Positions 1-64,000 of a stretch of 64,000 bases of DNA are shown piece by piece; positions within the stretch are counted from its first letter, which is position 1; each line of letters opens with the position of its first letter. A model generated the notes under the pieces. That model made no database searches and was not told the origin of the DNA. It saw nothing but the letters and a program-made list of their open reading frames with translations. The stretch covers positions 62,001 through 126,000 of the forward strand of contig QFXE01000020.1 in assembly GCA_003349915.1 (NCBI GenBank), in the 5' to 3' direction. This DNA is from an endosymbiont of Escarpia spicata (GTDB lineage Bacteria; Pseudomonadota; Gammaproteobacteria; Chromatiales; Chromatiaceae). A program made the translations under genes and the position numbers.

Positions 1-558
1 ACTGATGTCGGCGATATGTTCCAGCGGAACCAATCCATTGGCCTTCAGGGTGTTGCCGCTCTCAACCAGATCGACGATCAGGTCCGCCAACCCGACGATA
101 GGCGCAAGCTCCATGGAGCCATAGAGTTTGATGATCTCCACCTGCTGCCCCAGCGAGGCGTAGTAGCGCTGGGCGCTCTTCACATATTTGGTGGCGACTC
201 GCAGGCGTCCCGGACTGTCGGCCACTGCGTCCTTGAAACCGGCAGTCATCATACGACAGCGGGCAATCTTCAGATCGAGGGGTTCATAGAGCCCCTCACC
301 ACCATGTTCCAGCAAGACATCCTTGCCTGCCACTCCCAGATCCGCCGCCCCGTATTGGACATAAGTCGGCACGTCGGTGGCGCGGATAATCACCAGTTTC
401 ACCTGTTCGTGATTGGTGTCCAGGATCAGCTTGCGGCTGGTCTCCGGATCGTCCAGCGGCTCTATACCGGCATACGCCAGCAAGGGCAGACTCTGTTTGA
501 AGATACGTCCCTTGGAGAGTGCAATAGTGACAGGTACGTCAAATTTCATGCTTTTCAT
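1..558 (-). CDS. hisG: ATP phosphoribosyltransferase, short form (partial)
   Basis: First enzyme of histidine synthesis, joining ATP and PRPP. The reverse strand reads [20 protein letters not shown] and stays open to the window edge, giving 186 residues. The pattern of a short-form HisG is clear: the N-terminal TIALSKGR segment, an [20 protein letters not shown] substrate-binding stretch, and the [15 protein letters not shown] phosphate-binding loop near the visible end. Short-form enzymes are a little over 200 residues and lack the C-terminal regulatory domain (needing HisZ), so probably only 20-25 residues are missing; the long form cannot be excluded because the end is cut. ATG at 558 is chosen; a second ATG at 549 is possible. 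It lies 18 bp downstream of murA, as in other gammaproteobacteria where murA precedes the his genes, so co-transcription is likely. Confidence 0.93.
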
Positions 559-576
559 TTTCGTTTCCTGACAACA

Positions 577-1860
<1,284 letters not shown>

Positions 1861-1978
1861 TTATGCGGAAAAACCGTGCATGATAACGAAATTCACGGCA
1901 AAACGGGAGATCGGAGCATTTCAGTTCAGAAATCAGAACCCTCTCCACCCTGAAAGTCTCCGGACAATGTCGCTTCCA

Positions 1979-2836
1979 TCATCCCGGCTGAGTCGACCCA
2001 AGCAGCTGCAGAAAACTGCTTTTATCCTCTTCATCCCAGACGGGCAGGCTTTTGATCATCGGCAGGAGGCCTTCAAGCTCATTTCTGAGAAGATCGATAT
2101 GTTGTTGTTCAACAAAATGCAGGGGCTGTTTTTCGTTGCCACCAATATTCACCCCCACGCTGAGTGACTTGAAGTGTTTCAGCGTACTGAGTCCATCCAG
2201 CGTACTGGGGTAGACAAATATCCCCTTCACATTCAGCCGGGACAGGAGGAAAAGAACAAATTCCGCCAGGTCACCCAACACCTTACTGGAATTTCGATGG
2301 TCCTCATCATGCCGCTTTTCACCCTTCGGCGGCACCGCAACACCGATGATATAGAGATAGACATTGTCCCGATCAATTGATTTCCAGCTCAGTGTATCCC
2401 GGGTCAAAATCTCTTCATGGGTGGTCTTATTGTCGAGAAAGCTGTGGTAGGTCTTCTCTGTCACCGGCACCAAACCCCAATACCCTATTGGTGTCCCGGT
2501 GAAATCGAAAACAATTTTCATGGCATAGGCATTAAGGCGCTGGCAAGCCCAATAGGCAGCGTCTGACACAATCACCTTACCGTTAAAAGAGGCCAGTCTT
2601 AACTTCAGAACCCTATCCATGTCGCTTTCATTCACAGCCATCCTTGATCTGTACCTGTCATTAAAACAGTCCGGCACGGAAAGCCCTATCTGACCTTTTC
2701 TGGTATCTGTCTCCACATAACCCCGGTTCTTCTTGTTCCGCCAGTCGGCAGATTTTTTTCTGGACCAAAATATCAGGCTCAGCGCCACTGCGATCAGGCC
2801 TAATATGACGTCGATCTGTTCGGCGATCTCCCACAT
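1979..2836 (-). CDS. Unknown N-terminally anchored protein, GNAT-like layout
   Basis: I do not recognise this 285-residue protein. It starts with a single hydrophobic helix (about residues 8-23, VILGLIAVALSLIFW) followed by a positive SRKK stretch, so it should be anchored in the inner membrane with a large cytoplasmic domain. That domain has a strand with GTPIGYWGLVPV, a second strand YLYIIGVAVPP, then a helix and a strand RLNVKGIFVYPSTL and a second helix. This is the order seen in GNAT acyltransferases, but it is only a resemblance and no acetyl-CoA loop is obvious. It lies between the antiporter gene and murA, where ibaG would be expected, with 142 bp to murA. Base composition is more AT-rich than its neighbours, which may mean it was acquired. 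Confidence 0.7.
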   Translation of the reverse strand: MWEIAEQIDVILGLIAVALSLIFWSRKKSADWRNKKNRGYVETDTRKGQIGLSVPDCFNDRYRSRMAVNESDMDRVLKLRLASFNGKVIVSDAAYWACQRLNAYAMKIVFDFTGTPIGYWGLVPVTEKTYHSFLDNKTTHEEILTRDTLSWKSIDRDNVYLYIIGVAVPPKGEKRHDEDHRNSSKVLGDLAEFVLFLLSRLNVKGIFVYPSTLDGLSTLKHFKSLSVGVNIGGNEKQPLHFVEQQHIDLLRNELEGLLPMIKSLPVWDEEDKSSFLQLLGSTQPG

Positions 2837-2862
2837 TCAATTTCCCATCCCTTTCAAATTTA

Positions 2863-4044
2863 TCAGTCCCGCCGCAAGCGGTCAGAAATAGCCATCGGCG
2901 TATAAAATCGCAGCACGATGAAATAGGTCGACACCAGAAAAGTAAACAGGGTGCTGAGCTGAATCAGATATGAAGCCTCTGCCCCGATCTCCCCCAGATC
3001 ATAAGCCAGAACCGCGACCAGCAGGGAGAATTCACTGAGTTGCCCCAGGCGGAAGCCCACTTCGCGACTACGCTCGTTATCCTCGCCGGCATGATAGAGC
3101 AGACGACGAAAGACCCAGGGTTTTATCAGCAGCAGCAGTCCCGCCAACAGTAGCGCAGGCAGCACCACTGCAGGCAACATCTCCAGATTGAAACCAGCCC
3201 CGAGAGAGAAAAAGAAGAGAATCAGAAAAAAATCCCGGAGCGGCTTCAGGCTTTCAGCAATATAGATCGCTATTGGACTGGTCGCCAACGAGATGCCTGC
3301 AATAAAGGCGCCAATCTCATGCGACAACCCCAGCACACCTGCCAATTCAGCCATGGCAAGACACCAGCCTATCGCCATCAGGAAGATATACTCCTTGATC
3401 TTGCTGAAACGCCGGATCAGGGGTATGAGCAGAAACCGGGCAACCAGCCAGCCGCCGCCTACCATCAACGGCAGAGCCAACAACAGCAGGACGATGTGCA
3501 GCATCCGGTTCATCTCACTGCTGCCGCCCTGCAACATCAGCAGCATGGCAATCGCCAGCAGATCCTGCAACAACAGGATGCTGACGATGATCTCACCGGT
3601 ACGTTGATGATGCAGCACCGTGGTCGGCAGCAATTTCAGGCCGATAATAGTACTGGAAAAGGTCACGGCCCCACCGATCACGAGACACTCGATCGGGTCG
3701 AAACCGAACAAAAATGCCAGAACCGCACCGATGAATGCAAAAATGAGGGAGCTGATGAGCGTAACCAGCGTAGTCTTGCGCACCATGCCCAACAGCTCTT
3801 TCGGCTGCAGGTCCAGGCCAAGCAGAAACAGCAGGAAGATGATTCCGATATGGGATATCTCCTTCACTGTCTCGGGGTCGTCGATTAGATGCAGCCCCCA
3901 GGGACCGAACAACGCACCCAGCACGATATACGAAATCAGCAGCGCCTGACGCACCAACAGGGCGGCAGTGGCCAGCAGCGCCGCGCCGGAAAATATCAGG
4001 AAGAGGGTGAGGAATATCGGGGACTGGTCCACGTCAGCCGACAC
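2863..4044 (-). CDS. CPA2-family cation:proton antiporter, membrane domain only
   Basis: A 393-residue integral membrane protein with about 11-13 hydrophobic helices, typical of the Na+(K+)/H+ exchanger domain of KefB/KefC/GerN proteins. It shows the family segments VLGALFGPWGLHLIDD, GIIFLLFLLGLDLQPKEL (a common CPA2 signature), FSSTIIGLKLL and SHEIGAFIAGISLATSP. The TrkA-N nucleotide-binding domain found in full-length KefB/KefC is absent, so this is the short form and is probably not gated by NAD or glutathione conjugates in the Kef manner. The start lies 4 bp after the mlaB stop, which makes it a member of the mla transcription unit. Transported ion unknown. Confidence 0.85.
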   Translation of the reverse strand: MSADVDQSPIFLTLFLIFSGAALLATAALLVRQALLISYIVLGALFGPWGLHLIDDPETVKEISHIGIIFLLFLLGLDLQPKELLGMVRKTTLVTLISSLIFAFIGAVLAFLFGFDPIECLVIGGAVTFSSTIIGLKLLPTTVLHHQRTGEIIVSILLLQDLLAIAMLLMLQGGSSEMNRMLHIVLLLLALPLMVGGGWLVARFLLIPLIRRFSKIKEYIFLMAIGWCLAMAELAGVLGLSHEIGAFIAGISLATSPIAIYIAESLKPLRDFFLILFFFSLGAGFNLEMLPAVVLPALLLAGLLLLIKPWVFRRLLYHAGEDNERSREVGFRLGQLSEFSLLVAVLAYDLGEIGAEASYLIQLSTLFTFLVSTYFIVLRFYTPMAISDRLRRD

Positions 4045-4048
4045 GCCA

Positions 4049-4360
4049 TCAAGGAGTCTTGGTCACCGTCAGCAGCAGATCTTCAAGATTACACAGTCCT
4101 GCGATAGCAATCAGCGCCTGCGGCATGCCGGAGACCTCCAGGTTCGCCCCATGATCCTGCGCACTCTTCATCCACTCCAGCAATAGCGCCAGACCTGCGC
4201 TATCGGTACGTTTGGTATGCGAAAGATCAATGGAGATCCCCTGAGAGGGGTTGAACAACTCCTGCGACTGGGCAAGCAGACTCCGCGCAGTGGAAAAGGT
4301 CAAATCCCCCTCCACCCGAAAGTGAAAAGCACCCTCGCGAAAAATGGTCGCCTCGCTCAC
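4049..4360 (-). CDS. mlaB: STAS-domain protein MlaB
   Basis: Small cytoplasmic STAS-domain subunit that binds MlaF and supports assembly of the MlaFEDB phospholipid transporter. It has a compact STAS fold of about 103 residues with FHFRVEGDLTFSTARSLL near the N-terminus and the diagnostic DLSHTKRTDSAGLALLLEW loop. The serine of TDSAG is the position that is phosphorylated in anti-sigma-factor antagonists and conserved in MlaB. The open frame extends upstream into mlaD, but a GTG at 4360 lies 10 bp after the mlaD stop with AGGA eight bases before it, so this start is preferred over an ATG 50 bp inside mlaD. mlaC, which normally lies between mlaD and mlaB, is missing. Confidence 0.85.
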   Translation of the reverse strand: MSEATIFREGAFHFRVEGDLTFSTARSLLAQSQELFNPSQGISIDLSHTKRTDSAGLALLLEWMKSAQDHGANLEVSGMPQALIAIAGLCNLEDLLLTVTKTP

Positions 4361-4370
4361 AGACCCCGTC

Positions 4371-4844
4371 CTATTCAAGACCCTTCTCTTCCGCCTTGCT
4401 GAAAAGAAACTGACCAACAATCTCCTCCAGCACCAGGGCGGACTGGGTCATGGTGATCTCGCCACCGTCCGCCAACATCTCTTCGCTGCCGCCGGGGTCG
4501 AGTCCGATATATTGCTCACCCAATAAACCTGAAGTATAGATCTTGGCAAAGGTATCGTCAGGAATTTGATCGTATTGGGATTCAATACGCATGGTCACCA
4601 ACGCTTCGTAACTGCTCTGGTCATAACGAATTCCCACCACCCGGCCGAGACGAACCCCCGCCATCGCCACCGGCGAACGCACCTTCAGGCCGCCGATATT
4701 GTCGAAACGCGCACTGACTTCGTAACCCTCACCCGTGGTGAAGGCACTCAGATTGCTCACCTGCATGGCCAGAAAAAAGAGCGCAATCAGCCCCGCCGCC
4801 ATAAAGGCGCCGACGGCGATCTCGACCTGTCTAATCTTCATCAT
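4371..4844 (-). CDS. mlaD: Outer-membrane lipid asymmetry protein MlaD (MCE domain)
   Basis: Inner-membrane-anchored periplasmic MCE protein that forms a hexameric ring over the MlaFE transporter and passes phospholipids between membranes. The 157-residue product has one N-terminal transmembrane helix (about residues 9-27, VGAFMAAGLIALFFLAMQV), then a single MCE domain with GLKVRSPVAMAGVRLGRV and TSGLLGEQYIGLDPGG, and a short hydrophobic C-terminal helix with LVLEEIVGQFLF that lines the pore in E. coli MlaD. The length is close to that of other short MlaD proteins. It follows mlaE with no gap and begins at ATG 4844 (MMKIRQVEIAVG). Confidence 0.93.
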   Translation of the reverse strand: MMKIRQVEIAVGAFMAAGLIALFFLAMQVSNLSAFTTGEGYEVSARFDNIGGLKVRSPVAMAGVRLGRVVGIRYDQSSYEALVTMRIESQYDQIPDDTFAKIYTSGLLGEQYIGLDPGGSEEMLADGGEITMTQSALVLEEIVGQFLFSKAEEKGLE

Positions 4845-5624
4845 TCACTCTCCAAACATCATCGCCGTTAAAACAAAATCAAGCACCAGCACCGCCAGTG
4901 CCGAATGGACCACGGTACGGGTGGTGGCCCGGCTCACACCTTCCGAGGTCGGTACCGAATCGTAACCCTGAAACAGGGCAATCCATGTACAGACCAGGCC
5001 GAACACCAGACTCTTGATCACCCCGTTGATCACATCCTCATTCCAGTCGATCTTGGCCTGCATCTGACTCCAGAAGGCGCCGTCATCCACACCCAGCAGT
5101 CCCACCCCGACAAAATAGCCGCCCAGAGCGCCGATGGCACTGAACAGGGCCGCCAGCACCGGCATGGAGATCAGACCGGCGAAGAAACGCGGCGTGAGGA
5201 TACGGCGCACCGGATCCACCGCCATCATCTCCAGCCCGGAGAGTTGCTCAGTGGCCTTCATCAGACCGATCTCGGCGGTCAGTGCGGAACCGGCCCGACC
5301 GGCAAATAGCAGCGCAGTCACCACCGGCCCCAGCTCCCGCACCAGCGAGGCCGCCACCATCACCCCGAGGCTGTCCTCAGCTGCGAACTGGGAGAGCACA
5401 TAGTAACCCTGCAGACCCAGCACCATACCCACAAACAGGCCTGAAACGGTAACGATAACGAGGGTGCGTACCCCGACGGAGTAGGTCTGTGTGACCAGCA
5501 ATCCTGGTCGCGGCAGCAGGCTGGTGATACCGGCAACAATCTGCAGGAATAGCAGATGAGCACGTCCGAAGCGCTCCAGCGCCACCATGCCATGGCGCCC
5601 AAACCGGGCCAGCGCGTCCAGCAT
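4845..5624 (-). CDS. mlaE: Phospholipid ABC transporter permease MlaE
   Basis: Permease subunit of the Mla lipid transporter in the inner membrane. The 259-residue length matches the family. Hydrophobic helices are spaced as expected, and the segments [37 protein letters not shown] and [18 protein letters not shown] are characteristic of MlaE/TrnD permeases. The last two contain the coupling region that contacts the ATPase. The gene starts in an ATGA overlap with the mlaF stop, so the two proteins are translationally coupled. Confidence 0.95.
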
Positions 5625-6454
5625 CAGGGCTTCCTCCCGGGTCCAAGCAGCTCCTCCACCAGAGGCGGAGCCTCATAATGGAATCTCATAGGCCCGTCCG
5701 GCAATCCCCGCATGAACTGGCGCACCTGATCGGATGTGGATATCGACAGTTGATCCGGCGTGCCCTGTTCCACCACCTTACCCCCTGAGATCACATAGAT
5801 CAGATCGGCAATGGCCGACGTCTCCTCCACATCGTGGGAGACCAGGACACTGGTGATCTGCACCGCGTCGTTGAGACGCCGGATCAGCTTTGCCAGCACC
5901 CCCATGGAGATCGGATCCTGACCGGTGAAGGGCTCGTCATACATCACCATCATCGGGTCCAGCGCAATAGCCCGCGCCAGCGCCACCCGCCGCGCCATGC
6001 CGCCGGAGAGTTCCGCCGGCATCAGGTCGTGGGCGCCCCGCAGCCCCACGGCTTCGAGTTTCATCAGCACCAGAACGCGGATCATCGACTCCGGCAGATC
6101 CGTATGCTCCCGCAGGGGATAGGCGACATTCTCAAAGACATCGATATCGGTGAGCAGCGCGCCACTCTGAAATAGCATGCCCATGCGCATGCGCAGCTGG
6201 AAAAGCGCCCTCCGGGAGAGACGATGCACGTCGATGCCATCCACCTCGATGGAACCGGCATCGGGCCGCAATTGGCCACCGATCAGTTTCAGCAGCGTGG
6301 TTTTTCCCGTACCGCTCGGCCCCATGATCGCCGTTACCCGGCCACGGGGAATATCGATATCTATGCCATCGAAGATCACCCGACTGCCATGGGCGAAATG
6401 GAGCCCGCGTATTTTGACGATCGGCGTTTCAGCGCTGCCGGAGTGGCCTGACAT
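5624..6454 (-). CDS. mlaF: Phospholipid ABC transporter ATP-binding protein MlaF
   Basis: Cytoplasmic ATPase that powers MlaFEDB. It contains Walker [10 protein letters not shown], the Q-loop region [11 protein letters not shown], the ABC signature [14 protein letters not shown], Walker B MVMYDEPF followed by the D-loop, and the switch histidine in LVSHDVEET. The C-terminal extension after the kinase core is typical of MlaF, where it contacts the neighbouring protomer and MlaB. The frame is open to a TTG at 6466, but the ATG at 6454 (MSGHSGSAE) is the more usual start; spacing of the upstream AAGGGA to either codon is not ideal. It is the promoter-proximal gene of an operon running mlaF-mlaE-mlaD-mlaB-antiporter and possibly on to murA. 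Confidence 0.94.
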
Positions 6455-6514
6455 TTCCAGATACAATCCCTTCGTGAATGAGAGTCGCCATTGTGTCGGT
6501 GGGCTGTGGTGGGG

Positions 6515-7069
6515 TCAAGCAAGACCCAGCAGTTGTGCCAGCTGACGCAGATCTTTCAGCACCGCCATATCCATCCGCTCACCCTCGATGAACAGCAGCA
6601 CATCGGCACCCTCCGGCACCTGCCCTGCCAAAGACTCGAGCAACGCCCGCTGTGCCCGCAGATCACCCAGGCTTTCTGCCGCCAGGCGGTAGGCAGGAGA
6701 CACCTTTTCGGAAAGCTGCTGCCCCTTCGTTGCCAGTGTAAACCGGGGAATATTACCTGTCCGTGTTGTCTCCACAACAGAATCGACAACAACGCCCCCG
6801 AGATTATCCCCCAACAAATTAGCAACCGCGACGGGATCACAGCCTCCACCCGCCAGTGCAAGATAGAAGCGAAACCCCTCTTCCACATCATCAATCCAAC
6901 TCTCCACCTGAGCCTCATCCGCCTTGCACCAGAGCGCCATCGGCACCTCATTGGCATAGTAGGTAAGCCGCCAATCCTCCGGCAGGTCATCAGGATAGAA
7001 ACCGCCTTGCCAGGCGGAATGATCCCAACCCACGGCGAGAATATGAAAGACAGGACGGTTATCGGGCAT
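6515..7069 (-). CDS. Conserved hypothetical protein with DUF72-like N-terminus
   Basis: A 184-residue soluble protein of unknown function. The first 40 residues, with VGWDHSAWQGGFYPDDLP followed by LTYYANE, resemble the opening of DUF72 (YecE) proteins, where a GWxYxxWxGxFYPxxLP motif leads the TIM-barrel. The remainder does not match the rest of DUF72 in an obvious way and the protein is shorter than that family (about 240-280 residues), so this may be a shortened or diverged relative. It is divergent from a small zinc-ribbon gene only 31 bp away, so the promoters of the two genes must overlap, and it lies 60 bp upstream of mlaF on the same strand. Confidence 0.65.
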   Translation of the reverse strand: MPDNRPVFHILAVGWDHSAWQGGFYPDDLPEDWRLTYYANEVPMALWCKADEAQVESWIDDVEEGFRFYLALAGGGCDPVAVANLLGDNLGGVVVDSVVETTRTGNIPRFTLATKGQQLSEKVSPAYRLAAESLGDLRAQRALLESLAGQVPEGADVLLFIEGERMDMAVLKDLRQLAQLLGLA

Positions 7070-7100
7070 AATCGAAGTCGATACAGTCGGAGTTCAGAAG

Positions 7101-7286
7101 ATGGCGGACATTCTACCTTTCAAACGCCCCAAACTCAGCGAGAAACACAAAGGCAAAGGATTGTGCCGGGAGGGTTTCCACAAATGGGAAGTGCTGAATG
7201 AACAGTCATTCGACGTGAAACAGGGACGACTGGTCACGCGCTATCGTTGCAAACGGTGTGGGGCGACCAAGATCAAGGCGCTGTAA
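7101..7286 (+). CDS. Small zinc-ribbon protein
   Basis: A 61-residue basic protein with MADILPFKRPKLSEKHKGKG at the start, a CREGFHKWE segment, and a YRCKRCGATK end. Together these give one Cys and one His in the first half and a CxxC knuckle near the C-terminus, enough for one zinc site. The length and lysine-rich start suggest a nucleic-acid- or ribosome-associated role, but this is inference. It is read divergently from the DUF72-like gene across 31 bp. No named family is assigned. Confidence 0.65.
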   Translation: MADILPFKRPKLSEKHKGKGLCREGFHKWEVLNEQSFDVKQGRLVTRYRCKRCGATKIKAL

Positions 7287-7308
7287 ACGGCAATTTCCGA
7301 ACCGTCAG

Positions 7309-7620
7309 TCAGCGGATCCTCAACCGCTCCACCACCTCACCGTCGATCAGGTGGCTTTGCAGGATCTCATCGAGATCCTCGCTATCGATATAGGTGTACC
7401 AGACCGCCTCCGGGTAGACCACGATCACCGGCCCTTTGTCGCAACGATCCAGGCAACCCGCTGTATTGATACGAACACCACCGGGACCGGCCAGATCCAG
7501 CGCCTTGACCTTCGCCTTCAGATACCCCCGCATCTTTGCCGCGTCAAACCTCGCGCAACAGTTGCGGCCATCGTCCCGCTGGTTGGTGCAGAAAAAAAGA
7601 TGGTGGCGATAGTAGGCCAT
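7309..7620 (-). CDS. Thioredoxin-like [2Fe-2S] ferredoxin
   Basis: A 103-residue protein of the thioredoxin-fold 2Fe-2S ferredoxin family, likely an electron carrier in the cytoplasm. Cluster ligands are visible: Cys11 in HHLFFCTNQR, Cys22 (or 21) in GRNCCAR, then Cys56 and Cys60 in NTAGCLDRCDKGP. The C-x10-12-C ... C-x3-C pattern is the one used by this family. The C-terminal half (VIVVYPEAVWYTYI) completes the fold. It converges on nothing and overlaps the open upstream end of the glcF frame, which helps rule out the longest glcF start. Redox partner unknown. Confidence 0.88.
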   Translation of the reverse strand: MAYYRHHLFFCTNQRDDGRNCCARFDAAKMRGYLKAKVKALDLAGPGGVRINTAGCLDRCDKGPVIVVYPEAVWYTYIDSEDLDEILQSHLIDGEVVERLRIR

Positions 7621-7664
7621 GTCTGCCTGCCGCTGTGATTACAATCCGATTAACCGGTATTATA

Positions 7665-8924
7665 GTGCCTGCCCTAACCCTGATTACCATACCGCTGCAA
7701 TCCGTGACCCCTGAACAACTCCTGAAAGAAGCCGACCGCTGCGTCAAGTGTGGGCTCTGTCTGCCTCACTGCCCGACCTACCGCAAGTTGGCCAATGAAG
7801 CGGATTCACCTCGGGGCCGGATCGCGCTGATGCAGGCACTGGCCAGTGGTGAACTGTCACCGACGCCCACTCTGCGGCTACATCTGGCACGCTGTCTCAA
7901 CTGCCGCGCCTGCGAAACTGCCTGTCCCTCGGGAGTCTCCTATGGCGAACTGATAGACGCCGCCCACGCCATGCTGCAGCAGTCAGCGGGTATCAAAAGA
8001 CCGCTGCGCCGGGCTTTACTGAACCTGCTCAGTGAACGCAAACTTTTCGGCCAAACCACCCGCCTGCTGCCGCTGCTGTCCCGTGCCGGCGTATTGCGTC
8101 TGATCAAAAAGGCGCCATCAAAGCCTCTCAGACAGCTGGCGGATCTGGCATCGGAAATGCCGGTTTACCAACCCCCTCCTTCTGGCCTCACCCCTGCCGT
8201 CACGGCAGGTGGCGGCAGTGTGCAACTCTTTATCGGTTGCATATCCAGCCAGGTGGACCGTCCGGTGATCGATGCGACCATCCGCCTGCTCACACACATG
8301 GGCTTTGCGGTGAATGTACCCAAACAACAGGTCTGCTGCGGCGCCCTGCATCGGCACAACGGTTTCCCGCAAGCCGCCGACCGGCTGAGCAAGCAAAACA
8401 GTGGCGTGTTCGCCTCACCCAAACCCACGGCCCTCATCACCCTCGCCGAAGCCTGTCACAAGGAGCTACTGGAGCAGACCCGGTCCACGCCACGCCTGCA
8501 GACGATTTCAGCGTTTCTGCTCAACACACCCTGGCCGGAGACCTTTCATTTCACCCCATTGAAGGCAAGGGTGGCGGTACACCGCCCGTGCTCAGCATCA
8601 GAGGACGCTCCCATGACACTGCTGCAGCGAATACCCGGCCTCATCCCCTTCCTGCTGCCGGAAAACACCATCTGCTGCGGCGGCGCTGGCAGCTATCCAC
8701 TGACCCAACCAGCACTCGCCCAGTCGCTTGGTGAGGACAAGATCACACTGCTGAAAGAGACAAAGACCGACATACTGGTCACCAGCAGCACCGGCTGCAC
8801 CCTGCAGTTCCGCAGCCAGATCAAACGTGCCGGGCTCGATATCGAGGTACTGCACCCCGTTGAACTGCTGACACGGCAACTGGACTTGAACAGTAAGTCA
8901 GACAAGCTTATCTTTTCACTATGA
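7665..8924 (+). CDS. glcF: Glycolate oxidase iron-sulfur subunit
   Basis: Electron-transfer subunit of glycolate dehydrogenase, which re-oxidises the glycolate formed by Rubisco oxygenation and dephosphorylated by Gph (encoded at 18050-18730). Two 4Fe-4S motifs are present near the N-terminus, CVKCGLCLPHC and CLNCRACETAC, and two CCG-type domains follow (QQVCCGALHRHNG and NTICCGGAGSY). The frame is open far upstream, but the extension overlaps the ferredoxin gene and does not resemble GlcF. GTG at 7665 gives 419 residues; GTG at 7704 gives 406, nearer to the 407 of E. coli GlcF. Neither has a clear ribosome-binding site. The stop overlaps the coq7 start by ATGA. The flavin subunits GlcD/GlcE are not in the window. 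LutA-like use with other 2-hydroxy acids remains possible. Confidence 0.85.
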   Translation: MPALTLITIPLQSVTPEQLLKEADRCVKCGLCLPHCPTYRKLANEADSPRGRIALMQALASGELSPTPTLRLHLARCLNCRACETACPSGVSYGELIDAAHAMLQQSAGIKRPLRRALLNLLSERKLFGQTTRLLPLLSRAGVLRLIKKAPSKPLRQLADLASEMPVYQPPPSGLTPAVTAGGGSVQLFIGCISSQVDRPVIDATIRLLTHMGFAVNVPKQQVCCGALHRHNGFPQAADRLSKQNSGVFASPKPTALITLAEACHKELLEQTRSTPRLQTISAFLLNTPWPETFHFTPLKARVAVHRPCSASEDAPMTLLQRIPGLIPFLLPENTICCGGAGSYPLTQPALAQSLGEDKITLLKETKTDILVTSSTGCTLQFRSQIKRAGLDIEVLHPVELLTRQLDLNSKSDKLIFSL

Positions 8925-9565
8925 GACAGAGAAACTACAGCCCAGCTGACAACCTGCTGATCGGCATCGATCAGGCCCTGCGCACCCTATTTGGACGCCC
9001 CCAGGTCACCGAGCGCAGCAACCCCGCACAGACCATCCCAGAGTCGGAGATGAATGACCAGGAGCGGGACGAAACCGCCCGTCTGATGCGCATCAACCAC
9101 ACCGGCGAGGTCTGTGCCCAGGCGCTCTATCAGGGGCAGGCGTTGACCGCGAAGCTGCCGGATGTGCGGGAGAGCATGGAACGCGCAGCCCAGGAAGAGA
9201 ACGACCACCTCGCCTGGTGCGAAAAACGGTTACTGGAGCTGGACAATCGCAAAAGTCTGCTCAACCCGTTCTGGTATGGCGGATCATTCCTCATGGGCGC
9301 TGCCGCAGGATTGGCGGGGGACAAATGGAGTCTCGGTTTCGTTGCAGAGACCGAACATCAGGTCGAAGCCCACCTGAACAACCATCTGAACCGCCTGCCG
9401 CCCCAGGACGAAAAGAGCCGCGCCATCCTGGAACAGATGAAAGAGGACGAGATCCACCACGCCACCGTCGCCCTCGAAGCAGGCGGCGCTGAACTACCGG
9501 AACCCATCAAACAAGCGATGAAATTCACCTCAAAACTGATGACAAAATCGGTTTGGTATTTATAA
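8921..9565 (+). CDS. coq7: Demethoxyubiquinone hydroxylase
   Basis: Membrane-associated di-iron monooxygenase that adds the last hydroxyl group in ubiquinone synthesis. The 214-residue protein has the carboxylate/histidine ligands in two repeats: Glu63 in INHTGEV, Glu93 and His96 in EENDHLAW, Glu145 in AETEHQVEA and Glu177/His180 in EDEIHHA. Length and motif order match bacterial Coq7 proteins; E. coli uses UbiF instead, so this is the alternative O2-dependent type and implies aerobic or microaerobic life. It is translationally coupled to glcF by an ATGA overlap. Confidence 0.95.
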   Translation: MRQRNYSPADNLLIGIDQALRTLFGRPQVTERSNPAQTIPESEMNDQERDETARLMRINHTGEVCAQALYQGQALTAKLPDVRESMERAAQEENDHLAWCEKRLLELDNRKSLLNPFWYGGSFLMGAAAGLAGDKWSLGFVAETEHQVEAHLNNHLNRLPPQDEKSRAILEQMKEDEIHHATVALEAGGAELPEPIKQAMKFTSKLMTKSVWYL

Positions 9566-9569
9566 GGGA

Positions 9570-9807
9570 AGGTAAAAGGAGAAAGGATAAAGGATTAGCC
9601 AGCCTGAGCTTTGCTCGAAAACAGTCCATTGCCGACAAACGTATAGGCCCGATCAAGCACGGCGGATCGGGCATTCAGGTTTGGCAGAACACACGAAACT
9701 GCCGGTTCCACGGCGCTTGAACCAACCGGCAAATCTCCCACAACAGTTACGACGAAGCCTGGCCTATCAGCTGGCACTGCCTCCTTTCTCCTTTAGCCTT
9801 TAACCTG
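9570..9807. repeat. Dispersed repeat element, copy 1 (AGGTAAAAGG ends)
   Basis: The 234 bp after coq7 hold no gene but a repeat seen at two other places in the window. It starts with AGGTAAAAGG, then purine-rich sequence, and ends with CTGGCACTGCCTCCTTT and CCTTTAACCT, a near inverted copy of the start. An inner palindrome (9701-9730) pairs GCCGGTTC with GAACC..CCGGC. The right end overlaps the stop codon of the DUF885 gene. The related copies are at 12906-13128 (inverted) and 21475-21658. Confidence 0.75.
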
Positions 9808-11425
9808 TCTCCTGCCCTAAAACAGCCCCAGATACCTCTTCCCAAACCGCCTCCCCAAAGACGCGCTTTACCACCAGCGGCAGACTGACGGCGCCATGCG
9901 CCAACAACCGGCGGTGAAACGCCTTGAGCGACAACTCAGGCTCCTGGCGCAGTACGACTTCCCTTGTCTGCTCGATCATTGCGACGCCGATCAACGCCAT
10001 GAAGGCATCTGTCGGCCGCCTGGAGAGATGAGTCAGCCGCGCTTCGGCCAAACCGGGGACGGGATGATCAAGCAGGGATTGCAAGCGGTCCAATGCCTGA
10101 TGGCTGTCCAAACGCCCCATGTGAAATTCGAGATCCACCAGCGCCTGCTCCGCCAACGCGAGGCGACGGCGAGCCAGCAGCACCATATCCTCGCGGGTAA
10201 AAAACCCTCTCGCCTCCAGTAACCTGCTGATGTAGTGCGCCCAACCACGCTTGAAAGCGGCGGATGGGTTGATCTGCCGCACCAGACTATGGGCCTGCAC
10301 ACCACCGGCCCAAGCCAGATAGTGACGCCCGGTCCAGCCAGCATAGAGGCAGCGCAGGCGAATAGCCGAAAGGCTTTCACCACCCTTCAACTGCCGCGCT
10401 TCGTCCGGGATCAGCAGGATTCCCCCACTCTCGCTGCGCAGATAGCTGCCGCAATCGGGGCGGCTGAAACAGCCATCGGTAACCCGAAACTCCAGTGGCT
10501 GAGACGGCAGCTCAAGCAGATCCTGCGCTTCAACAAAGGCCTTGAACCTGGCGCTCTCTTCGCGATAGGCCTGACACCTGGCATCCCCGGAGAGATCAGC
10601 TTCGGAAACATACTGTTCGCCCAGGACCTCCTGGTCTATCCCCAACTCATCGAGATGGCGCAAATAGCGCGCCTGCTGCTGCCGCGCCAATGCCAGCGCC
10701 TGTTCTCCTGTCAGAGGCAGCTGGTGCCGATGAGTCAGTAACCGGTCCACCTGGTCAGGGCCGCAATCGGAACCACCCGCGGCCTCGGGGACCAGGTCAT
10801 TGATCAGAAACTGACGAAAATCCTCGATCACCTCTGCCGCACTCGAACCGAGCTCCTGCAGCCGCTCCTGTTCAGCACAACATTGATGGGCCTGTGGCAG
10901 TTCACCATGAAGCCGATGCAGCCAGGGAAGACCTGCTTCCGACATCTCCAAGGCCTCAGCCAGCCAGAGGGTCGAGACCAGTTCCGGTAGTTCCGCAAGC
11001 TGCGTACGCGCATCCCGCAGATAGTTGCCGGTACGTTCCAATATCCCTTGCAACGCTTCACAGAGGGAGGCTGGCTGGCGCACCATTAACTCCTGCAGGG
11101 GGCGCAACGGCAGGTAACGGGCCGGGTCGCGGTGACGCCAATCCTGCTCCAGCAGCATGCGGTGTTCTATCATCGCAGCCCCGAAGATCAATTGAAGATC
11201 AAGCTGCCGGTCGGGATCAAGCGCCTCGAACCGCAACTCTTCCAGTCCCAGAAGAAGATTGCTCAACCAAGAGGAGAGCGCTCCGACATCATCGTCACCA
11301 TCGGCAGTCAACAGTCCTTCATAGCCAGGCACACCGGCGAAGATCGCCGCCACAGGATGGTAGCGAAACCAAACCTTGTAGAATTCGGAGATGAGCGCAT
11401 CGAAGTTCGCAGTCTCAGGCATCAT
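9800..11425 (-). CDS. DUF885-family protein with a degraded active site
   Basis: About 541 residues. The C-terminal half aligns by eye with bacterial DUF885 proteins, a family of putative metallopeptidases: a GWAHYISRLLEARGFF segment stands where EGWALYxExLMLExG normally stands, followed by ALVDLEFHMGRLDSHQAL, matching the family's VADVxLHTGxMxxxEA stretch. The family's HEGYPGHH motif is replaced by LYAGWTGRHYL, so the first metal-binding His and Glu are gone, and the Glu of EGWA is Arg here. If the alignment is right, the protein cannot be an active peptidase of this type. No signal peptide is seen. ATG at 11425 or 11422 overlaps the osmC-like stop; the frame's 11464 start would overlap that gene by 50 bp and is less likely. 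Confidence 0.75.
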   Translation of the reverse strand: MMPETANFDALISEFYKVWFRYHPVAAIFAGVPGYEGLLTADGDDDVGALSSWLSNLLLGLEELRFEALDPDRQLDLQLIFGAAMIEHRMLLEQDWRHRDPARYLPLRPLQELMVRQPASLCEALQGILERTGNYLRDARTQLAELPELVSTLWLAEALEMSEAGLPWLHRLHGELPQAHQCCAEQERLQELGSSAAEVIEDFRQFLINDLVPEAAGGSDCGPDQVDRLLTHRHQLPLTGEQALALARQQQARYLRHLDELGIDQEVLGEQYVSEADLSGDARCQAYREESARFKAFVEAQDLLELPSQPLEFRVTDGCFSRPDCGSYLRSESGGILLIPDEARQLKGGESLSAIRLRCLYAGWTGRHYLAWAGGVQAHSLVRQINPSAAFKRGWAHYISRLLEARGFFTREDMVLLARRRLALAEQALVDLEFHMGRLDSHQALDRLQSLLDHPVPGLAEARLTHLSRRPTDAFMALIGVAMIEQTREVVLRQEPELSLKAFHRRLLAHGAVSLPLVVKRVFGEAVWEEVSGAVLGQETG

Positions 11426-11831
11426 GGATCTCATAGTCGTGGGTAATTTCTGCCATCTGCCCAAGCATGATGGAGGCGGAACAGTATTTCTCGGCGCTCA
11501 GGGAGATTGCACGGGAGACATGCTTTTCGTTCAACCCCTTTCCGGTGACGATAAAATGGGCATGAATGCGGGAAAACACCTTCGGCTCGGATTCGGAACG
11601 TTCCGCCTCGAGCTCCACCACGCAGTCGGTCACCTGCTGGCGGGATTTACGCAGAATACTGAGGACATCGAATTCGGTACACCCCCCCATGCCCAGCAGC
11701 AGCATCTCCATTGGCCGCACTCCCAGATTGCGTCCACCATGCTCCGGCGGACCATCCATCACCACCGCATGACCACTGCCCGATTCACCCAGCATGGTGG
11801 CGTCCTGCACCCATTTAACCCGTGCCTTCAT
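11415..11831 (-). CDS. OsmC-family peroxiredoxin-like protein (YhfA type)
   Basis: A 138-residue OsmC/Ohr-fold protein. The two reactive cysteines are visible in LLGMGGCTEFDVLSIL and LSAEKYCSASIML, spaced as in the family, whose members reduce organic hydroperoxides. Start chosen at ATG 11831 (MKARVKWVQ), which has GGAG five bases upstream; the open frame extends 11 residues further without support. It is read divergently from crp, the same arrangement as yhfA and crp in E. coli, which supports the YhfA-type assignment. Physiological substrate unknown. Confidence 0.88.
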   Translation of the reverse strand: MKARVKWVQDATMLGESGSGHAVVMDGPPEHGGRNLGVRPMEMLLLGMGGCTEFDVLSILRKSRQQVTDCVVELEAERSESEPKVFSRIHAHFIVTGKGLNEKHVSRAISLSAEKYCSASIMLGQMAEITHDYEIHDA

Positions 11832-12246
11832 CACAACTCCGAAAAAAATATTACATTTCGACAATAAATTTGCAGTTCAGCCATCTATTAACCTCGACGA
11901 ACCGAAATTTCATTCATATGATATTCAATGAATCATTTGAGAATTTAAGTGTCTCTATCATCGATATTGAACGGTACACCAGCTATCCTTCAACAACAAA
12001 CAGGACTTGCTAAACTTGCTTTGGCGCCTATGCTGCCACTAAGCTATTGAAATATTAACTTAAGGAGGCTGTCGGGTTTAACGCTGTTTGGCTGCAAATC
12101 CCTGGATGGCGATCAACTCAGCTTGTCGAACTCGTTAAATAGGTCCACTATTCGCCTCGTTCGATAAACTGATTTGATTCGCCCCAAGTAATTTTCGCTA
12201 CAAACGGATAAATCCGACAGCCTCCAAAACGTCGAGCAGAAAGATC
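11832..12246. other. AT-rich divergent intergenic region between osmC-like gene and crp
   Basis: About 415 bp with no convincing gene. It must hold the promoters of both flanking genes. The left 180 bp are AT-rich. I looked for a CRP-type TGTGA-N6-TCACA site and did not find a good match. A purine-rich TAAGGAGG near 12060 is followed by no usable open frame. Confidence 0.5.
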
Positions 12247-12901
12247 ATGTCGATCATACAACCACCACCTCAGGACCCGGAATACCTTCAGCGATTCCTC
12301 TCCTTTTGTCATCGCCGGCGTTATCCAAAAAAACACCGAAATCATCCATATTGGCGACCCTGCCGATGTGCTCTACTATCTGATCGAAGGCTCGGTTGCC
12401 GTCTATATCGAAGACGACGACGGTAAGGAGATCATCCTCACCTATCTCAATAAAGGTGAATTCATCGGCGAGATGGGGCTCTTTATTCCCGCCCCCAAGC
12501 GCAGTGTCATGGTACGCACCCGCACCCCTTGTCAGATTGCCGAGATCAGTTACAAACGCCTGGAACAGCTGTTCGATGGCGACCTGCACGACTACACCAA
12601 AGAGATTCTCTACGCCATGGGCGCCCAGCTCTCCGAGCGGCTGGTACAGACCAGCGCCAAAGTTGGTCATCTGGCGTTTCTCGACGTCACCGGACGTATC
12701 GCCCGCACCCTGCTGGACCTCTGCAAAGAGCCTGACGCCATGACCCATCCGGACGGCATGCAGATCCGCATCACCCGCCAGGAGATCGGACGCATTGTCG
12801 GCTGTTCACGAGAGATGGCAGGAAGGGTACTGAAGAACCTGGAAGAGCAGGAACTTATCAACGTCAAAGGAAAGACGATTGTGGTGTTTGGGACGAGATA
12901 G
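12247..12901 (+). CDS. crp: CRP-type cyclic-AMP receptor protein, frameshifted as read
   Basis: Global transcription regulator with an N-terminal cyclic-nucleotide domain and a C-terminal helix-turn-helix. From ATG 12247 the first 27 codons give [14 protein letters not shown]... then [11 protein letters not shown], which matches the E. coli start (TLEWFLSHCHIHKYP). The frame then breaks at a run of seven A (12327-12333); the remaining 190 or so codons continue one base further on with [19 protein letters not shown], cAMP-pocket [10 protein letters not shown], and the recognition helix [19 protein letters not shown]. Removing one A gives a 217-residue protein that aligns without a gap. The break could be a sequencing error, a real mutation or slippage on the A run. 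Without it, translation would have to start at GTG 12368 and miss the first beta strands. Confidence 0.88.
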
Positions 12902-12905
12902 AGAC

Positions 12906-13128
12906 AGGTAAAAGGTCAAAAGGAGACCGTGCCAATGGATAGGTCGAACTTTGTCGTTGCTGCCGTTAGAGGCTGAAGGGTCGTAGGCCGGTTCAAGCGT
13001 AGCGGAACCGGCAACCTATATTGCTCTGCCAAAGTCTGGATGCCAGATCCGCTACGCTTGATCCGGCCTACCTGCGTGACACATGATTCAGGCAAATCAA
13101 CGATTTGCCAGCCTTTCGCCTTTTACCT
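12906..13128. repeat. Dispersed repeat element, copy 2 (inverted)
   Basis: Fills the space between crp and trpC. It begins AGGTAAAAGG and ends CCTTTTACCT, exact inverted ends. Read on the reverse strand, its GGCACGGTCTCCTTTTGACC end matches the CTGGCACTGCCTCCTTT end of copy 1. An inner palindrome at 12987-13012 has arms GCCGGTTC and GAACCGGC. Its right end overlaps the trpC stop codon (13127-13129). Confidence 0.75.
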
Positions 13129-13927
13129 AATTAAAGAAAAGTTCCGCCAACTTCTCCCCCGGATCCTCGGCCCGCATAAACGCCTCCCCCACCAGAAACG
13201 CGTCCACGCCATTTGAACGCATCAGGGCCACGTCGTCACGGGTGTGGATCCCGCTTTCAGTCACCAGGATGCGATCATCAGGAATTCGTTCCAACATGCG
13301 CAGACTGGTATCCAGGCTCACCTCAAAAGTGCGCAGGTTGCGATTGTTGATGCCGATCAGCCGGTTTTCAGCCTTCAGCGCCCGCTCCAGTTCCAGCTCA
13401 TCGTGTACCTCGATCAGCACATCCATTCCCAACTCATGGGCCAGGTCATTAAGTGCCCGCATCTGCCCATCTTCCAGACAGGCCACGATCAACAGGATGC
13501 AGTCGGCCCCCATGGCGCGCGCCTCGTAGACCTGATAGGGATCGATAAAAAAGTCCTTGCGGATGACCGGCAGGGCACAGGCAGAGCGGGCCTGTTTCAG
13601 ATACTCGTCACTGCCCTGAAAAAAATCGATATCGGTCAGAACCGACAGGCAGGCCGCCCCGCCCTTTGCATAACTCCGGGCGATCTCCGCCGGACGAAAG
13701 TCCTCCCGCAACAACCCTTTGCTGGGCGAGGCGCGTTTGATCTCGGCAATGACGCCTGCCCCGCCCGTTGCAATCCTCGCGGCAATAGCGTCTGCAAAAC
13801 CCCGACAGGAATCGGCTTCACCTGCCATCGTCTGCAGCTGCTGCAAAGGCGTGCGAACCAGACGACCTGAGATCTCTTCCTGTTTGCGCAGGACGATTTT
13901 CTTGAGTATGTCTGGGGTATCGCTCAT
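13127..13927 (-). CDS. trpC: Indole-3-glycerol phosphate synthase
   Basis: Closes the indole ring in tryptophan synthesis. The TIM-barrel shows [17 protein letters not shown] (catalytic lysine in [10 protein letters not shown]), [31 protein letters not shown] with the KDF catalytic motif, [13 protein letters not shown] and [15 protein letters not shown] 13927 ([12 protein letters not shown]) is preferred because GGAAG lies just upstream and it starts 13 bp after the stop of the preceding gene; an upstream start at 13951 would overlap that gene. It is a single-function TrpC of 266 residues, not fused to TrpF. Confidence 0.96.
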
Positions 13928-13940
13928 TAAGCTTCCGTCA

Positions 13941-14342
13941 TCAGACCTCATTCGGCACCACTCTGTTCAAAACATCGCCTCTCAGAAAGGCATCGATATT
14001 GGCAATCACCTGATTACAAATCTGCTGCGACTGGGCAGGATCACCCGGATTCAGGCCAGGCACATTACAGACCACGATGCCACGGCTGCCAGCGGTTTTG
14101 AAATCGATATGTCCGGCCTCTTCCCCCGCAACGACGATCAGCCGCAGCTTGAAGGCTTCATCCAAAACCGCCTTGTCGATCGCCGTGGAGACGGAGACCA
14201 CTATATCTGCTCGCCAGCAGGCTTCAATTAACCCGGCTGGGTCAAGTTCGACAAATTGCAACCAGCCAAATTTTGGGTAGTCGACTTCCGGGAAGTCAGG
14301 CTCACCCGCCAGACGGCCGCTGTCCACGACAACAATATTCAT
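13941..14342 (-). CDS. D-2-hydroxyacid dehydrogenase catalytic-domain remnant, Rossmann domain absent
   Basis: A 133-residue protein starting [18 protein letters not shown]. Residues 1-95 resemble the discontinuous catalytic domain of D-2-hydroxyacid dehydrogenases: [39 protein letters not shown] and [10 protein letters not shown]. The last 30 residues, [15 protein letters not shown] then NRVV, resemble the very C-terminus of the same family, which returns to the catalytic domain. The middle of the normal protein, the NAD-binding Rossmann domain with the catalytic Arg, Glu and His, is missing, and the two ends are joined in frame. It cannot be a working dehydrogenase. It lies between trpD and trpC, with AAGG eight bases before the ATG, so it seems to be expressed. 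Function unknown. Confidence 0.7.
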
Positions 14343-14410
14343 TAAGATTACCTTTTGGGGAGCCGCAATGGTGCACAGGTTGCACCCTGTGTTTCTATCA
14401 TAGACAGGGA

Positions 14411-15433
14411 TTACTCAAAGCTCTGGGTCAGGATCACCAGCTTATCCAACCGGCTGCGGGCTTCGCCACTGGCAATCGCCTGATCCGCCATGTTGATACC
14501 GTCCATCAGTGTGTCGGCCAGCCCCGCAGTATAGATGGCCGCACCGGCATTGAGTTGCACAATATCCCGGGCGGGACCCGGCCTGTCTTCCAGCACGCCG
14601 CGAATCACATCGAGACTCTGCGCCGCGTCCTCCACAGTGATTTCACTGATCGCCGTGCGGCTGATGCCAAACTCCTCCGGCTGAATGGTATAGCGGCGGA
14701 TCTGACCCTCTTTCAATTCTGCCACATCGGTGGCGTCACCAATGCTGATCTCGTCCAGCCCGTCGCGGGAGTGAACCACCATGACGTGGCGGCTGCCCAG
14801 CTTCTGCAGGACTTCCGCCAGGGGCTGCAACAGCTCTTCACTGAAGACCCCTAACAGTTGATTCGGCACACCGGCAGGATTGGTCAGGGGTCCCAATACA
14901 TTGAAAACAGTCCGCACCCCCATCTCCTTGCGCGGGCCGATGGCGTGTTTCATCGCGCTGTGGTGGCCGGGAGCAAACATGAAACCCACACCCACCTCCC
15001 GCACGCACTGTTCGACCTGTCCAGGCGTAAGGTCCAGGCGAATACCGGCAGCCTCGAGTGCATCGGCACTGCCCGACTTGCTGGAGACCGACCGGTTGCC
15101 ATGCTTGGCGACATGACAGCCTGCTGCTGCCGCCACGAACATGCTGGCGGTGGATACGTTGAAGGTCCCGGAGGCATCACCGCCTGTACCGACGATATCC
15201 ACGGTATTCGGCAGATCGCCCACTGAGACACCGCTGGCGAGCTCACGCATGACCGAAGCAGCGGCAGCAATCTCCGTCACCGTCTCACCCTTCATCCGCA
15301 AACCGATAAGAAAACCGCCGATCTGCGCCGGCGTGGCGCCACCTGTCATGATAGTGCGCATGACGCCCGTCATCTCATCGGAGTCGAGATCCTGACGAGC
15401 CAGGACTTTGTTGATGGCCTTCTGCATCTCCAC
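14411..15433 (-). CDS. trpD: Anthranilate phosphoribosyltransferase
   Basis: Joins PRPP to anthranilate in tryptophan synthesis. The 340-residue protein shows [17 protein letters not shown] (PRPP diphosphate loop), [17 protein letters not shown] (anthranilate-binding KHGNR), [13 protein letters not shown] and [11 protein letters not shown], all in the family order. GTG at 15433 has GGGGGAG five bases upstream; ATG at 15427 is the alternative. It is separate from trpG here, unlike the fused TrpGD of enterobacteria. Confidence 0.97.
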
Positions 15434-15520
15434 TGGTACTCCCCCTTTTAACTTTTGTCCGAGGCACCTGAGAGGTCGGTGTCAAACCGCCCCACCTGTG
15501 TCGTGAAAACTATCGACCAT

Positions 15521-15763
15521 TTAGCGTCTGCTCTCCAGATCAGCCACATGCGCCAACGCCGCCCTGACCAAAAACCGGGTCAACGGCACCATCAGTAAAG
15601 CCCCGGCCGACAGCATGACGAGCGCATAATGCTCAAACTGCCAAGCGGCAGGCACCAAGCTGGTAGCGTCGATATATTCAGCCAGCCCCAATCCAAAAAG
15701 AAGGCTGCCGATTGCGTTGACGATCAGCAGATGGAGCGGCGGTCTGATACGGTTTTTTTCCAC
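15521..15763 (-). CDS. Small two-helix membrane protein in the trp cluster
   Basis: An 80-residue protein, not recognised. It has two hydrophobic helices (about residues 10-28, LLIVNAIGSLLFGLGLAEY, and 44-64, HYALVMLSAGALLMVPLTRF) and charged ends, so it should cross the inner membrane twice. It lies between trpG and trpD on the same strand with about 20 bp to the trpG stop, so it is probably co-transcribed. Nothing in it suggests a role in tryptophan synthesis. Confidence 0.65.
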   Translation of the reverse strand: MEKNRIRPPLHLLIVNAIGSLLFGLGLAEYIDATSLVPAAWQFEHYALVMLSAGALLMVPLTRFLVRAALAHVADLESRR

Positions 15764-15784
15764 CTGTGATCCAGACCCTCTAGA

Positions 15785-16363
15785 TTACTTGCCCTCTATA
15801 AAATTTCGCAGCATATCGTGACCATGCTGAGTCAATATCGACTCGGGATGAAACTGTACACCCTGTACGTCCAGTGTCTTGTGGCGCACACCCATGATCT
15901 CATCCATCTCACCGGCTTTTTCGGTCCAGGCAGTAATCTCGAGGCAGTCCGGAAGCGTGGACCGTTCGATCACCAACGAATGGTAGCGGGTCGCCACAAA
16001 GGGATTCTCCAACCCGCTAAAGACACCGCTGTCCGCATGATGGATGGGGGAGGTCTTGCCGTGCATCACCTCGCGGGCATGAACGATCCTGCCGCCAAAG
16101 GCCTGGCCGATCGACTGATGTCCGAGACAGACGCCGAGCAGTGGGATGCGACCAGCGAAGACCTTGATCGCCTCCACCGAGATACCGGCTTCGGCAGGGG
16201 TGCAAGGGCCGGGAGAGATGACGATATGATCGGGCTGCAGCGCCTCGATCTCATCAATGCCGATCTCGTCGTTGCGATGGACCTGCACGTCGGCACCCAG
16301 TTCGCCCAGATACTGCACCAGGTTATAGGTGAAGGAGTCGTAGTTATCGATCATTAACAACAT
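15785..16363 (-). CDS. trpG: Anthranilate synthase glutaminase component
   Basis: Supplies ammonia from glutamine to TrpE. The class I amidotransferase triad is visible: the nucleophilic Cys79 in [16 protein letters not shown], and the His and Glu of VQFHPESI near the C-terminus; the oxyanion loop is [12 protein letters not shown]. The 192 residues make it a free-standing glutaminase. It could also serve para-aminobenzoate synthase (PabA), as many bacteria share the subunit. It starts 2 bp after the trpE stop, consistent with coupled expression of an equimolar complex. Confidence 0.95.
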
Positions 16364-16365
16364 GA

Positions 16366-17865
16366 TTACGCTCCCTCTTCCGCACAGGCGTGGCGATCCA
16401 GCCCCGCTTCCGCCAGTGCAACCGCTCGAAACACCGCTCGTCCCTTATTCATGGTCTCTTTCCACTCCAGTTCAGGAATGGAGTCCGCCACCACACCGGC
16501 ACCCGCCTGAATGTGCAGCGTTTTATCCTTGATCACCGCCGTACGGATGGCGATGGCGGTATCCATGTTGCCGTTCCAGCTCAGATAACCCACCGCGCCC
16601 GAATAGACCCCCCGCTTCACCGGCTCCAGTTCGTCGATGATCTCCATCGCCCGGATCTTCGGCGCTCCGCTCACGGTGCCTGCCGGGAAGGTTGCTCGCA
16701 ACACGTCGATAGCGGTCATGCCGTCCCTCAGATCACCAGTGACATTGGAGACGATATGCATCACATGGGAGTAGTGCTCCACGATCATCTTGTCGGTTAG
16801 CTCCACACTGCCGATCTTGGCAACCCGCCCGGTATCGTTACGCCCCAGGTCGATCAACATCAGATGCTCGGCCAGCTCTTTGGGATCCGCCAGGAGTTCC
16901 GCCTCCAGCGCCCTGTCCTCCTCCTCGGTATAACCGCGGCGGCGGGTGCCGGCGATCGGGCGCACGGTGACCACACCATCCTCCAACCGGGTGAGAATCT
17001 CCGGAGAGGAGCCGACGATATGGAAATCCCCAAGGTTGAGGAAATACATATAGGGCGATGGGTTCAGGCCTCGCAACGCCCGATAAAGATCGAGCGGCGG
17101 CGCCTGAAACGGGATCGACAGCCGCTGTGAGATCACCGTCTGCATGCAGTCGCCTTCGAGGATGTACTCCTTGACGCGATCCACCGCTGACTTGAAACCC
17201 GATTCGGTAAAACCTGAGACGAAGTCAGATTCGCTGATCTCCCGCCCGGTTTCACAGCCGCCACGGGGCGCCTCCTGCTGCATCGCCAGGATCAATTCAC
17301 GGATACGTCGTTGCGCGCTCTCCAAGGTTCCACCAGCAGATGGATCGACGTGCACGATCAGGTACATGCGGCCGCTGAGGTTATCGAATACCACCACCTC
17401 ATCAGACACCATCAGCAATATATCCGGGGTCTCCAGCAGATCGGGATTGGGGCACTCTCCCAGGCGCGGCTCGATATAACGGATGATGTCGTAGCCGAAA
17501 TAGCCCACCAGGCCGCCGTTGAAGCGGGGCAGCCCTTCCAGTTCAGCCGCCTTGTAGCGCCCCTGAAACTGTTCGATCCACGCCAGCGGGTCACTGACCT
17601 CGACAGACTCGATCACCTCGCCTTCACGCTCCACCTCGATACGATGCCCCATAACACGCACCAAGGTCTGGCTCGGCAGGCCGATAATGGAGTAACGACC
17701 CCATTTTTCGCCACCCTGGACAGACTCGAAGAGATAGGTGTAAGGCGCGTCCGCCAGCTTGAGATAGACACTCAGCGGGGTATCGAGGTCGGCAAGCACC
17801 TCACAAACGACAGGTATACGGTTAAAACCCTGGGCTGCCAGGGCATCGAATTCTTGAGGGGTCAT
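16366..17865 (-). CDS. trpE: Anthranilate synthase component I
   Basis: Converts chorismate to anthranilate with TrpG. Landmarks include the N-terminal tryptophan-binding region with the LLES-type element in [18 protein letters not shown], the chorismate-binding core [44 protein letters not shown], and [15 protein letters not shown]. The length, about 499 residues, is normal. The frame starts with GTG at 17877, but ATG at 17865 has GGAGAGG immediately upstream and is preferred. Feedback inhibition by tryptophan is likely from the family; I see no leader peptide or attenuator in the 170 bp upstream. Confidence 0.96.
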
Positions 17866-18049
17866 GATCCTCTCCACACAACAGACAAAACAACGGATAG
17901 ACGATTGGTCGGAATCACCAACGCCATCGCGTGCCGGTCTTTAGGATCGTGTTGTGTGAAAGCAGGTACATATCAGGTTCTTTTATGGATTCGGCAACTG
18001 GATCAAATTCAAAGTGAACGGCTACGATAATCCATAACGGCCATACAGC

Positions 18050-18730
18050 TCAAGCAGCAGATTCAAGCAGACCCTGAATCTCAGCCATGGAGTCGATGAC
18101 CGCATCGGGGTTGGCCTCGCGGATATCGACCCCGTGATTGTAGCCGTAACTCATGCAGACGATCTGAAAACCGGCGGCACGGGCCGCCTTCACGTCACTC
18201 ACTGAGTCACCCAGCATCATCGCATCCGAGGCATCGACACCAAAGTGTTCCGCCCCATGCAGCAACGGCATCGGATCAGGTTTCTTTTTCGCCAGGGTGT
18301 CGCCGGAGATCACGATATCGAACTCGTCGTGTACGCCCAGGTGCTTGAGCAGTGGAATAGTGAACTGCGCCGCCTTGTTGGTGACACAGCCGAGCTGGTA
18401 ACCAGCAGACTTCAAATAATCCAGGCCCTCGCGCACGCCGGGATAGAGCAGCGAGCGCTTGGAGGTGTTCTCGGCATAGAGTTCGATAAAGATCGGGTAG
18501 GCCTGCGCGAAGTCCTCGTCGGAGGGCTCACCGTCGAGCTGACCGATCAGTGCGCGCCGGGTCAGTCGCTCCACCCCGTTGCCCACCCAGTCACGCACCC
18601 GTTCCTCGCCCCAGACAGGCCGACCCAACTGCTTCATCATCTCATCAACGCAGTAGGCCAGATCGGGCACGCTGTCAACCAAGGTGCCGTCGACATCAAT
18701 AAGGATCATTTTGGGTTGCTTTAGACTCAT
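18050..18730 (-). CDS. gph: Phosphoglycolate phosphatase
   Basis: HAD-superfamily phosphatase of 226 residues. It has the nucleophile motif LIDVDGTLVDS (Asp12 nucleophile, Asp14 acid/base), motif II GCVTNKA, the Lys in LAKKKPDPMPL and the acidic motif MMLGDSVSDVKAAR. These fit Gph, which clears 2-phosphoglycolate made by Rubisco oxygenation or DNA repair. In autotrophs gph is often placed next to rpe, as here, linking it to the Calvin cycle; GlcF encoded earlier would handle the glycolate. Two starts are possible, 18730 or the ATG seven codons later. Confidence 0.9.
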   Translation of the reverse strand: MSLKQPKMILIDVDGTLVDSVPDLAYCVDEMMKQLGRPVWGEERVRDWVGNGVERLTRRALIGQLDGEPSDEDFAQAYPIFIELYAENTSKRSLLYPGVREGLDYLKSAGYQLGCVTNKAAQFTIPLLKHLGVHDEFDIVISGDTLAKKKPDPMPLLHGAEHFGVDASDAMMLGDSVSDVKAARAAGFQIVCMSYGYNHGVDIREANPDAVIDSMAEIQGLLESAA

Positions 18731-18835
18731 AACCTGCTACCTGCCTGGTGATTCAAAAAGGCCAAGGATACGGAAGGATCGATAAAATTTTGCACGCTCT
18801 GCCTGTGGAAATTGGCAAAGTTTGTGACCAACTAC

Positions 18836-18866
18836 AAAAAACGGAGCCTATCAAGGCCCCGTTTTC
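18836..18866 (-). terminator. Rho-independent terminator after rpe
   Basis: On the reverse strand ACGGGGCC pairs with GGCTCCGT (one G-T pair) across a TTGATA loop and is followed by six T. It sits 15 bp after the rpe stop, separating rpe from gph and the trp genes. Confidence 0.8.
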
Positions 18867-18880
18867 AGCGCCAGGCAGAA

Positions 18881-19573
18881 TTAAACCTTGGCCAGTTCCG
18901 CCAGCATCTTGCCGACGATGGTGTTATAGCGGTTGGCATCGGCGTCGCCCGGGAAGCCGAAGATGCCGGATCCGGCAACGAAGGTGTCTGCACCAGCCGC
19001 CTTGATCTCGGCGATATTATCGACCTTTACGCCACCGTCGATCTCCAGACGGATGTCGTAACCGGAGTCGTCGATCATCTTGCGTGCGGCGCGCAGCTTG
19101 TCCATGGTCCCCGGGATGAAACTCTGACCGCCGAAACCGGGATTAACGGACATCAGCAGGATCATGTCGACCTTGTCCATCACATGATCCAGATAGGAGA
19201 GCGAGGTGGCCGGATTGAACACCAGACCTGACTTACAGCCATGCTCTCGGGTCAGGGCCAGGGAACGGTCGATATGTTCAGAAGCCTCGGGGTGGAAGGT
19301 GATGTAGGTGGCGCCTGCCTTGGCGAAATCGGGGATGATGCGATCCACCGGCTTGACCATCATGTGTACGTCGATGTCGGCGGTAACACCGTGGCTGCGC
19401 AGTGCATCGCAGACCAGCGGGCCGATGGTCAGGTTGGGTACGTAGTGGTTGTCCATGACGTCGAAGTGGACGATCTCGGCACCGGATGCCAGTACGTTAT
19501 CCACTTCCTCGCCCAGCTTGGCGAAATCCGCCGACAGGATGGACGGTGCGATCTGATCGGGTTGACGAGCCAT
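18881..19573 (-). CDS. rpe: Ribulose-phosphate 3-epimerase
   Basis: Interconverts ribulose 5-phosphate and xylulose 5-phosphate in the pentose phosphate and Calvin cycles. The 230-residue TIM-barrel has [34 protein letters not shown] (metal-binding His and Asp), [28 protein letters not shown] and [14 protein letters not shown], covering all the catalytic segments. Start ATG 19573 gives [11 protein letters not shown]. Confidence 0.97.
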
Positions 19574-19758
19574 GATTCTCTCTCCTGAAGTTTAGGTCTC
19601 CAGTGCCGTCAATCGGCACCGGGCACCGGCTGGAAGGCCGCAGCCCCCAGCCCCGAATATTTTTTGCCGCGACACTTTACCCCAAAGGCGGACAATTTGC
19701 ATGACGAGGTTCGAAATCTGGTCTAAATTTAGAGCTGGATCGATTGGGAACCTAAACC

Positions 19759-20580
19759 ATGCTGCGACAATCTTTGTTACTACTGATGCTTTTCCTAAGC
19801 CAGACAGCCTTTGCCGCCGACCTGGCACGGGAGCAGCGCATCGCCGATCAGATCGTCGACGCCATCCTCGATGGCGAACCTGTCTGGCTCGAAGCGGACG
19901 GGCACCGCTTCCTCTCAATCCACACCGAGACCGATGCACAAGAGACCCGGGGCGGGATAATCCTACTACACGGCATGGGAGCCAATCCGGACTGGCAGGA
20001 TGTCATTCAACCACTGCGCACCATCCTGCCGGAACACGCCTGGGAGACCCTCTCGATCCAGCTGCCGGTGGCGGCAAGCGATGCGCCGTTCCGTGAATAC
20101 CTACCGTTGATTCCGCAGGCCTATCCTCGCATTCGCGCCGCCATCGACTTCTTCAAACAGAAGCAGAACACCAATCTGGTGATGATCGGTCACAGCCTGG
20201 GCGCACGCATGGGATTGGAGTTTCTCGCCAGCGAAAAACCGCAGGCAGTGCGCGCCTATATCGCCATCGGCCTCCCCACCCCGGCTCGAAAAGAAGAGAA
20301 TCCGGTACTGGAAGCCATTGGAAAAGTCTCCATTCCGATGCTGGATCTCTACGGCAGCAGGGACCTGGAGAGTGTTGTCGCCACCGCCAAGCAGCGCCGT
20401 ATCGCAGCCAATAAAGCCGCCCATCCGAACTACAGACAGAGCCGCATCGCCGGGGCGGATCACTTTTTTCACGGCATGGAGTCACTACTGCTGCAGCGGG
20501 TCAGTAACTGGACCAGGCACGTGGCTGCCGGCATGGAGATAGAGGGGGAAACGGCTATTCCGTCTGCATCAACCCCTTGA
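19759..20580 (+). CDS. DUF3530-type periplasmic alpha/beta-hydrolase
   Basis: A 273-residue protein with a signal peptide of about 20 residues (MLRQSLLLLMLFLSQTAFAA, cleavage after AFA), so probably exported. It has an alpha/beta-hydrolase fold: oxyanion strand GGIILLHGMGANPDW, nucleophile elbow LVMIGHSLGARMGLEF, a late Asp in LDLYGSRDLE and a His in GADHFFHGM. The catalytic triad therefore looks complete. The family, DUF3530, has no firm function; esterase or lipase action in the envelope is plausible. Its end overlaps the converging transglycosylase gene by 26 bp. Confidence 0.82.
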   Translation: MLRQSLLLLMLFLSQTAFAADLAREQRIADQIVDAILDGEPVWLEADGHRFLSIHTETDAQETRGGIILLHGMGANPDWQDVIQPLRTILPEHAWETLSIQLPVAASDAPFREYLPLIPQAYPRIRAAIDFFKQKQNTNLVMIGHSLGARMGLEFLASEKPQAVRAYIAIGLPTPARKEENPVLEAIGKVSIPMLDLYGSRDLESVVATAKQRRIAANKAAHPNYRQSRIAGADHFFHGMESLLLQRVSNWTRHVAAGMEIEGETAIPSASTP

Positions 20581-21124
20581 TTCGCTTTACATAGTGGCGG
20601 GTTTCATTAGGTGCATAAGGCGCCACCTGATTCCAGCTCTTCACCTCACCGTGCTTACCCTTAGCGCGTCGATAGGCCTTGTTGACGTTGCCGTATCCCG
20701 CGTTATAACTCGCCAGCGCAAAAGATAGGCGCTGTTCTGTGGGCAACCCCTTTTTCCACCTCCGATAGAGCATGCGGTCATAGAAGATGCCCGCCGCAAT
20801 ATTCCAGCGTGGATCCTCGATATTGGTGAAGTGAGGGTTCTTCTCTTTAATCTCTTCATAAGTTGAAGGCAGGATCTGCATCAAACCGCGAGCCCCGGCA
20901 GAGCTGCTCGCGTTAGGCCGCAGCCCGGATTCGGCAATCCCCTGCGCCTTGAACCAATGCCAGTCAAAGTGGGGACCGAAGTAGTGCTTGGTGTATTTAC
21001 GGAAGTAGCGGTCGTAGTCGTTGGTCCAGTGCTTATGCTTAACATGCTTGGCCACCCCGGCAAGCGCCAGCCCCGGCAGCAGCACCAGTAGCAGAAACCA
21101 GCGCAATGTGGCCCGCGAGTCCAT
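20555..21124 (-). CDS. SLT-domain lytic transglycosylase
   Basis: A 189-residue protein with an N-terminal hydrophobic signal (LRWFLLLVLLPGLALAG) and a lysozyme-like SLT domain. The catalytic Glu is in KAQGIAESGLRPNASS, followed by AGARGLMQILPSTYEE and a late ASYNAGYGNVNKAYRRA, the classic SLT blocks. It should cleave peptidoglycan in the periplasm, like MltE or the core of MltF. The start, ATG 21124, overlaps the stop of the DUF350 gene by one base (TGATG), so the two are coupled; a longer open frame up to 21367 is not coding. Its 3' end overlaps the converging hydrolase gene. Confidence 0.9.
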   Translation of the reverse strand: MDSRATLRWFLLLVLLPGLALAGVAKHVKHKHWTNDYDRYFRKYTKHYFGPHFDWHWFKAQGIAESGLRPNASSSAGARGLMQILPSTYEEIKEKNPHFTNIEDPRWNIAAGIFYDRMLYRRWKKGLPTEQRLSFALASYNAGYGNVNKAYRRAKGKHGEVKSWNQVAPYAPNETRHYVKRIKGLMQTE

Positions 21125-21354
21125 CAATTCAGGCCAAGCCCGATAACCAACCCCAGAGCGGTGCCGATCCCGATAAAGATTCCCATGATCATCACCCCCA
21201 CCGCCAGATTGCCGTTCTTCAACTCCTCCGGAATGCTGAAATTGACGATATGACTGAACACCTTGCAACCAAACCACATGAAAAAGATGGTCAGCAGACC
21301 ACCAAAAATAGCATAGATGAAGTTGAGCAGAATAGGGTCGAAGGTATCGGTCAT
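21124..21354 (-). CDS. DUF350 family membrane protein
   Basis: A 76-residue protein with two hydrophobic helices (about 9-31 and 49-74) separated by a loop with SIPEELKNGNLAVGVMIMG, which is characteristic of DUF350 (YjfL-like) proteins. Function unknown. In other bacteria DUF350 genes often occur with envelope-stress or spermidine-synthase-like genes; here the partner is a lytic transglycosylase, with which it shares a TGATG overlap. Confidence 0.82.
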   Translation of the reverse strand: MTDTFDPILLNFIYAIFGGLLTIFFMWFGCKVFSHIVNFSIPEELKNGNLAVGVMIMGIFIGIGTALGLVIGLGLN

Positions 21355-21474
21355 AATTCCCCTCCACAGGGTATTGGCAGGCGGCTTAATTGAATCAACA
21401 CGGGCTTCTTCGTCCCGCGATACAGCAGATCAGGTAAGGATAGGCAGGAGTGGGGCAGGAGGCAAGGGGCAGGG

Positions 21475-21551
21475 AGGTGAAAGGTGAAAGGTGAAAGGTG
21501 AAAGGTGAAAGGTGAAAGGTGAAAGGTGAAAGGTGAAAGGTGAAAGGTGAA
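21475..21551. repeat. Tandem array of 11 perfect heptanucleotides AGGTGAA
   Basis: Eleven exact copies of AGGTGAA in a row. The array lies between the DUF350 promoter and the djlA stop, not in a gene; an open frame across it on the reverse strand simply repeats FHLSPFT and is an artefact. It forms the left end of the third copy of the dispersed element described at 9570 and 12906, where the same place holds AGGTAAAAGG. Such arrays change copy number easily. Confidence 0.95.
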
Positions 21552-21658
21552 GCAAGTATGTGTCAGGCGCCACCCAAAGCAAGTACTTTTTTCCAGCGCC
21601 CGCAGCCACGACAAAGCCCCATCATCCCGCTGGCACGGCCTCCTTTAACCTTTTACCT
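21475..21658. repeat. Dispersed repeat element, copy 3
   Basis: Left end is the AGGTGAA array; the right end has ACGACAAAGCC, CTGGCACGGCCTCCTTT and CCTTTTACCT, closely matching copy 1 (ACGACGAAGCC and CTGGCACTGCCTCCTTT). It stops 4 bp before the djlA stop codon. Together with the tract from 21355 this accounts for the 308 bp without a gene; nothing else was seen there. Confidence 0.7.
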
Positions 21659-21662
21659 GGTT

Positions 21663-22475
21663 TCACCTCATCCCCCGCGCCTCTTTAACCCGCTCGTAGG
21701 CCTTGCGGATCTCATCGGTCTTCGCTGCGGCCATCTTCATCATCTCCTCGGGTAAACCTTTGGAGACCAGCTTGTCGGGATGGTGCTGGCTCATCAGGCG
21801 CCGGTAGGCCCGTTTGACCTCTTTGTCCGTTACATCAGCCCCGATATTGAGAATAGCGTAGGCATCGTCCAGGGAAAAACGCTCCCGCGGTGCCTGACGC
21901 CGTCCTTCACCGGCCCCCGTATAATGGCGCTCCGCCCGAATCATCTTCTCCAGCTGACGGAAGGTGAATTCAGAGATATTCAGCCGCGCACAGATATGCA
22001 GCAGCAGTGACTCTTCCTTCGCATCCATGCGCCCATCCGCATAGGCTGCCTGGATCTGGATCTCCATGAACATCTGGATCAGCGTGCTGCGACGATGACA
22101 CTCGACACGGAACTGCTCCAGTACTTCGTCCAGAGGAAAACCGTCCGCCTTGCCTTCGTTAAAAAGCCGGATAGCGGTCTGGCGCATCTCCTCAGACAGG
22201 GACATCTGCTCCATCACCGCCTGCGCCAGACGAATCTCGTCCGGTGAGACATGGCCATCAGCCTTGGCAACGCGCCCCATCACCGAGAAGGTGGCGGTGA
22301 AGAAAGCGGTCTGCACCCGTTCACGGCCTCCCGCACCCCATTCGGCGCCACCGCCGGGCATTCCCTCGAGGCCCTTATCGAACTTGTGACCCAACGCAGC
22401 GCCCAACACGGCACCCAGCGCACCCCCAAGCATGAAGCCAAAGGCCCCGCCAACCAGTTTTCCCCACCAACTCAA
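21663..22475 (-). CDS. djlA: DnaJ-like co-chaperone DjlA
   Basis: Membrane-anchored co-chaperone that recruits DnaK. The 270 residues comprise an N-terminal glycine-rich transmembrane segment (GGAFGFMLGGALGAVLGAAL), a TerB-like helical domain (about 60-180; AKADGHVSPDEIRLA and AAYADGRMDAKEESLL look like its duplicated acidic motifs) and a C-terminal J domain with the invariant HPD in RLMSQHHPDKLVSKGL. Domain order and length match E. coli DjlA. Confidence 0.95.
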   Translation of the reverse strand: MSWWGKLVGGAFGFMLGGALGAVLGAALGHKFDKGLEGMPGGGAEWGAGGRERVQTAFFTATFSVMGRVAKADGHVSPDEIRLAQAVMEQMSLSEEMRQTAIRLFNEGKADGFPLDEVLEQFRVECHRRSTLIQMFMEIQIQAAYADGRMDAKEESLLLHICARLNISEFTFRQLEKMIRAERHYTGAGEGRRQAPRERFSLDDAYAILNIGADVTDKEVKRAYRRLMSQHHPDKLVSKGLPEEMMKMAAAKTDEIRKAYERVKEARGMR

Positions 22476-22535
22476 AGCCTTACTCCTGAAATAGAGACAT
22501 CGGACGCCATTCTAATACGAACACCGAGGCGGGAA

Positions 22536-23114
22536 CTACTTGCCTTTGATGTAGAGTTCATCACTGAATGAATAGACCCATCCAGGGAAGTAAAGCACCA
22601 GAATGGTAATGATCCAACCGTTGAGAATCGCCTCCGGAAAAAACATCAGCGGGAAGAAAGGCATGATCGTGACCTGCAACGCCTCCAGTGTATAGGTACC
22701 GCTGTAGACCAGTAGACCCACCGCCGCATAGCCACTGATGTAGGCCACCAGCCACCCCGTCATGAAACCGTTACCCAGGACATAGATAAAGAAGTTTTTT
22801 GGAAACCAGGAGCGCACCAGCACCAGGGATATCTGGGACAGGGTGATTGGCAGCAGACCTACAGTGATGATACTGAGTACATATCCTTCCCAGCCGTAAC
22901 CGGCATTCAGCGTCACCGCCAACAGGGCGATACTGGCGATGATCAGCGCAAAAGACCAGCCGAACACCAGGGTCACCGTGGTCACCCCCAACAGGTGGAA
23001 GGAGAGACCGGGTTGAATCTGCCCCCGTATATGCCATAACAGGATCAACACCACGATGGCGCCCAGAAAAACATGCAACTGCCCCTCCTGCATCAAGCGA
23101 CGCCAAGGCGACAT
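22536..23114 (-). CDS. CbiM-like energy-coupling-factor permease, N-terminus unclear
   Basis: A hydrophobic protein with at least five predicted helices, consistent with the S-component family that includes CbiM-like permeases for Co or Ni; the ion is not determined here. The first ATG, 23114 (MSPWRRLMQEG), is too late: upstream codons in the same frame, back to a TAG near 23229, read GNHFSGTLLWWLGALYGVAI and then a charged ALRMSPWRR end, which looks like a genuine first transmembrane helix. That extension contains no ATG, GTG or TTG start, only CTG or rarer codons. Either a rare start is used or the true start (perhaps the ATG near 23190 in another frame) has been lost to an indel. No ATPase or EcfT subunit is encoded nearby. 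Confidence 0.65.
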   Translation of the reverse strand: MSPWRRLMQEGQLHVFLGAIVVLILLWHIRGQIQPGLSFHLLGVTTVTLVFGWSFALIIASIALLAVTLNAGYGWEGYVLSIITVGLLPITLSQISLVLVRSWFPKNFFIYVLGNGFMTGWLVAYISGYAAVGLLVYSGTYTLEALQVTIMPFFPLMFFPEAILNGWIITILVLYFPGWVYSFSDELYIKGK

Positions 23115-23345
23115 GCGTAGTGCATAAAAAATCGCTACGCCGTACAGGGCACCCAGCCACCAGAGCAGGGTACCGGAAAAGTGATTACCATCTTCCCATT
23201 CTAATTCAAAAAGTGAACTTTTCGTCTATATCCCTTCTTAACCCGTATAACTGGATAGATTAAATGACTTTGCGCAATGGCCGAAACGATCTCCAGTGCC
23301 ATAATTGATAGTAGGTAAGAAGTTACAACCGAGAGAGAGGTGAAG

Positions 23346-23639
23346 ATGAACGCCGCCAGAATCAAAGTGGGAGCCTGGTTCAAAACCAACGAAGGGCAGA
23401 ACCTTGAGATCGTGGCCTATGATGCAGAAGAGGGCTCCATCGAGGTTCAGTTCTACGATGGCACTGTCGAAGAGTACGATGTTGAGGACTGGGAGGCACT
23501 CGAGGTTCGTGGTATCGCCCCTCCGGAGGATTGGGCCGGCTCTTATGACATCAGCAAGGATGACTATGGCGTCGATCTCGACAAACCCGCCGGAGATACC
23601 CATATAAATCCACTTGACCAACTGGATAATGAAGAATAG
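23346..23639 (+). CDS. Small acidic conserved hypothetical protein
   Basis: A 97-residue, strongly acidic protein (MNAARIKVGAWFKTNEGQ...). Its first half reads like a small beta barrel: WFKTNEGQNLEIVAYD, IEVQFYDGTVEEYDVEDW. The second half has PPEDWAGSYDISKDDYGVDL and is probably disordered. ATG 23346 is chosen because GAGAGAGAGG lies just before it; the GTG two codons upstream falls inside that Shine-Dalgarno. Similar short proteins are conserved in gammaproteobacteria but I cannot give a function. It is monocistronic. Confidence 0.75.
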   Translation: MNAARIKVGAWFKTNEGQNLEIVAYDAEEGSIEVQFYDGTVEEYDVEDWEALEVRGIAPPEDWAGSYDISKDDYGVDLDKPAGDTHINPLDQLDNEE

Positions 23640-23803
23640 ATGGGAATTTTGCGATTGACTTCAAATACTTGATGCAACTTCAAGGCGAAGCGTTCACATT
23701 TCCAAGAAAAAATGTGGTACAAAGTTACACAGGCTTAAAGAAACAAGCTGGCCTGCCGACACATTGAGTGAAAGCAACGTTCCGACAATGAAGGAGGTAC
23801 GTC

Positions 23804-24019
23804 ATGAAAAAAGTTTATGACATGTCCACGGGTAGATTGGTCGAATCGGGTTCGCCTGCCATTCAAGCACCGGCAACTCGAATGATAACCCCTGTGGAAG
23901 ACACCCCCACGGCGGAACTGGGATTGCAGGAAGTCCAGGCCACTTCCACTAAGGAACAACGGTTGCCGCACGACTTGGCCGACGTGGATCCTGCGATTTT
24001 CTTAGGTTATTTCGACTGA
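23804..24019 (+). CDS. Small hypothetical protein
   Basis: A 71-residue protein (MKKVYDMSTGRLVESG at the start, IFLGYFD at the end) of no recognised family. It has a strong AAGGAGG site before the ATG and a clear terminator 19 bp after the stop, which argues that it is a real, separately transcribed gene. The composition, rich in Pro, Thr and Glu in the middle, suggests a disordered protein with a conserved C-terminal motif (DLADVDPAIFLGYFD). Confidence 0.65.
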   Translation: MKKVYDMSTGRLVESGSPAIQAPATRMITPVEDTPTAELGLQEVQATSTKEQRLPHDLADVDPAIFLGYFD

Positions 24020-24037
24020 TCCTGCGCCACGTTTAAG

Positions 24038-24066
24038 AACCGGGACATAGAGTCCCGGTTTTTTTA
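24038..24066 (+). terminator. Rho-independent terminator
   Basis: Perfect 9-bp stem AACCGGGAC / GTCCCGGTT with a five-base loop, followed by seven T. It ends the transcript of the small hypothetical gene at 23804-24019. Confidence 0.9.
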
Positions 24067-24116
24067 TGTCCGATCCCTCTACAGATCAGCGCCTTCTTTC
24101 ACTAGGGCCTGTTGAA

Positions 24117-24989
24117 TTACTGCGCTTTGAAGTCGATAGAATCAATAAGGTCGAGTATTTCCGTTCCTTCATTAAGATGCATAATCACATCCAGCTGTTG
24201 ATTTTTTTTGCGGAAAAATGACACGTAATTCACCCCATCCACAGTACGACCGATCTGCAATACGCCGCCTTCCTCTATTGAGTGAAATAGATTGGTCACC
24301 CCTTTTAAAATTAATTCATCCGGGAAATAACCTTTATTCAGCAGGTTCATACAGCGCAAATATGAACATTTCTCATCCATGGGTGCGGCAAAAATGTCAT
24401 AGTTTTGATGAAAAATCTCTTTATTGGCTATGCAGGAAAGAACCTTTGGATCGTATAAAAGTATGGTGCCCAACTCTTTCGATACGGGCCTTTTATTCAA
24501 AAGCTGAAATACCCATCGAGTGATAAAAAATTTACCACTGGATTCCTGGTCGGCGAAAATGGGGCCAACATATCCATTGAGGAATTTTTTTTCAGAGTCG
24601 TATATTTTTGTATAGAGAGGCGTTTTCTCGTAGAAAAATTTTGCGAATTTATCAGAAATATTAAAACTTGAACTGACACCCTGCTCCTGAAGCAGGCTAT
24701 AAAGTTCAAAAGAAGTAATGCCGCTCGACACTCCGACATCGTGAAAAACCGGTTTATCAAACTCCTTGAGCAGATCTACAGTATGTTGATCTATATCCTG
24801 AAACCTGTTTGCCCTACTCTCTTTAGAGGTTCTATTGTTCAGTTTAATTGATGTGTATATATGGTCCGCTACACTTCTGTCGCTATAGCTTGATAGTTTC
24901 AGAAGATTCCCCCGAACGAGCGCTCTGCCTATTCTGTTTGAGAACGCAAGTTGAAGGAGTGCCTGGTTTGATAAAACAATTTTAAACAT
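24117..24989 (-). CDS. AT-rich orphan gene, possible SAM-dependent methyltransferase
   Basis: A 290-residue protein not assigned to a family. The segment FHDVGVSSGITSFELYSLLQ looks like motif I of a Rossmann-type methyltransferase (hydrophobic-D-x-G-x-S-x-G), and the C-terminal half has LHSIEEGGVLQIGRTVDGVNYVSFF, which could be the late strands of that fold. The N-terminal 60 residues are basic. The codon usage is much more AT-rich than in its neighbours, and the gene is bordered on the 3' side by AGGGCCTGTT, the end sequence of a palindrome also seen at 35062. Both points suggest horizontal acquisition. It is monocistronic. Confidence 0.6.
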   Translation of the reverse strand: MFKIVLSNQALLQLAFSNRIGRALVRGNLLKLSSYSDRSVADHIYTSIKLNNRTSKESRANRFQDIDQHTVDLLKEFDKPVFHDVGVSSGITSFELYSLLQEQGVSSSFNISDKFAKFFYEKTPLYTKIYDSEKKFLNGYVGPIFADQESSGKFFITRWVFQLLNKRPVSKELGTILLYDPKVLSCIANKEIFHQNYDIFAAPMDEKCSYLRCMNLLNKGYFPDELILKGVTNLFHSIEEGGVLQIGRTVDGVNYVSFFRKKNQQLDVIMHLNEGTEILDLIDSIDFKAQ

Positions 24990-25199
24990 CTTAGTATTTC
25001 CTGATTACCCTGAGACTCAGCCGTGGTGCCTGCAAGGGGCGCATACTGAACCTGAAGCCATACGCCATGGCACAGGAATCAGGTTCAATTTCAGAGGGAG
25101 GTCAGTTTGCCACAGTTTCTCAAACAACAGAAGTTTCACTGGAATTCATACCCCTCTCTGACGGCCCCCTTTAGCTGTACGCGGCGTTAAAAGACCGGA

Positions 25200-26072
25200 T
25201 CATAATGCCCCTGTATTTATGCCAAAACCCACTTGTCCGCACTTGATTCCAGCAAGCCTAACCGCCTGCATCAACACCTGCCCGTAACTGTTTTCTCTTA
25301 ACAGACCATCGATCACACCTGCATTGAACACATCACCGGCCCCCAGCGTATCCACCAGTTCTGCAGGCTGTACTGCCGGCTGATGCTGCATCCCACCATC
25401 CGCCTTAAGCATCCAGGCACCCTCATCGCCCCAAGCGCAAAACAGCAGCGCCCGCGGATTACACTCCCGCATGGCCATAAGAAGGGAAGCGGCGTCAGCA
25501 TGCCCACGACTCTCGGCAAACACCTTTGAAAAGAACAGCACATCCGGCAACGCCAACAACGCGTCGATGCCATCACGCGGCTTCTCCACTTCCAGAGAAC
25601 AGCCAACCTGTGGAAAGCCTTCCTTCACTCGCTGCAGCATTTGCAGGGTCTCGGTTGGATTTCTGCCTTCGAAGTGAATCCAATCGAACTCGACGGGATT
25701 GACGGCATTGAAATCTTTCGCACTGTATTCAGGAAGGTCGCGATAGTGGACGATGGAACGGGAGGCGTTTTCCCTGCTCAACACCACATAGGATGTTGGA
25801 ACCTTACTGCTGGCGTGATGGACAAGATGGGAAAGGTCAATACCATAGCGCGTGAGGTCATCCAGGATATAACGGCTGTCAGGCTCATCGGCGATAGTGC
25901 CCGCCCAACTGCAGGCATGGCCAAGTTGACTCAAGACCACCAGGGTATTGGTGGCATTGCCTCCGCGGGCAACCCTGTGTTCAAGGGCTCGCAACTCCTC
26001 ATCTTCCGAGGGGTAGGCGGCGACCGTGTTGATGATATCCAGGGTCGCAATACCGACCGACAATATACGCAT
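25200..26072 (-). CDS. PfkB-family sugar kinase, ketohexokinase-like
   Basis: A 290-residue ribokinase-fold kinase. The N-terminus MRILSVGIATLDIINTV and GGNATNTLVVLSQLG form the sugar-binding region, and DTLGAGDVFNAGVIDG carries the catalytic base Asp and the ATP-binding anion hole. Residues FEGRNPTETLQML and the overall length resemble ketohexokinases more than ribokinase or 1-phosphofructokinase, but the substrate cannot be read from sequence. It lies 75 bp downstream of the giant coiled-coil gene on the same strand. Confidence 0.82.
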   Translation of the reverse strand: MRILSVGIATLDIINTVAAYPSEDEELRALEHRVARGGNATNTLVVLSQLGHACSWAGTIADEPDSRYILDDLTRYGIDLSHLVHHASSKVPTSYVVLSRENASRSIVHYRDLPEYSAKDFNAVNPVEFDWIHFEGRNPTETLQMLQRVKEGFPQVGCSLEVEKPRDGIDALLALPDVLFFSKVFAESRGHADAASLLMAMRECNPRALLFCAWGDEGAWMLKADGGMQHQPAVQPAELVDTLGAGDVFNAGVIDGLLRENSYGQVLMQAVRLAGIKCGQVGFGINTGAL

Positions 26073-26146
26073 GGAGAAGAGACCGTCCGGGGCTGATCTA
26101 CAATAAACAGGCAGAGTCTAACTGAGAAGAGGGTTTGACTGAATTA

Positions 26147-29100
26147 TCAGCTATCTTTCTTTTTCTTGAACAAACCACCCAGAGAATAGAGACGTTTTCC
26201 GGAGGTCTCTTGGCCATCGAGCGAGACAGGGCTTGCCTCCCCGACGCTGTCATCGAACTCCAATTCGGATGTATGCAGATTATCACTATTCAGCGGCTCC
26301 GACTCATCGGCTATCCGGGAATTTCTGCCAGTCTGCCTCAGCAACACCTCAAGCTTGCGTCCCAGACGATCCACCTCGCCGTCTCGATCTTCAATGGCGT
26401 CCTCCAGTGTGCGGCACTGTCTCTGTGACATGCGCAGTGTCTGCTCTTTCTCCCGTAACGCCTTCTTGATCGAATCGAGCTCCTGCCGTGTCGCTTGCAG
26501 GGCCGCAACCTCATTCATATCACGCCCTGAATGCTTACCCTGTGTCTCGGCCGCATCCAATGCCTGGCGCATCTGCTCCAGATCCTCAGACGCACGACTA
26601 CGCACCATGTTGAGTTCCGTACGCAACGCATCAACCTCGTCGTCAGCGCCAAGGGACTGCACTGTCTGGATCTGTTCCACATACTCTTCCATCACCGAGC
26701 GCAATTCATTTACCTCTTTTTTCAGACGCTTCGCCTGTCCTTCGGCTTGATCCCGTGCCTCTTCCACCAACTCCTTCTGCTGACGCATCTGCTCCATTTG
26801 ATCAAGTAGCGTGTCAGCCATCTCAGAGTCTTCGGCTACATTTTTGTTTTCCACCAGTTCCGAGTGCAACTGATCATTCTCACCCATCAAATCATCGAAT
26901 TGATCCCGCAGATCCGATAGCTGTTTGGATAGGGTGTCACGCTCTTCTTCAAGGGCAATCTTTTCATTGGTGAGTCCCTCAAAATCCTCTTCGAGCATCT
27001 CTACTGCCGTCTCCTGAACCTGCCGCTCCCGTTGCAGGAAATCGACCTGCTGCGCCTGCTGTTCCGCATCTCTGCGCCGCTTCTCCTCTTTCCCGAGAGC
27101 CGTGCGCAACTTTTGGATCTCGGATTCCACATCATCTTCAAACTCAGCCTCCATCTCCAGTTGCACTTCACGCAACCCGTCGACAGTCCGCTGTAGCTCT
27201 GTGATCCTTTTCTGTGCCTGAGCCAACGCCTCACTATCCCTGTCTTCACCGGCAGCCCTGGCTGCTGTCACCTGCTCAAGACCCTCTTTGGCCTCATCAA
27301 GCTGCTGCTGCAGCGCTGCGGTCAGCAGCTCGGCACTATTTTGCGTCTGAGTGAGTTGCTCCTTCTCTTCGTTCCATTCCAGCAGTGAAGATGCCAGTGT
27401 TTCTTCAGCTTGGGCCAACTCTTCCTTTTGTGAAGCCAGCTGTTGCTGGCTTTCCGTTTCAATCGCCGCAAGCCGTTCCTCAACCACGTTTTTCTCGGTT
27501 TGCAACTGCTCCAGTGCCCGCTGCCGCTCGCGCTCTTCAGCCGCCGACTCATCCCGTAAAGTCTGTAATTCGTCCTCAATCTCTCCAGACCGATGCTGCG
27601 TATCCTCTACCGTCCTTTGCAGGGCCGCAGTGGATTCCTGCTCCCGCTCCAACTGAGCCTGCAGCTCCGACTCCGACTTCTGCAGCTTGTCCCGCTCCTC
27701 GCGATAACGCGCCACAGTCTCATCTTCCGCCTCTCTGGTTGATGCCAGATCCTGCTCCAGGGTGGCGATGCGGGTTTCTGCAAGCTCCACTGCCTGCCGC
27801 AACTCAGAGCCAGCCCCCTGCTCATCTTCGATTATCTTCTGCAGGGCGGTCCGCTCTTCAGTCAATACATCGACCGAGGCGGCAGCCGATTCCAACTGCT
27901 GCTGGTGATCCTCTATTTCGTTGCGGGCGTTCTCCAGGGATTGCTGCAAGACATCCCGCTGTTCACTGTGTTGTTCGACAATTTCATCACCGGACGCCTT
28001 GGCCGCGGCAAGGTCCTGTTCCAATGAAGCGGCCCTTGCTTCCATCCGCTCCTGCGCTTCCCGAAGACCAACCACCGACTGCCGCTCAGCTTCAAGCGCT
28101 ACCTCAAGCTCACTCTGCCGGTCGGCCAATTCACCGGCGATCTGCTCTTTCGTCTCCAGCAGCTTCTGCTTGCTCTCTATCTCACCCCGCACTTCGTCAA
28201 GGGTGTGCTGTAGCGCATCACGCTCTTCACGATACTGTGCCGCAACTTCATCACCGCTCTCCCTCGCAGTGGCAAGACCCTCTTCCAAGGTGGTCGTTCT
28301 GCTTTCCAACTGTTGCTGGCTTGCCTGGAGATCGGCTGTAGTCTGCTGCTCTGCCTCCAGCAAGTCCTGCTTGTCATTCAGATCGCCCTGAACCTCATCC
28401 AGGTGCTTTTGTAGGCTATCCCGCTCTTCAAGGTAGCGGCTCGCAGTCTCATCCACAGACAGTTTCGCTGTGGCGAGATCCCCTTCAAGCGTTGCAGCCC
28501 GCGCCTCGCTGTTTTCCAGAGACTGGCGGATTTCCCCGGTTGTTCCCTGCTCTGTTTCCAGCGCACGTTCGAGCTCGAGCAGCCGGTCGCTCATGGCCTG
28601 ATCTGACTCGGCTTTCGATTCCAGCTGCTGCTGTTTGCCGCTTATCTCATGGCGGGCGTCGTCCAGTGCCTGCTGCAGAGCAGTAAGCTCTTCCTGCTGC
28701 CGGGCCGCCGTTTCATCCTCTGACGACTGAGCGGCAGACAGCTGCTGCTCAAGTCCGCTGGCACGGGCCTCCGACTGCTCCAGAGATTCGCGCAGCGCTG
28801 TTGCGACACCGCGCTCTTCCTTCAAGGATGCCTTAAACTGCGCCTTCTTCTCTATCAGACGCTGGCTTGTCTCACCTGCCTGTTCCAGCGCATGTTGTTT
28901 ATCAACGACATTGGCGCGAACCTGCTCCAGGGTCAGCAACAGATTATCCTGCTGTTCCTGATAAGATGCTGCCGCCTCTTCTCCTGCCAGCTTGGCGGCG
29001 GAAAGCGCTTCCTCCAGAGAGGTGGCTCTCGTCTCCAGTTCACTGAACGAATGGCGCAGGGTTTCAGCCTGTTCCTCAGAGACTGCCAGTGCATTTTCCA

Positions 29101-30877
29101 GTTCCGTCTGTTTTTCGAAAAGCTGCTGTCGTGCCGCTTCACCATTTAAATTTTCCTGATGCCGGCCGGCAGACTCCGCCTGCTTCTGTTCCAGCTCTTC
29201 TTTCAGGGCTGCCAAAATACCCTGGTTTTGTGCGTCGGCATCATCACCTGCCAAACGCACTGCGCGCAGTTCATTTTCCAGCGTTTCGGCCCGACCTTGC
29301 GCCGTTTCAAAAGATTCACGCAGTTCATCCGCAAGTTGTTTCTGCTGTGCGGCACTAGCCTCAAGTTCTGCTTTTTGCCCCTCAAGTGAAAGAGTGGTTT
29401 CTTCAGCATTCGATATGGCCTCAGCAACTTCTTGGTACTGACGCTGTTTGTCACCCGCTTCGGCCTGCGCCTGATCCAGCTCGGTACGCAAGGAGGCCAG
29501 CTCGGCCTGTTGACCGGCTTCAGATTCCGCTGCACTCTGCTGCAGATCCGTCAAGGTCTTCTGCAGTTCAGTTCGGCTCTCTTCGAGATCCTCCCGGGCG
29601 CATTTCAGCTCGGCAAGCTGTTCCTGCTCCGCAGTGAGACGAGCTTCCAGTTCAGACTGCTCCCCATCCAAGTCCTGCTGCCTCGTCTCGGCCTCCTGCA
29701 GGGAACGCTCCAGCTGCTCAATTTTTACTGTCTGCTGGGTTGCGGTCAGTGCCTGCTCTTCCAACAGGGCATCCCTGTCGGCAAGATCCATTTTCAGACT
29801 CTCCCTGGCCTCTTCCGTCTCCACCAGCAACAGCGCATGACGTTCGGCGGAACGTGCCGACTCATCCTTGACCAGCTGCAGCTCCCCGGTGAGTGATTGC
29901 AGGGCTGCCTGCCTGGCCTCATTCTGCTCAACACCAGCGTTTTTCAGGGCCTCCTGCTCACGCTGACTCTCAGACAGCCGGGACGCCAAGTCATCCCGCT
30001 CACTATCAAGGGCCTGTTTTTCTTTTTCCAGCTGCTGTTTCGCCGCCTCAGCAGCAGACACCTGCTGCGTCACTTCGGCAAGCTTCTCCTCTGCCTGATT
30101 CTGCCGCGCCAGATCGCCCGCACGTAGTTCATCCAACTCCTGCTGTAAAGTTTCCAGATGCCCGGAGAGTTCATCGCGCTCGCGGGTCAGTCTGGCCTGT
30201 TCGTCTGCCGACTGCTCCCGTAAACGATCAAGTCCCTGCTGCATGGATTGAAGTTGCCGCTCCAGCGTTGTCTGCTTGTCGACACTCTCTTCACCCCGGA
30301 CCTGAGCTGCAACCTTGGTCTCCTGCAGGACCTCTTTCGTTTCTGAAAGCTCTATCTGCAGCCCGGTCAGCTCCTCTTTCAACCGCCCTTGATCCAGGGC
30401 ATTCTGTTCATCCAAGCGGGTCATTTTTCCCCGCAGGGAGGCTATCTCTTCTGCTGCCGCAGCCTGGTCATGCTCTGCACTGACCGATTCCTCCTGCAGA
30501 CCACCGATCTCCTGTTCATGTGCCGTCCTGGTCTCCTGAATCTGCTGTTCCTGTTCATCCAACCGGCGGCGCGCAACCACCAACGCCTGTTTCAGCAGCT
30601 TGATTTCAGTCTGGCGACGACTAAGAATATCCTTATACTCCTGGCTCGCATCCTCCAACTGCTGCTGCATTTCGTCGGCACGTTGCTGCTCGGCATAAAA
30701 CTCTGCCATGTGGGAATCTTCATCAGGCTGGCCGTTTTCAGACCCATTCGCCTCGACAGCTTCCCGCTTGAAGTCGATGACGTTGTCGACTTTTTCCCCA
30801 GCAACGTGAATACCGGCAAGCGGAGCCACTACATCCCATGCCTGATCCAGCACGTAGACCTCAAAACCTCTCTCCAC
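26147..30877 (-). CDS. Giant coiled-coil protein with 88-residue repeats (3' part of a split gene)
   Basis: 1576 codons. The first 20 (RGFEVYVLDQAWDVVAP) complete the rhodanese-like domain of the upstream frame, showing that the two frames were one gene; a -1 shift at 30877 joins them into about 1903 residues. Residues 30-65 are a hydrophilic linker, about 66-1500 an almost unbroken coiled coil rich in Glu, Gln, Leu and Ala, and the C-terminus is polar, ending GGLFKKKKDS. Between about residues 439 and 1121 it consists of tandem repeats of 88 residues, starting for example EARAASLEQDLAAAK, with one shortened copy of 67. There is no signal peptide or transmembrane helix. The predicted molecule is a cytoplasmic rod, perhaps 200 nm long. 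No ribosome-binding site precedes the GTG at 30877. Function unknown; scaffold or cell-shape roles are guesses. Confidence 0.85.
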   Translation of the reverse strand: MERGFEVYVLDQAWDVVAPLAGIHVAGEKVDNVIDFKREAVEANGSENGQPDEDSHMAEFYAEQQRADEMQQQLEDASQEYKDILSRRQTEIKLLKQALVVARRRLDEQEQQIQETRTAHEQEIGGLQEESVSAEHDQAAAAEEIASLRGKMTRLDEQNALDQGRLKEELTGLQIELSETKEVLQETKVAAQVRGEESVDKQTTLERQLQSMQQGLDRLREQSADEQARLTRERDELSGHLETLQQELDELRAGDLARQNQAEEKLAEVTQQVSAAEAAKQQLEKEKQALDSERDDLASRLSESQREQEALKNAGVEQNEARQAALQSLTGELQLVKDESARSAERHALLLVETEEARESLKMDLADRDALLEEQALTATQQTVKIEQLERSLQEAETRQQDLDGEQSELEARLTAEQEQLAELKCAREDLEESRTELQKTLTDLQQSAAESEAGQQAELASLRTELDQAQAEAGDKQRQYQEVAEAISNAEETTLSLEGQKAELEASAAQQKQLADELRESFETAQGRAETLENELRAVRLAGDDADAQNQGILAALKEELEQKQAESAGRHQENLNGEAARQQLFEKQTELENALAVSEEQAETLRHSFSELETRATSLEEALSAAKLAGEEAAASYQEQQDNLLLTLEQVRANVVDKQHALEQAGETSQRLIEKKAQFKASLKEERGVATALRESLEQSEARASGLEQQLSAAQSSEDETAARQQEELTALQQALDDARHEISGKQQQLESKAESDQAMSDRLLELERALETEQGTTGEIRQSLENSEARAATLEGDLATAKLSVDETASRYLEERDSLQKHLDEVQGDLNDKQDLLEAEQQTTADLQASQQQLESRTTTLEEGLATARESGDEVAAQYREERDALQHTLDEVRGEIESKQKLLETKEQIAGELADRQSELEVALEAERQSVVGLREAQERMEARAASLEQDLAAAKASGDEIVEQHSEQRDVLQQSLENARNEIEDHQQQLESAAASVDVLTEERTALQKIIEDEQGAGSELRQAVELAETRIATLEQDLASTREAEDETVARYREERDKLQKSESELQAQLEREQESTAALQRTVEDTQHRSGEIEDELQTLRDESAAEERERQRALEQLQTEKNVVEERLAAIETESQQQLASQKEELAQAEETLASSLLEWNEEKEQLTQTQNSAELLTAALQQQLDEAKEGLEQVTAARAAGEDRDSEALAQAQKRITELQRTVDGLREVQLEMEAEFEDDVESEIQKLRTALGKEEKRRRDAEQQAQQVDFLQRERQVQETAVEMLEEDFEGLTNEKIALEEERDTLSKQLSDLRDQFDDLMGENDQLHSELVENKNVAEDSEMADTLLDQMEQMRQQKELVEEARDQAEGQAKRLKKEVNELRSVMEEYVEQIQTVQSLGADDEVDALRTELNMVRSRASEDLEQMRQALDAAETQGKHSGRDMNEVAALQATRQELDSIKKALREKEQTLRMSQRQCRTLEDAIEDRDGEVDRLGRKLEVLLRQTGRNSRIADESEPLNSDNLHTSELEFDDSVGEASPVSLDGQETSGKRLYSLGGLFKKKKDS

Positions 30878-31857
30878 AGATAAGCCGCGGTGGCAGCCTG
30901 TCCCACTTCGGCGCCATGGACGACATACTCTCTGTCATTAGCCAGACTGGAGGCCTGGAAGCGTAGCGAGAAGAAGGGCATGTTCAGACTTTCGGGCAGA
31001 TGCCCCGCCTCATACTCCTCCGGTGGACGTACATCCAACCAGAGCGCGCCGTCCTTGACTCTGGCTTTAGCCTTTTTATATTTTAGTGTTCTGGAGAGGG
31101 GGCTTTTTACCAGATCAACGAAGTCCGCCTTGCTGAGTCGTACCAGCACACCATCGGTAACCATGGTAACAGTGCTGCTACGCGGGGAGTCGGAGATGAG
31201 CGCCTCTTCGCCAAAACTGTCACCGGCACGAAGTTGCGCCAATTCCACGGGTGGCCTGTCCTGCTCGGGCTGGCGCGCCACACTGCAACGACCACTGCTG
31301 ATCAGATAGTAGTAATCCCCCTCTTCCCCCTGCCGAATAATGACATCGCCGGTGGTGACTGAAATCTCTTCCATGCGCATCATGACGCGCTGAAGATTGG
31401 CGGGAGGTATCTGTTGAAAAATGGAGGATTGCAGCAGCAGGGTCATCCAGTCCCCACTACTCTGCTCCTTGATATCATTGACTTCGTAACTTGCCTTCTG
31501 ACTCCGCGCCAACATGTCGCTTAGCATTCGGCTGTCGATGCGAACGAAGGTGGTCACACTCTTCGCCCTGGCAGAATGCTTGCGTGGGAGCTGATGAGCC
31601 AAGGCAAAACGAGCCGTCTGGGTACCACTGGCGACAGAATCAACCTCCCGTTTGCCGGACAGCAGTCCAACGTTGCCGGATAGCAGGTAGACATTCTGAT
31701 GATCCGTATCACCCTCGTGAAAGAGATACTCCCCTTTCACCGCCTTCTCGACCACAATCCGGCTCAGCAGCTGGCCGAGTTGCTCGTCCGACAAGGTATT
31801 CAGAGGGACCAGATTTTTCAGCAGGGCATCATCTTTTTGTGTTTTCGCCACCGCCAT
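30829..31857 (-). CDS. Double cyclic-nucleotide-binding and rhodanese-like protein (5' part of a split gene)
   Basis: 342 codons. Residues about 20-125 and 140-255 are two cNMP-binding domains: VKGEYLFHEGDTDHQNVYLL, and the better preserved EISVTTGDVIIRQGEEGDYY then AGDSFGEEALISDSPRSS, where FGEEAL and the following Arg are the phosphate-binding cassette. Residues 268-327 are a rhodanese fold (LWLDVRPPEEYEAGHLPESL). Its active-site loop reads EYVVHGAEVGQAATAAYL where VVYCxxGxRSxxAA is expected, so the catalytic Cys is replaced and sulfur transfer is unlikely. After residue 327 the frame leaves the family sequence and stops 15 codons later; the next domain continues in the giant coiled-coil frame. 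The start ATG 31857 (MAVAKTQKDDAL) is well placed. Confidence 0.85.
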   Translation of the reverse strand: MAVAKTQKDDALLKNLVPLNTLSDEQLGQLLSRIVVEKAVKGEYLFHEGDTDHQNVYLLSGNVGLLSGKREVDSVASGTQTARFALAHQLPRKHSARAKSVTTFVRIDSRMLSDMLARSQKASYEVNDIKEQSSGDWMTLLLQSSIFQQIPPANLQRVMMRMEEISVTTGDVIIRQGEEGDYYYLISSGRCSVARQPEQDRPPVELAQLRAGDSFGEEALISDSPRSSTVTMVTDGVLVRLSKADFVDLVKSPLSRTLKYKKAKARVKDGALWLDVRPPEEYEAGHLPESLNMPFFSLRFQASSLANDREYVVHGAEVGQAATAAYLWREVLRSTCWIRHGM

Positions 31858-32058
31858 GCATTCGCCTCTAGGAGTTAAGCTCCTGTTTCGTTTATATTTA
31901 CTATGCTTGATAGCGGCAAGATACAGAAAAGCTGAATAAGAAGGGGAACCCTGTACCTATCAAAGCATGATCCGCTTTGCATAAGGTATCGTAACGGGTC
32001 ACAGTTCTGAAAACTGACCAGCAAAAACAAGCCTTTAATTCCTGGAACTAAACGTAAC

Positions 32059-33615
32059 GTGCGAAAAAAAAAGACAACGGGAGGCGTAGTTGCCGCAGGA
32101 CACCAGGAGACTGCCAACGCAGCCCTACAGATCCTGCAGGAGGGGGGCAACGCATTTGATGCCGCCATTGCGGCCATGTTTACCGCCTGTGTGGCGGAAC
32201 CAGCGCTTGCGTCGCTCGGTGGCGGCGGTTTCCTTACCGCCCGCCCGGTGAATGCCGACCCGTTGGTCTACGATTTTTTCGCCCACACACCTTCTCGAAA
32301 GCAGCCTGAAGCCGCCACCAATCTTCATCCCATTGTGGCTGATTTCGGAAACGCCAGCCAGACGTTTCATATCGGCATGGGTTCCATCGCCACACCCGGA
32401 TTCATCAAAGGGGTGTTTGCGATACATCGGGAACGCTGCAGCATGCCGCTCAAACTGCTGGCAATGCCGGCCATAAATGCAGCAATCAGAGGCGTCAGGG
32501 TCAATCCGTTCCAGCATCTGATCTCCGGAATCGTGCAGCCGATTCTCCGATCCAGCAATGCCGCATTTCAGTTACACAGTTCAACCATCAATTCCGACCA
32601 GCTTGCGCAGGTGGGTGAGACGCGGAAACAACCGGAGATGGCAGCTTTTTTCGAACATCTTTGCCGGGAAGGGGAAGCACTTTTCTATCTTGGAGAGGCG
32701 GGTCAACAACTGACTGATACCTGCCGGGAGTCAGGAGGTCACTTACGCCCGCACGACTTAAAACAGTATCAGGCTGTAAAACGTAAACCACTTGAACGAC
32801 GCTACCGGCAGGCGCGCATCTTTACCAATCCAACACCGGCTCTTGGCGGCACACTGATCGCTTTCACTCTCGCATTATTGGAATCATACTCCCTGGACAA
32901 TCATTTGCCGGGCGACGCAGATCACCTGAGAAGAGTGATCCGGGCTATCTGCCTGACACAGCATCTGCGCACAACACAAAGCAGGAAGATAGAAAAACTG
33001 CTGAATGAAGATGTTCTACGTGAGTACCGGCAACGACTTCATAAAGGCGGCATCTGCACTCGGGGCACGACCCAAATCAGCATTTTGGACCGACAGGACA
33101 ATCTGGCAAGCATGACCCTATCCAATGGCGAGGGGTCGGGTTATGTCATTCCCGGCACCGGCATCATGATGAACAACATGTTAGGGGAAGAGGACATCAA
33201 TCCCTGTGGATTTCACAACTGGCCTGAAGATGAACGCATCGCTTCCATGATGTCCCCGACGCTGGCATTCCTTGATCAAGGAAGAATCGTTGTTACGGGG
33301 TCCGGTGGCTCAAACCGGATTCGCAGTGCAATCCTCCAAGTGCTATCCAATCTGATCGATTTCGACATGCCACTGCAACAGGCCGTCGCTTTCCCGCGCA
33401 TCCATTTTGAAGAAGGACTGCTCAGCATGGAGCCTGGGGTAGACCAGAGTATCTCCAGCCGTCTTGCCACGGAATTCCCGCGGCAGCGGCAATGGGATAG
33501 TAAAAACCTCTTCTTTGGCGGCGCCCATACGGTAATGCTGGAGGCAGATGGCGGACTCATCGGCGCAGGAGATGAACGGCGCGGCGGCGTCTGGCTCTCT
33601 ACCGAAACAGTTTAA
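32059..33615 (+). CDS. Gamma-glutamyltransferase-family protein
   Basis: An Ntn-hydrolase precursor of 518 residues, starting at GTG 32059. It has GGVVAAGHQETANAALQIL and GGNAFDAAIAAM near the N-terminus, GSIATPGFIKGVFAIH, PTPALGGTLIAFTL, and the processing site GTTQISILDRQDNLASMTLS, where the second Thr should become the N-terminal nucleophile of the small subunit. Known enzymes have TTHxS; His is Gln here. SGGSNRIRSAILQVL and AVAFPRIHFEEG complete the small subunit. There is no signal peptide, so unlike E. coli Ggt it should be cytoplasmic. Substrate may be glutathione or another gamma-glutamyl compound, or a cephalosporin-acylase-like substrate. Monocistronic. Confidence 0.88.
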   Translation: MRKKKTTGGVVAAGHQETANAALQILQEGGNAFDAAIAAMFTACVAEPALASLGGGGFLTARPVNADPLVYDFFAHTPSRKQPEAATNLHPIVADFGNASQTFHIGMGSIATPGFIKGVFAIHRERCSMPLKLLAMPAINAAIRGVRVNPFQHLISGIVQPILRSSNAAFQLHSSTINSDQLAQVGETRKQPEMAAFFEHLCREGEALFYLGEAGQQLTDTCRESGGHLRPHDLKQYQAVKRKPLERRYRQARIFTNPTPALGGTLIAFTLALLESYSLDNHLPGDADHLRRVIRAICLTQHLRTTQSRKIEKLLNEDVLREYRQRLHKGGICTRGTTQISILDRQDNLASMTLSNGEGSGYVIPGTGIMMNNMLGEEDINPCGFHNWPEDERIASMMSPTLAFLDQGRIVVTGSGGSNRIRSAILQVLSNLIDFDMPLQQAVAFPRIHFEEGLLSMEPGVDQSISSRLATEFPRQRQWDSKNLFFGGAHTVMLEADGGLIGAGDERRGGVWLSTETV

Positions 33616-33666
33616 GGCGCTGGGAGTGGAGTCAACCTTGATAGCCATAACAGCACTGACAATATG

Positions 33667-33723
33667 GTAGGGTGTGCCGTGCGCACCTGAATAAGCAATC
33701 ATGGTGCGCACAGCACACCCTAC
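33667..33723. repeat. Imperfect palindrome of the GTAGGGTGTGC family
   Basis: Arms at 33667-33687 and 33703-33723 (start GTAGGGTGTGCCGTGCGCAC) pair with one mismatch around a 15-base loop. A single left arm of the same family lies at 51520. It is intergenic, 50 bp after the ggt-like gene. Confidence 0.85.
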
Positions 33724-33768
33724 GTTCGCGACCTTCGGAGAAGCCACACCCCGCGCCAACGTCATCAC

Positions 33769-33809
33769 GAACTCCGAAACTTGAGTTATTAACTCAAGTT
33801 TCGGAGTTC
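33769..33809. repeat. Perfect 41-bp palindrome
   Basis: Twenty-base arms (GAACTCCGAAACTTGAGTTA and its complement) are separated by one base. A half-site, CCGAAACTTGAGTTA, is found at 51550 next to another GTAGGGTGTGC arm, so the two motifs travel together. It lies 10 bp from the stop of the chalcone-isomerase-like gene and could act as a bidirectional transcription end, though it lacks a T-run. Confidence 0.9.
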
Positions 33810-33819
33810 AAGCGGCAGG

Positions 33820-34398
33820 TTACTTACCCAACAACGCCGATTTCAAACTACTGGTCACGGGTGAGGCACCCAACCAGACACTCATCAGCGCCTGATTAAA
33901 ATCAGCGCCGGGAATTATCCTTTTTTGCTCACCCCGAACAGTCACTCTGGTTCCGACACCTGGCAGGTAATCGAGCAACACCACATCCCCTTCGTGCAGC
34001 GTGTCGAACATCGCATTGAAATTATCGAGGCGCTCACGCAACACCTTCATTTCATCCGCACTTCGATTGTCAGAAAAACCTTCGTCCCATCCGGAACGCA
34101 TTTTCTCCTTTTCAACCTCAGAATAGACAAAATACATCAGCACTCTTTTGGGTACATCTGCATTAATGATTTTTTCCGCATCCCCTGTCTTTTCCGGCAT
34201 ATAGAGTGCGGCAACATAGATGGAGAAGAAGAACTTTTTCCTGATTCCTGCACCATTCAACTGCAATGTTTCATTACTGCCATCCACATTTACCTGCTCG
34301 GAAAGCGTGATACCTCCCACATCTTTTGACCATGCATCGGTTACTGACAGCAATAAAACGAATACGCTAAAAAGTAATTTCACAATCGTATCTCCCAT
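33820..34398 (-). CDS. Chalcone-isomerase-like periplasmic protein
   Basis: A 192-residue exported protein: signal peptide about residues 1-23 (VKLLFSVFVLLLSVTDAWS), then a chalcone-isomerase-like fold with LQLNGAGIRKKFFFSIYVAALY, a segment highly characteristic of the bacterial family, MYFVYSEVEKEKMRSGWDEG, and LDYLPGVGTRVTVRGEQKR. Bacterial members lack flavonoid chemistry; they are thought to bind fatty acids or other small ligands, but the function is unsettled. Codon usage is AT-rich. Confidence 0.85.
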   Translation of the reverse strand: MGDTIVKLLFSVFVLLLSVTDAWSKDVGGITLSEQVNVDGSNETLQLNGAGIRKKFFFSIYVAALYMPEKTGDAEKIINADVPKRVLMYFVYSEVEKEKMRSGWDEGFSDNRSADEMKVLRERLDNFNAMFDTLHEGDVVLLDYLPGVGTRVTVRGEQKRIIPGADFNQALMSVWLGASPVTSSLKSALLGK

Positions 34399-34576
34399 GA
34401 AAACAGATTGATGTTAACGGCGAAAAAACAAAAAACGAGAAAAAAATTAACGTTTTACAAATAAATAGCGCTACAATTCATGATTGAACCCATACTATTT
34501 ATTGATACATTACTATCCCGTAAATAATTATGTGCTATTTTATTCTCGAATAGCCAGTCCACCCAGGAGTTTTTCA

Positions 34577-34969
34577 ATGGTCGCAAAGAAGAAAGTTGCA
34601 AAGAAAAAGGTTGTCGCTAAAAAAGCGGCGGCAGTAGCAGCACCCCGCCTGAAAGCCATCACCACCAAACAGACCAAAACCCAGATTATCACTGCGATTG
34701 CTGAGGACACCGGTCTCACTCGCAAAGAGGTAATGGCTGTATTTGGTTCCATGAGCAGCCTGATTACCCGGCATCTGCAGCGCCGGGGATCCGGTGAATT
34801 CACAATTCCAGACACTGGCGTAAAGGTGCGCCGGGTTGTAAAACCTCGCACAAAAGCGCGTATGGGCCGCAACCCCGCAACGGGCGAATCGATCAAGATC
34901 GCAGCAAAGTCTGCACGCAAAATTGTAAGACTCACTGCGCTCAAAGCTCTCAAAGAGCGGATCGACTAA
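34577..34969 (+). CDS. HU-family DNA-binding protein with lysine-rich N-terminal tail
   Basis: A 130-residue nucleoid protein. Residues 1-20 (MVAKKKVAKKKVVAKKAAAV) form a histone-H1-like basic arm; residues about 30-130 are an HU/IHF domain: TKTQIITAIAEDTGLTRKEV, GSGEFTIPDTGVKVRRVV and ARMGRNPATGESIKIAA, whose RNPATGE loop is the DNA-intercalating arm. Classical HU is 90 residues, so the tail is an addition. ATG 34577 has AGGAG before it; the frame runs upstream to 34484 without support. A second protein with an H1-like tail, adenylate kinase, lies at 58759-60216. Confidence 0.93.
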   Translation: MVAKKKVAKKKVVAKKAAAVAAPRLKAITTKQTKTQIITAIAEDTGLTRKEVMAVFGSMSSLITRHLQRRGSGEFTIPDTGVKVRRVVKPRTKARMGRNPATGESIKIAAKSARKIVRLTALKALKERID

Positions 34970-34976
34970 AAGCTTC

Positions 34977-35005
34977 TGCCGCTATCGTTGCTGACGATAG
35001 CGGCA
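34977..35005 (+). terminator. Hairpin after the HU-like gene
   Basis: A perfect 12-bp stem (TGCCGCTATCGT and complement, five-base loop) starts 8 bp after the stop. It lacks a T-run, so it may be a factor-dependent or stabilising hairpin rather than an intrinsic terminator. Confidence 0.5.
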
Positions 35006-35061
35006 CTTCGTTCACCCCTCCGCCGTAAGCACTTCTGCAGAAACCAACCACTCTCACTGCT

Positions 35062-35113
35062 TCAGGGCCTGTTACACTATTCTGATGTGTATCCGAATAG
35101 TGTAACAGGCCCT
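35062..35113. repeat. Palindrome with 20-bp perfect arms (CAGGGCCTGTTACAC)
   Basis: Arms 35062-35081 and 35094-35113, loop of 12 bases. The outer AGGGCCTGTT also appears at 24104, at the edge of the AT-rich orphan gene. The whole stretch 34970-35177 has no gene apart from this palindrome and the hairpin at 34977. Confidence 0.9.
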
Positions 35114-35177
35114 GGGCAAAGCGTGGATCTCGGGCTGAGGAATTGAAGTGGGGACCTGCAGAGCAAGCCCCTACAAC

Positions 35178-35906
35178 TTAACCAATGCCATCAGTCACTG
35201 GAGCTACGGTATGTGTTTTCTTCCTCAGTAGCTGCATACCCAAAAGGGCAAAAATGCCGCTGCTAAAAAGAAAGAGGGCGGATGGAACCGGAACAGCATT
35301 TACCGTGGTCGTAAATTGCCCATGGTTGTTCGCAACATAAGTGTCATTAACACCAAAATATAATCTTCCCGCTTCGGATGCTTCAAATATTAGAGGGCCG
35401 GCACCCACAAAAAAAAGGGCTGAAGATGCAATTCCATTTTCTCCCGAAGAAACAAGGTCTTCATCACGCGAAAAGAAACTTGAGGCACTATATAAATTCT
35501 CTGGAATGAAGGCAGCCATGAGCGCACCAATCAGGTCAATCGGAGTACCCACAGACCTCGGCAAAACCAAGCCACCCGCTTCAACAGATGCCTCTTCGAG
35601 TGGAAAAAAATCATTAGTGCCTATAGTGGCACCGACTGGCCAGGTAATACCCTCAGGTCCGACTGTATTTGGTATCGTAATATTGCCCGTAGCAATTATT
35701 TCAACCCGTTCAGCGCCTCCACTAAACGTCCAACCCAAAACCATATCGCTCCAGCCAGTGTTGGGGCTTCCGAATCCCCCAGTGGCCCTTGAATCGACGA
35801 TGATGGTTGTTGCATAGGCTAGCTTTGTCGAATCCACACCAAGTAATAGTACTACTGCGCAGATGGAAAGAATGGATCGACATCTATTCAAGGATGTGTA
35901 ATTCAT
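35178..35906 (-). CDS. Exported protein with VPLPA/PEP-type C-terminal sorting signal
   Basis: A 242-residue protein with an N-terminal signal (about residues 11-32, ILSICAVVLLLGVDSTKLAYA) and a C-terminal exosortase signal: VPVPSALFLFSSGIFALLGM followed by QLLRKK. The middle contains a LecA/galactose-binding-like pattern (WSDMVLGWTFSGGAERVEII and EAGRLYFGVNDTY). Exosortase/VPEID systems cleave and attach such proteins to the envelope; the exosortase gene itself is not in this window. Faces the same direction as the two following surface genes but is separated by repeats from HU. Confidence 0.82.
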   Translation of the reverse strand: MNYTSLNRCRSILSICAVVLLLGVDSTKLAYATTIIVDSRATGGFGSPNTGWSDMVLGWTFSGGAERVEIIATGNITIPNTVGPEGITWPVGATIGTNDFFPLEEASVEAGGLVLPRSVGTPIDLIGALMAAFIPENLYSASSFFSRDEDLVSSGENGIASSALFFVGAGPLIFEASEAGRLYFGVNDTYVANNHGQFTTTVNAVPVPSALFLFSSGIFALLGMQLLRKKTHTVAPVTDGIG

Positions 35907-35925
35907 AATTTATCCTCCTAATTTA

Positions 35926-38900
35926 TCAAGTCCTTACGTATCCGGCTCGTCTAACAATTGCCAACAAAAAGAGCAATAAGATCCACGGTGAGGCACTACC
36001 GCCACCGCCACTGCTTACAGTTGCCGCTGAACCACCACCAGGGGCCAACGGGTCTACAATCTTCCCGTCCGCAACCCCATCCAGGTCAAAGGGACCACCA
36101 TCAGTAAGCGTCAGATCTATACTGTTCGCATCAACCTGATTCCATTGAGTGGCGGGAATCTCTATATAATTCCCTCCCAGATCCACTTTATAAAGCACCA
36201 AATCATCAGGCAGCGGCTCACTGAAAGTAAGACGCACTGTCTGGCTGGCACCTGCCGACGGAACCGTCGTCTCATAACTGATCACGCCAAACGGGAAGGC
36301 AACGCCACTGGGCGCCCCGGCACCTGCGGCGCTACTGGTTACCGCACTCAGGTTTTGGCCTGTGCTCTCGATATCCACCGTTCCGGTCTCCGCAGCGAGA
36401 CCATTGACATGTGAGGCATCGGTGGCGGCATTGCCGCTTTCGAACACATCCAGTACGCCATCGCCATCCTGATCGGAAGGATTGTCGGGATCACCCACCT
36501 CGAGATTGTCATCCACACCATCACCGTCGGTATCGGTGGTGGTTGCATTGGGATCAAGACCAGCGGCGATGGACTGGGCCACTGTAAGGCCAGTACCAGA
36601 GGCTGCCGGGGCATCGTTACCAGTAGCCTCAGGGTCGTTGATGATCACGACCACGCTCTCGGCGCTGGAGTTACCCGCACTGTCGGTAGCGCTGAAAGTC
36701 ACTGTTCTGCGACCGATGGGAAAGAAGCCCGGGGCGTCGTCGGAAACACTCACGCCGCCATCGACATTGTCGTCAGCAGAGACATCATTGAGCAGTACCT
36801 GGATATCGAGATGACTCGCATTCAATCCTCCGAGTGCGGCATCGCCAACCAGCACCAAGCCGCTATTAGTGGTGATCACCGGACCGGTCTGATCAGTAAC
36901 GGTCACCGTTGCGGTAGCAGCACCAGAATTGCTCGCTGCATCACTGGCAGTGAAGGTAACTGTGGTCACCCCTAACGGCAGTACAGCAGGTGCATCATTG
37001 GTGATTGTCACCGTACCGTCGACGTTGTCAGTAGCGGTTGCGTCAGCGATAAAAGCCGCAGCAGCTGAGATATCTACACCATTGGCACTGCTGGCAGCCA
37101 GTGTGGTGTCGGCGGGCGGGGTCACCACAGGAGCCGCCTGGTCCGTCACTGTGACAGTTGCAGTCGCCGTACCAGTGTTTCCTGCATTATCCATGGCCTG
37201 AAAGGTGACTGTCGTAGCCCCCAAGGGAAGGTGTGCATCCATGTACATGGCAACTACTGAAACAGCACCATCCACCGTATCCAGTGCGGAGCCTCCGGAA
37301 AGGAAACCGGAAGCATTGGTGGTAGCGGTGCCGTTAGCACTCTCCGCTGCCAAGGTGACTGCTGAGGGTGGGGTTACCACGGGGGCGCTGAGATCGGCCA
37401 CCGTGACTTGAGCGGTGGCATCGTCGCTATTGCCCGCCTCATCGGTGGCACTGAAGGTCACCGTGGTGATGCCTATCGGAAAGACCGATGGTGCATTATT
37501 GCTAACCACCAAGCCGGATGAGACATCGTCGGTGGCGATGGCAGTGATGCTCAGGCTTCCCTCTCCGAGGGTGCCTTCACCGCCGATAGTGCGGCTCCAG
37601 TTACCGCTGCCATCTGCGGAAGTGCTGCCAAATACGGTTTCGCCTCCCTTTATTGTAACGGTAGATGAGGCTTGGGCGGTACCGCTCACGGAGAGTGAAT
37701 CGGCGTTGCTGATGGCGCCATCAGCAGGTGATGTGATGACCGGCGCGGCAGGCGCTACAGTGTCGATGGTCAGGGTGACGGCGGTGGATTCGGCACTGCT
37801 GTTGCCGCCACCGTCGGTGGCGATAGCAGTGAAGATGTGATCACCATCCGCCAAGGCCGAGACCGTATGGCTCCAGTTACCCGAGCCGTCAGCGGTCAGG
37901 GTTGCCAGATCGCTGCCGTTGCGGCGCAGTGTGACCGTATATCCTGCGACGCTGGTACCTGTGATTGTCGGTGTATTGTTATTGCTTGCTGTACCGTCTA
38001 CTGGTTCGGTGATAGCCGGGGCCGGGACAGGAGGGATCTCGGTTGTGGTGGTATAGGTGGCTGCTTGAGTGGCACCGAGTAATACTGTGGGATTGGTGAC
38101 AGCACTGATGCCACCGATCGTGAGCGTGGTGTCGGTATCGGTGGGACCGGTTGCCGGAGACATGTGCCGAACATTGAGCTGGTCGCCATTCTGCACCAGG
38201 CTCACGCCGGTTTGGTAGGTGGTCGAGCCGTTGATGGCGTACTCTCCACCTTCCACGCGTACCGGTACAAAGGTGCCGCTGTCGAGATCCGCGACGGCAA
38301 TCAGATTCGAGGTCTGCAATACGCTGTTGGTTACATCGGTTTCGCTGGTGAAGGAGAAAGCCCCCGGGGAGGTGTCGCGGGTCTCAAGCTCAAGTCGCAA
38401 TAGAGCCAGATCAGCACCGTCGGCACCGGCGAGTAGAACCTTGCCATCCGGTTGCAATGCGAGTGCCTGGATATCAGGAAGGGATGCATCACTAACATAC
38501 TTGGAAAAGGTTGGATCCGGGGTTCCATCAGTGAGGAACCGGAGCAGATAGGCCCGCTCATCAAAAAGGGCATGAAGATACATACCGGTCGCCACTATCT
38601 TGTTATCGGGACCGTATGCCAAGTCGTCAATGCCGCACTCGAAGCAGTCACCGATGGCGCCGATGACGTGACCTCCGTTTCCAAAGGTGGTATCGAGTTG
38701 CAGATCAGTGGAGAAGCGGCTCAGAAAATAACGCCTGCCCATGCCGCCTTCGATACTTACCCAACCGCCGACCAGAATTTGGCCAATTGGAGTAACTGCG
38801 ACCGCGCCGACATTATAGAGACTGGTATGGCTGCCTACCTGTACGCTGGTGTTGGATTGGCTGATGCTGCCGTCAGTGTTGATACGTGCAATCACGATGG

Positions 38901-39678
38901 TGTCAATGTAGGTGACGTTGTTGTTTTTCTTACCCACCATCAGGATCTTGCCATCGCTTTCCAGTGCAATACCTTGGCGATCTCCGCTACTGGTAGTACC
39001 GCTGAAGCTGGTCAGATTGGAGTAGGGGTTGAAGCTGGTGTCCTGGCTGCCGTCGGGATTGAAGCGATAAGTGATGAAGTATTCAGTCGAACCGGACTTT
39101 GAGATACCGCTGGCCACAATCTTGCCATCGGCCTGTACCGCAACTGCCCTAAACTTGGTGCCGTTGGAATAGAGGGATATCGCGACCAGTCCGTTGATTC
39201 CGAAGCTTGTATCCACAGAGCCGTCACTGAGAAAGCGGATCATAGCAAAGGCGCGCCAGCTGACCGGGTCGTTGATCTGTCCGACGGCCACAATCTTTCC
39301 GTCTGACTGTAATGCCACCGCTTTGCCCTCGAATGACTCGGCGCCTGTTGGCAGTGTAGTTGCCGTGCCAACTATGCCGAAGCTGTTATCCAGGGTACCG
39401 TTGATGCCATACCTGGAGAGAGCAAACGGGTTTGACCCCGAGAAGGTGACGATTTTGCCGTCAGGTTGGACCAGTAACTTAACATCATATCTGGCCAACC
39501 CGGCGCCGGTGACGATGCCTGAACTCCCGAAGGAGGTGTCAAGATCACCCGGGGCCGCGGTAGCAACTGCTGAACTCAACAGACCACCAAAGGCGAGAAT
39601 AATCAGTAACAGGAGTTCAAGTCGACGACATGTCTTGAGCGCGCTGGCGTTGCGGATTCTTGTTGTTTGACGATACAT
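35926..39678 (-). CDS. Large surface protein: delta-60 repeats, Ig/HYR modules, GlyGly-CTERM-like end
   Basis: A 1250-residue secreted protein. After a hydrophobic signal (LLLLIILAFGGLLSSAVATA) there are about seven delta-60 repeats (GDLDTSFGSSGIVTG, GKIVAVGQIND and similar; residues 45-430), a beta-propeller-like type. Next come a bacterial Ig-like module (ITGTSVAGYTVTLRRNG), several HYR-like modules (LGVTTVTFTASDAASNSGAA) and a thrombospondin-type-3 calcium segment (TTDTDGDGVDDNLEVGDPD). A choice-of-anchor-U-like domain (GVAFPFGVISYETTVPSAG) precedes a C-terminus of SSGGGGSASPWILLLFLLAI then VRR. This end resembles the GlyGly-CTERM signal processed by rhombosortase and delivered by type II secretion. 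It follows the 35178 gene's promoter side closely (19 bp), suggesting a shared transcript. Adhesion or matrix role is an inference. Confidence 0.85.
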   Translation of the reverse strand: MYRQTTRIRNASALKTCRRLELLLLIILAFGGLLSSAVATAAPGDLDTSFGSSGIVTGAGLARYDVKLLVQPDGKIVTFSGSNPFALSRYGINGTLDNSFGIVGTATTLPTGAESFEGKAVALQSDGKIVAVGQINDPVSWRAFAMIRFLSDGSVDTSFGINGLVAISLYSNGTKFRAVAVQADGKIVASGISKSGSTEYFITYRFNPDGSQDTSFNPYSNLTSFSGTTSSGDRQGIALESDGKILMVGKKNNNVTYIDTIVIARINTDGSISQSNTSVQVGSHTSLYNVGAVAVTPIGQILVGGWVSIEGGMGRRYFLSRFSTDLQLDTTFGNGGHVIGAIGDCFECGIDDLAYGPDNKIVATGMYLHALFDERAYLLRFLTDGTPDPTFSKYVSDASLPDIQALALQPDGKVLLAGADGADLALLRLELETRDTSPGAFSFTSETDVTNSVLQTSNLIAVADLDSGTFVPVRVEGGEYAINGSTTYQTGVSLVQNGDQLNVRHMSPATGPTDTDTTLTIGGISAVTNPTVLLGATQAATYTTTTEIPPVPAPAITEPVDGTASNNNTPTITGTSVAGYTVTLRRNGSDLATLTADGSGNWSHTVSALADGDHIFTAIATDGGGNSSAESTAVTLTIDTVAPAAPVITSPADGAISNADSLSVSGTAQASSTVTIKGGETVFGSTSADGSGNWSRTIGGEGTLGEGSLSITAIATDDVSSGLVVSNNAPSVFPIGITTVTFSATDEAGNSDDATAQVTVADLSAPVVTPPSAVTLAAESANGTATTNASGFLSGGSALDTVDGAVSVVAMYMDAHLPLGATTVTFQAMDNAGNTGTATATVTVTDQAAPVVTPPADTTLAASSANGVDISAAAAFIADATATDNVDGTVTITNDAPAVLPLGVTTVTFTASDAASNSGAATATVTVTDQTGPVITTNSGLVLVGDAALGGLNASHLDIQVLLNDVSADDNVDGGVSVSDDAPGFFPIGRRTVTFSATDSAGNSSAESVVVIINDPEATGNDAPAASGTGLTVAQSIAAGLDPNATTTDTDGDGVDDNLEVGDPDNPSDQDGDGVLDVFESGNAATDASHVNGLAAETGTVDIESTGQNLSAVTSSAAGAGAPSGVAFPFGVISYETTVPSAGASQTVRLTFSEPLPDDLVLYKVDLGGNYIEIPATQWNQVDANSIDLTLTDGGPFDLDGVADGKIVDPLAPGGGSAATVSSGGGGSASPWILLLFLLAIVRRAGYVRT

Positions 39679-39860
39679 GTTCGACCTCGATATTTACCTG
39701 TTTTTATTTCAGAACCTGGGGATGCACAGCCCAGGACACTGTTACTGATTTTCTTTGCTTGCAGGTGCTGCTTATGCAGAGGGGGGCGGAGTCAAATTGA
39801 GCTAGAGCCTGGAGGTTTAAATCCATGTCTTCGCTAAATCTGACTCCTGTCCAGCCATAC

Positions 39861-40481
39861 TTATACGTGCCGGGCGCGTTTCCCACGCACCGCAAGCAGC
39901 ACGCCACCGAGGAGAAACAGCGCCAGGGTTGAGGGCTCCGGGACATTGGCACTCCGTACCAGCCAGTGGCCCATGTCAGAAGCACTGTCTGTAGAATTGA
40001 ACTGCCGGCCTGACTCGGTGAGGTAGAACGATCCTGTGCCATTCATAATGGCGTGGTAGACATAGGGGGTGTATCTTCGCGTAGGATCACCGACCACCTG
40101 GTCGGCAGAAACACCACGTACATAGCGGCTGGCGCCGCTTGAGGTAAGATCCATGACATTATCGAAAAACCATTCCATGCCATCCACGTTAAGCCCGTGC
40201 AACTGGTTCAATACGTGGTAAGTCACATCGGCGTGATCCCACAACCCGGTGATCTGATCGTTGCTCGCATAGCGCCAACTATCACCCCACCAGCCACCGG
40301 CGCCGCTCTCCACCTCCCCCCATGAGAGGCCTACGGTTTCATCCAGGTGCAGCCACTGAAGTCCGGTATCTGAATCTATCGTCCAGCCATTCGCATCATC
40401 GCGGATAAGCGATGCCTGCGTCGTGAACGTTGTGAACAACAGAGCGACAATTGACAGTGTAAAGACGATTTTTTTATTCAT
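39861..40481 (-). CDS. PEP-CTERM surface protein
   Basis: A 206-residue protein with a signal peptide (KKIVFTLSIVALLFTTFTTQ, cleavage after TQA), a central domain with GWTIDSDTGLQWLHLDETVG resembling the DUF1566-like/Lcl domain of many PEP-CTERM proteins, and a textbook PEP-CTERM signal VPEPSTLALFLLGGVLLAVR followed by GKRAR. It should be processed by an exosortase. It forms a group with the two preceding surface genes, and a sensor kinase is encoded directly beyond it. Confidence 0.9.
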   Translation of the reverse strand: MNKKIVFTLSIVALLFTTFTTQASLIRDDANGWTIDSDTGLQWLHLDETVGLSWGEVESGAGGWWGDSWRYASNDQITGLWDHADVTYHVLNQLHGLNVDGMEWFFDNVMDLTSSGASRYVRGVSADQVVGDPTRRYTPYVYHAIMNGTGSFYLTESGRQFNSTDSASDMGHWLVRSANVPEPSTLALFLLGGVLLAVRGKRARHV

Positions 40482-40740
40482 CTCTTTTCCCCTTTGTTAT
40501 TGTTCGCGCCCCATCGAAGAAAAAGACCTTTTAGAAAACGCTTAAATTTATTAATCCCTATTCACCGTATAGACTTCAATTGCTATACATGGCTGATAAG
40601 GAATTACACACAATTTTACAAAGCGAATATGATGAAAGGTATTGGTCGCAGGTACTAATCAATACAGACTTTAGTACGTACTTTGGACGATTTTTGTGCT
40701 ATAAATTCAACCTGATGACGTTCCTAACTGAGCGAAAAAT

Positions 40741-41311
40741 ATGAAGATTATCCTGGCTGATGATCACTCCCTGTTCCGGGAGGGTTTGCGCAGCATGCTG
40801 GAACCGGATGCCGTCTGTTATGAAGCATCCAGTCTGCCTGAGATGCTCGACCTGCTTCATGACCACCCGGATGCCGGGCATGGTCGACTTTCAAGGCCTT
40901 GAAGCTGTACGTGAACGGCATCCTGACACGCCCCTGATCATTGTTTCCATGCATTGTGAGCAAGATATCATCCAATCCGCATTGGCATGCGGCATTTCAG
41001 GCTATATCCCCAAGACCCACAGTTTTGAGTCCATGAGGAGAGCCATCGACCTGGTTCTTGGCGGCACACCCTATGTGCCACAGGAAGCGCTGATGGACGT
41101 CAACAGCCCCCTCTCCAAGAGGTCCAAACTGACACGGCGTCAACAGGATGTATATGAACGGCTGATTAAAGGCAAAACAAATCAGGAGATTGCCGATGAG
41201 CTATACATCAGCCTGAGTACGGTAAAAATGCATGTGAGTACGGTGCTGGAAAAAGTCGGCGCAAAAAACCGTACTCAGCTACTCGCCGACAGCAGAAACA
41301 TCTTTGACTGA
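40741..41311 (+). pseudogene. NarL/LuxR-type response regulator with phospho-acceptor deletion and frameshift
   Basis: From ATG 40741 the frame gives MKIILADDHSLFREGLRSML with the acidic pocket DD at residues 7-8, and runs to a stop at 40902. A second frame picks up with MPGMVDFQGLEAVRERHPDT, continues through the receiver (LIIVSMHCEQDIIQSALACG, then GYIPKTHS with the conserved Lys) and ends in a LuxR helix-turn-helix (LTRRQQDVYERLIKGKTNQE, ISLSTVKMHVSTVLEKVGAK). The stretch that should hold the phospho-acceptor (xDLVLLDLxMPGM) is missing: DLLHDHP is followed directly by the RMPGM part. Only one copy of CGGATGCCG stands at the junction, as expected from a deletion between direct repeats. The product is probably non-functional, unless the HTH part is made alone. 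Confidence 0.85.
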
Positions 41312-43036
41312 CTGCATCAAATTCGCCATTGTCAGCCGCAGCTTTTCTGCTGTAACCGGTTTGTGAAGCAGGGGAATTCCGGCCTTACTGATCTTCTGCA
41401 ACTCCCGCTGGCCGGTATCACCGGTGATGAGAATCGCGGAGACTGCTGTTTTACTGTGTTGCTGGACGACCTCAATCACCTCGATACCGCTTATGTGGTC
41501 ACGCAGCCTTAAATCACTAATCAACAGATCGGGGGGATCATATTGCCCTGCCAGCACGGACTGAACATGCTTGAGGGACTCGAAGGTTCGAGTAATGCAA
41601 CCCCAAGTCTCTAATTGAAGCTGAAGTCCCTCCAGAATATCAACATCGTCATCCACGATCCAAACCACAAGATCTACAAAAACACCATCATCAACCGGCA
41701 TATAGTCATCCGGTTCTGCCAATAGCTCCTGCTCGGCTTCTCCCTTCGGAACATCAATGCAAAAGACGGAACCTTTTCCGTAACGGGAACGCATACAAAC
41801 CGGCGTTTCCAGCAGGCTGGCAATCTGGTCGACGATGGACAGCCCCAGACCAACTCCTTTTCTTCTATCCCGCTCCGGATTATCCAATTGATGAAAGGCA
41901 TCAAAAATCGAATTCATCTCCTCTTGCCTAATCCCTTTGCCGGTATCCCATACCTCGAATCGAAAACCTTCCCCATACTTCCTGCAAGCCACCAGAACTC
42001 CACCGGAATCCGTGTATTTCACGGCATTGGAAATATAATTTTCAAGTACCCTCTGGATTAGAATCGGATCACTGTAGATCCAATGCTTACTCGGGCGAAC
42101 GATTAACCGAATGCATTTCCTGTTGCACTCGTCATCGAATTTATATTTAAGGGACTGCAATAGCTGGTTAGCAAAAATGTTTATCTTAATCGGGCTGATC
42201 ACACCTGCATCAAAGCGTGACATATCGAGTAACGAGGAGAACATCTCCTGCATGCTGTCCAGTGCATTGCGCAAGCGGGAAAGCAGATAGACCCGGTTAT
42301 CCCTTCCCCTGTCCTGTGCCAGCCCACCGAGAAACAGCTCCATCGCATAGAGTGGCTGACGCAGATCGTGGCTGGCGGCGGCAAGAAATCTTGATTTATC
42401 GACGTTCGCCTTTTCAGCAGTCTTTTTCTGAACAACAAGTTCTCCATTGGCCGACTCAAGTTCAAACTGTAAGCTGTAGGTGTGCACCAGCATTTTATGC
42501 AGCTCGACGGCAAACTTGATCATTCCTGCATAGTAGATGGCAAATAACCCGGCCAGCAGAGGATTCGCCGCTTCGGTGAACAACAAGACCACCAGCGACT
42601 GCATTAGAATCGGAATCACCAGACAAAAGTAGATAGGCAGGATTGCGGCCAGATTAATAGCGCCTGCAAAGATACCCAGCATCGGCATGAGGACAATGAA
42701 AGCATAGATATCCCATGTGTCACTCAACAGCCAGGTAAGCGAGCCCCATAACGTACTGCTGATTAGAGAGTAAGCGATGAAAACAACCTTGATAAATCCG
42801 ATCTGCGTCTGAGTAAGTTCTCTCCCCGCGTATTTTTGACAAATAATGAAATGCGGCAGGGCCACTACCTGCATGGAGAAGAACCAGAGCAGCAGGATAA
42901 TGTGCGAATAGGCAGGCCAAAGCCCGATCAACATAAGTATCTGGGCGGCAGTGATCGCAATATAGGAGGTTTGCCTGTGCCTCAGAATATGTCCCGTCAG
43001 GGCCTGAAGCATTCTGGAGTCCGGATAATCCGACAT
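41279..43036 (-). CDS. Hybrid sensor histidine kinase with C-terminal receiver
   Basis: 585 residues. The N-terminal 190 residues contain about six transmembrane helices and no periplasmic sensor domain. A short coiled coil leads to HisKA with the phosphorylated His in FLAAASHDLRQPLYAMELFL. The ATPase domain has the N box VLENYISNAVKYTDSG, G1 FEVWDTGKGI, and GVGLGLSIVDQIA. The receiver domain (about 460-575) has VVWIVDDDVDILEGLQLQLE, phospho-acceptor Asp in LLISDLRLRDH, and the Lys in PLLHKPVTAEKL. The FRLAAASHDLRQPLxAMxLF style is that of hybrid kinases paired with LuxR-type regulators. Its 3' end overlaps the broken regulator by 33 bp, so the pair is convergent and was probably a functional unit. 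Confidence 0.93.
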   Translation of the reverse strand: MSDYPDSRMLQALTGHILRHRQTSYIAITAAQILMLIGLWPAYSHIILLLWFFSMQVVALPHFIICQKYAGRELTQTQIGFIKVVFIAYSLISSTLWGSLTWLLSDTWDIYAFIVLMPMLGIFAGAINLAAILPIYFCLVIPILMQSLVVLLFTEAANPLLAGLFAIYYAGMIKFAVELHKMLVHTYSLQFELESANGELVVQKKTAEKANVDKSRFLAAASHDLRQPLYAMELFLGGLAQDRGRDNRVYLLSRLRNALDSMQEMFSSLLDMSRFDAGVISPIKINIFANQLLQSLKYKFDDECNRKCIRLIVRPSKHWIYSDPILIQRVLENYISNAVKYTDSGGVLVACRKYGEGFRFEVWDTGKGIRQEEMNSIFDAFHQLDNPERDRRKGVGLGLSIVDQIASLLETPVCMRSRYGKGSVFCIDVPKGEAEQELLAEPDDYMPVDDGVFVDLVVWIVDDDVDILEGLQLQLETWGCITRTFESLKHVQSVLAGQYDPPDLLISDLRLRDHISGIEVIEVVQQHSKTAVSAILITGDTGQRELQKISKAGIPLLHKPVTAEKLRLTMANLMQSVKDVSAVGE

Positions 43037-43094
43037 ATCTCTTTCCCAAATACACGCTATATAGGAACTGTCAGTCTATCCCAAAATACCAAGT

Positions 43095-43140
43095 GCCGGT
43101 TCCACTGCGCTTGAACCGGCCTACTTCAGCGGAGTAGGCC
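43095..43140. repeat. GCCGGTTC palindrome followed by a GTAGGCC hairpin
   Basis: Arms GCCGGTTC (43095-43102) and GAACCGGC (43113-43120) enclose CACTGCGCTT; next to it GGCCTACTTCAGCGGAGTAGGCC forms a second small palindrome (GGCCTAC / GTAGGCC). The same GCCGGTTC core occurs inside the elements at 9701 and 12987, showing it is a dispersed module. Confidence 0.85.
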
Positions 43141-43163
43141 AGCCATCATTTCTACAAAATATG

Positions 43164-44969
43164 TCAATTGGAGGTCAAGCGGACGTAGAGCAGTGGCAGC
43201 TCTTTCGGCAGGTCGGAGGGTTGCCGGATCAACACAAAATTTCCCTGGCCGAAGAGGTGCGGCAGATAATCTCCCGCCTTTTTATCGATGGTGATACAGA
43301 AGGGATGCAAACCGGCTTTGCGCGCTTCCAATACTGCCATGCGGGTATCTTCAGCGCCAAACCGACCCTCATATTTATCCAGGTCATTGGGTTTTCCGTC
43401 TGTAAGTATCAATAACAGCCGCCGTTCCGAAGACTGTGTTTCGAGCAACTTGGTGCTCTGGCGAATCGCCGCACCAAGCCGAGTGTAGTAACCCGGTTTG
43501 ATGGCATTGATGCGGCCACGCACATTGGCGCTGTAGTTTTCATCAAAGGTCTTCAACTGATGGAAACGGATAGGATCACGCTTGCGGGATGAGAATCCAT
43601 ACATCGCAAAACGATCTCCGGTGGCGGCAAGGCTTTCAGCGAAGAGGAAGAGACTGTCGCGAATGACATCGATCACGCGGGCGTGGTTATTCACCCAAGT
43701 GTCTGTGGAGAGAGAAAGATCCGCCAACAGCAGACAGGAGAGATCGCGCGAACCAACACGCAGACTCCGGTATAAGCCGTCACTGGAGGATGCCTGTCCA
43801 ATCTCCCGGTCGGTGGAGAAACGCAGGTAGGCATCCAGGTCGATCTCGCTGCCCTCCTGTTGATTTCGAAACCAGACGCGAGCAGGCGCAAGCTGTTGAA
43901 ACTGGGCACGCAGTTTTCTCGCAGTTCGTCGCAGATTGTCCGGCAGCGCCATCGGCTCTGCATTTGCCGCAATCATGGGAACCACACGACAGAGATCGGG
44001 CAGCAGAACCCCTTCGTTCAATATCAGATCGTCTTCAGACGCAGCAGGAAGATCGAGATCGAAACGCAGTTTGCTGGTGGACGCCTTAGCGTCACGACTG
44101 ACGCTCATTACATCCATATCTTTAGCCGCATCTGCCGCACTATCCAAGTCATCATTCTCTTCAGAGCTACGATCCAGATTGAGAAAATCCCCCCAAGTGA
44201 AAATAGTCTCCATGCGGATGGTGATCAGCCCACGATCCTTTCCTTTGAGCTTTTCAGCCCGCTCACCCTGTCGCCGCTCCTCCTCTTCCAAATCCTTGAT
44301 ATCACCCCGCCCGGCAGCACCTGGCTCTTCATTGCCATTGGCGATACCAACCGCAACAATCGGGGGAAAGGGGTGTAACCAGAGCGAGACCGGCTGCGGG
44401 GGACGTTTGGCCTGCGGAAGTCTCTCCACACTGCCGGGCTCGATCAGCGCCTGACGTATCGCGATCTCTTGCGCTGTTTCGGCAACAAGCCGCCTGTCGG
44501 GATGAATCCGCTGTTCCAGATGCGCCTCAACCAACCGCAGATAGCGTGCGCGCAAGCCAGGAAAACGCGCCAAGGTTTCCGCGGTCAGGCGCTGGCTTTT
44601 GCTGAACCAGGGCTCCTCTTCCTGATGCTCACCCACGGCCAGGGCCGCCAGCCAGATGTAAAGATCGCGATTGAGACTGGTTGATGAAAAATAGTCGATC
44701 ACAGCCGGCAGGTGCAGGGAGTTTTCATCCCGCCAAGCGAGTTCCACGCGCTTGCTGTCACCTGCGATACGGTGCAGCAGACTGCGCCGCGCACCGTGTT
44801 CACTAGCATGGGCTGTTTCAACCTGCAGGCCACCATCACCGCCGAGAGCGCGAAAGAGAATTCCAACGGTGGTGTGGATCTCATTCAATCTCACTGCCGC
44901 TTCCGGATGAAGGGTCTGCGCCATCCGGGTAATCAAACGATGCCAGAGCTCACCGACTTTCTCTTCCAC
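43164..44969 (-). CDS. norD: NorD-type nitric oxide reductase activation protein (vWA)
   Basis: A 601-residue soluble protein. The C-terminal 200 residues are a von Willebrand A domain with the metal-ion site DLSLSTDTW and LLILTDGKPNDLDKYEGRFG. The N-terminal half is helical and the middle is rich in charge, as in NorD and CbbO proteins. These act with the AAA ATPase NorQ to activate the NO reductase (CbbO/CbbQ does the same for Rubisco). The neighbouring norE, norF and norQ favour a NorD role, but CbbO cannot be fully excluded in an autotroph. Its start abuts the FeS gene stop. Confidence 0.85.
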   Translation of the reverse strand: MEEKVGELWHRLITRMAQTLHPEAAVRLNEIHTTVGILFRALGGDGGLQVETAHASEHGARRSLLHRIAGDSKRVELAWRDENSLHLPAVIDYFSSTSLNRDLYIWLAALAVGEHQEEEPWFSKSQRLTAETLARFPGLRARYLRLVEAHLEQRIHPDRRLVAETAQEIAIRQALIEPGSVERLPQAKRPPQPVSLWLHPFPPIVAVGIANGNEEPGAAGRGDIKDLEEEERRQGERAEKLKGKDRGLITIRMETIFTWGDFLNLDRSSEENDDLDSAADAAKDMDVMSVSRDAKASTSKLRFDLDLPAASEDDLILNEGVLLPDLCRVVPMIAANAEPMALPDNLRRTARKLRAQFQQLAPARVWFRNQQEGSEIDLDAYLRFSTDREIGQASSSDGLYRSLRVGSRDLSCLLLADLSLSTDTWVNNHARVIDVIRDSLFLFAESLAATGDRFAMYGFSSRKRDPIRFHQLKTFDENYSANVRGRINAIKPGYYTRLGAAIRQSTKLLETQSSERRLLLILTDGKPNDLDKYEGRFGAEDTRMAVLEARKAGLHPFCITIDKKAGDYLPHLFGQGNFVLIRQPSDLPKELPLLYVRLTSN

Positions 44970-45935
44970 TTATGAGACTTCCTGAAGGTCGTTATCTGAC
45001 GCGCCGACTTCTGAAGTTGCCGGGCGACCTGTCGCGACCTGGATAGCCGCTTCATCCGTCACCCAATGCAGCAGGGTTTTCTGACGCTGTGGCGCCTGAA
45101 CCTGCTCACAGGCAGAGATGCACTGAGCACACTCGGTGCAGGTAAACATACGCCGTTTGATGGTGCGCGGTTTCAGGCGCATTGGACAGATGTTGTCACA
45201 TGCGTTGTTGCAGTCGCCGCAGAGTCGCGCCCGGTTTCTGTCAAACCCTACCACCATGCCGCGATCATTGGCCATCCAGGCAAGACTCTGAAAAAGCCCT
45301 ATGGCGCAGCCGAAACGGCAAAAGAGATGACGTGCAAACATGAACTCGATAAACAGCAACAGGGTAGCGACACCAATGAATCGCGCCTGATTCGGCGTCA
45401 GAGAGCCATGCCATAGATTGTGGTAAATCTCTGTCGGCGGCAACATGTAGGTCAGTAATACCACCGCCCAGAGGAAGGCGAAACCGAGTGCCGCAAGCCA
45501 GGTCAGCGGCCAGAACTTTTTCTCGGGCTTGATGACCTCCCCATCCGGCTGCAGTTCCGGCTGCAGACTCTTTTCCCAGATAGACTGTTTACCGCTGGCG
45601 CGGAACATCAGGCGATTGATGGTCTCAACCACGGAAAAATGGGGGCAGAGCCAGCCACAGTAGAGACGACCATAGCGGAGGGCGATCCAGATCAGCCCGC
45701 CACCAATCAACAGCAGTGGAACAAAGCCCCGGATCAGGATATTGAAACCCGCTTCGAGACCACTGATCTCGCCGGCAATCAGCGCATCCAGTCCAAGGGT
45801 CCAGTGCATGCCAAGAAAAAAGAAGTGGTTCAGGTTCAGATCGAAGCGAAACAGATCGAGGGGCGGCGCGAGCACAAACAGGATAAAAAACCCCGCCTGA
45901 AACCAGAAACGCAGGCGCTGGCGCTCAACGCGCAT
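44970..45935 (-). CDS. Membrane polyferredoxin (NapH/CcoG-like) of the nor accessory cluster
   Basis: 321 residues with about five hydrophobic helices and a C-terminal ferredoxin-like region. Cysteine motifs are LYCGWLCPHFS and LFCRFGCAIG in membrane-flanking loops, then RLCGDCNNACDNICPMRL and FTCTECAQCISACEQ for two 4Fe-4S clusters. This is the architecture of NapH, CcoG/RdxA and NosR C-terminal regions, which pass electrons from quinol or assist copper and haem maturation. Its place between norQ and norD suggests it serves NO reductase assembly or electron supply. The start overlaps the previous gene by about 11 bp. Confidence 0.82.
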   Translation of the reverse strand: MRVERQRLRFWFQAGFFILFVLAPPLDLFRFDLNLNHFFFLGMHWTLGLDALIAGEISGLEAGFNILIRGFVPLLLIGGGLIWIALRYGRLYCGWLCPHFSVVETINRLMFRASGKQSIWEKSLQPELQPDGEVIKPEKKFWPLTWLAALGFAFLWAVVLLTYMLPPTEIYHNLWHGSLTPNQARFIGVATLLLFIEFMFARHLFCRFGCAIGLFQSLAWMANDRGMVVGFDRNRARLCGDCNNACDNICPMRLKPRTIKRRMFTCTECAQCISACEQVQAPQRQKTLLHWVTDEAAIQVATGRPATSEVGASDNDLQEVS

Positions 45936-46305
45936 ACTTTCGGCCGATCAGCGGATATCGGTGTTGCTGACCGGACATCGCCTTGATCAACGCCATCAGA
46001 CCAGGAATCAGAAACAGGGGAACGACCGCAATGAAGTAGACCTCGAAGGTAATCAGCGCGGCGATGGAGCCATAGCCACCAAGGAGCAGGATCAACAGGT
46101 TGGCAGCGATAAAGATGCCGCTGCTGATGCAGGCCCCGATAAACGCCTGGGGCAGATGGTTGCGCACCAGATCGAATTCACTGTTGCGATGACGATACCT
46201 GAGCCAAGCCAACCCAATCAGCGGCAGCAGGGGAAAAAGCAGATTCAGCAGATAGAGTCCTTCGCTAATGATTGCCAGTGGCTTACCCTGATTGTCGTCA
46301 CTCAT
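45925..46305 (-). CDS. Four-helix membrane protein in the nor cluster
   Basis: A 126-residue protein of unknown function. It has about three or four hydrophobic helices (GLYLLNLLFPLLPLIGLAWL, AFIGACISSGIFIAANLLIL, and AALITFEVYFIAVVPLFLIP). ATG 46305 (MSDDNQGKPLAIISEG) follows AGGAA and lies 10 bp after the norQ stop; the longer frame to 46371 overlaps norQ and is not needed. Overlap with the downstream FeS gene suggests coupled synthesis. Confidence 0.72.
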   Translation of the reverse strand: MSDDNQGKPLAIISEGLYLLNLLFPLLPLIGLAWLRYRHRNSEFDLVRNHLPQAFIGACISSGIFIAANLLILLLGGYGSIAALITFEVYFIAVVPLFLIPGLMALIKAMSGQQHRYPLIGRKYAR

Positions 46306-46315
46306 TGAACGATTC

Positions 46316-47098
46316 CTATATTCCGAAAGTAATGTCGACAACTTCCATAAGTGCTGCTGCCGTCTCCTCATCGTCGGTCAGGGGCTCGACCAGTGCGGCG
46401 CGACAGGCCTCTACCGGGTCGTATCCGCCCAGAATCAGGGTCGCCGTGTAGACCAGCAGACGGGTGGAAGCTGCCTCTTCAAGGTCGTGATCCTTGAGTG
46501 ACCTTAGTGCGTGGGCCAGGGTGACCAGACGCTTTGCCAGTACTTCATCGGCCCCGGCTTCACCGATCAAGACTTCCTGTTCCAGTTCGGCTTCCGGAAA
46601 ATCGAAACTGGCCGCCAGGAAACGCTGCCGGGTACTCGGCTTCATGCCTTTCAGCAGATTCTGATAACCGGGATTATAGGAGACCACCAGCATGAACTCT
46701 GCCGGTGCATGCAGAGTCTCACCCGTCCGCTCGATGGGCAGAATACGCCGATCATCGGTGAGCGGGTGCAGCACGACCGTGGTGTCCTTGCGCGCCTCGA
46801 CCACCTCATCCAGATAGCAGATCGCCCCTTCACGCACCGCACGGGTCAGGGGGCCGTCACTCCAGAAGGTGCCGCTGTCACCGATCAGGTGACGGCCAAC
46901 CAAGTCTGCTGCCGTGAGATCGTCGTGACAGGCCACTGTATAGACAGGCCGCCCCAGTTTAGCCGCCATATAATTGATAAAACGGGTCTTTCCACATCCT
47001 GTCGGGCCTTTGATCAGCATCGGCAGTTGATGTTTGTAAGCATGCTCAAACAGCGCTATCTCGTTGCCCTGGGGTCTGTAAAATGGCAGCTCAGTCAA
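46316..47098 (-). CDS. norQ: MoxR-type AAA ATPase NorQ
   Basis: A 260-residue AAA+ ATPase that works with NorD to insert metal into or remodel NO reductase. It has Walker A LIKGPTGCGKTRFINYM, Walker B AICYLDEVVEARKDT, sensor 1 in LVVSYNPGYQ, and arginine finger region STRQRFLAASFDFP. The family includes NorQ, NirQ and CbbQ; the neighbouring norE and norF decide for NorQ. It starts 6 bp after the norF-like stop. Confidence 0.92.
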   Translation of the reverse strand: MTELPFYRPQGNEIALFEHAYKHQLPMLIKGPTGCGKTRFINYMAAKLGRPVYTVACHDDLTAADLVGRHLIGDSGTFWSDGPLTRAVREGAICYLDEVVEARKDTTVVLHPLTDDRRILPIERTGETLHAPAEFMLVVSYNPGYQNLLKGMKPSTRQRFLAASFDFPEAELEQEVLIGEAGADEVLAKRLVTLAHALRSLKDHDLEEAASTRLLVYTATLILGGYDPVEACRAALVEPLTDDEETAAALMEVVDITFGI

Positions 47099-47104
47099 TG
47101 TGAT

Positions 47105-47396
47105 TCAACCTGTTGTGTAAGAGAGGTAAAAAGCCGTGCCGATCAAAATGCCTGGAATAAACAGCCAGACAAAGACGGGCCAGTGCCAGATTCCGCGCAC
47201 CGAGCCCAATCCCATGAAGTAGTGTCCCACCAGCTGCCCTTTGATCAAGGCAAGAAATAGTACCGCCAGCGCCACTTCCAGTCCGCTCAGACCCGCCTGA
47301 CCGATCAGAAAGGTGACGAAACTGAAAAACATGAGGAAAAGATAGACCCAGGTGCAGGGACGAATACCATATTTTTTTGTCTGCTCATCGTGCCAT
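47105..47396 (-). CDS. norF: NorF-like small membrane protein (cytochrome oxidase subunit IV type), frameshifted start
   Basis: The clear part is 75 residues from 47332, with three hydrophobic helices (FSFVTFLIGQAGLS, EVALAVLFLALIKGQLVGHY and WPVFVWLFIPGILIGTAF). The KGQLVGHYFMGL segment is typical of the subunit-IV/NorF family. In the same frame upstream, codons read DEQTKKYGIRPCTWVYLFLM, which also looks like real protein and would complete the first helix, but there is no start codon in that frame. ATG at 47396, in a TGATG overlap with the norE stop, opens a frame that closes after three codons (ATG GCA CGA TGA). A one-base change there gives a normal protein of about 96 residues. Confidence 0.7.
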
Positions 47397-47983
47397 CACC
47401 GCATCACATAAACCAGGGGAAAGAGGATCAACCAGAGCAGATCCACCATATGCCAGTATGAGGCGCCGGTCTCCACCCCCGTGTGCTCCTCGGCGGAGTA
47501 GCCGCCTTGTTGCGCCTTGATCGCCACGGCGGCCAGAATCACCATGCCCATGATCACGTGCATAAAATGGAAAAAGGTCAGAGAAATATAGAACATGTAG
47601 AAGGTATTGGTGCTGAGGTTGATTCCCTCACCGAAGTAGTGCGAATACTCACCCCCTTTTACCAGCAGAAACACCACGCCCATTACCAGGGCGGCCAGCA
47701 GCCAGCGAACGCAGTGCTGGCTGTTCCCTTCTCTGATTGCGCTGACGGCACGCACCACAAAGTAGGAACTGGTGATCAGAGCAAATGTATTGATCAGCGC
47801 GGCCTGCCTGTCCAGGTTTTGTTGAAACTCATTGAAGAGTTCAACATTGTTCATTCGCGTAAAGGCATAGGCGGAAAAGAAAGCGGCGAAAACCAACAGC
47901 TCCGCAAGGATGAAGATCCAGATCACCAGATCACCGGGCGGGTATCGATTCTGTTTTTCTGCGACTGCGACTGCTGCTGTCAT
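47396..47983 (-). CDS. norE: NorE, cytochrome c oxidase subunit III-like protein
   Basis: A 195-residue, five-helix membrane protein of the haem-copper oxidase subunit III family. It has GDLVIWIFILAELLVFAAFF, FALITSSYFVVRAVSAI, YISLTFFHFMHVIMGMVILA and YWHMVDLLWLILFPLVYVMR. NorE supports full activity of nitric oxide reductase. ATG 47983 has AAGGA eight bases upstream and is preferred to 48016. It leads an operon norE-norF-norQ-hypothetical-FeS-norD. A weak FNR-like site (TTGATAAAAGTTAA, 48061-48074) lies about 80 bp upstream, with only one good half. norC and norB are not in this window. Confidence 0.87.
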   Translation of the reverse strand: MTAAVAVAEKQNRYPPGDLVIWIFILAELLVFAAFFSAYAFTRMNNVELFNEFQQNLDRQAALINTFALITSSYFVVRAVSAIREGNSQHCVRWLLAALVMGVVFLLVKGGEYSHYFGEGINLSTNTFYMFYISLTFFHFMHVIMGMVILAAVAIKAQQGGYSAEEHTGVETGASYWHMVDLLWLILFPLVYVMR

Positions 47984-48382
47984 CTGCGGATTCCTTAATG
48001 AATTAACTCTTTCCAATCATCAAACGGGGGGCAATGTACCAGAGCCTGTATTGTGCTGCTTTGATAAAAGTTAATTCCCACTAAAACACTAGGACTTTCA
48101 CAAGAAGAGGATCCACAGACTATAATTTAATTAGGCGAATGCCATTCGGCTCATTGCAAACCTCCCACACAGGCGCCACTTGAGCAGGGCGGTGTTACGT
48201 CGGGGGAGAGAGAGTAGGGTGAGATCGAAACGGAGATGTCTGGGGGCGCTGGATAGCCTCCTGGTTTTCCAAAACTCCTTACGCACCCCGGAGAACAAAC
48301 TACTGTCCCTCGTTGACTCATTAATTACGTCTTGAAGATAGTTCGTGCAGCCCGCGCGCTATGCAGAGACAAGGAGTTAACA
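47984..48382. other. Divergent intergenic region between norE and the LamG gene
   Basis: About 400 bp with no gene. It should contain the promoters of both flanking genes. Other than the weak FNR-like half-site at 48061 I see no convincing regulatory motif, palindrome or RNA gene. AGGAGTTAAC before 48383 is the ribosome-binding site of the LamG gene. Confidence 0.45.
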
Positions 48383-49393
48383 ATGAGGATCTCCAAATTT
48401 ACAGCACTTGCCACAGCACTGCTGATTTCCGGCATGGCAAATGCCGACCTATCCGGCAGTCTGGTGGCCGACTATCCCTTCAACGGCAATGCAATCGATG
48501 AAACCTATCATGGTTATGACGGGACGATTCATGGAGGCGTTGCATTGACGTTCGACCGGTTCGGCAATGCAGACAGCGCATACAATTTCGACGGCTCCAG
48601 TGGCTATATCGAGATCGGGACAAGCCTGAACTTCCCCTCCTGGAGTAGCTACTCGGTCAGTCTCTGGTTCCTGAATGACGGCGGCGGAGACTGGAGCAAC
48701 AGTTATGGCCAGAAAGTCATCGATAAAACGGTTTATTATCACGACTTTTACTTGAGTCTTGGGCCTATAAACCCAACAAGACAAGATGGGGAGATCAGAT
48801 TCAAGACCCATGAAGGCTATGGCCCCGTAGGCGTCGACGGCACGTACCTCTACGATTCCACGAAGGATTTCAGAGACAGCACATGGCATCACGTTGTCAT
48901 CAATAAAAATGGCAGCGATGGTGAACTCTGGGTTGACGGCGAATTGTCTGAATCCGCTGACGATGTAAAGACCGTCTACAACAATGCCAGCCTGTTGTTC
49001 GGATACAGTCTTTCATCAGACGGCTATCAGCGTAGATTCTGGAGTGGAGATATCGATGACATTCGTATCTATGACCAGGCAATTTCCGAAGCGGATGTAA
49101 AACGCCTGCACATGGAGGGTGTTCCGCCCACAGAGATGCTTACGGAAGTGATCGATACGATTGTTGCGCTCAATATCCAGGAAGGCCTCGCCAACAGTCT
49201 GGATGCGAAGCTCGATGCCGCAATCACAGCCCTGGATGACGTGAATAGCGACAATGATGTCTCTGCCGTCAACAGGCTCTATGCGCTGATCAGCGCCATT
49301 GAGGCCCAACGCGGGAAAAAGATCACCGACACGGATGCCGATCTTCTGATCGCTGCAACCAATGCCGTTATCGAGAAACTGCTGTCTGAGTAA
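48383..49393 (+). CDS. Secreted LamG (concanavalin-like) domain protein
   Basis: A 336-residue exported protein starting at ATG 48383 after AAGGAG; the frame to 48332 is unsupported. It has a signal peptide (MRISKFTALATALLISGMAN, cleavage after ANA), then a LamG/pentraxin-like jelly-roll domain of about 220 residues: LVADYPFNGNAIDETYHGYD, SAYNFDGSSGYIEIGTSLNF, WHHVVINKNGSDGELWVDGE and GDIDDIRIYDQAISEADVKR. The C-terminal 90 residues are helical and acidic, without a sorting signal. It probably binds carbohydrate or another surface ligand. Monocistronic. Confidence 0.85.
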   Translation: MRISKFTALATALLISGMANADLSGSLVADYPFNGNAIDETYHGYDGTIHGGVALTFDRFGNADSAYNFDGSSGYIEIGTSLNFPSWSSYSVSLWFLNDGGGDWSNSYGQKVIDKTVYYHDFYLSLGPINPTRQDGEIRFKTHEGYGPVGVDGTYLYDSTKDFRDSTWHHVVINKNGSDGELWVDGELSESADDVKTVYNNASLLFGYSLSSDGYQRRFWSGDIDDIRIYDQAISEADVKRLHMEGVPPTEMLTEVIDTIVALNIQEGLANSLDAKLDAAITALDDVNSDNDVSAVNRLYALISAIEAQRGKKITDTDADLLIAATNAVIEKLLSE

Positions 49394-49578
49394 CACTAAA
49401 GTTTCCAATAGGGCAAACAGCCCCCGCCCTCCTTTCTGGAGGGCGGTGTCACGATCAGCGCACTTGGGGGAAACTTGAGCCACTTCTGTTAGAATTCCCG
49501 GATCTCCTCCTGTCCAGACCAACAGGCTGCCTGGTTCGGCACGACCGATAGGGTTGAATCACCTAGAAAAGAGATAAG

Positions 49579-50850
49579 TTGATGACTGAAATCACCGATA
49601 TCGCCGCATATATGGCCGGGTTGGGCGCAAAGGCCCGCACCGCCTCCCGCCGCCTGGCTTCCGCAACCACCGGCGAAAAGAACGCCGCGCTGAATGCCAT
49701 TGCAGACGATCTCGACAGCAATCGCGCCGTTTTGATGGTCGAGAACAAAAAAGACCTGGAAGCAGGTGCGACCAAGGGGCTCGATGCCGCCTTGCTGGAT
49801 CGTCTGGAACTCACTCCGGCACGCATCGACTCCATGATCGAGGGGCTGCGGCAGATTGCTGGACTGCCCGACCCCATCGGTGAGATCTTCGACATGAACT
49901 ACCGACCCAGCGGCATTCAGGTCGGGCGTATGCGGGTGCCTCTCGGAGTGATCGGCATCATCTACGAATCCCGCCCCAATGTGACCGCAGATGCAGCGGC
50001 CCTCTGCCTCAAGTCCGGCAATGCCACGGTGCTGCGCGGCGGCTCAGAGGCCTTCCACTCCAATCAGGCAATCGCCGCCGGCATCCAGCGCGGCCTGGAG
50101 CAAGCTGGCCTGCCTGCCGACGCGGTACAGGTATTGGCCACCACCGACCGGGCGGCCGTCGGCTGCATGATCACCATGCCGGAGTCGATCGACGTCATCA
50201 TCCCCCGTGGCGGCAAGGGGCTCATCGAGCGTATCAGCCGTGATGCCAGGGTGCCGGTAATAAAACACCTCGACGGCATCTGCCATGTCTATATCGACGA
50301 TCAAGCCGACATCGGCAAGGCATTCGATGTGACCATGAATTCCAAGACCCAGCGTTACGGCACCTGCAATACCCTTGAAACCCTGCTCGTTGCGGAAGAT
50401 ATCGCCGAGGAGGCGCTTTTGATGCTGGCCGCACCGCTGCAGGAGAAGGGCGTGGAGTTGCGCGGTTGTCCGCGTACCCTGGAGATAATCGACAACGCCA
50501 TCGCCGCCACGGAAGAGGACTGGGATACGGAATATCTGGGACCCATCCTTTCGATCCGGGTGGTGCAGGATCTGGACGCGGCCATCGACCACATCAATAC
50601 CCACAGCTCCCAGCACACCGATTCCATCATCACTGAAAACTACACGCGGGCGCGCCGCTTTCTTGCCGAAGTGGACTCCAGTTCAGTAATGGTTAACGCC
50701 TCCACCCGTTTTGCGGACGGTTTTGAATATGGCCTCGGGGCCGAGATCGGCATCTCCACCGACAAGTTTCATGCCCGTGGGCCAGTGGGTCTGGAGGGGC
50801 TTACCTCGGTCAAATATATCGTGCTGGGCGATGGCCATATCCGCCAATAA
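49579..50850 (+). CDS. proA: Gamma-glutamyl phosphate reductase
   Basis: Second enzyme of proline synthesis, reducing glutamyl-5-phosphate with NADPH. The 423-residue aldehyde-dehydrogenase-fold protein has [65 protein letters not shown], the catalytic cysteine in [17 protein letters not shown] and [27 protein letters not shown] just before the ATG gives a modest ribosome-binding site. nadD follows after 12 bp. Confidence 0.97.
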
Positions 50851-50862
50851 ACCTTTTTGCCC

Positions 50863-51492
50863 ATGATCGGTATTCTCGGCGGCACCTTCGATCCCATTCA
50901 CTTCGGCCACCTGCGCACTGCGCTGGACGTCAAACATGCCTTGAGATTGGATGAGATACGCCTGATCCCGCTGCGGCATGCTGTGCATCGCGACCAGCCG
51001 GAAACCCCGGCCAAACTACGTCTGCAGATGGTCGAGGCCGCCGTCTCCGACACCCCTGGATTCAGCGCCGATGACCGCGAACTGAGACGCGACAGCGCCT
51101 CCTACACCATCGACACGCTGCTCTCACTGCGCGAAGATTTGAGTGAAGAAGAACCCCTCTGCCTGCTCATGGGCAGCGACGCGTTTAAGGACTTTCTCTC
51201 CTGGCATCGCCCATTGGACATTGCGGCACTTGCCCACCTCATCATCATGACCCGGCCGGGGCAGCCGGCTAAAATCGACCCACCCCTGCAACAGTTTTTG
51301 GCGCCACGACAGACTACCGACCCCGCCGAATTGCGCACAACACCCGGGGGGCGCATCCTGTTCCAGAGCGTTACCCAGCTGGATATCTCCGCCACTCGCA
51401 TTCGGGCCATGGTCGCCAACGGAGACAGCCCCCGCTTCCTGCTCCCTGATGCCGTATTGGAGATTATCGAACGGGAAAAGCTCTATCGTTGA
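50863..51492 (+). CDS. nadD: Nicotinate-nucleotide adenylyltransferase
   Basis: Converts nicotinate mononucleotide to deamido-NAD. The protein begins MIGILGGTFDPIHFGHLRTA, with the HxGH nucleotidyltransferase motif, and near the end has QLDISATRIRAMVANGDSPR, the ISSTxIR ATP-binding motif. About 209 residues, as expected. The frame opens with TTG at 50857; ATG 50863 gives the usual N-terminus. It is co-directional with proA, nadD being part of the conserved proA-nadD-rsfS group. Confidence 0.95.
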   Translation: MIGILGGTFDPIHFGHLRTALDVKHALRLDEIRLIPLRHAVHRDQPETPAKLRLQMVEAAVSDTPGFSADDRELRRDSASYTIDTLLSLREDLSEEEPLCLLMGSDAFKDFLSWHRPLDIAALAHLIIMTRPGQPAKIDPPLQQFLAPRQTTDPAELRTTPGGRILFQSVTQLDISATRIRAMVANGDSPRFLLPDAVLEIIEREKLYR

Positions 51493-51519
51493 GAGATGCA
51501 CGGCGTTTAATTCATCTAG

Positions 51520-51575
51520 TAGGGTGTGCCGTGCGCGCCGTGATTGCACCGAAACTTGAGTTAATATCACATTGC
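51520..51575. repeat. Solo arm of the GTAGGGTGTGC / CCGAAACTTGAGTTA repeats
   Basis: GTAGGGTGTGCCGTGCGC is followed closely by CCGAAACTTGAGTTAATA. The same two motifs occur 80 bp apart, each as a full palindrome, at 33667 and 33769. Here only one arm of each is present. It occupies much of the 130 bp between nadD and rsfS. Confidence 0.75.
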
Positions 51576-51624
51576 AGGGGTACTGGGTTACAATTGGCGA
51601 ATATCCATCAATTTCAGGAACAAC

Positions 51625-51981
51625 ATGCAGGTAGAAGAGCTTAGAGATCTGGTCCTTGAGACCCTCGAAGACATGAAGGCCAGAGACGTGGTAACACTCG
51701 ATGTCAGGGGGAAAACCAGCATTACCGACATCATGGTAGTGGCGAGCGGCACATCGGACAGACACGTAAAATCCATCGCACAGACCGTCGCCTTCAAGGC
51801 CAAACAGGCGGGAGAAACCCCACTGGGCTCAGAGGGGCTTGAGGATGGAGAGTGGGCGCTGGTCGACCTCAATGGCGTAGTGGTCCACGTCATGCTGCCC
51901 AAGGTGCGGGACTTCTACCACCTCGAACGGCTCTGGTCGCTGGATCAACCCACCAGCGACTCCAAAGCTGACGAGGCCTGA
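51625..51981 (+). CDS. rsfS: Ribosomal silencing factor RsfS
   Basis: Binds L14 (uL14) of the large ribosomal subunit and blocks joining with the small subunit when nutrients are low. The 118-residue protein shows [56 protein letters not shown] and the C-terminal [10 protein letters not shown], all conserved in the DUF143/RsfS family. AGGAA precedes the ATG. In most relatives rlmH follows; here a WYL regulator does. Confidence 0.96.
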
Positions 51982-52020
51982 CAATAAGCCCGAAGATTCC
52001 ACAAATTATGCTAACGACCG

Positions 52021-52992
52021 ATGGACCGGTTTGATCGGATATTCGAACTCAACCGCATTCTGCAGGCGGCCCGCCACCCGGTTTCCCGCAGGCGGCTGGA
52101 GGAGGACCTGGAGTGCTCACGCGCCACGGTCAAGCGTCTTATCGAGGAGATGCGCCTCTTTCTCAACGCCCCCATTGTCTATGACCGCACCTTCAATGGC
52201 TATAGTTACGCGCAGGACGAAGGGGAGATGTATCAGCTGCCGGGACTCTGGTTCAATGCCTCGGAACTCTATGCGCTGCTGAGCATGCAGCAGTTGCTGG
52301 AACAGGTGCAACCCGGTCTGCTCGGGAGCCACCTGCAGCCCTTTCGGCGCCAAATCGAGCAACTGCTGAACCGCCAGCATGCCGGAGGTGAGCAGATAAC
52401 CAAGCGCATCCGCATCCTGCAGGCCGCCGCCAGATCTGCGGGAAATCATTTTTCCAACCTGGCAACCGCCATTGCCCTGAGAAAGCGACTGCGACTCGAC
52501 TACTACAGCCGTTCACTGGACCAGTCCACAGTACGGGAAATCTCCCCACAACGCCTCACCCACTATCGGGACAACTGGTATCTGGATGCCTGGTGCCACC
52601 TGCGCATGGGGCTGAGGACCTTTGCCCTCGACGCCATTATCGAGAGCGCTGTGGTGGAGAAAAAAGCGCGGGATATCAACGAAGACGAGCTTGATCACCA
52701 CTATCAATCGGCTTACGGCATCTTCAGCGGCCAATCCGACAAGATAGCCGTGCTCCACTTCACTGCCGAACGGGCTCGCTGGGTGGCAAAAGAGCAGTGG
52801 CACCCATGCCAGGAGAGCCGCTGGCTGGAGGATGGACGTTATGAGCTGTGCATTCCCTACCACAATCCGGCGGAACTGATCATGGATATTCTGAAGTATG
52901 GACCGGATGTGGAGGTGATCTCTCCCGCAGAACTTCGGGAGTCTGTGATCAACAGGATAGTCTCGATGTCAGAGATCTATCAATCTGCGTAG
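52021..52992 (+). CDS. WYL-domain transcriptional regulator (YafY type)
   Basis: A 323-residue regulator with an N-terminal HTH (RLEEDLECSRATVKRLIEEM) and a WYL domain whose name-giving motif is seen in HYRDNWYLDAWCHLRMGLRT, followed by a C-terminal WCX extension. Members respond to ligands or single-stranded nucleic acid and often control stress, CRISPR or phage-defence genes. No target operon is adjacent: the neighbours are rsfS and a converging holA. The start lies 39 bp after rsfS, so the two could share a transcript. Confidence 0.88.
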   Translation: MDRFDRIFELNRILQAARHPVSRRRLEEDLECSRATVKRLIEEMRLFLNAPIVYDRTFNGYSYAQDEGEMYQLPGLWFNASELYALLSMQQLLEQVQPGLLGSHLQPFRRQIEQLLNRQHAGGEQITKRIRILQAAARSAGNHFSNLATAIALRKRLRLDYYSRSLDQSTVREISPQRLTHYRDNWYLDAWCHLRMGLRTFALDAIIESAVVEKKARDINEDELDHHYQSAYGIFSGQSDKIAVLHFTAERARWVAKEQWHPCQESRWLEDGRYELCIPYHNPAELIMDILKYGPDVEVISPAELRESVINRIVSMSEIYQSA

Positions 52993-53109
52993 GATGTCGG
53001 TGAGCTTGCGAACCGCATCATTCACAACCACCAGGGATCGAGGAAGTGCAGGCCATGCAAGAGTATCCACCTGAAGGTCGATGCGGTTCGTTCCTCACCG
53101 GCATCCTAC
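52989..53109. repeat. Inverted pair of GTAGGATGYCGGTGAG repeats
   Basis: Arms at 52989-53019 and 53080-53109: GTAGGATGTCGGTGAG...CGAACCGCATC and its imperfect complement ending CGGCATCCTAC. Between them are 60 bp with no other features. The left arm overlaps the end of the WYL gene, the right arm lies next to the holA stop. Confidence 0.85.
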
Positions 53110-53119
53110 GCTCTGTCGT

Positions 53120-54127
53120 TTATCCAAATCGTCGTCCGGAGATACCCACCGCTATATCCTGCAATAACAACCAGGGATCGCCGCTGTCCATACCCTTGAT
53201 GACACGATCCACATTTGCACAGAGTATGAGCAGTCGCCGCCAGTGGGCAGCCCGCTGCTTCAACCCCTGACGCACCAGGGCCTTGCGCTTCTCCCAAATC
53301 CGGTACGCCCCCAGGACCCGCTCCGCCGAACCGCCCTGTTCAATCTCGTGGGACATGACCGCCAGTTGCCGTATTTCCCGGGACAACGCCCAGAGCACCA
53401 CAGGCGTCGCCACTCCTTCACCTTTCAGTCCATCCAGCATGCGTAATCCGCGCGCGGTATCACCCTTCAGCAGCGTATCTACCAGACCAAAAACGTCGAA
53501 TCTTGCACTGTCGGCCACCGCCACCAATTGCTCAGCACTGATGACTCCAGGCCCCTGAAGCAGCAGCAGCTTTTCAATCTCCTGGGAGGCGGCAAGCAGA
53601 TTTCCCTCGATGCGCTCTGCCAGCATCTCCACCACGCCGGACTCGGGGATCAAACCGACACCACGCAGACGCTGCTCGATCCAGGGTAGCAGGCGCGCGC
53701 CCTCCACCGGCCAGATCTGCACCAACACCCCGGTTTGCTCCAGCGATTTCACCCATTTACTGTTCTGCTGACTGCGTTCCAGTTTAGGCGCAGTGATCAG
53801 CAACAGCGTATCCTGGGGCGGATTGGCAGCATAAGCGGTTAGGGCCTTGGCGCCCTCAGTCCCCACCTTGGCGCTGCTCAAACGCAGATCAAGGATACGC
53901 TGCTCACCAAATAGGGAGAGGCTGTCTGCGGCACCGCTGAGGGCATTCCAATCGAAATTAGGGCTGTGATCCAGCACCTCGCGCTCGGTGTAACCTTGCG
54001 CCCGGGCGCTGGCCCGAACCAGATCGGCGGCCTCACCCATCTGCAACGGTTCATCGCCAGTGAGGAAATAGATCGGCGCCAGGCTTTTTTTCAGATTGAC
54101 GGCAAGTTGGTCGTTGCGCAGGCGCAT
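53120..54127 (-). CDS. holA: DNA polymerase III delta subunit
   Basis: Clamp-loader subunit that opens the beta clamp. The 335-residue protein has the N-terminal IYFLTGDEPLQMGEAADLVR, the beta-binding SLSLFGEQRILDLRLSS region (LxLF motif), LLAASQEIEKLLLL and FGLVDTLLKGDTARGLRMLDGL, typical of HolA. It lacks a P-loop, as expected. It is 10 bp after lptE in the conserved leuS-lptE-holA order. Confidence 0.94.
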   Translation of the reverse strand: MRLRNDQLAVNLKKSLAPIYFLTGDEPLQMGEAADLVRASARAQGYTEREVLDHSPNFDWNALSGAADSLSLFGEQRILDLRLSSAKVGTEGAKALTAYAANPPQDTLLLITAPKLERSQQNSKWVKSLEQTGVLVQIWPVEGARLLPWIEQRLRGVGLIPESGVVEMLAERIEGNLLAASQEIEKLLLLQGPGVISAEQLVAVADSARFDVFGLVDTLLKGDTARGLRMLDGLKGEGVATPVVLWALSREIRQLAVMSHEIEQGGSAERVLGAYRIWEKRKALVRQGLKQRAAHWRRLLILCANVDRVIKGMDSGDPWLLLQDIAVGISGRRFG

Positions 54128-54137
54128 GCGTCAGGGC

Positions 54138-54638
54138 CTAGTCCAGCTGCGCCTGCAGGCGCCGGACAATCTGATCCGCCATATCGGTACGCATATCACC
54201 CCGCACCAGCTTAGCCTCGTTGCGACGGCCCAGCTCGTCCGTACCGCTATAGGTCAACTCACGCACAAGTTCCAGATGCTGCTCAGGCAGCGCTGCCTTA
54301 CCCTCACGATCCACCACGGAAAAGTCACTCTTCAAGCGCAACTCATACTCCAGCGCCTTGCCGTTTTCATCGACGGAGAGGACCCGATATTTAAACGCCT
54401 CGGTGAGTGAGAGGCGATTCTTCGCCACTGCCGCATCGGCAGCCAGAGCCACGCCTGATGCCCGCAGATCCCGCTGTAGAATCCCCGCCAGACTCTTGCT
54501 GTTTTCGGCATCCTCCACAAACAGGCCATTCAGGTTGGGTGTGGCCTGTTGATGGCCTTTCAGATGAAATCCGCAGCCTGAAACTATCAGCAAAATCGAC
54601 AATAAAAAGCCGCTACGCCAGTGTCGTCCTTTCAGCAT
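54138..54638 (-). CDS. lptE: LPS-assembly lipoprotein LptE
   Basis: Outer-membrane lipoprotein that plugs the LptD channel for LPS export. The N-terminus has a hydrophobic signal and lipobox LIVSGC followed by GFHLKG, the hallmark of LptE. Cys22 (from ATG 54638) would be acylated. The mature part shows LAGILQRDLRASGVAL and YELRLKSDFSVVDREG, fitting the family. The frame begins with TTG at 54644; the ATG two codons on is the likely start. Length, 166 residues, is normal. Confidence 0.92.
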   Translation of the reverse strand: MLKGRHWRSGFLLSILLIVSGCGFHLKGHQQATPNLNGLFVEDAENSKSLAGILQRDLRASGVALAADAAVAKNRLSLTEAFKYRVLSVDENGKALEYELRLKSDFSVVDREGKAALPEQHLELVRELTYSGTDELGRRNEAKLVRGDMRTDMADQIVRRLQAQLD

Positions 54639-54655
54639 TTCCAATCAGGGCTCCC

Positions 54656-54730
54656 GTAGGTCGGGTTAGCAATAGCGTAACCCGACATGTTTCTGATGTT
54701 GTTGGGTTACGCTACGCTAACCCAACCTAC
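54656..54730. repeat. Pair of GGGTTACGCTA palindromic repeats
   Basis: Two modules: 54656-54686 (GTAGGTCGGGTTAGC...GCGTAACCCGAC) and 54701-54730 (GTTGGGTTACGCTACGCTAA, then CCCAACCTAC). Each can fold on itself and each pairs with the other. Sequences of this kind are scattered in many proteobacterial genomes. They fill the gap between leuS and lptE. Confidence 0.9.
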
Positions 54731-54781
54731 ATTTTGGCTACCCCCTGCGGGGGTGGGAATGGATGTAGCTCCGGTCGACCA

Positions 54782-57358
54782 CTATTTGGCAACGATGCTC
54801 ACCAATTTATTGGGCACGACTATGACCTTGCGCACGGTGACATCACCCACAAACTTCTGCACATTGTCATTGCAGAGGGCGATCTCTTCAACCTTCGACT
54901 TATCTGCATCCACCGGCACCTGAATCTTGGCCCGCACCTTGCCGTTGACCTGGATGACGTACTGAATGCTCTCCTGCTTCAGCGCGTTCTCGTCGGGTTG
55001 GGGCCAGCCTGCATCGAGAATATCTTCACCATAACCCAACTCACGCCACAAATGGTGACTGACGTGGGGGGCAATGGGAGCCAGCAGGCGCAAGACGATG
55101 CCGAGACCTTCATGCAGCACGATGAGATCCGCCTTCTCGTCACCCAGCTTATAGAGGGTATTGACGATGGTCATGCAGGCTGAAACCACCGTGTTGAACT
55201 GCTGCCTGTCATAGTCAAAAAGTGCCTTCTTGAGCGCTTCATGGATCTCACGCCGCGTATCCTTCAATGCAGAAAGGGGGACAGAACTGGGGTCTGTCCC
55301 CCTTTCTGCCGCTCCCTTTATCGCCAGCGCCCAAAGCCGCTTAAGAAAGCGAAATGCACCCTCCACACCCTCATCGTTCCACTCCAGTGACTGATCCGGG
55401 GGTGAGGTGAACATGGTGTAGAGACGCACGGTGTCGGCACCATAGCGGTCGATCAGCGATTGGGGATCGATGCCGTTGTTCTTCGACTTCGACATCTTCT
55501 CGATACCGCCGATTTTCACCGGCTGACTATCGGCGGACAGGCTGGCGCTCAGCGGCCGACCCTTTTCGTCCTGTTCCACCTCCACTTCAGCCGGGTTGTA
55601 CCAATGCTTTGAGCCGTCACTCTCACCCCGGTAGTAGGTTTCCGCCACCACCATGCCCTGAGTCAACAGACGGGTGAATGGCTCGCTGCTCTGCACCAGC
55701 CCCACATCGCGCATGAGCTTGTGGAAAAATCGGGCATAGAGCAGATGCAGCACCGCATGTTCGATACCGCCGACATAGTGGTCCACCGGCAGCCAGTAAT
55801 CGGCCCGCTCGTCGAGCATGGTCTCGGCGCCGGGGCAAGTGTAGCGGGCGTAGTACCAACTCGACTCCATAAACGTATCGAAGGTATCGGTCTCACGTTG
55901 AGCCGCACCGCCACACTCGGGGCAGATGCATTTGGCAAATGCGCCATCAGCCTTGATCGGATTGATCGTGTCCTCGTCGTAGACGATATCCTCCGGCAGC
56001 ACCACCGGCAGATCCGCCATCGGGACCGGCACGGTGCCGCATTTGTCGCAGTGGATCATGGGGATCGGCGTACCCCAGTAGCGCTGGCGGGAGACACCCC
56101 AGTCGCGCAAGCGGAAGTTCTTGGTTTTCTCTCCCTTGTTACGCGCCTGCAGCCACTCGGCGATTGTGTCGAACGCGGCCTCTGAGGTGAGATCGTTGAA
56201 GGGGCCGGAATCCTTGAGCACACCCTTTTCGATATAGGCGGCGGCCTGGATGTCGATATTAGTGCCATCCGCCGGGTGGATCACTTGTTTGATCGGGATG
56301 CCGTATTTCCCGGCGAAGGCATGGTCGCGCTCATCGTGACCGGGCACTGCCATCACTGCGCCGGTACCATAGCCCATAAGCACGAAGTTGGCGGCATAGA
56401 TTGGTACAGGCTCGCCGCTCACCGGATGGATCGCGTTGATACCCAGGGGAATGCCCTTCTTCTCAATGGTCTCCAGATCCGCCTCGGAGGTGCCGCCCTG
56501 GCGACACTCATCAACGAACCCGGCGATTTCAGTATTGTTCTTCGCCGCCTGCAGTGCGAGTGAGTGCTCACCAGCCACCGCCACATAGGTAACGCCCATG
56601 AGAGTATCTGGTCGGGTGGTAAAGATGGTCAGGCTCTCATCCGAACCTTCGATACCAAACGCCATCTTCACACCGAATGAGCGGCCGATCCAGTTGCGCT
56701 GCATGGTGCGGACCTGGTCGGGCCAGCCTTCCAGATTGTCGATCTCATCAAGCAGCTCATCGGCGTAATCGGTGATCTTGATGAACCACTGGGGGATTTC
56801 ACGGCGCTCCACCAGCGCCCCGGAACGCCAGCCGCGGCCGTCGATCACCTGCTCGTTGGCGAGTACTGTCTGATCCACCGGATCCCAGTTGACCACCGCG
56901 TTCTTGCGGTAGACCAACCCTTTTTTATAGAGCTCGGTGAAGAGCCACTGTTCCCATTTGTAGTAGTCGGGCCGACAGGTGGCCAGCTCCCGATCCCAGT
57001 CATAACCGAAACCGAGGCTATTGAGCTGCCGCTTCATATATTCGATGTTGTCGTAGGTCCAGCCCGCAGGCGCAGCCTTGTTCTTGCGCGCCGCGTTCTC
57101 TGCCGGCAGCCCAAAAGCATCCCAACCCATAGGCTGCAATACATTTTTTCCCTGCATACGCTGATAGCGGGCGATCACGTCCCCGATGGTGTAGTTACGC
57201 ACATGCCCCATATGCAGCTTGCCGCTGGGATAGGGAAACATTGAGAGGCAGTAAAACTTCTCCTTAGATGGATCTTCAACCACCTTAAAGGTCTTCTCTT
57301 CCTCCCAATGGGTCTGGGTCTGTTGTTCTATCTGACGGGGATCGTAGGTGTTTTGCAT
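54782..57358 (-). CDS. leuS: Leucyl-tRNA synthetase
   Basis: Charges tRNA-Leu. The 858-residue class Ia enzyme has the HIGH-type motif [14 protein letters not shown], the editing-domain threonine-rich segment [20 protein letters not shown], the zinc-module cysteines in [13 protein letters not shown] and [27 protein letters not shown], and the C-terminal [17 protein letters not shown]. Length is normal. An intergenic-type palindrome of 41 bp (55269-55309) lies in frame in the linker after the KMSKS module. Confidence 0.98.
55269..55309. repeat. 41-bp palindrome inside the leuS coding region
   Basis: Perfect 17-base arms (GCAGAAAGGGGGACAGA and complement) with a seven-base loop. The centre, GGGGACAGACCCC-like, resembles the dispersed palindromes often found with REP-associated transposases. 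It encodes the linker [14 protein letters not shown] of LeuRS and keeps the frame. Confidence 0.9.
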
Positions 57359-57418
57359 GGTCCGGCTTCGGGAAAATGTGTTCGGATAATCGCGGAAGGA
57401 TAACCTAACCTCCGACTT

Positions 57419-57820
57419 TCAGGAAGTTAGGTCGAGCATTCGCTCAATCACATGGTCGATCGCCCGCTCCCAGGCGAGGCGAGTCTCTTCACTGAATTCC
57501 GAATCACATTCCGCCACTGTCTCGACCAATGCCTTTCGCCAACCAGCGAAAAAACGGCGTTCCACATTCAGGCGCCGGTGTATCTTTCCCAGCATCTCCA
57601 TGTACATACCCAGTCCCGGCTGACCCTCTGTTGTGTCAGCCAGCATCTCCAGGGTGGTCAGCAACTTCTGCTTGATTTGCGGCATATCCCGGTTATGAAA
57701 AAAAGCCGCAACTTCATCGGATTGGCCAACAAAGCGGTCGTAAAAACGATCAATAAATTGATCATTCGCTGTGGAGCGTCTGAGACTTTCCCGGAAACGT
57801 TTCCGGTCGATTTCATTCAT
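57419..57820 (-). CDS. Single-domain globin
   Basis: A protein of about 133 residues (MNEIDRKRFRESLRRS from ATG 57820; the frame extends to 57868). The globin fold is indicated by RFYDRFVGQSDEVAAFFHN (B-C-D region with the conserved Phe), LLTTLEMLADTTEG (E helix), the probable proximal His in EMLGKIHRRLNVERRFFAGW (F-G region) and a last helix DHVIERMLDL. It probably binds haem and may handle oxygen or nitric oxide, or act as a sensor; the norD cluster elsewhere in the window makes NO a reasonable thought but not evidence. Stands alone between leuS and ybeL. Confidence 0.8.
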   Translation of the reverse strand: MNEIDRKRFRESLRRSTANDQFIDRFYDRFVGQSDEVAAFFHNRDMPQIKQKLLTTLEMLADTTEGQPGLGMYMEMLGKIHRRLNVERRFFAGWRKALVETVAECDSEFSEETRLAWERAIDHVIERMLDLTS

Positions 57821-58043
57821 TGTGGTGGTCACGAAGATTCTCAAATTTGGGTGCAGCCTGCGCACCATTGCAGTAAATGGGTAATAACAGAGTTTCTCAC
57901 GAAACGGTTAGTAAATTTCATCGTTCCCTGGCTCAAAGGCGATCTCAATTAGCCCTGATCATTTGCCAACGCGTAAATTTCATCCATTATTACTATATAG
58001 AAGAACCAGAAAATGGCGGTACAACCGCTGTAAGGAGCAGACC

Positions 58044-58574
58044 ATGACAGATCCCGACAACAAAAACCCACTGGACAGACTCACAGACGCTTATGAGGAC
58101 ATTCTTGAGCATGTGCATGATGCCATTGAATCGGCTAAGGAGAATACCATCCCTGGTCTCAAGGACTATTTTGACGATGCCAAGGAGAAGGTCGTCGAAC
58201 TGGGTGAGCTGAGCCGCGAGGAGGCGGATAAGGTCGCAGGTTATGTTGAGCGGGATGTAAAAGATGCTGCGCACTACCTTATTGAGACCGGGGAACAGTT
58301 ATCCGAGTGGTGGCAGTTTGATGTCCAGCAGGTGGAAGACCGAATGATCGAGATGTTCTCCCGAGTTGCGGATCAGACCAAATTGGAGCTGAACAAGATC
58401 GCTGAACGGGCAAAAGAGGCGTCCCGATACCATACCGGCGAGGTCACCGGACCCGGCACACTGATCTGCTCAACCTGCGGCAAAGAGATGCACTTCAAAA
58501 AGACCGGGCACATCCCACCCTGCTCTGGATGCCACGGCACTGAATTCCGGCGAGCCGGTGAAAACAAGGATTAA
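58044..58574 (+). CDS. ybeL: Zinc-ribbon protein of the YbeL (DUF1451) family
   Basis: A 176-residue protein from ATG 58044 (MTDPDNKNPLDRLTDAYEDI), preceded by AAGGAG; an upstream frame to 57963 is not needed. The first 130 residues are long helices, including VVELGELSREEADKVAGYVE and the WWQFDVQQVEDRMIEMFSRV segment. The C-terminus has EVTGPGTLICSTCGKEMHFK and IPPCSGCHGTEFRR, giving four Cys for zinc. E. coli ybeL also lies next to leuS, supporting the assignment. Function unknown. Confidence 0.9.
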   Translation: MTDPDNKNPLDRLTDAYEDILEHVHDAIESAKENTIPGLKDYFDDAKEKVVELGELSREEADKVAGYVERDVKDAAHYLIETGEQLSEWWQFDVQQVEDRMIEMFSRVADQTKLELNKIAERAKEASRYHTGEVTGPGTLICSTCGKEMHFKKTGHIPPCSGCHGTEFRRAGENKD

Positions 58575-58612
58575 ATATCTCCTCCGCAACCAGAGGGAGT
58601 AATAAAAAAATT

Positions 58613-58678
58613 GTGGGAGCTGCGCCCCGCCGCGATGGCTCCGTAGATAGGTAAAGCACGGCGGGGCGCAGCTCCCAC
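58613..58678. repeat. Palindrome with perfect 20-bp arms (GTGGGAGCTGCGCCCCGCCG)
   Basis: Arms 58613-58632 and 58659-58678 around a 26-base loop. Repeats of this sort are common as dispersed REP-like elements in gammaproteobacteria. It lies in the space between ybeL and the adenylate kinase terminator. Confidence 0.92.
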
Positions 58679-58702
58679 GGCGAGTCTTTTTGGCACGCCA
58701 CG

Positions 58703-58732
58703 AAAAAGGGCTCCCATTTCAGGGAGCCCTTT
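58703..58732 (-). terminator. Rho-independent terminator after adk
   Basis: On the reverse strand an 11-bp perfect stem AAAGGGCTCCC / GGGAGCCCTTT with a six-base loop is followed by further T. It lies 27 bp after the adk stop. Confidence 0.85.
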
Positions 58733-58758
58733 CTCATCGGGCAATGGATTGAGTGGGG

Positions 58759-60216
58759 CTACCGCCGCCGCTTCCCAACCGTTTTCTTTTTGGCTGAGGC
58801 TTTCTTCTTCCTAGCCATCCTCTTCTTGGAAGAGACTTTCTTCTTCCCGGCTGCTTTCTTTTTGGAAGACAGCTTCTTCTTTGAAGCCACTTTTTTCCTA
58901 GCGGAGGCTTTTTTCTTCGCCGCCGCCTTCTTCTTGGTAGACACCTTCTTCTTAGCGACTACCTTTTTCCTGGCGGAGGCTTTTTTCTTTGCCGTCGCCT
59001 TCTTTTTGCTAGACACCCTCTTCTTAGCGACTACCTTTTTCCTGGCGGAGGCTTTTTTCTTTGCCCTTGCCTTCTTCTTGGTAGACACTTTCTTCTTAGC
59101 GACTACCTTTTTCCTGACGGAGGCTTTTTTCTTCGCCGTCGCCTTCTTCTTGGTGGAGACCCTCTTCTTTGAGATCACCTTTTTCTTGGCAGAGGCTTTT
59201 TTCTTCGCCATCGCCTTCTTCTTGGTGGAGACCTTCTTCTTTGAGGTCACCTTTTTCTTGGCGGAAGCCTTCTTCTTCGCCGTCGCCTTCTTCTTTGTGG
59301 AGATCTTCTTCTTTGAGGTCACCTTTTTCTTGGCGGAAACCTTCTTCTTCGCCGGCGCCTTCTTCCTCGTGACAACCTTCTCTTCGGCCACCGCGCTTTT
59401 CTCAGGCACTTTCTCCTCAACCACCTCCATCACTGCGACCGGCTCTGACTCGACCACAACAACAACCCCAGGTTCAAACTCCAGCTCGGGTACTGCGGTC
59501 TGTTCCGGCTCCATCACTTCATCTTCTTTTTCCGGCAGCGGCATTTCCGCCTCGACTACAGGAGATGCAGCAACCCCATCCAGAATCTGACAAACGTTTG
59601 CAAAGATCTCTTCGATCTCCCCTGCGCCTTCGATCCGACGTAACTTGCCCTGCTCATCATAATGCTCGATCAGCGGCACGGTCAGGTTGTCATAGACATG
59701 TAGCCGATGACTGATAGTCTCTTCGTTATCATCCACCCGCTGATGCAGCTTGCCGCCACACTTGTCGCACACACCTTCGACGATAGTGGGATTGCTGTAG
59801 ATATTGTACATCTGACCGCAGGACTCGCAATTGCGCCGTCCCACGAGCCGTTCCATCAGCGCATCGGTTTCAACATGAATGAGTATCGCGAGGTCCAAAG
59901 GCTGTCCCAACTCAGTGAGCATGGCATCAAGGGTCTCGGACTGTTCAAGATTGCGCGGAAAACCGTCAAGAATGTATCCCTCCTTCACATCCTGGGCCTG
60001 CAGACGTTCCCGGATCATCGCAAGGACAATATCATCGGAAACCAGGTGCCCCGACTCCATTGCCACCTTGGCCTGTCTGCCTAGTTCAGACTCCGCCGCC
60101 ACAGCGGCCCGCAGCAGATCCCCGGTGGAGATCTGGGGAATCCCGTACTTCCCCGCAATCTTTTTGGCCTGGGTTCCCTTACCCGATCCTGGCGCTCCAA
60201 GCAGAACGATTCTCAT
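58759..60216 (-). CDS. adk: Adenylate kinase fused to a histone-H1-like lysine-rich tail
   Basis: Starts at ATG 60216 (MRIVLLGAPGSGKGTQ, P-loop) and is 485 residues. Residues 1-217 are a complete adenylate kinase: ISTGDLLRAAV, LDGFPRNLEQSETLD, and a zinc-type LID with C130-x2-C133 and C150-x2-C153 (NCESCGQMY, CDKCGGK). Residues 218-281 form an acidic linker. Residues 282-485 are a basic tail of KKK blocks, e.g. VSTKKKATAKKKASARKK, in hexads within a 24-residue period, matched by a 72-bp DNA repeat; it ends GKRRR. Ordinary adenylate kinases end near residue 215. The tail should bind nucleic acid or polyanions and put the enzyme on the nucleoid or ribosome. The longer frame to 60258 is not needed. 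One stop codon is at 58759; the fusion is in frame with no break. Confidence 0.95.
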   Translation of the reverse strand: MRIVLLGAPGSGKGTQAKKIAGKYGIPQISTGDLLRAAVAAESELGRQAKVAMESGHLVSDDIVLAMIRERLQAQDVKEGYILDGFPRNLEQSETLDAMLTELGQPLDLAILIHVETDALMERLVGRRNCESCGQMYNIYSNPTIVEGVCDKCGGKLHQRVDDNEETISHRLHVYDNLTVPLIEHYDEQGKLRRIEGAGEIEEIFANVCQILDGVAASPVVEAEMPLPEKEDEVMEPEQTAVPELEFEPGVVVVVESEPVAVMEVVEEKVPEKSAVAEEKVVTRKKAPAKKKVSAKKKVTSKKKISTKKKATAKKKASAKKKVTSKKKVSTKKKAMAKKKASAKKKVISKKRVSTKKKATAKKKASVRKKVVAKKKVSTKKKARAKKKASARKKVVAKKRVSSKKKATAKKKASARKKVVAKKKVSTKKKAAAKKKASARKKVASKKKLSSKKKAAGKKKVSSKKRMARKKKASAKKKTVGKRRR

Positions 60217-60535
60217 CGCCACTCCCCTATAAGTTAGTGGTATTTTATGTGTGGCCAACCCGCAGCCAAGTTTGGACTAACACCCATGTCCCGAACGCTG
60301 AAGGAAGCGGAAAAAACGCTGTCCCATGCCCTACACCATCAGCTAATTAGGAAATTCCATGACTGCATCTAAGTTTTGGATTGGCCGCCGTTGATCAGCT
60401 TGGGTAAGCTAATATCAGAATCCCCCTAAAGTCAACGAAGTTTATGTACTCATCCGGGGCAATCGATTATGCTTCGACCCCCGTGGCCCGGCGACTCTGG
60501 GCTTGATTTAATTGACGGACTCCAGACCTTCCCCC

Positions 60536-60883
60536 ATGCCGGAAATTCCAGATATTACCGATTCAGAGCGCTGGATCATCGATACCACCCTCAAAGAGCG
60601 CTACGATCGCGATGTGCCTTTGCAGCTCGCAGACGCTGAAATACGCCTGATGCTCTCTGACAGAGAGCTCACAAGCTGTCCGGTCGTCTACTGGAACGAG
60701 GACGACTGCAACTTCGTACTGTTCAAGACGGGCGACCGTAGATACCGCTGCCAATTTTTCTACCGGGGATACCAGCAGTACGGTACCGGCGTCCACGAAT
60801 ATGACGATTTGACCGAATGTATCGTCTCCCTGCTGCAGACACAGGCCGATTATGCGGCCAAAGAGCGGGGCGACCTGAAATAA
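60536..60883 (+). CDS. Conserved hypothetical protein upstream of pfp
   Basis: A 115-residue acidic protein from ATG 60536 (MPEIPDITDSERWIIDTTLK); a TTG at 60512 would add eight residues. Visible segments are RYDRDVPLQLADAEIRLMLS, CPVVYWNEDDCNFVLFKTGD and RYRCQFFYRGYQQYGTGVHE, suggesting a small alpha/beta protein. Not recognised. It ends 53 bp before pfp and is on the same strand, so it may be co-transcribed, though conserved linkage cannot be judged from one genome. Confidence 0.65.
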   Translation: MPEIPDITDSERWIIDTTLKERYDRDVPLQLADAEIRLMLSDRELTSCPVVYWNEDDCNFVLFKTGDRRYRCQFFYRGYQQYGTGVHEYDDLTECIVSLLQTQADYAAKERGDLK

Positions 60884-60936
60884 CAGTTCCAGATATTATC
60901 CATCTTTTCGCTATTAAATTAGGGAGTTAGCCAGAC

Positions 60937-62193
60937 ATGACAGCAAAGAATGCCTTTTACGCCCAGTCCGGTGGTGTGACCGCAGTCATCAACTCGTCCG
61001 CCTGTGGCGTCATCGAGACCTGCCGCAAGCACAGCGACAAGATCGCCAACGTCTACGCCGGCCGCAACGGCATCATCGGCGCACTGACCGAAGATCTGAT
61101 CGACACCTCCCAGGAGTCCGCTGAGGATATCGCCGCACTGAAGACCACCCCTTCCGGCGGTTTCGGTTCCTGCCGCTTCAAGCTGAAAGGCCTGGAAGAT
61201 AGCAAGCGTGAATATGAGCGTTTGATCGAGATCTTCAAGGCCCATAACATCGGCTACTTCTTCTACAATGGCGGCGGCGACTCCGCCGACACCTGCTACA
61301 AGGTCTCCCAGCTCTCCGAGAAGATGGGCTATCCGGTTCAGGCCATCCACGTACCGAAAACCGTGGACAACGACCTGCCGATCACCGATAACTGCCCTGG
61401 TTTCGGTTCCGTAGCCAAATACATCGCCGTTTCCACCCTGGAGGCCTCCTACGACGTGCGCTCCATGGCCGCCACCTCCACCAAGATCTTCGTGATCGAG
61501 GTGATGGGTCGTCACGCCGGCTGGATCGCAGCCGCCGGCGCGCTGGTCGAGGACTACGGCATTCCGGTTGTCACTCTGTTCCCTGAGATCGAGTTCGACA
61601 AGGAGAAATTCATCGCTGCAGTCGATGCCAAGGTGAAAGAGCATGGCTACTGCACCATCTGCGTCTCGGAAGGCGCCCACTACCCTGACGGCACTTTCCT
61701 GGCCGAACAGGGTACCCGCGACTCCTTCGGTCACGCCCAGTTGGGTGGTGCCGCCCCGATCGTTGCCAACATGGTCAAAGATGCCTTGGGCCACAAGTTT
61801 CACTGGGCTGTTGCCGATTATCTGCAACGCGCAGCACGTCACCTGGCCTCTGAGTCTGACGTCGAGCAGGCCTATGCCCTGGGTCAGGCCGCTGTCGAAA
61901 AGGCTCTGGAAGGCAAGAATTCCATCATGCCGACCGTTGTTCGAGAATCTTCCAATCCCTACAAGTGGAGCATCGGTGAAGCCCCTCTGAGCGAGGTCGC
62001 CAATGTTGAGAAGATGATGCCGATGGATTTCATCTCCGAGGATGGTTTCGGCATCACAGACAAGTGCAAGGAGTACCTCTACCCGCTGATCAAAGGCGAG
62101 GCCTACCCCGAGTACGACGACAACGGCATGCCCAAGTATGTCACCATGAAGGGCGCCCCTGTGCCGCAAAAGTTGGAAAAATTCGAAATCTAA
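60937..62193 (+). CDS. pfp: Pyrophosphate-dependent 6-phosphofructokinase
   Basis: Phosphorylates fructose 6-phosphate with PPi, reversibly, so it can also make PPi from fructose 1,6-bisphosphate (or act on sedoheptulose 1,7-bisphosphate). The 418-residue protein has FYAQSGGVTAVINSSACGVI near the N-terminus, GGGDSADT at 112-119 and PKTVDND at 140-146. Lys at the second position of PKTVDND is Gly in ATP-dependent enzymes, so this marks PPi use. VMGRHAGWIAAAGAL is the substrate loop. The next gene is a proton-pumping pyrophosphatase, an arrangement known in methanotrophs and sulfur-oxidising symbionts, where the pair is thought to recover PPi energy in the Calvin cycle. Confidence 0.95.
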   Translation: MTAKNAFYAQSGGVTAVINSSACGVIETCRKHSDKIANVYAGRNGIIGALTEDLIDTSQESAEDIAALKTTPSGGFGSCRFKLKGLEDSKREYERLIEIFKAHNIGYFFYNGGGDSADTCYKVSQLSEKMGYPVQAIHVPKTVDNDLPITDNCPGFGSVAKYIAVSTLEASYDVRSMAATSTKIFVIEVMGRHAGWIAAAGALVEDYGIPVVTLFPEIEFDKEKFIAAVDAKVKEHGYCTICVSEGAHYPDGTFLAEQGTRDSFGHAQLGGAAPIVANMVKDALGHKFHWAVADYLQRAARHLASESDVEQAYALGQAAVEKALEGKNSIMPTVVRESSNPYKWSIGEAPLSEVANVEKMMPMDFISEDGFGITDKCKEYLYPLIKGEAYPEYDDNGMPKYVTMKGAPVPQKLEKFEI

Positions 62194-62204
62194 GGCCAAA
62201 CACC

Positions 62205-62236
62205 GAGGGGGCTGTTTCAGCGCCCCCTCTTTATTT
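62205..62236 (+). terminator. Hairpin terminator between pfp and hppA
   Basis: Stem GAGGGGGC / GCCCCCTC (8 bp) with a nine-base loop, followed by TTTATTT. It should end or attenuate the pfp transcript, so hppA probably has its own promoter in the 150 bp downstream. Confidence 0.75.
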
Positions 62237-62385
62237 CGCCTGATTTGATTCGAGTCAATGATTTGGCATTTAGGTATATTAGAAAGTAGCGGGTCCGCGC
62301 GTGGGGAAGCGCGGCACGCGACCGAAGCAATATCGACCAAAAAAACCGTTATCCGATCTATTAATACGTTGAGGAGGGTTCCTAC

Positions 62386-64000
62386 GTGAGTAACGAACTA
62401 ATTTTTAGTCTGGTCTGTGCCGCTGCTGCACTGGCTTATGGATTTGTATCCGTCAAATGGATAATTGCACAGCCGGAAGGCAACGAGCGGATGAGAGAGA
62501 TCGCCGCTGCCATACAGGAAGGCGCCACCGCCTACCTTAATCGCCAGTACACTGCAATCGGCATCGTCGGCGCTATCATGTTCGTGGTCCTTTTTGCCGC
62601 CTTGGGCACAACCACCGCCATCGGCTTCGCCATTGGCGCAGTCTTCTCAGGTGCTGCTGGCTATATCGGCATGAACATCTCGGTGCGTTCCAATCTGCGC
62701 ACCGCAGAGGCCGCCAACCACGGCATCAACGCCGCACTGCAGGTCGCCTTCCGCGGCGGCGCCATCACCGGCATGCTGGTGGTTGGCCTGGGTCTGCTGG
62801 GTGTTGCCGGTTACTATGCCATCCTCAGCCAGATGGGCGTCTCCGACGGCGAAGCGCTACACGCACTTGTCGGCCTCGCCTTCGGTGGTTCACTGATCTC
62901 CATCTTCGCCCGTCTTGGCGGCGGCATCTTCACCAAGGGTGCGGATGTGGGCGCCGACATCGTCGGTAAGGTAGAGGCAGGCATCCCCGAGGATGACCCA
63001 CGCAACCCTGCGGTTATCGCCGATAACGTGGGCGACAACGTGGGCGACTGCGCCGGCATGGCCGCCGATCTGTTCGAGACCTACGCGGTAACCGTGGTCG
63101 CCACCATGCTGCTTGGCAGTCTGTTGGTCTCCGGTGGCGCTGCAATCACCTACCCACTGGTACTTGGCGGCGTTTCCATTATCGCCTCCGTGATCGGCAC
63201 CTACTTCGTCCAGGCGAAAGAGGGCGACACCAAAATCATGATTGCCCTCTACAAGGGGCTGGCAGTCGCCGGTATCATCGCTGCGGTAGCCTTCTACTTC
63301 GTCACCGACTATATGATGAAGGACGTGGTTATCGAAGGCGTCACCAATCCGACCATGGCGCTCTTCGGTTCCGCAATGATCGGCTTGGTGCTGACCGCCG
63401 CGATGGTGGTGATCACCGAGTACTACACTGCCACCGAGTTCGCCCCGGTCAAGCACATCGCCGAGGCATCCACCACCGGTGACGGCACCAATGTTATCGC
63501 TGGTCTGGGTGTCTCCATGAAGTCCACCGCTGCGCCTGTACTGGCAGTCTGTGCCTCCATCTGGGGTGCCTACGATCTGGCAGGCCTCTACGGCATCGCC
63601 ATCGCCGCCACCTCCATGCTCTCCATGACCGGCATCATCGTCGCCCTGGACGCCTACGGCCCCATCACCGACAACGCCGGTGGTATTGCCGAGATGGCTG
63701 AACTGGACGAGAAGATCCGCAACATCACCGACCCTCTGGATGCCGTGGGCAACACCACCAAGGCAGTAACCAAAGGTTACGCCATCGGCTCCGCCGGTCT
63801 GGCCGCCCTTGTGCTGTTCGCCGACTACACTCACAGCCTCGACACCCACCTGGGTACTCATGTCACCTTCGACCTCTCCAACCACATGGTGCTGATCGGC
63901 CTACTGATCGGCGGTCTGGTGCCCTTCCTGTTCGGCGCCATGGCAATGGAAGCCGTTGGCCGCGCTGCCGGCGGCATCGTCAACGAGGTTCGCCGCCAGT
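62386..64000 (+). CDS. hppA: Membrane proton-translocating pyrophosphatase (partial)
   Basis: Hydrolyses PPi and pumps H+ across the membrane, or runs in reverse. GTG 62386 has GAGGAGGG before it; 538 residues are visible before the right edge, of the 660-700 usual for the family. It has many hydrophobic helices, and the PPi-binding loop [20 protein letters not shown] with [20 protein letters not shown]. In [17 protein letters not shown] (residues 455-471) position 459 is Lys where K+-dependent enzymes have Ala, and Thr occupies the linked position at 462; this is the signature of K+-independent enzymes. Partner of pfp in PPi-based energy metabolism. Confidence 0.97.

What the first reader, a model, noticed from the sequence alone, without database searches (positions are those of the whole stretch)
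26147..31857. Two cyclic-nucleotide domains, a rhodanese-like domain and a giant coiled coil form one split gene
The 342-codon frame at 30829-31857 loses its rhodanese domain at ATAAYLW, while the frame at 26147-30877 starts with the missing end of that same domain (ERGFEVYVLDQAWD). A -1 shift at 30877, between TAT CTG and GTG GAG, restores AAYLVERGFEVYVL and gives a single protein of about 1903 residues: cNMP-cNMP-rhodanese-rod. I know of no described protein with this order. A cyclic-nucleotide or sulfur-transfer-like sensor on the end of a very long rod could be a regulated cytoskeletal or polar scaffold. The break itself may be an error, decay, or recoding; the context CTG TGG is not a classic slippery site.
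Basis: partly seen in the sequence, partly recalled or inferred. Interest (0 to 1): 0.75.

Follow-up and report, generated by a model that had tools for sequence, protein, structure and literature searches.

The report
Frame-broken giant cAMP-receptor rod gene
In a bacterium closely related to tubeworm symbionts, one very long gene for a cyclic-nucleotide-sensing head on a giant coiled-coil rod reads as two pieces because four bases are missing; its relatives carry the gene whole, and it belongs to a widespread protein family for which our limited paper searches found no description.

Summary
All five other genomes of the genus carry the gene: three as one open frame of 1904-1905 aa, a fourth open to near its contig end, the fifth in frame at the junction but broken further on. 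The window lacks four bases at about 30877, so this is neither a -1 slip nor recoding. The product is a degenerate cNMP domain, a cNMP domain with an intact phosphate-binding cassette, a rhodanese fold without its cysteine, a ~1460-residue coiled-coil rod and a basic tail. The order is not unique: heads of this family occur in 170 of 369 genomes sampled from the class, but in only 14 of 200 sampled from the phylum, in short (~350 aa) and long forms. Thirty of 65 closed long proteins carry a SUMF1-like domain; in the 29 that have it in frame it follows one predicted transmembrane helix and holds four invariant cysteines. A few short forms sit beside a CHASE2 cyclase or a cAMP-phosphodiesterase-like gene. 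The symbiont lineage lacks helix, SUMF1-like domain and rhodanese cysteine. Best reading: a cAMP-responsive head on a membrane-attached rod, broken here by mutation or assembly error. Ligand and membrane attachment are inferred.

The parts
26147..31857 (-). whole gene (one open frame in intact relatives; two frames here)
31504..31743 (-). first cNMP-binding domain, degenerate (no FGE..R cassette)
   Evidence: PF00027 at G000:C4:93504-93743, E 5.9e-8; no cassette in the alignment
31105..31362 (-). second cNMP-binding domain with intact phosphate-binding cassette (FGEEAL...R)
   Evidence: PF00027 at G000:C4:93105-93362, E 2.9e-19; cassette Glu in 112 of 113 and Arg in 113 of 113 family heads, window included; the name of the cassette is recalled
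30830..31077 (-). rhodanese domain, interrupted at about 30877; catalytic Cys position is Gly
   Evidence: PF00581 over residues 261-330 of the 342-aa frame; loop alignment; rhodanese matches of the intact relative L033
30874..30880 (-). site where four bases present in relatives are absent
26330..30709 (-). coiled-coil rod, about 1460 residues (bounds judged by eye); weak 88-residue internal repeat
   Evidence: 59 of 72 overlapping 84-residue windows beat at least 95 of 100 shuffles for heptad-range periodicity; autocorrelation peaks at lags 88, 243 and 176
26537..26707 (-). distal rod element (ELRSVMEEYVEQI...) also found in L074, L054 and L082
   Evidence: one pattern found in 4 of 8 proteins tested (L073, L074, L054, L082)
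26150..26191 (-). basic C-terminal tail (SLGGLFKKKKDS)
   Evidence: window frame; a like tail in 18 of 18 closed copies that I chose to print; absent at the end of L052
25200..26072 (-). PfkB-family kinase gene, 74 bases downstream, same strand
   Evidence: PF00294; spacing; PfkB within three genes in 28 of 71 long-form genes
32059..33615 (+). gamma-glutamyltranspeptidase-family gene, divergent neighbour that marks the orthologous position
   Evidence: PF01019; within three genes in 20 of 71 long-form genes, including FGE-bearing L074, L075 and L077

Best explanation
The two frames are one gene of the 'tandem-cNMP-rhodanese-rod' family. Shown: relatives of the same genus carry it in frame, and four bases are missing here. 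Shown by comparison: the head is a PKA-regulatory-subunit-like pair of cNMP domains, only the second with a binding cassette, followed by a rhodanese fold whose cysteine is absent in this lineage. A ~1460-residue coiled-coil rod (about 0.2 micrometre if fully extended, from a recalled rise per residue) ends in a basic tail shared by the lineage. Inferred: the second domain binds cAMP; binding changes the head; the head is held at a distance from the inner membrane by the rod, whose tail attaches to the membrane in place of the transmembrane helix and SUMF1-like domain that many long relatives have. The protein would thus be a cAMP-responsive tether or scaffold derived from a transmembrane signalling protein. 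In this genome the copy is interrupted, by a strain-level mutation or by an assembly error. My confidence is about 0.9 for one gene, family and architecture, and about 0.35 for the mechanism.
For: Single frames in relatives: 1904 aa (L073) and 1905 aa (L033, L035), with L032 open to near the contig end. The rod is present in 6 of 6 genomes of the genus, in two pieces with stops in one, G001. Selection: dN/dS 0.03-0.10 in the head and 0.17-0.26 in the rod in the pairs computed, window included. Head fold: the best Foldseek match of the predicted structure is a PKA regulatory subunit (2qcs_B, E 9.9e-22), though pTM is only 0.36; cGMP- and cAMP-dependent kinases are among the best PDB sequence matches. 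Cassette Glu 112 of 113, Arg 113 of 113. Ancestry: a divergent GGT neighbour also in L074, L075 and L077, whose proteins carry one predicted helix and a SUMF1-like end: PF03781 by Pfam in L074 and L077, L075 as a row of the FGE profile. cAMP link: within three genes of 33 short-form genes, 5 have a CHASE2-cyclase-like gene and 5 a class-II-phosphodiesterase-like gene. In each 5, two are the paired short forms of one locus, L066. Pfam confirmed the cyclase in L063, L066 and L092 and the phosphodiesterase in L061; the rest are BLAST matches. The window's genome has a class III and a class I cyclase. Tail: 82% mean pairwise identity in the last 12 residues against 54% in the preceding 63, over 15 chosen copies.
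Against: No ligand, localisation or expression data. The cyclase and phosphodiesterase neighbours belong to few short forms; the long forms' neighbours (PfkB, Rieske-like, GGT) give no cAMP link. The phosphodiesterase-like protein scores highest in NCBIfam against RNase Z, below the cut-off. Membrane binding by the tail is inferred from composition alone, and L052 ends without the tail. Copies L034, L038 and L065 are broken too, at other places, so the gene may be dispensable in some symbionts, or drafts may assemble it badly. The joint lack of the rhodanese cysteine and the FGE domain is not significant on the tree: 3 independent pairs on starred branches, sign test median p 1. In a draw from the phylum only 14 of 200 genomes had the head, and the longest open frame listed there was 628 aa.
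Confidence: 0.6

Rival explanations
1. The four-base gap is a sequencing or assembly error and the organism carries an intact gene.
For: None of the five other genus genomes has this gap; the window pieces show no extra decay, with low dN/dS in both; other assemblies of relatives also break this gene, each elsewhere.
Against: A four-base gap is not a homopolymer-type error; no other printed frame-changing gap lies deep inside a shared long frame of the window region against G005.
Confidence: 0.45
2. The gap is a real, recent strain-level mutation (pseudogene or truncated head plus lost rod).
For: Same data; the length and sequence context fit a small slippage deletion (inference); other symbiont copies are interrupted at independent places (window, L034, L038, L065: 4 of the 25 symbiont-clade copies that I count over).
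Against: No other frame damage in the 5.7 kb; purifying selection among close relatives.
Confidence: 0.45
3. Programmed frameshifting joins the two frames.
Against: Relatives need no shift here: the frame is continuous. The breaks in other assemblies lie at other codons.
Confidence: 0.02
4. It is a cytoskeletal or polar scaffold, and cyclic nucleotide binding is secondary.
For: A very long rod with an 88-residue period and length that varies from 1349 to 1905 aa among closed symbiont copies.
Against: The head is conserved far better than the rod; 29 long relatives with an in-frame SUMF1-like domain are predicted membrane-spanning. No test of localisation was possible.
Confidence: 0.25

Closest known systems
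Regulatory subunits of cAMP-dependent protein kinase (tandem CNB domains)
   Same: two tandem cNMP domains; best Foldseek match, and among the best sequence matches, in PDB
   Different: first domain without cassette; no kinase partner looked for; fused to rhodanese and rod
CRP/FNR-type bacterial cNMP receptors
   Same: PF00027 domain
   Different: no DNA-binding domain reported by Pfam in the four heads scanned
Single-domain rhodaneses (GlpE/PspE type)
   Same: PF00581 fold; sequence matches to rhodanese chains
   Different: catalytic cysteine position is Gly in the symbiont lineage
SUMF1/FGE-like domain proteins (PvdO, GldK families)
   Same: C-terminal PF03781-type domain in 30 of 65 closed long relatives
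   Different: absent from the window gene; L074 scores far below the NCBIfam cut-offs of the named families

Membership tests
cNMP-binding domain proteins (PF00027) | domain above curated cut-off | tested here: met
   99.6 bits against a cut-off of 27.5
cNMP-binding domain proteins (PF00027) | phosphate-binding cassette Glu and Arg | tested here: met
   second domain only; Glu 112 and Arg 113 of 113 heads
cNMP-binding domain proteins (PF00027) | binds cAMP or cGMP | not testable with these tools
   needs a binding assay
Active rhodanese (thiosulfate sulfurtransferase) | rhodanese fold | tested here: met
   40.3 bits against a cut-off of 22.2, on the interrupted piece
Active rhodanese (thiosulfate sulfurtransferase) | catalytic cysteine in the active loop | tested here: not met
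   Gly in the window and in 16 of 16 other symbiont-clade rows; the further symbiont rows also show Gly
PKA regulatory subunit | tandem CNB fold | tested here: met
   best match by E-value 2qcs_B, TM-score 0.37 by target length; low global confidence of the model (pTM 0.36)
PKA regulatory subunit | inhibitor sequence and docking domain that act on a kinase | not tested
   no kinase partner was searched for
Long cNMP-rhodanese-rod-TM-SUMF1 form | head homology, orthologous position | tested here: met
   tree and synteny
Long cNMP-rhodanese-rod-TM-SUMF1 form | transmembrane helix and PF03781 domain | tested here: not met
   no helix over threshold in the window rod; no PF03781 in it; the next gene starts 74 bases on and is PfkB
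Programmed frameshift gene | the out-of-frame junction is conserved | tested here: not met

The most novel reading that the evidence does not exclude
A widespread gammaproteobacterial class of PKA-regulatory-like cAMP receptors exists, for which my searches found no description, in a soluble form that in some lineages is tied to a CHASE2 cyclase and phosphodiesterase, and a transmembrane form that links a cytosolic cAMP head through a rod of hundreds to over a thousand residues to a disulfide-stabilised periplasmic SUMF1-like domain. In tubeworm and lucinid symbionts the outer domain and the rhodanese activity were discarded and the protein became a cAMP-controlled membrane tether.
Probability: 0.3. 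Interest if true: 0.7.

Novelty: new variant of a known kind. Interest (0 to 1): 0.5.

Why it matters
If right, cAMP in many gammaproteobacteria acts through a receptor other than CRP: one that spans the membrane on a very long rod, or, in some lineages, stands beside its own cyclase and phosphodiesterase. The symbiont branch offers a natural experiment: same head and rod, but no outer domain and no rhodanese cysteine. For the window itself it corrects the annotation: one gene, not two.

Tried and rejected
Recoding: rejected, since relatives are continuous in frame. Two separate genes: rejected on the same data. Broad assembly decay of the region: not supported, since the gap stands alone in the comparison with G005; the comparison with the more distant G001 is noisier (69 gaps in 55,373 columns, with many more frame-changing rows). 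DNA-level tandem repeats in the gene: none reported at the default score.

Coupled loss of rhodanese cysteine and FGE domain: raw counts look strong (29 of 30 FGE proteins with Cys; 18 of 35 closed long proteins without FGE with Cys) but are not significant on the tree. The one FGE exception, L166, has a Cys one position earlier. L162's FGE part lies in the next frame and was counted as FGE. L177 lacks helix and FGE but is not among the rows without Cys. A first Cys count by pattern missed rows and was replaced by the alignment-based one. Rows left out of the 54-row tree: L034, L038, L065, L084. Left out of the 113-row tree: L034, L037, L038, L043, L044, L051, L053, L055, L065. Both trees are quick ones without bootstrap.

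Literature: nine searches were answered. Seven paired cyclic-nucleotide wording with rhodanese or FGE: four gave no paper, one, one, two. One search asked for Endoriftia with coiled-coil (one paper) and for cAMP in Riftia symbionts (two papers). I saw passages of three of these: in PMC12604733 the two terms are separate genes of a table, in PMC12419801 an abbreviation list and a reference, in PMC8789280 a reference title. The other four I saw as listings only. A survey of the rhodanese superfamily (Burroughs and Aravind 2023, PMC10034599), seen only as a reference, may hold this architecture; it is not in the library. So absence from print is weakly tested.
Full report
What is there. On the - strand a 342-aa frame (30829-31857) and a 1576-aa frame (26147-30877) overlap by 49 bases. 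Pfam gives two cNMP-binding stretches and a rhodanese domain in the first, and nothing above a curated cut-off in the second. The second reads as a coiled coil: 59 of 72 overlapping 84-residue windows show heptad-range periodicity stronger than at least 95 of 100 shuffles, with proline 0.3% and a weak 88-residue repeat. No DNA-level tandem repeat was reported.

Where it comes from. Named relatives at 95-98% identity in the head are endosymbionts of the tubeworms Lamellibrachia and Escarpia; the next group, at 70-76%, is almost wholly 'Candidatus Thiodiazotropha' and other bivalve symbionts, with one record titled only Chromatiales (that these bivalves are lucinids is recalled).

One gene. In L033, L035 and L073 the gene is one frame of 1904-1905 aa; L032 is open to near its contig end; L034 is in frame at the junction but broken further on by about 1.1 kb of extra sequence that resembles the rod (79-89% identity over the matched parts). 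None of the five has the window's four-base gap, nor do L036 and L045. So this is neither a -1 slip nor conserved recoding. Against G005 the gap stands alone as a frame break deep inside a shared long frame (41 gaps in 55,975 columns). Two other symbiont copies, L038 and L065, are split at other codons. By my count over, 4 of 25 symbiont-clade copies (window included) are interrupted, at four different places. Of the other three, two are metagenome-assembled records and one is a Hi-C scaffold. I cannot tell error from mutation.

Selection. In the pairs computed dN/dS is 0.03-0.10 for the head and 0.17-0.26 for the rod. Both halves are constrained, the head much more.

The family. A profile of 21 heads finds matches at E up to 1e-30 in 170 of 369 genomes drawn from the class, but only in 14 of 200 drawn from the phylum, 9 of them in the class; prevalence depends on the draw. 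In the capped list open frames fall into two broad sizes, mostly about 350-480 aa and about 500-2000 aa. I took 20 short and 40 long places from that list for study, so proportions among them are not a sample. The second cNMP domain keeps its cassette throughout (Glu 112 of 113, Arg 113 of 113). The predicted head (mean pLDDT 73.5, pTM 0.36) has a PKA regulatory subunit as best match; the 50 matches listed are nearly all PKA and PKG tandem cNMP structures.

The SUMF1-bearing long form. Of the 65 closed long proteins placed on the tree, 30 carry a SUMF1-like (PF03781-type) domain, one of them in the adjacent frame. Pfam confirmed the domain in the three that I scanned (L074, L077, L081); the others rest on a profile built from four of these proteins. 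All 29 with the domain in frame have one predicted transmembrane helix and four invariant cysteines in the domain, while about 24,000 rod residues of the same proteins hold 17 cysteines. This fits a cytosolic head and rod and a periplasmic end domain, but topology was not tested. The 35 closed long proteins without it include 14 symbiont copies, a set of roughly 700-1300 aa proteins, and L054, L179 and L181, which keep a predicted helix.

The symbiont variant. The symbiont gene has the same divergent GGT-family neighbour as L074, L075, L076 and L077, three of which (L074, L075, L077) carry the helix and SUMF1-like domain. It groups with FGE-bearing L074, L075 and L081 on the tree (97* for the 24-row set). 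It lacks helix, SUMF1-like domain and rhodanese cysteine; that these were lost rather than never gained is inferred from this nesting. It has a basic tail seen in 18 of 18 closed copies printed (L052 ends without it, and L032, L034, L038, L041 and L065 were not in that list, being cut or broken). Over 15 lucinid-type copies the last 12 residues are 82% identical on average against 54% in the preceding 63. L177, another lineage without helix, also ends in a basic stretch.

Neighbours. Within three genes, short forms (33) have AroE-like 14, AmtB-like 13, GlnK-like 10, class-II-phosphodiesterase-like 5 and CHASE2-cyclase-like 5; long forms (71) have PfkB 28, Rieske-like 23 and GGT 20 (BLAST matches to one marker each). 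AroE, AmtB, GlnK and Rieske are my reading of the sequences. These loci are not independent, and one contig counts twice (L060, L182). In L066 the order is CHASE2 cyclase, phosphodiesterase-like, two short forms, and a type II/IV secretion-type ATPase. The window's genome holds one class III and one class I adenylate cyclase and 14 cNMP-domain matches, 13 over the cut-off.

Mechanism. Shown: architecture, homology, intact cassette, missing cysteine, missing outer part. Inferred: cAMP as ligand (from a few short-form neighbours and the genome's cyclases), membrane attachment of the tail, and a tether or scaffold role. The Gly at the cysteine position makes sulfur transfer by the usual mechanism unlikely.

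Verdict. I found no functional data. Interest is moderate: the family deserves attention more than the break does.

Noticed in passing
window 24117-24989 (-): 290-aa frame without any Pfam match; among the loci clustered it has counterparts only in three other tubeworm-symbiont loci (cluster c26: L033, L035, L073, window).
   Followed up: no
L034 10001-15731: About 1.1 kb of extra sequence inside the rod, 79-89% like rod sequence over the matched parts; a partial duplication or a chimeric assembly.
   Followed up: partly
L038 about 2280 and L065 about 7770: These lucinid-symbiont copies are also split into two frames, at codons different from the window's.
   Followed up: partly
L066 6996-14502: CHASE2 adenylate cyclase, class-II-phosphodiesterase-like gene, two short cNMP-rhodanese genes and a GAF/MshEN type II/IV secretion ATPase in one direction, close together. 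The like cyclase of L063 is itself in two frames.
   Followed up: partly
L171, L175, L184, L185: Two family members of long or mid length lie close together, divergent or in tandem.
   Followed up: no
window 31105-31362: The second cNMP domain matches the family 2B encapsulin model (52.8 bits, E 3.3e-14), far below that model's cut-off of 400.
   Followed up: no
L056, L057, L058, L080, L085, L188, L189, L190, L193-L196, L201: Short forms near AmtB-like and AroE-like genes, often with a GlnK-like gene, suggesting a link to nitrogen status.
   Followed up: partly
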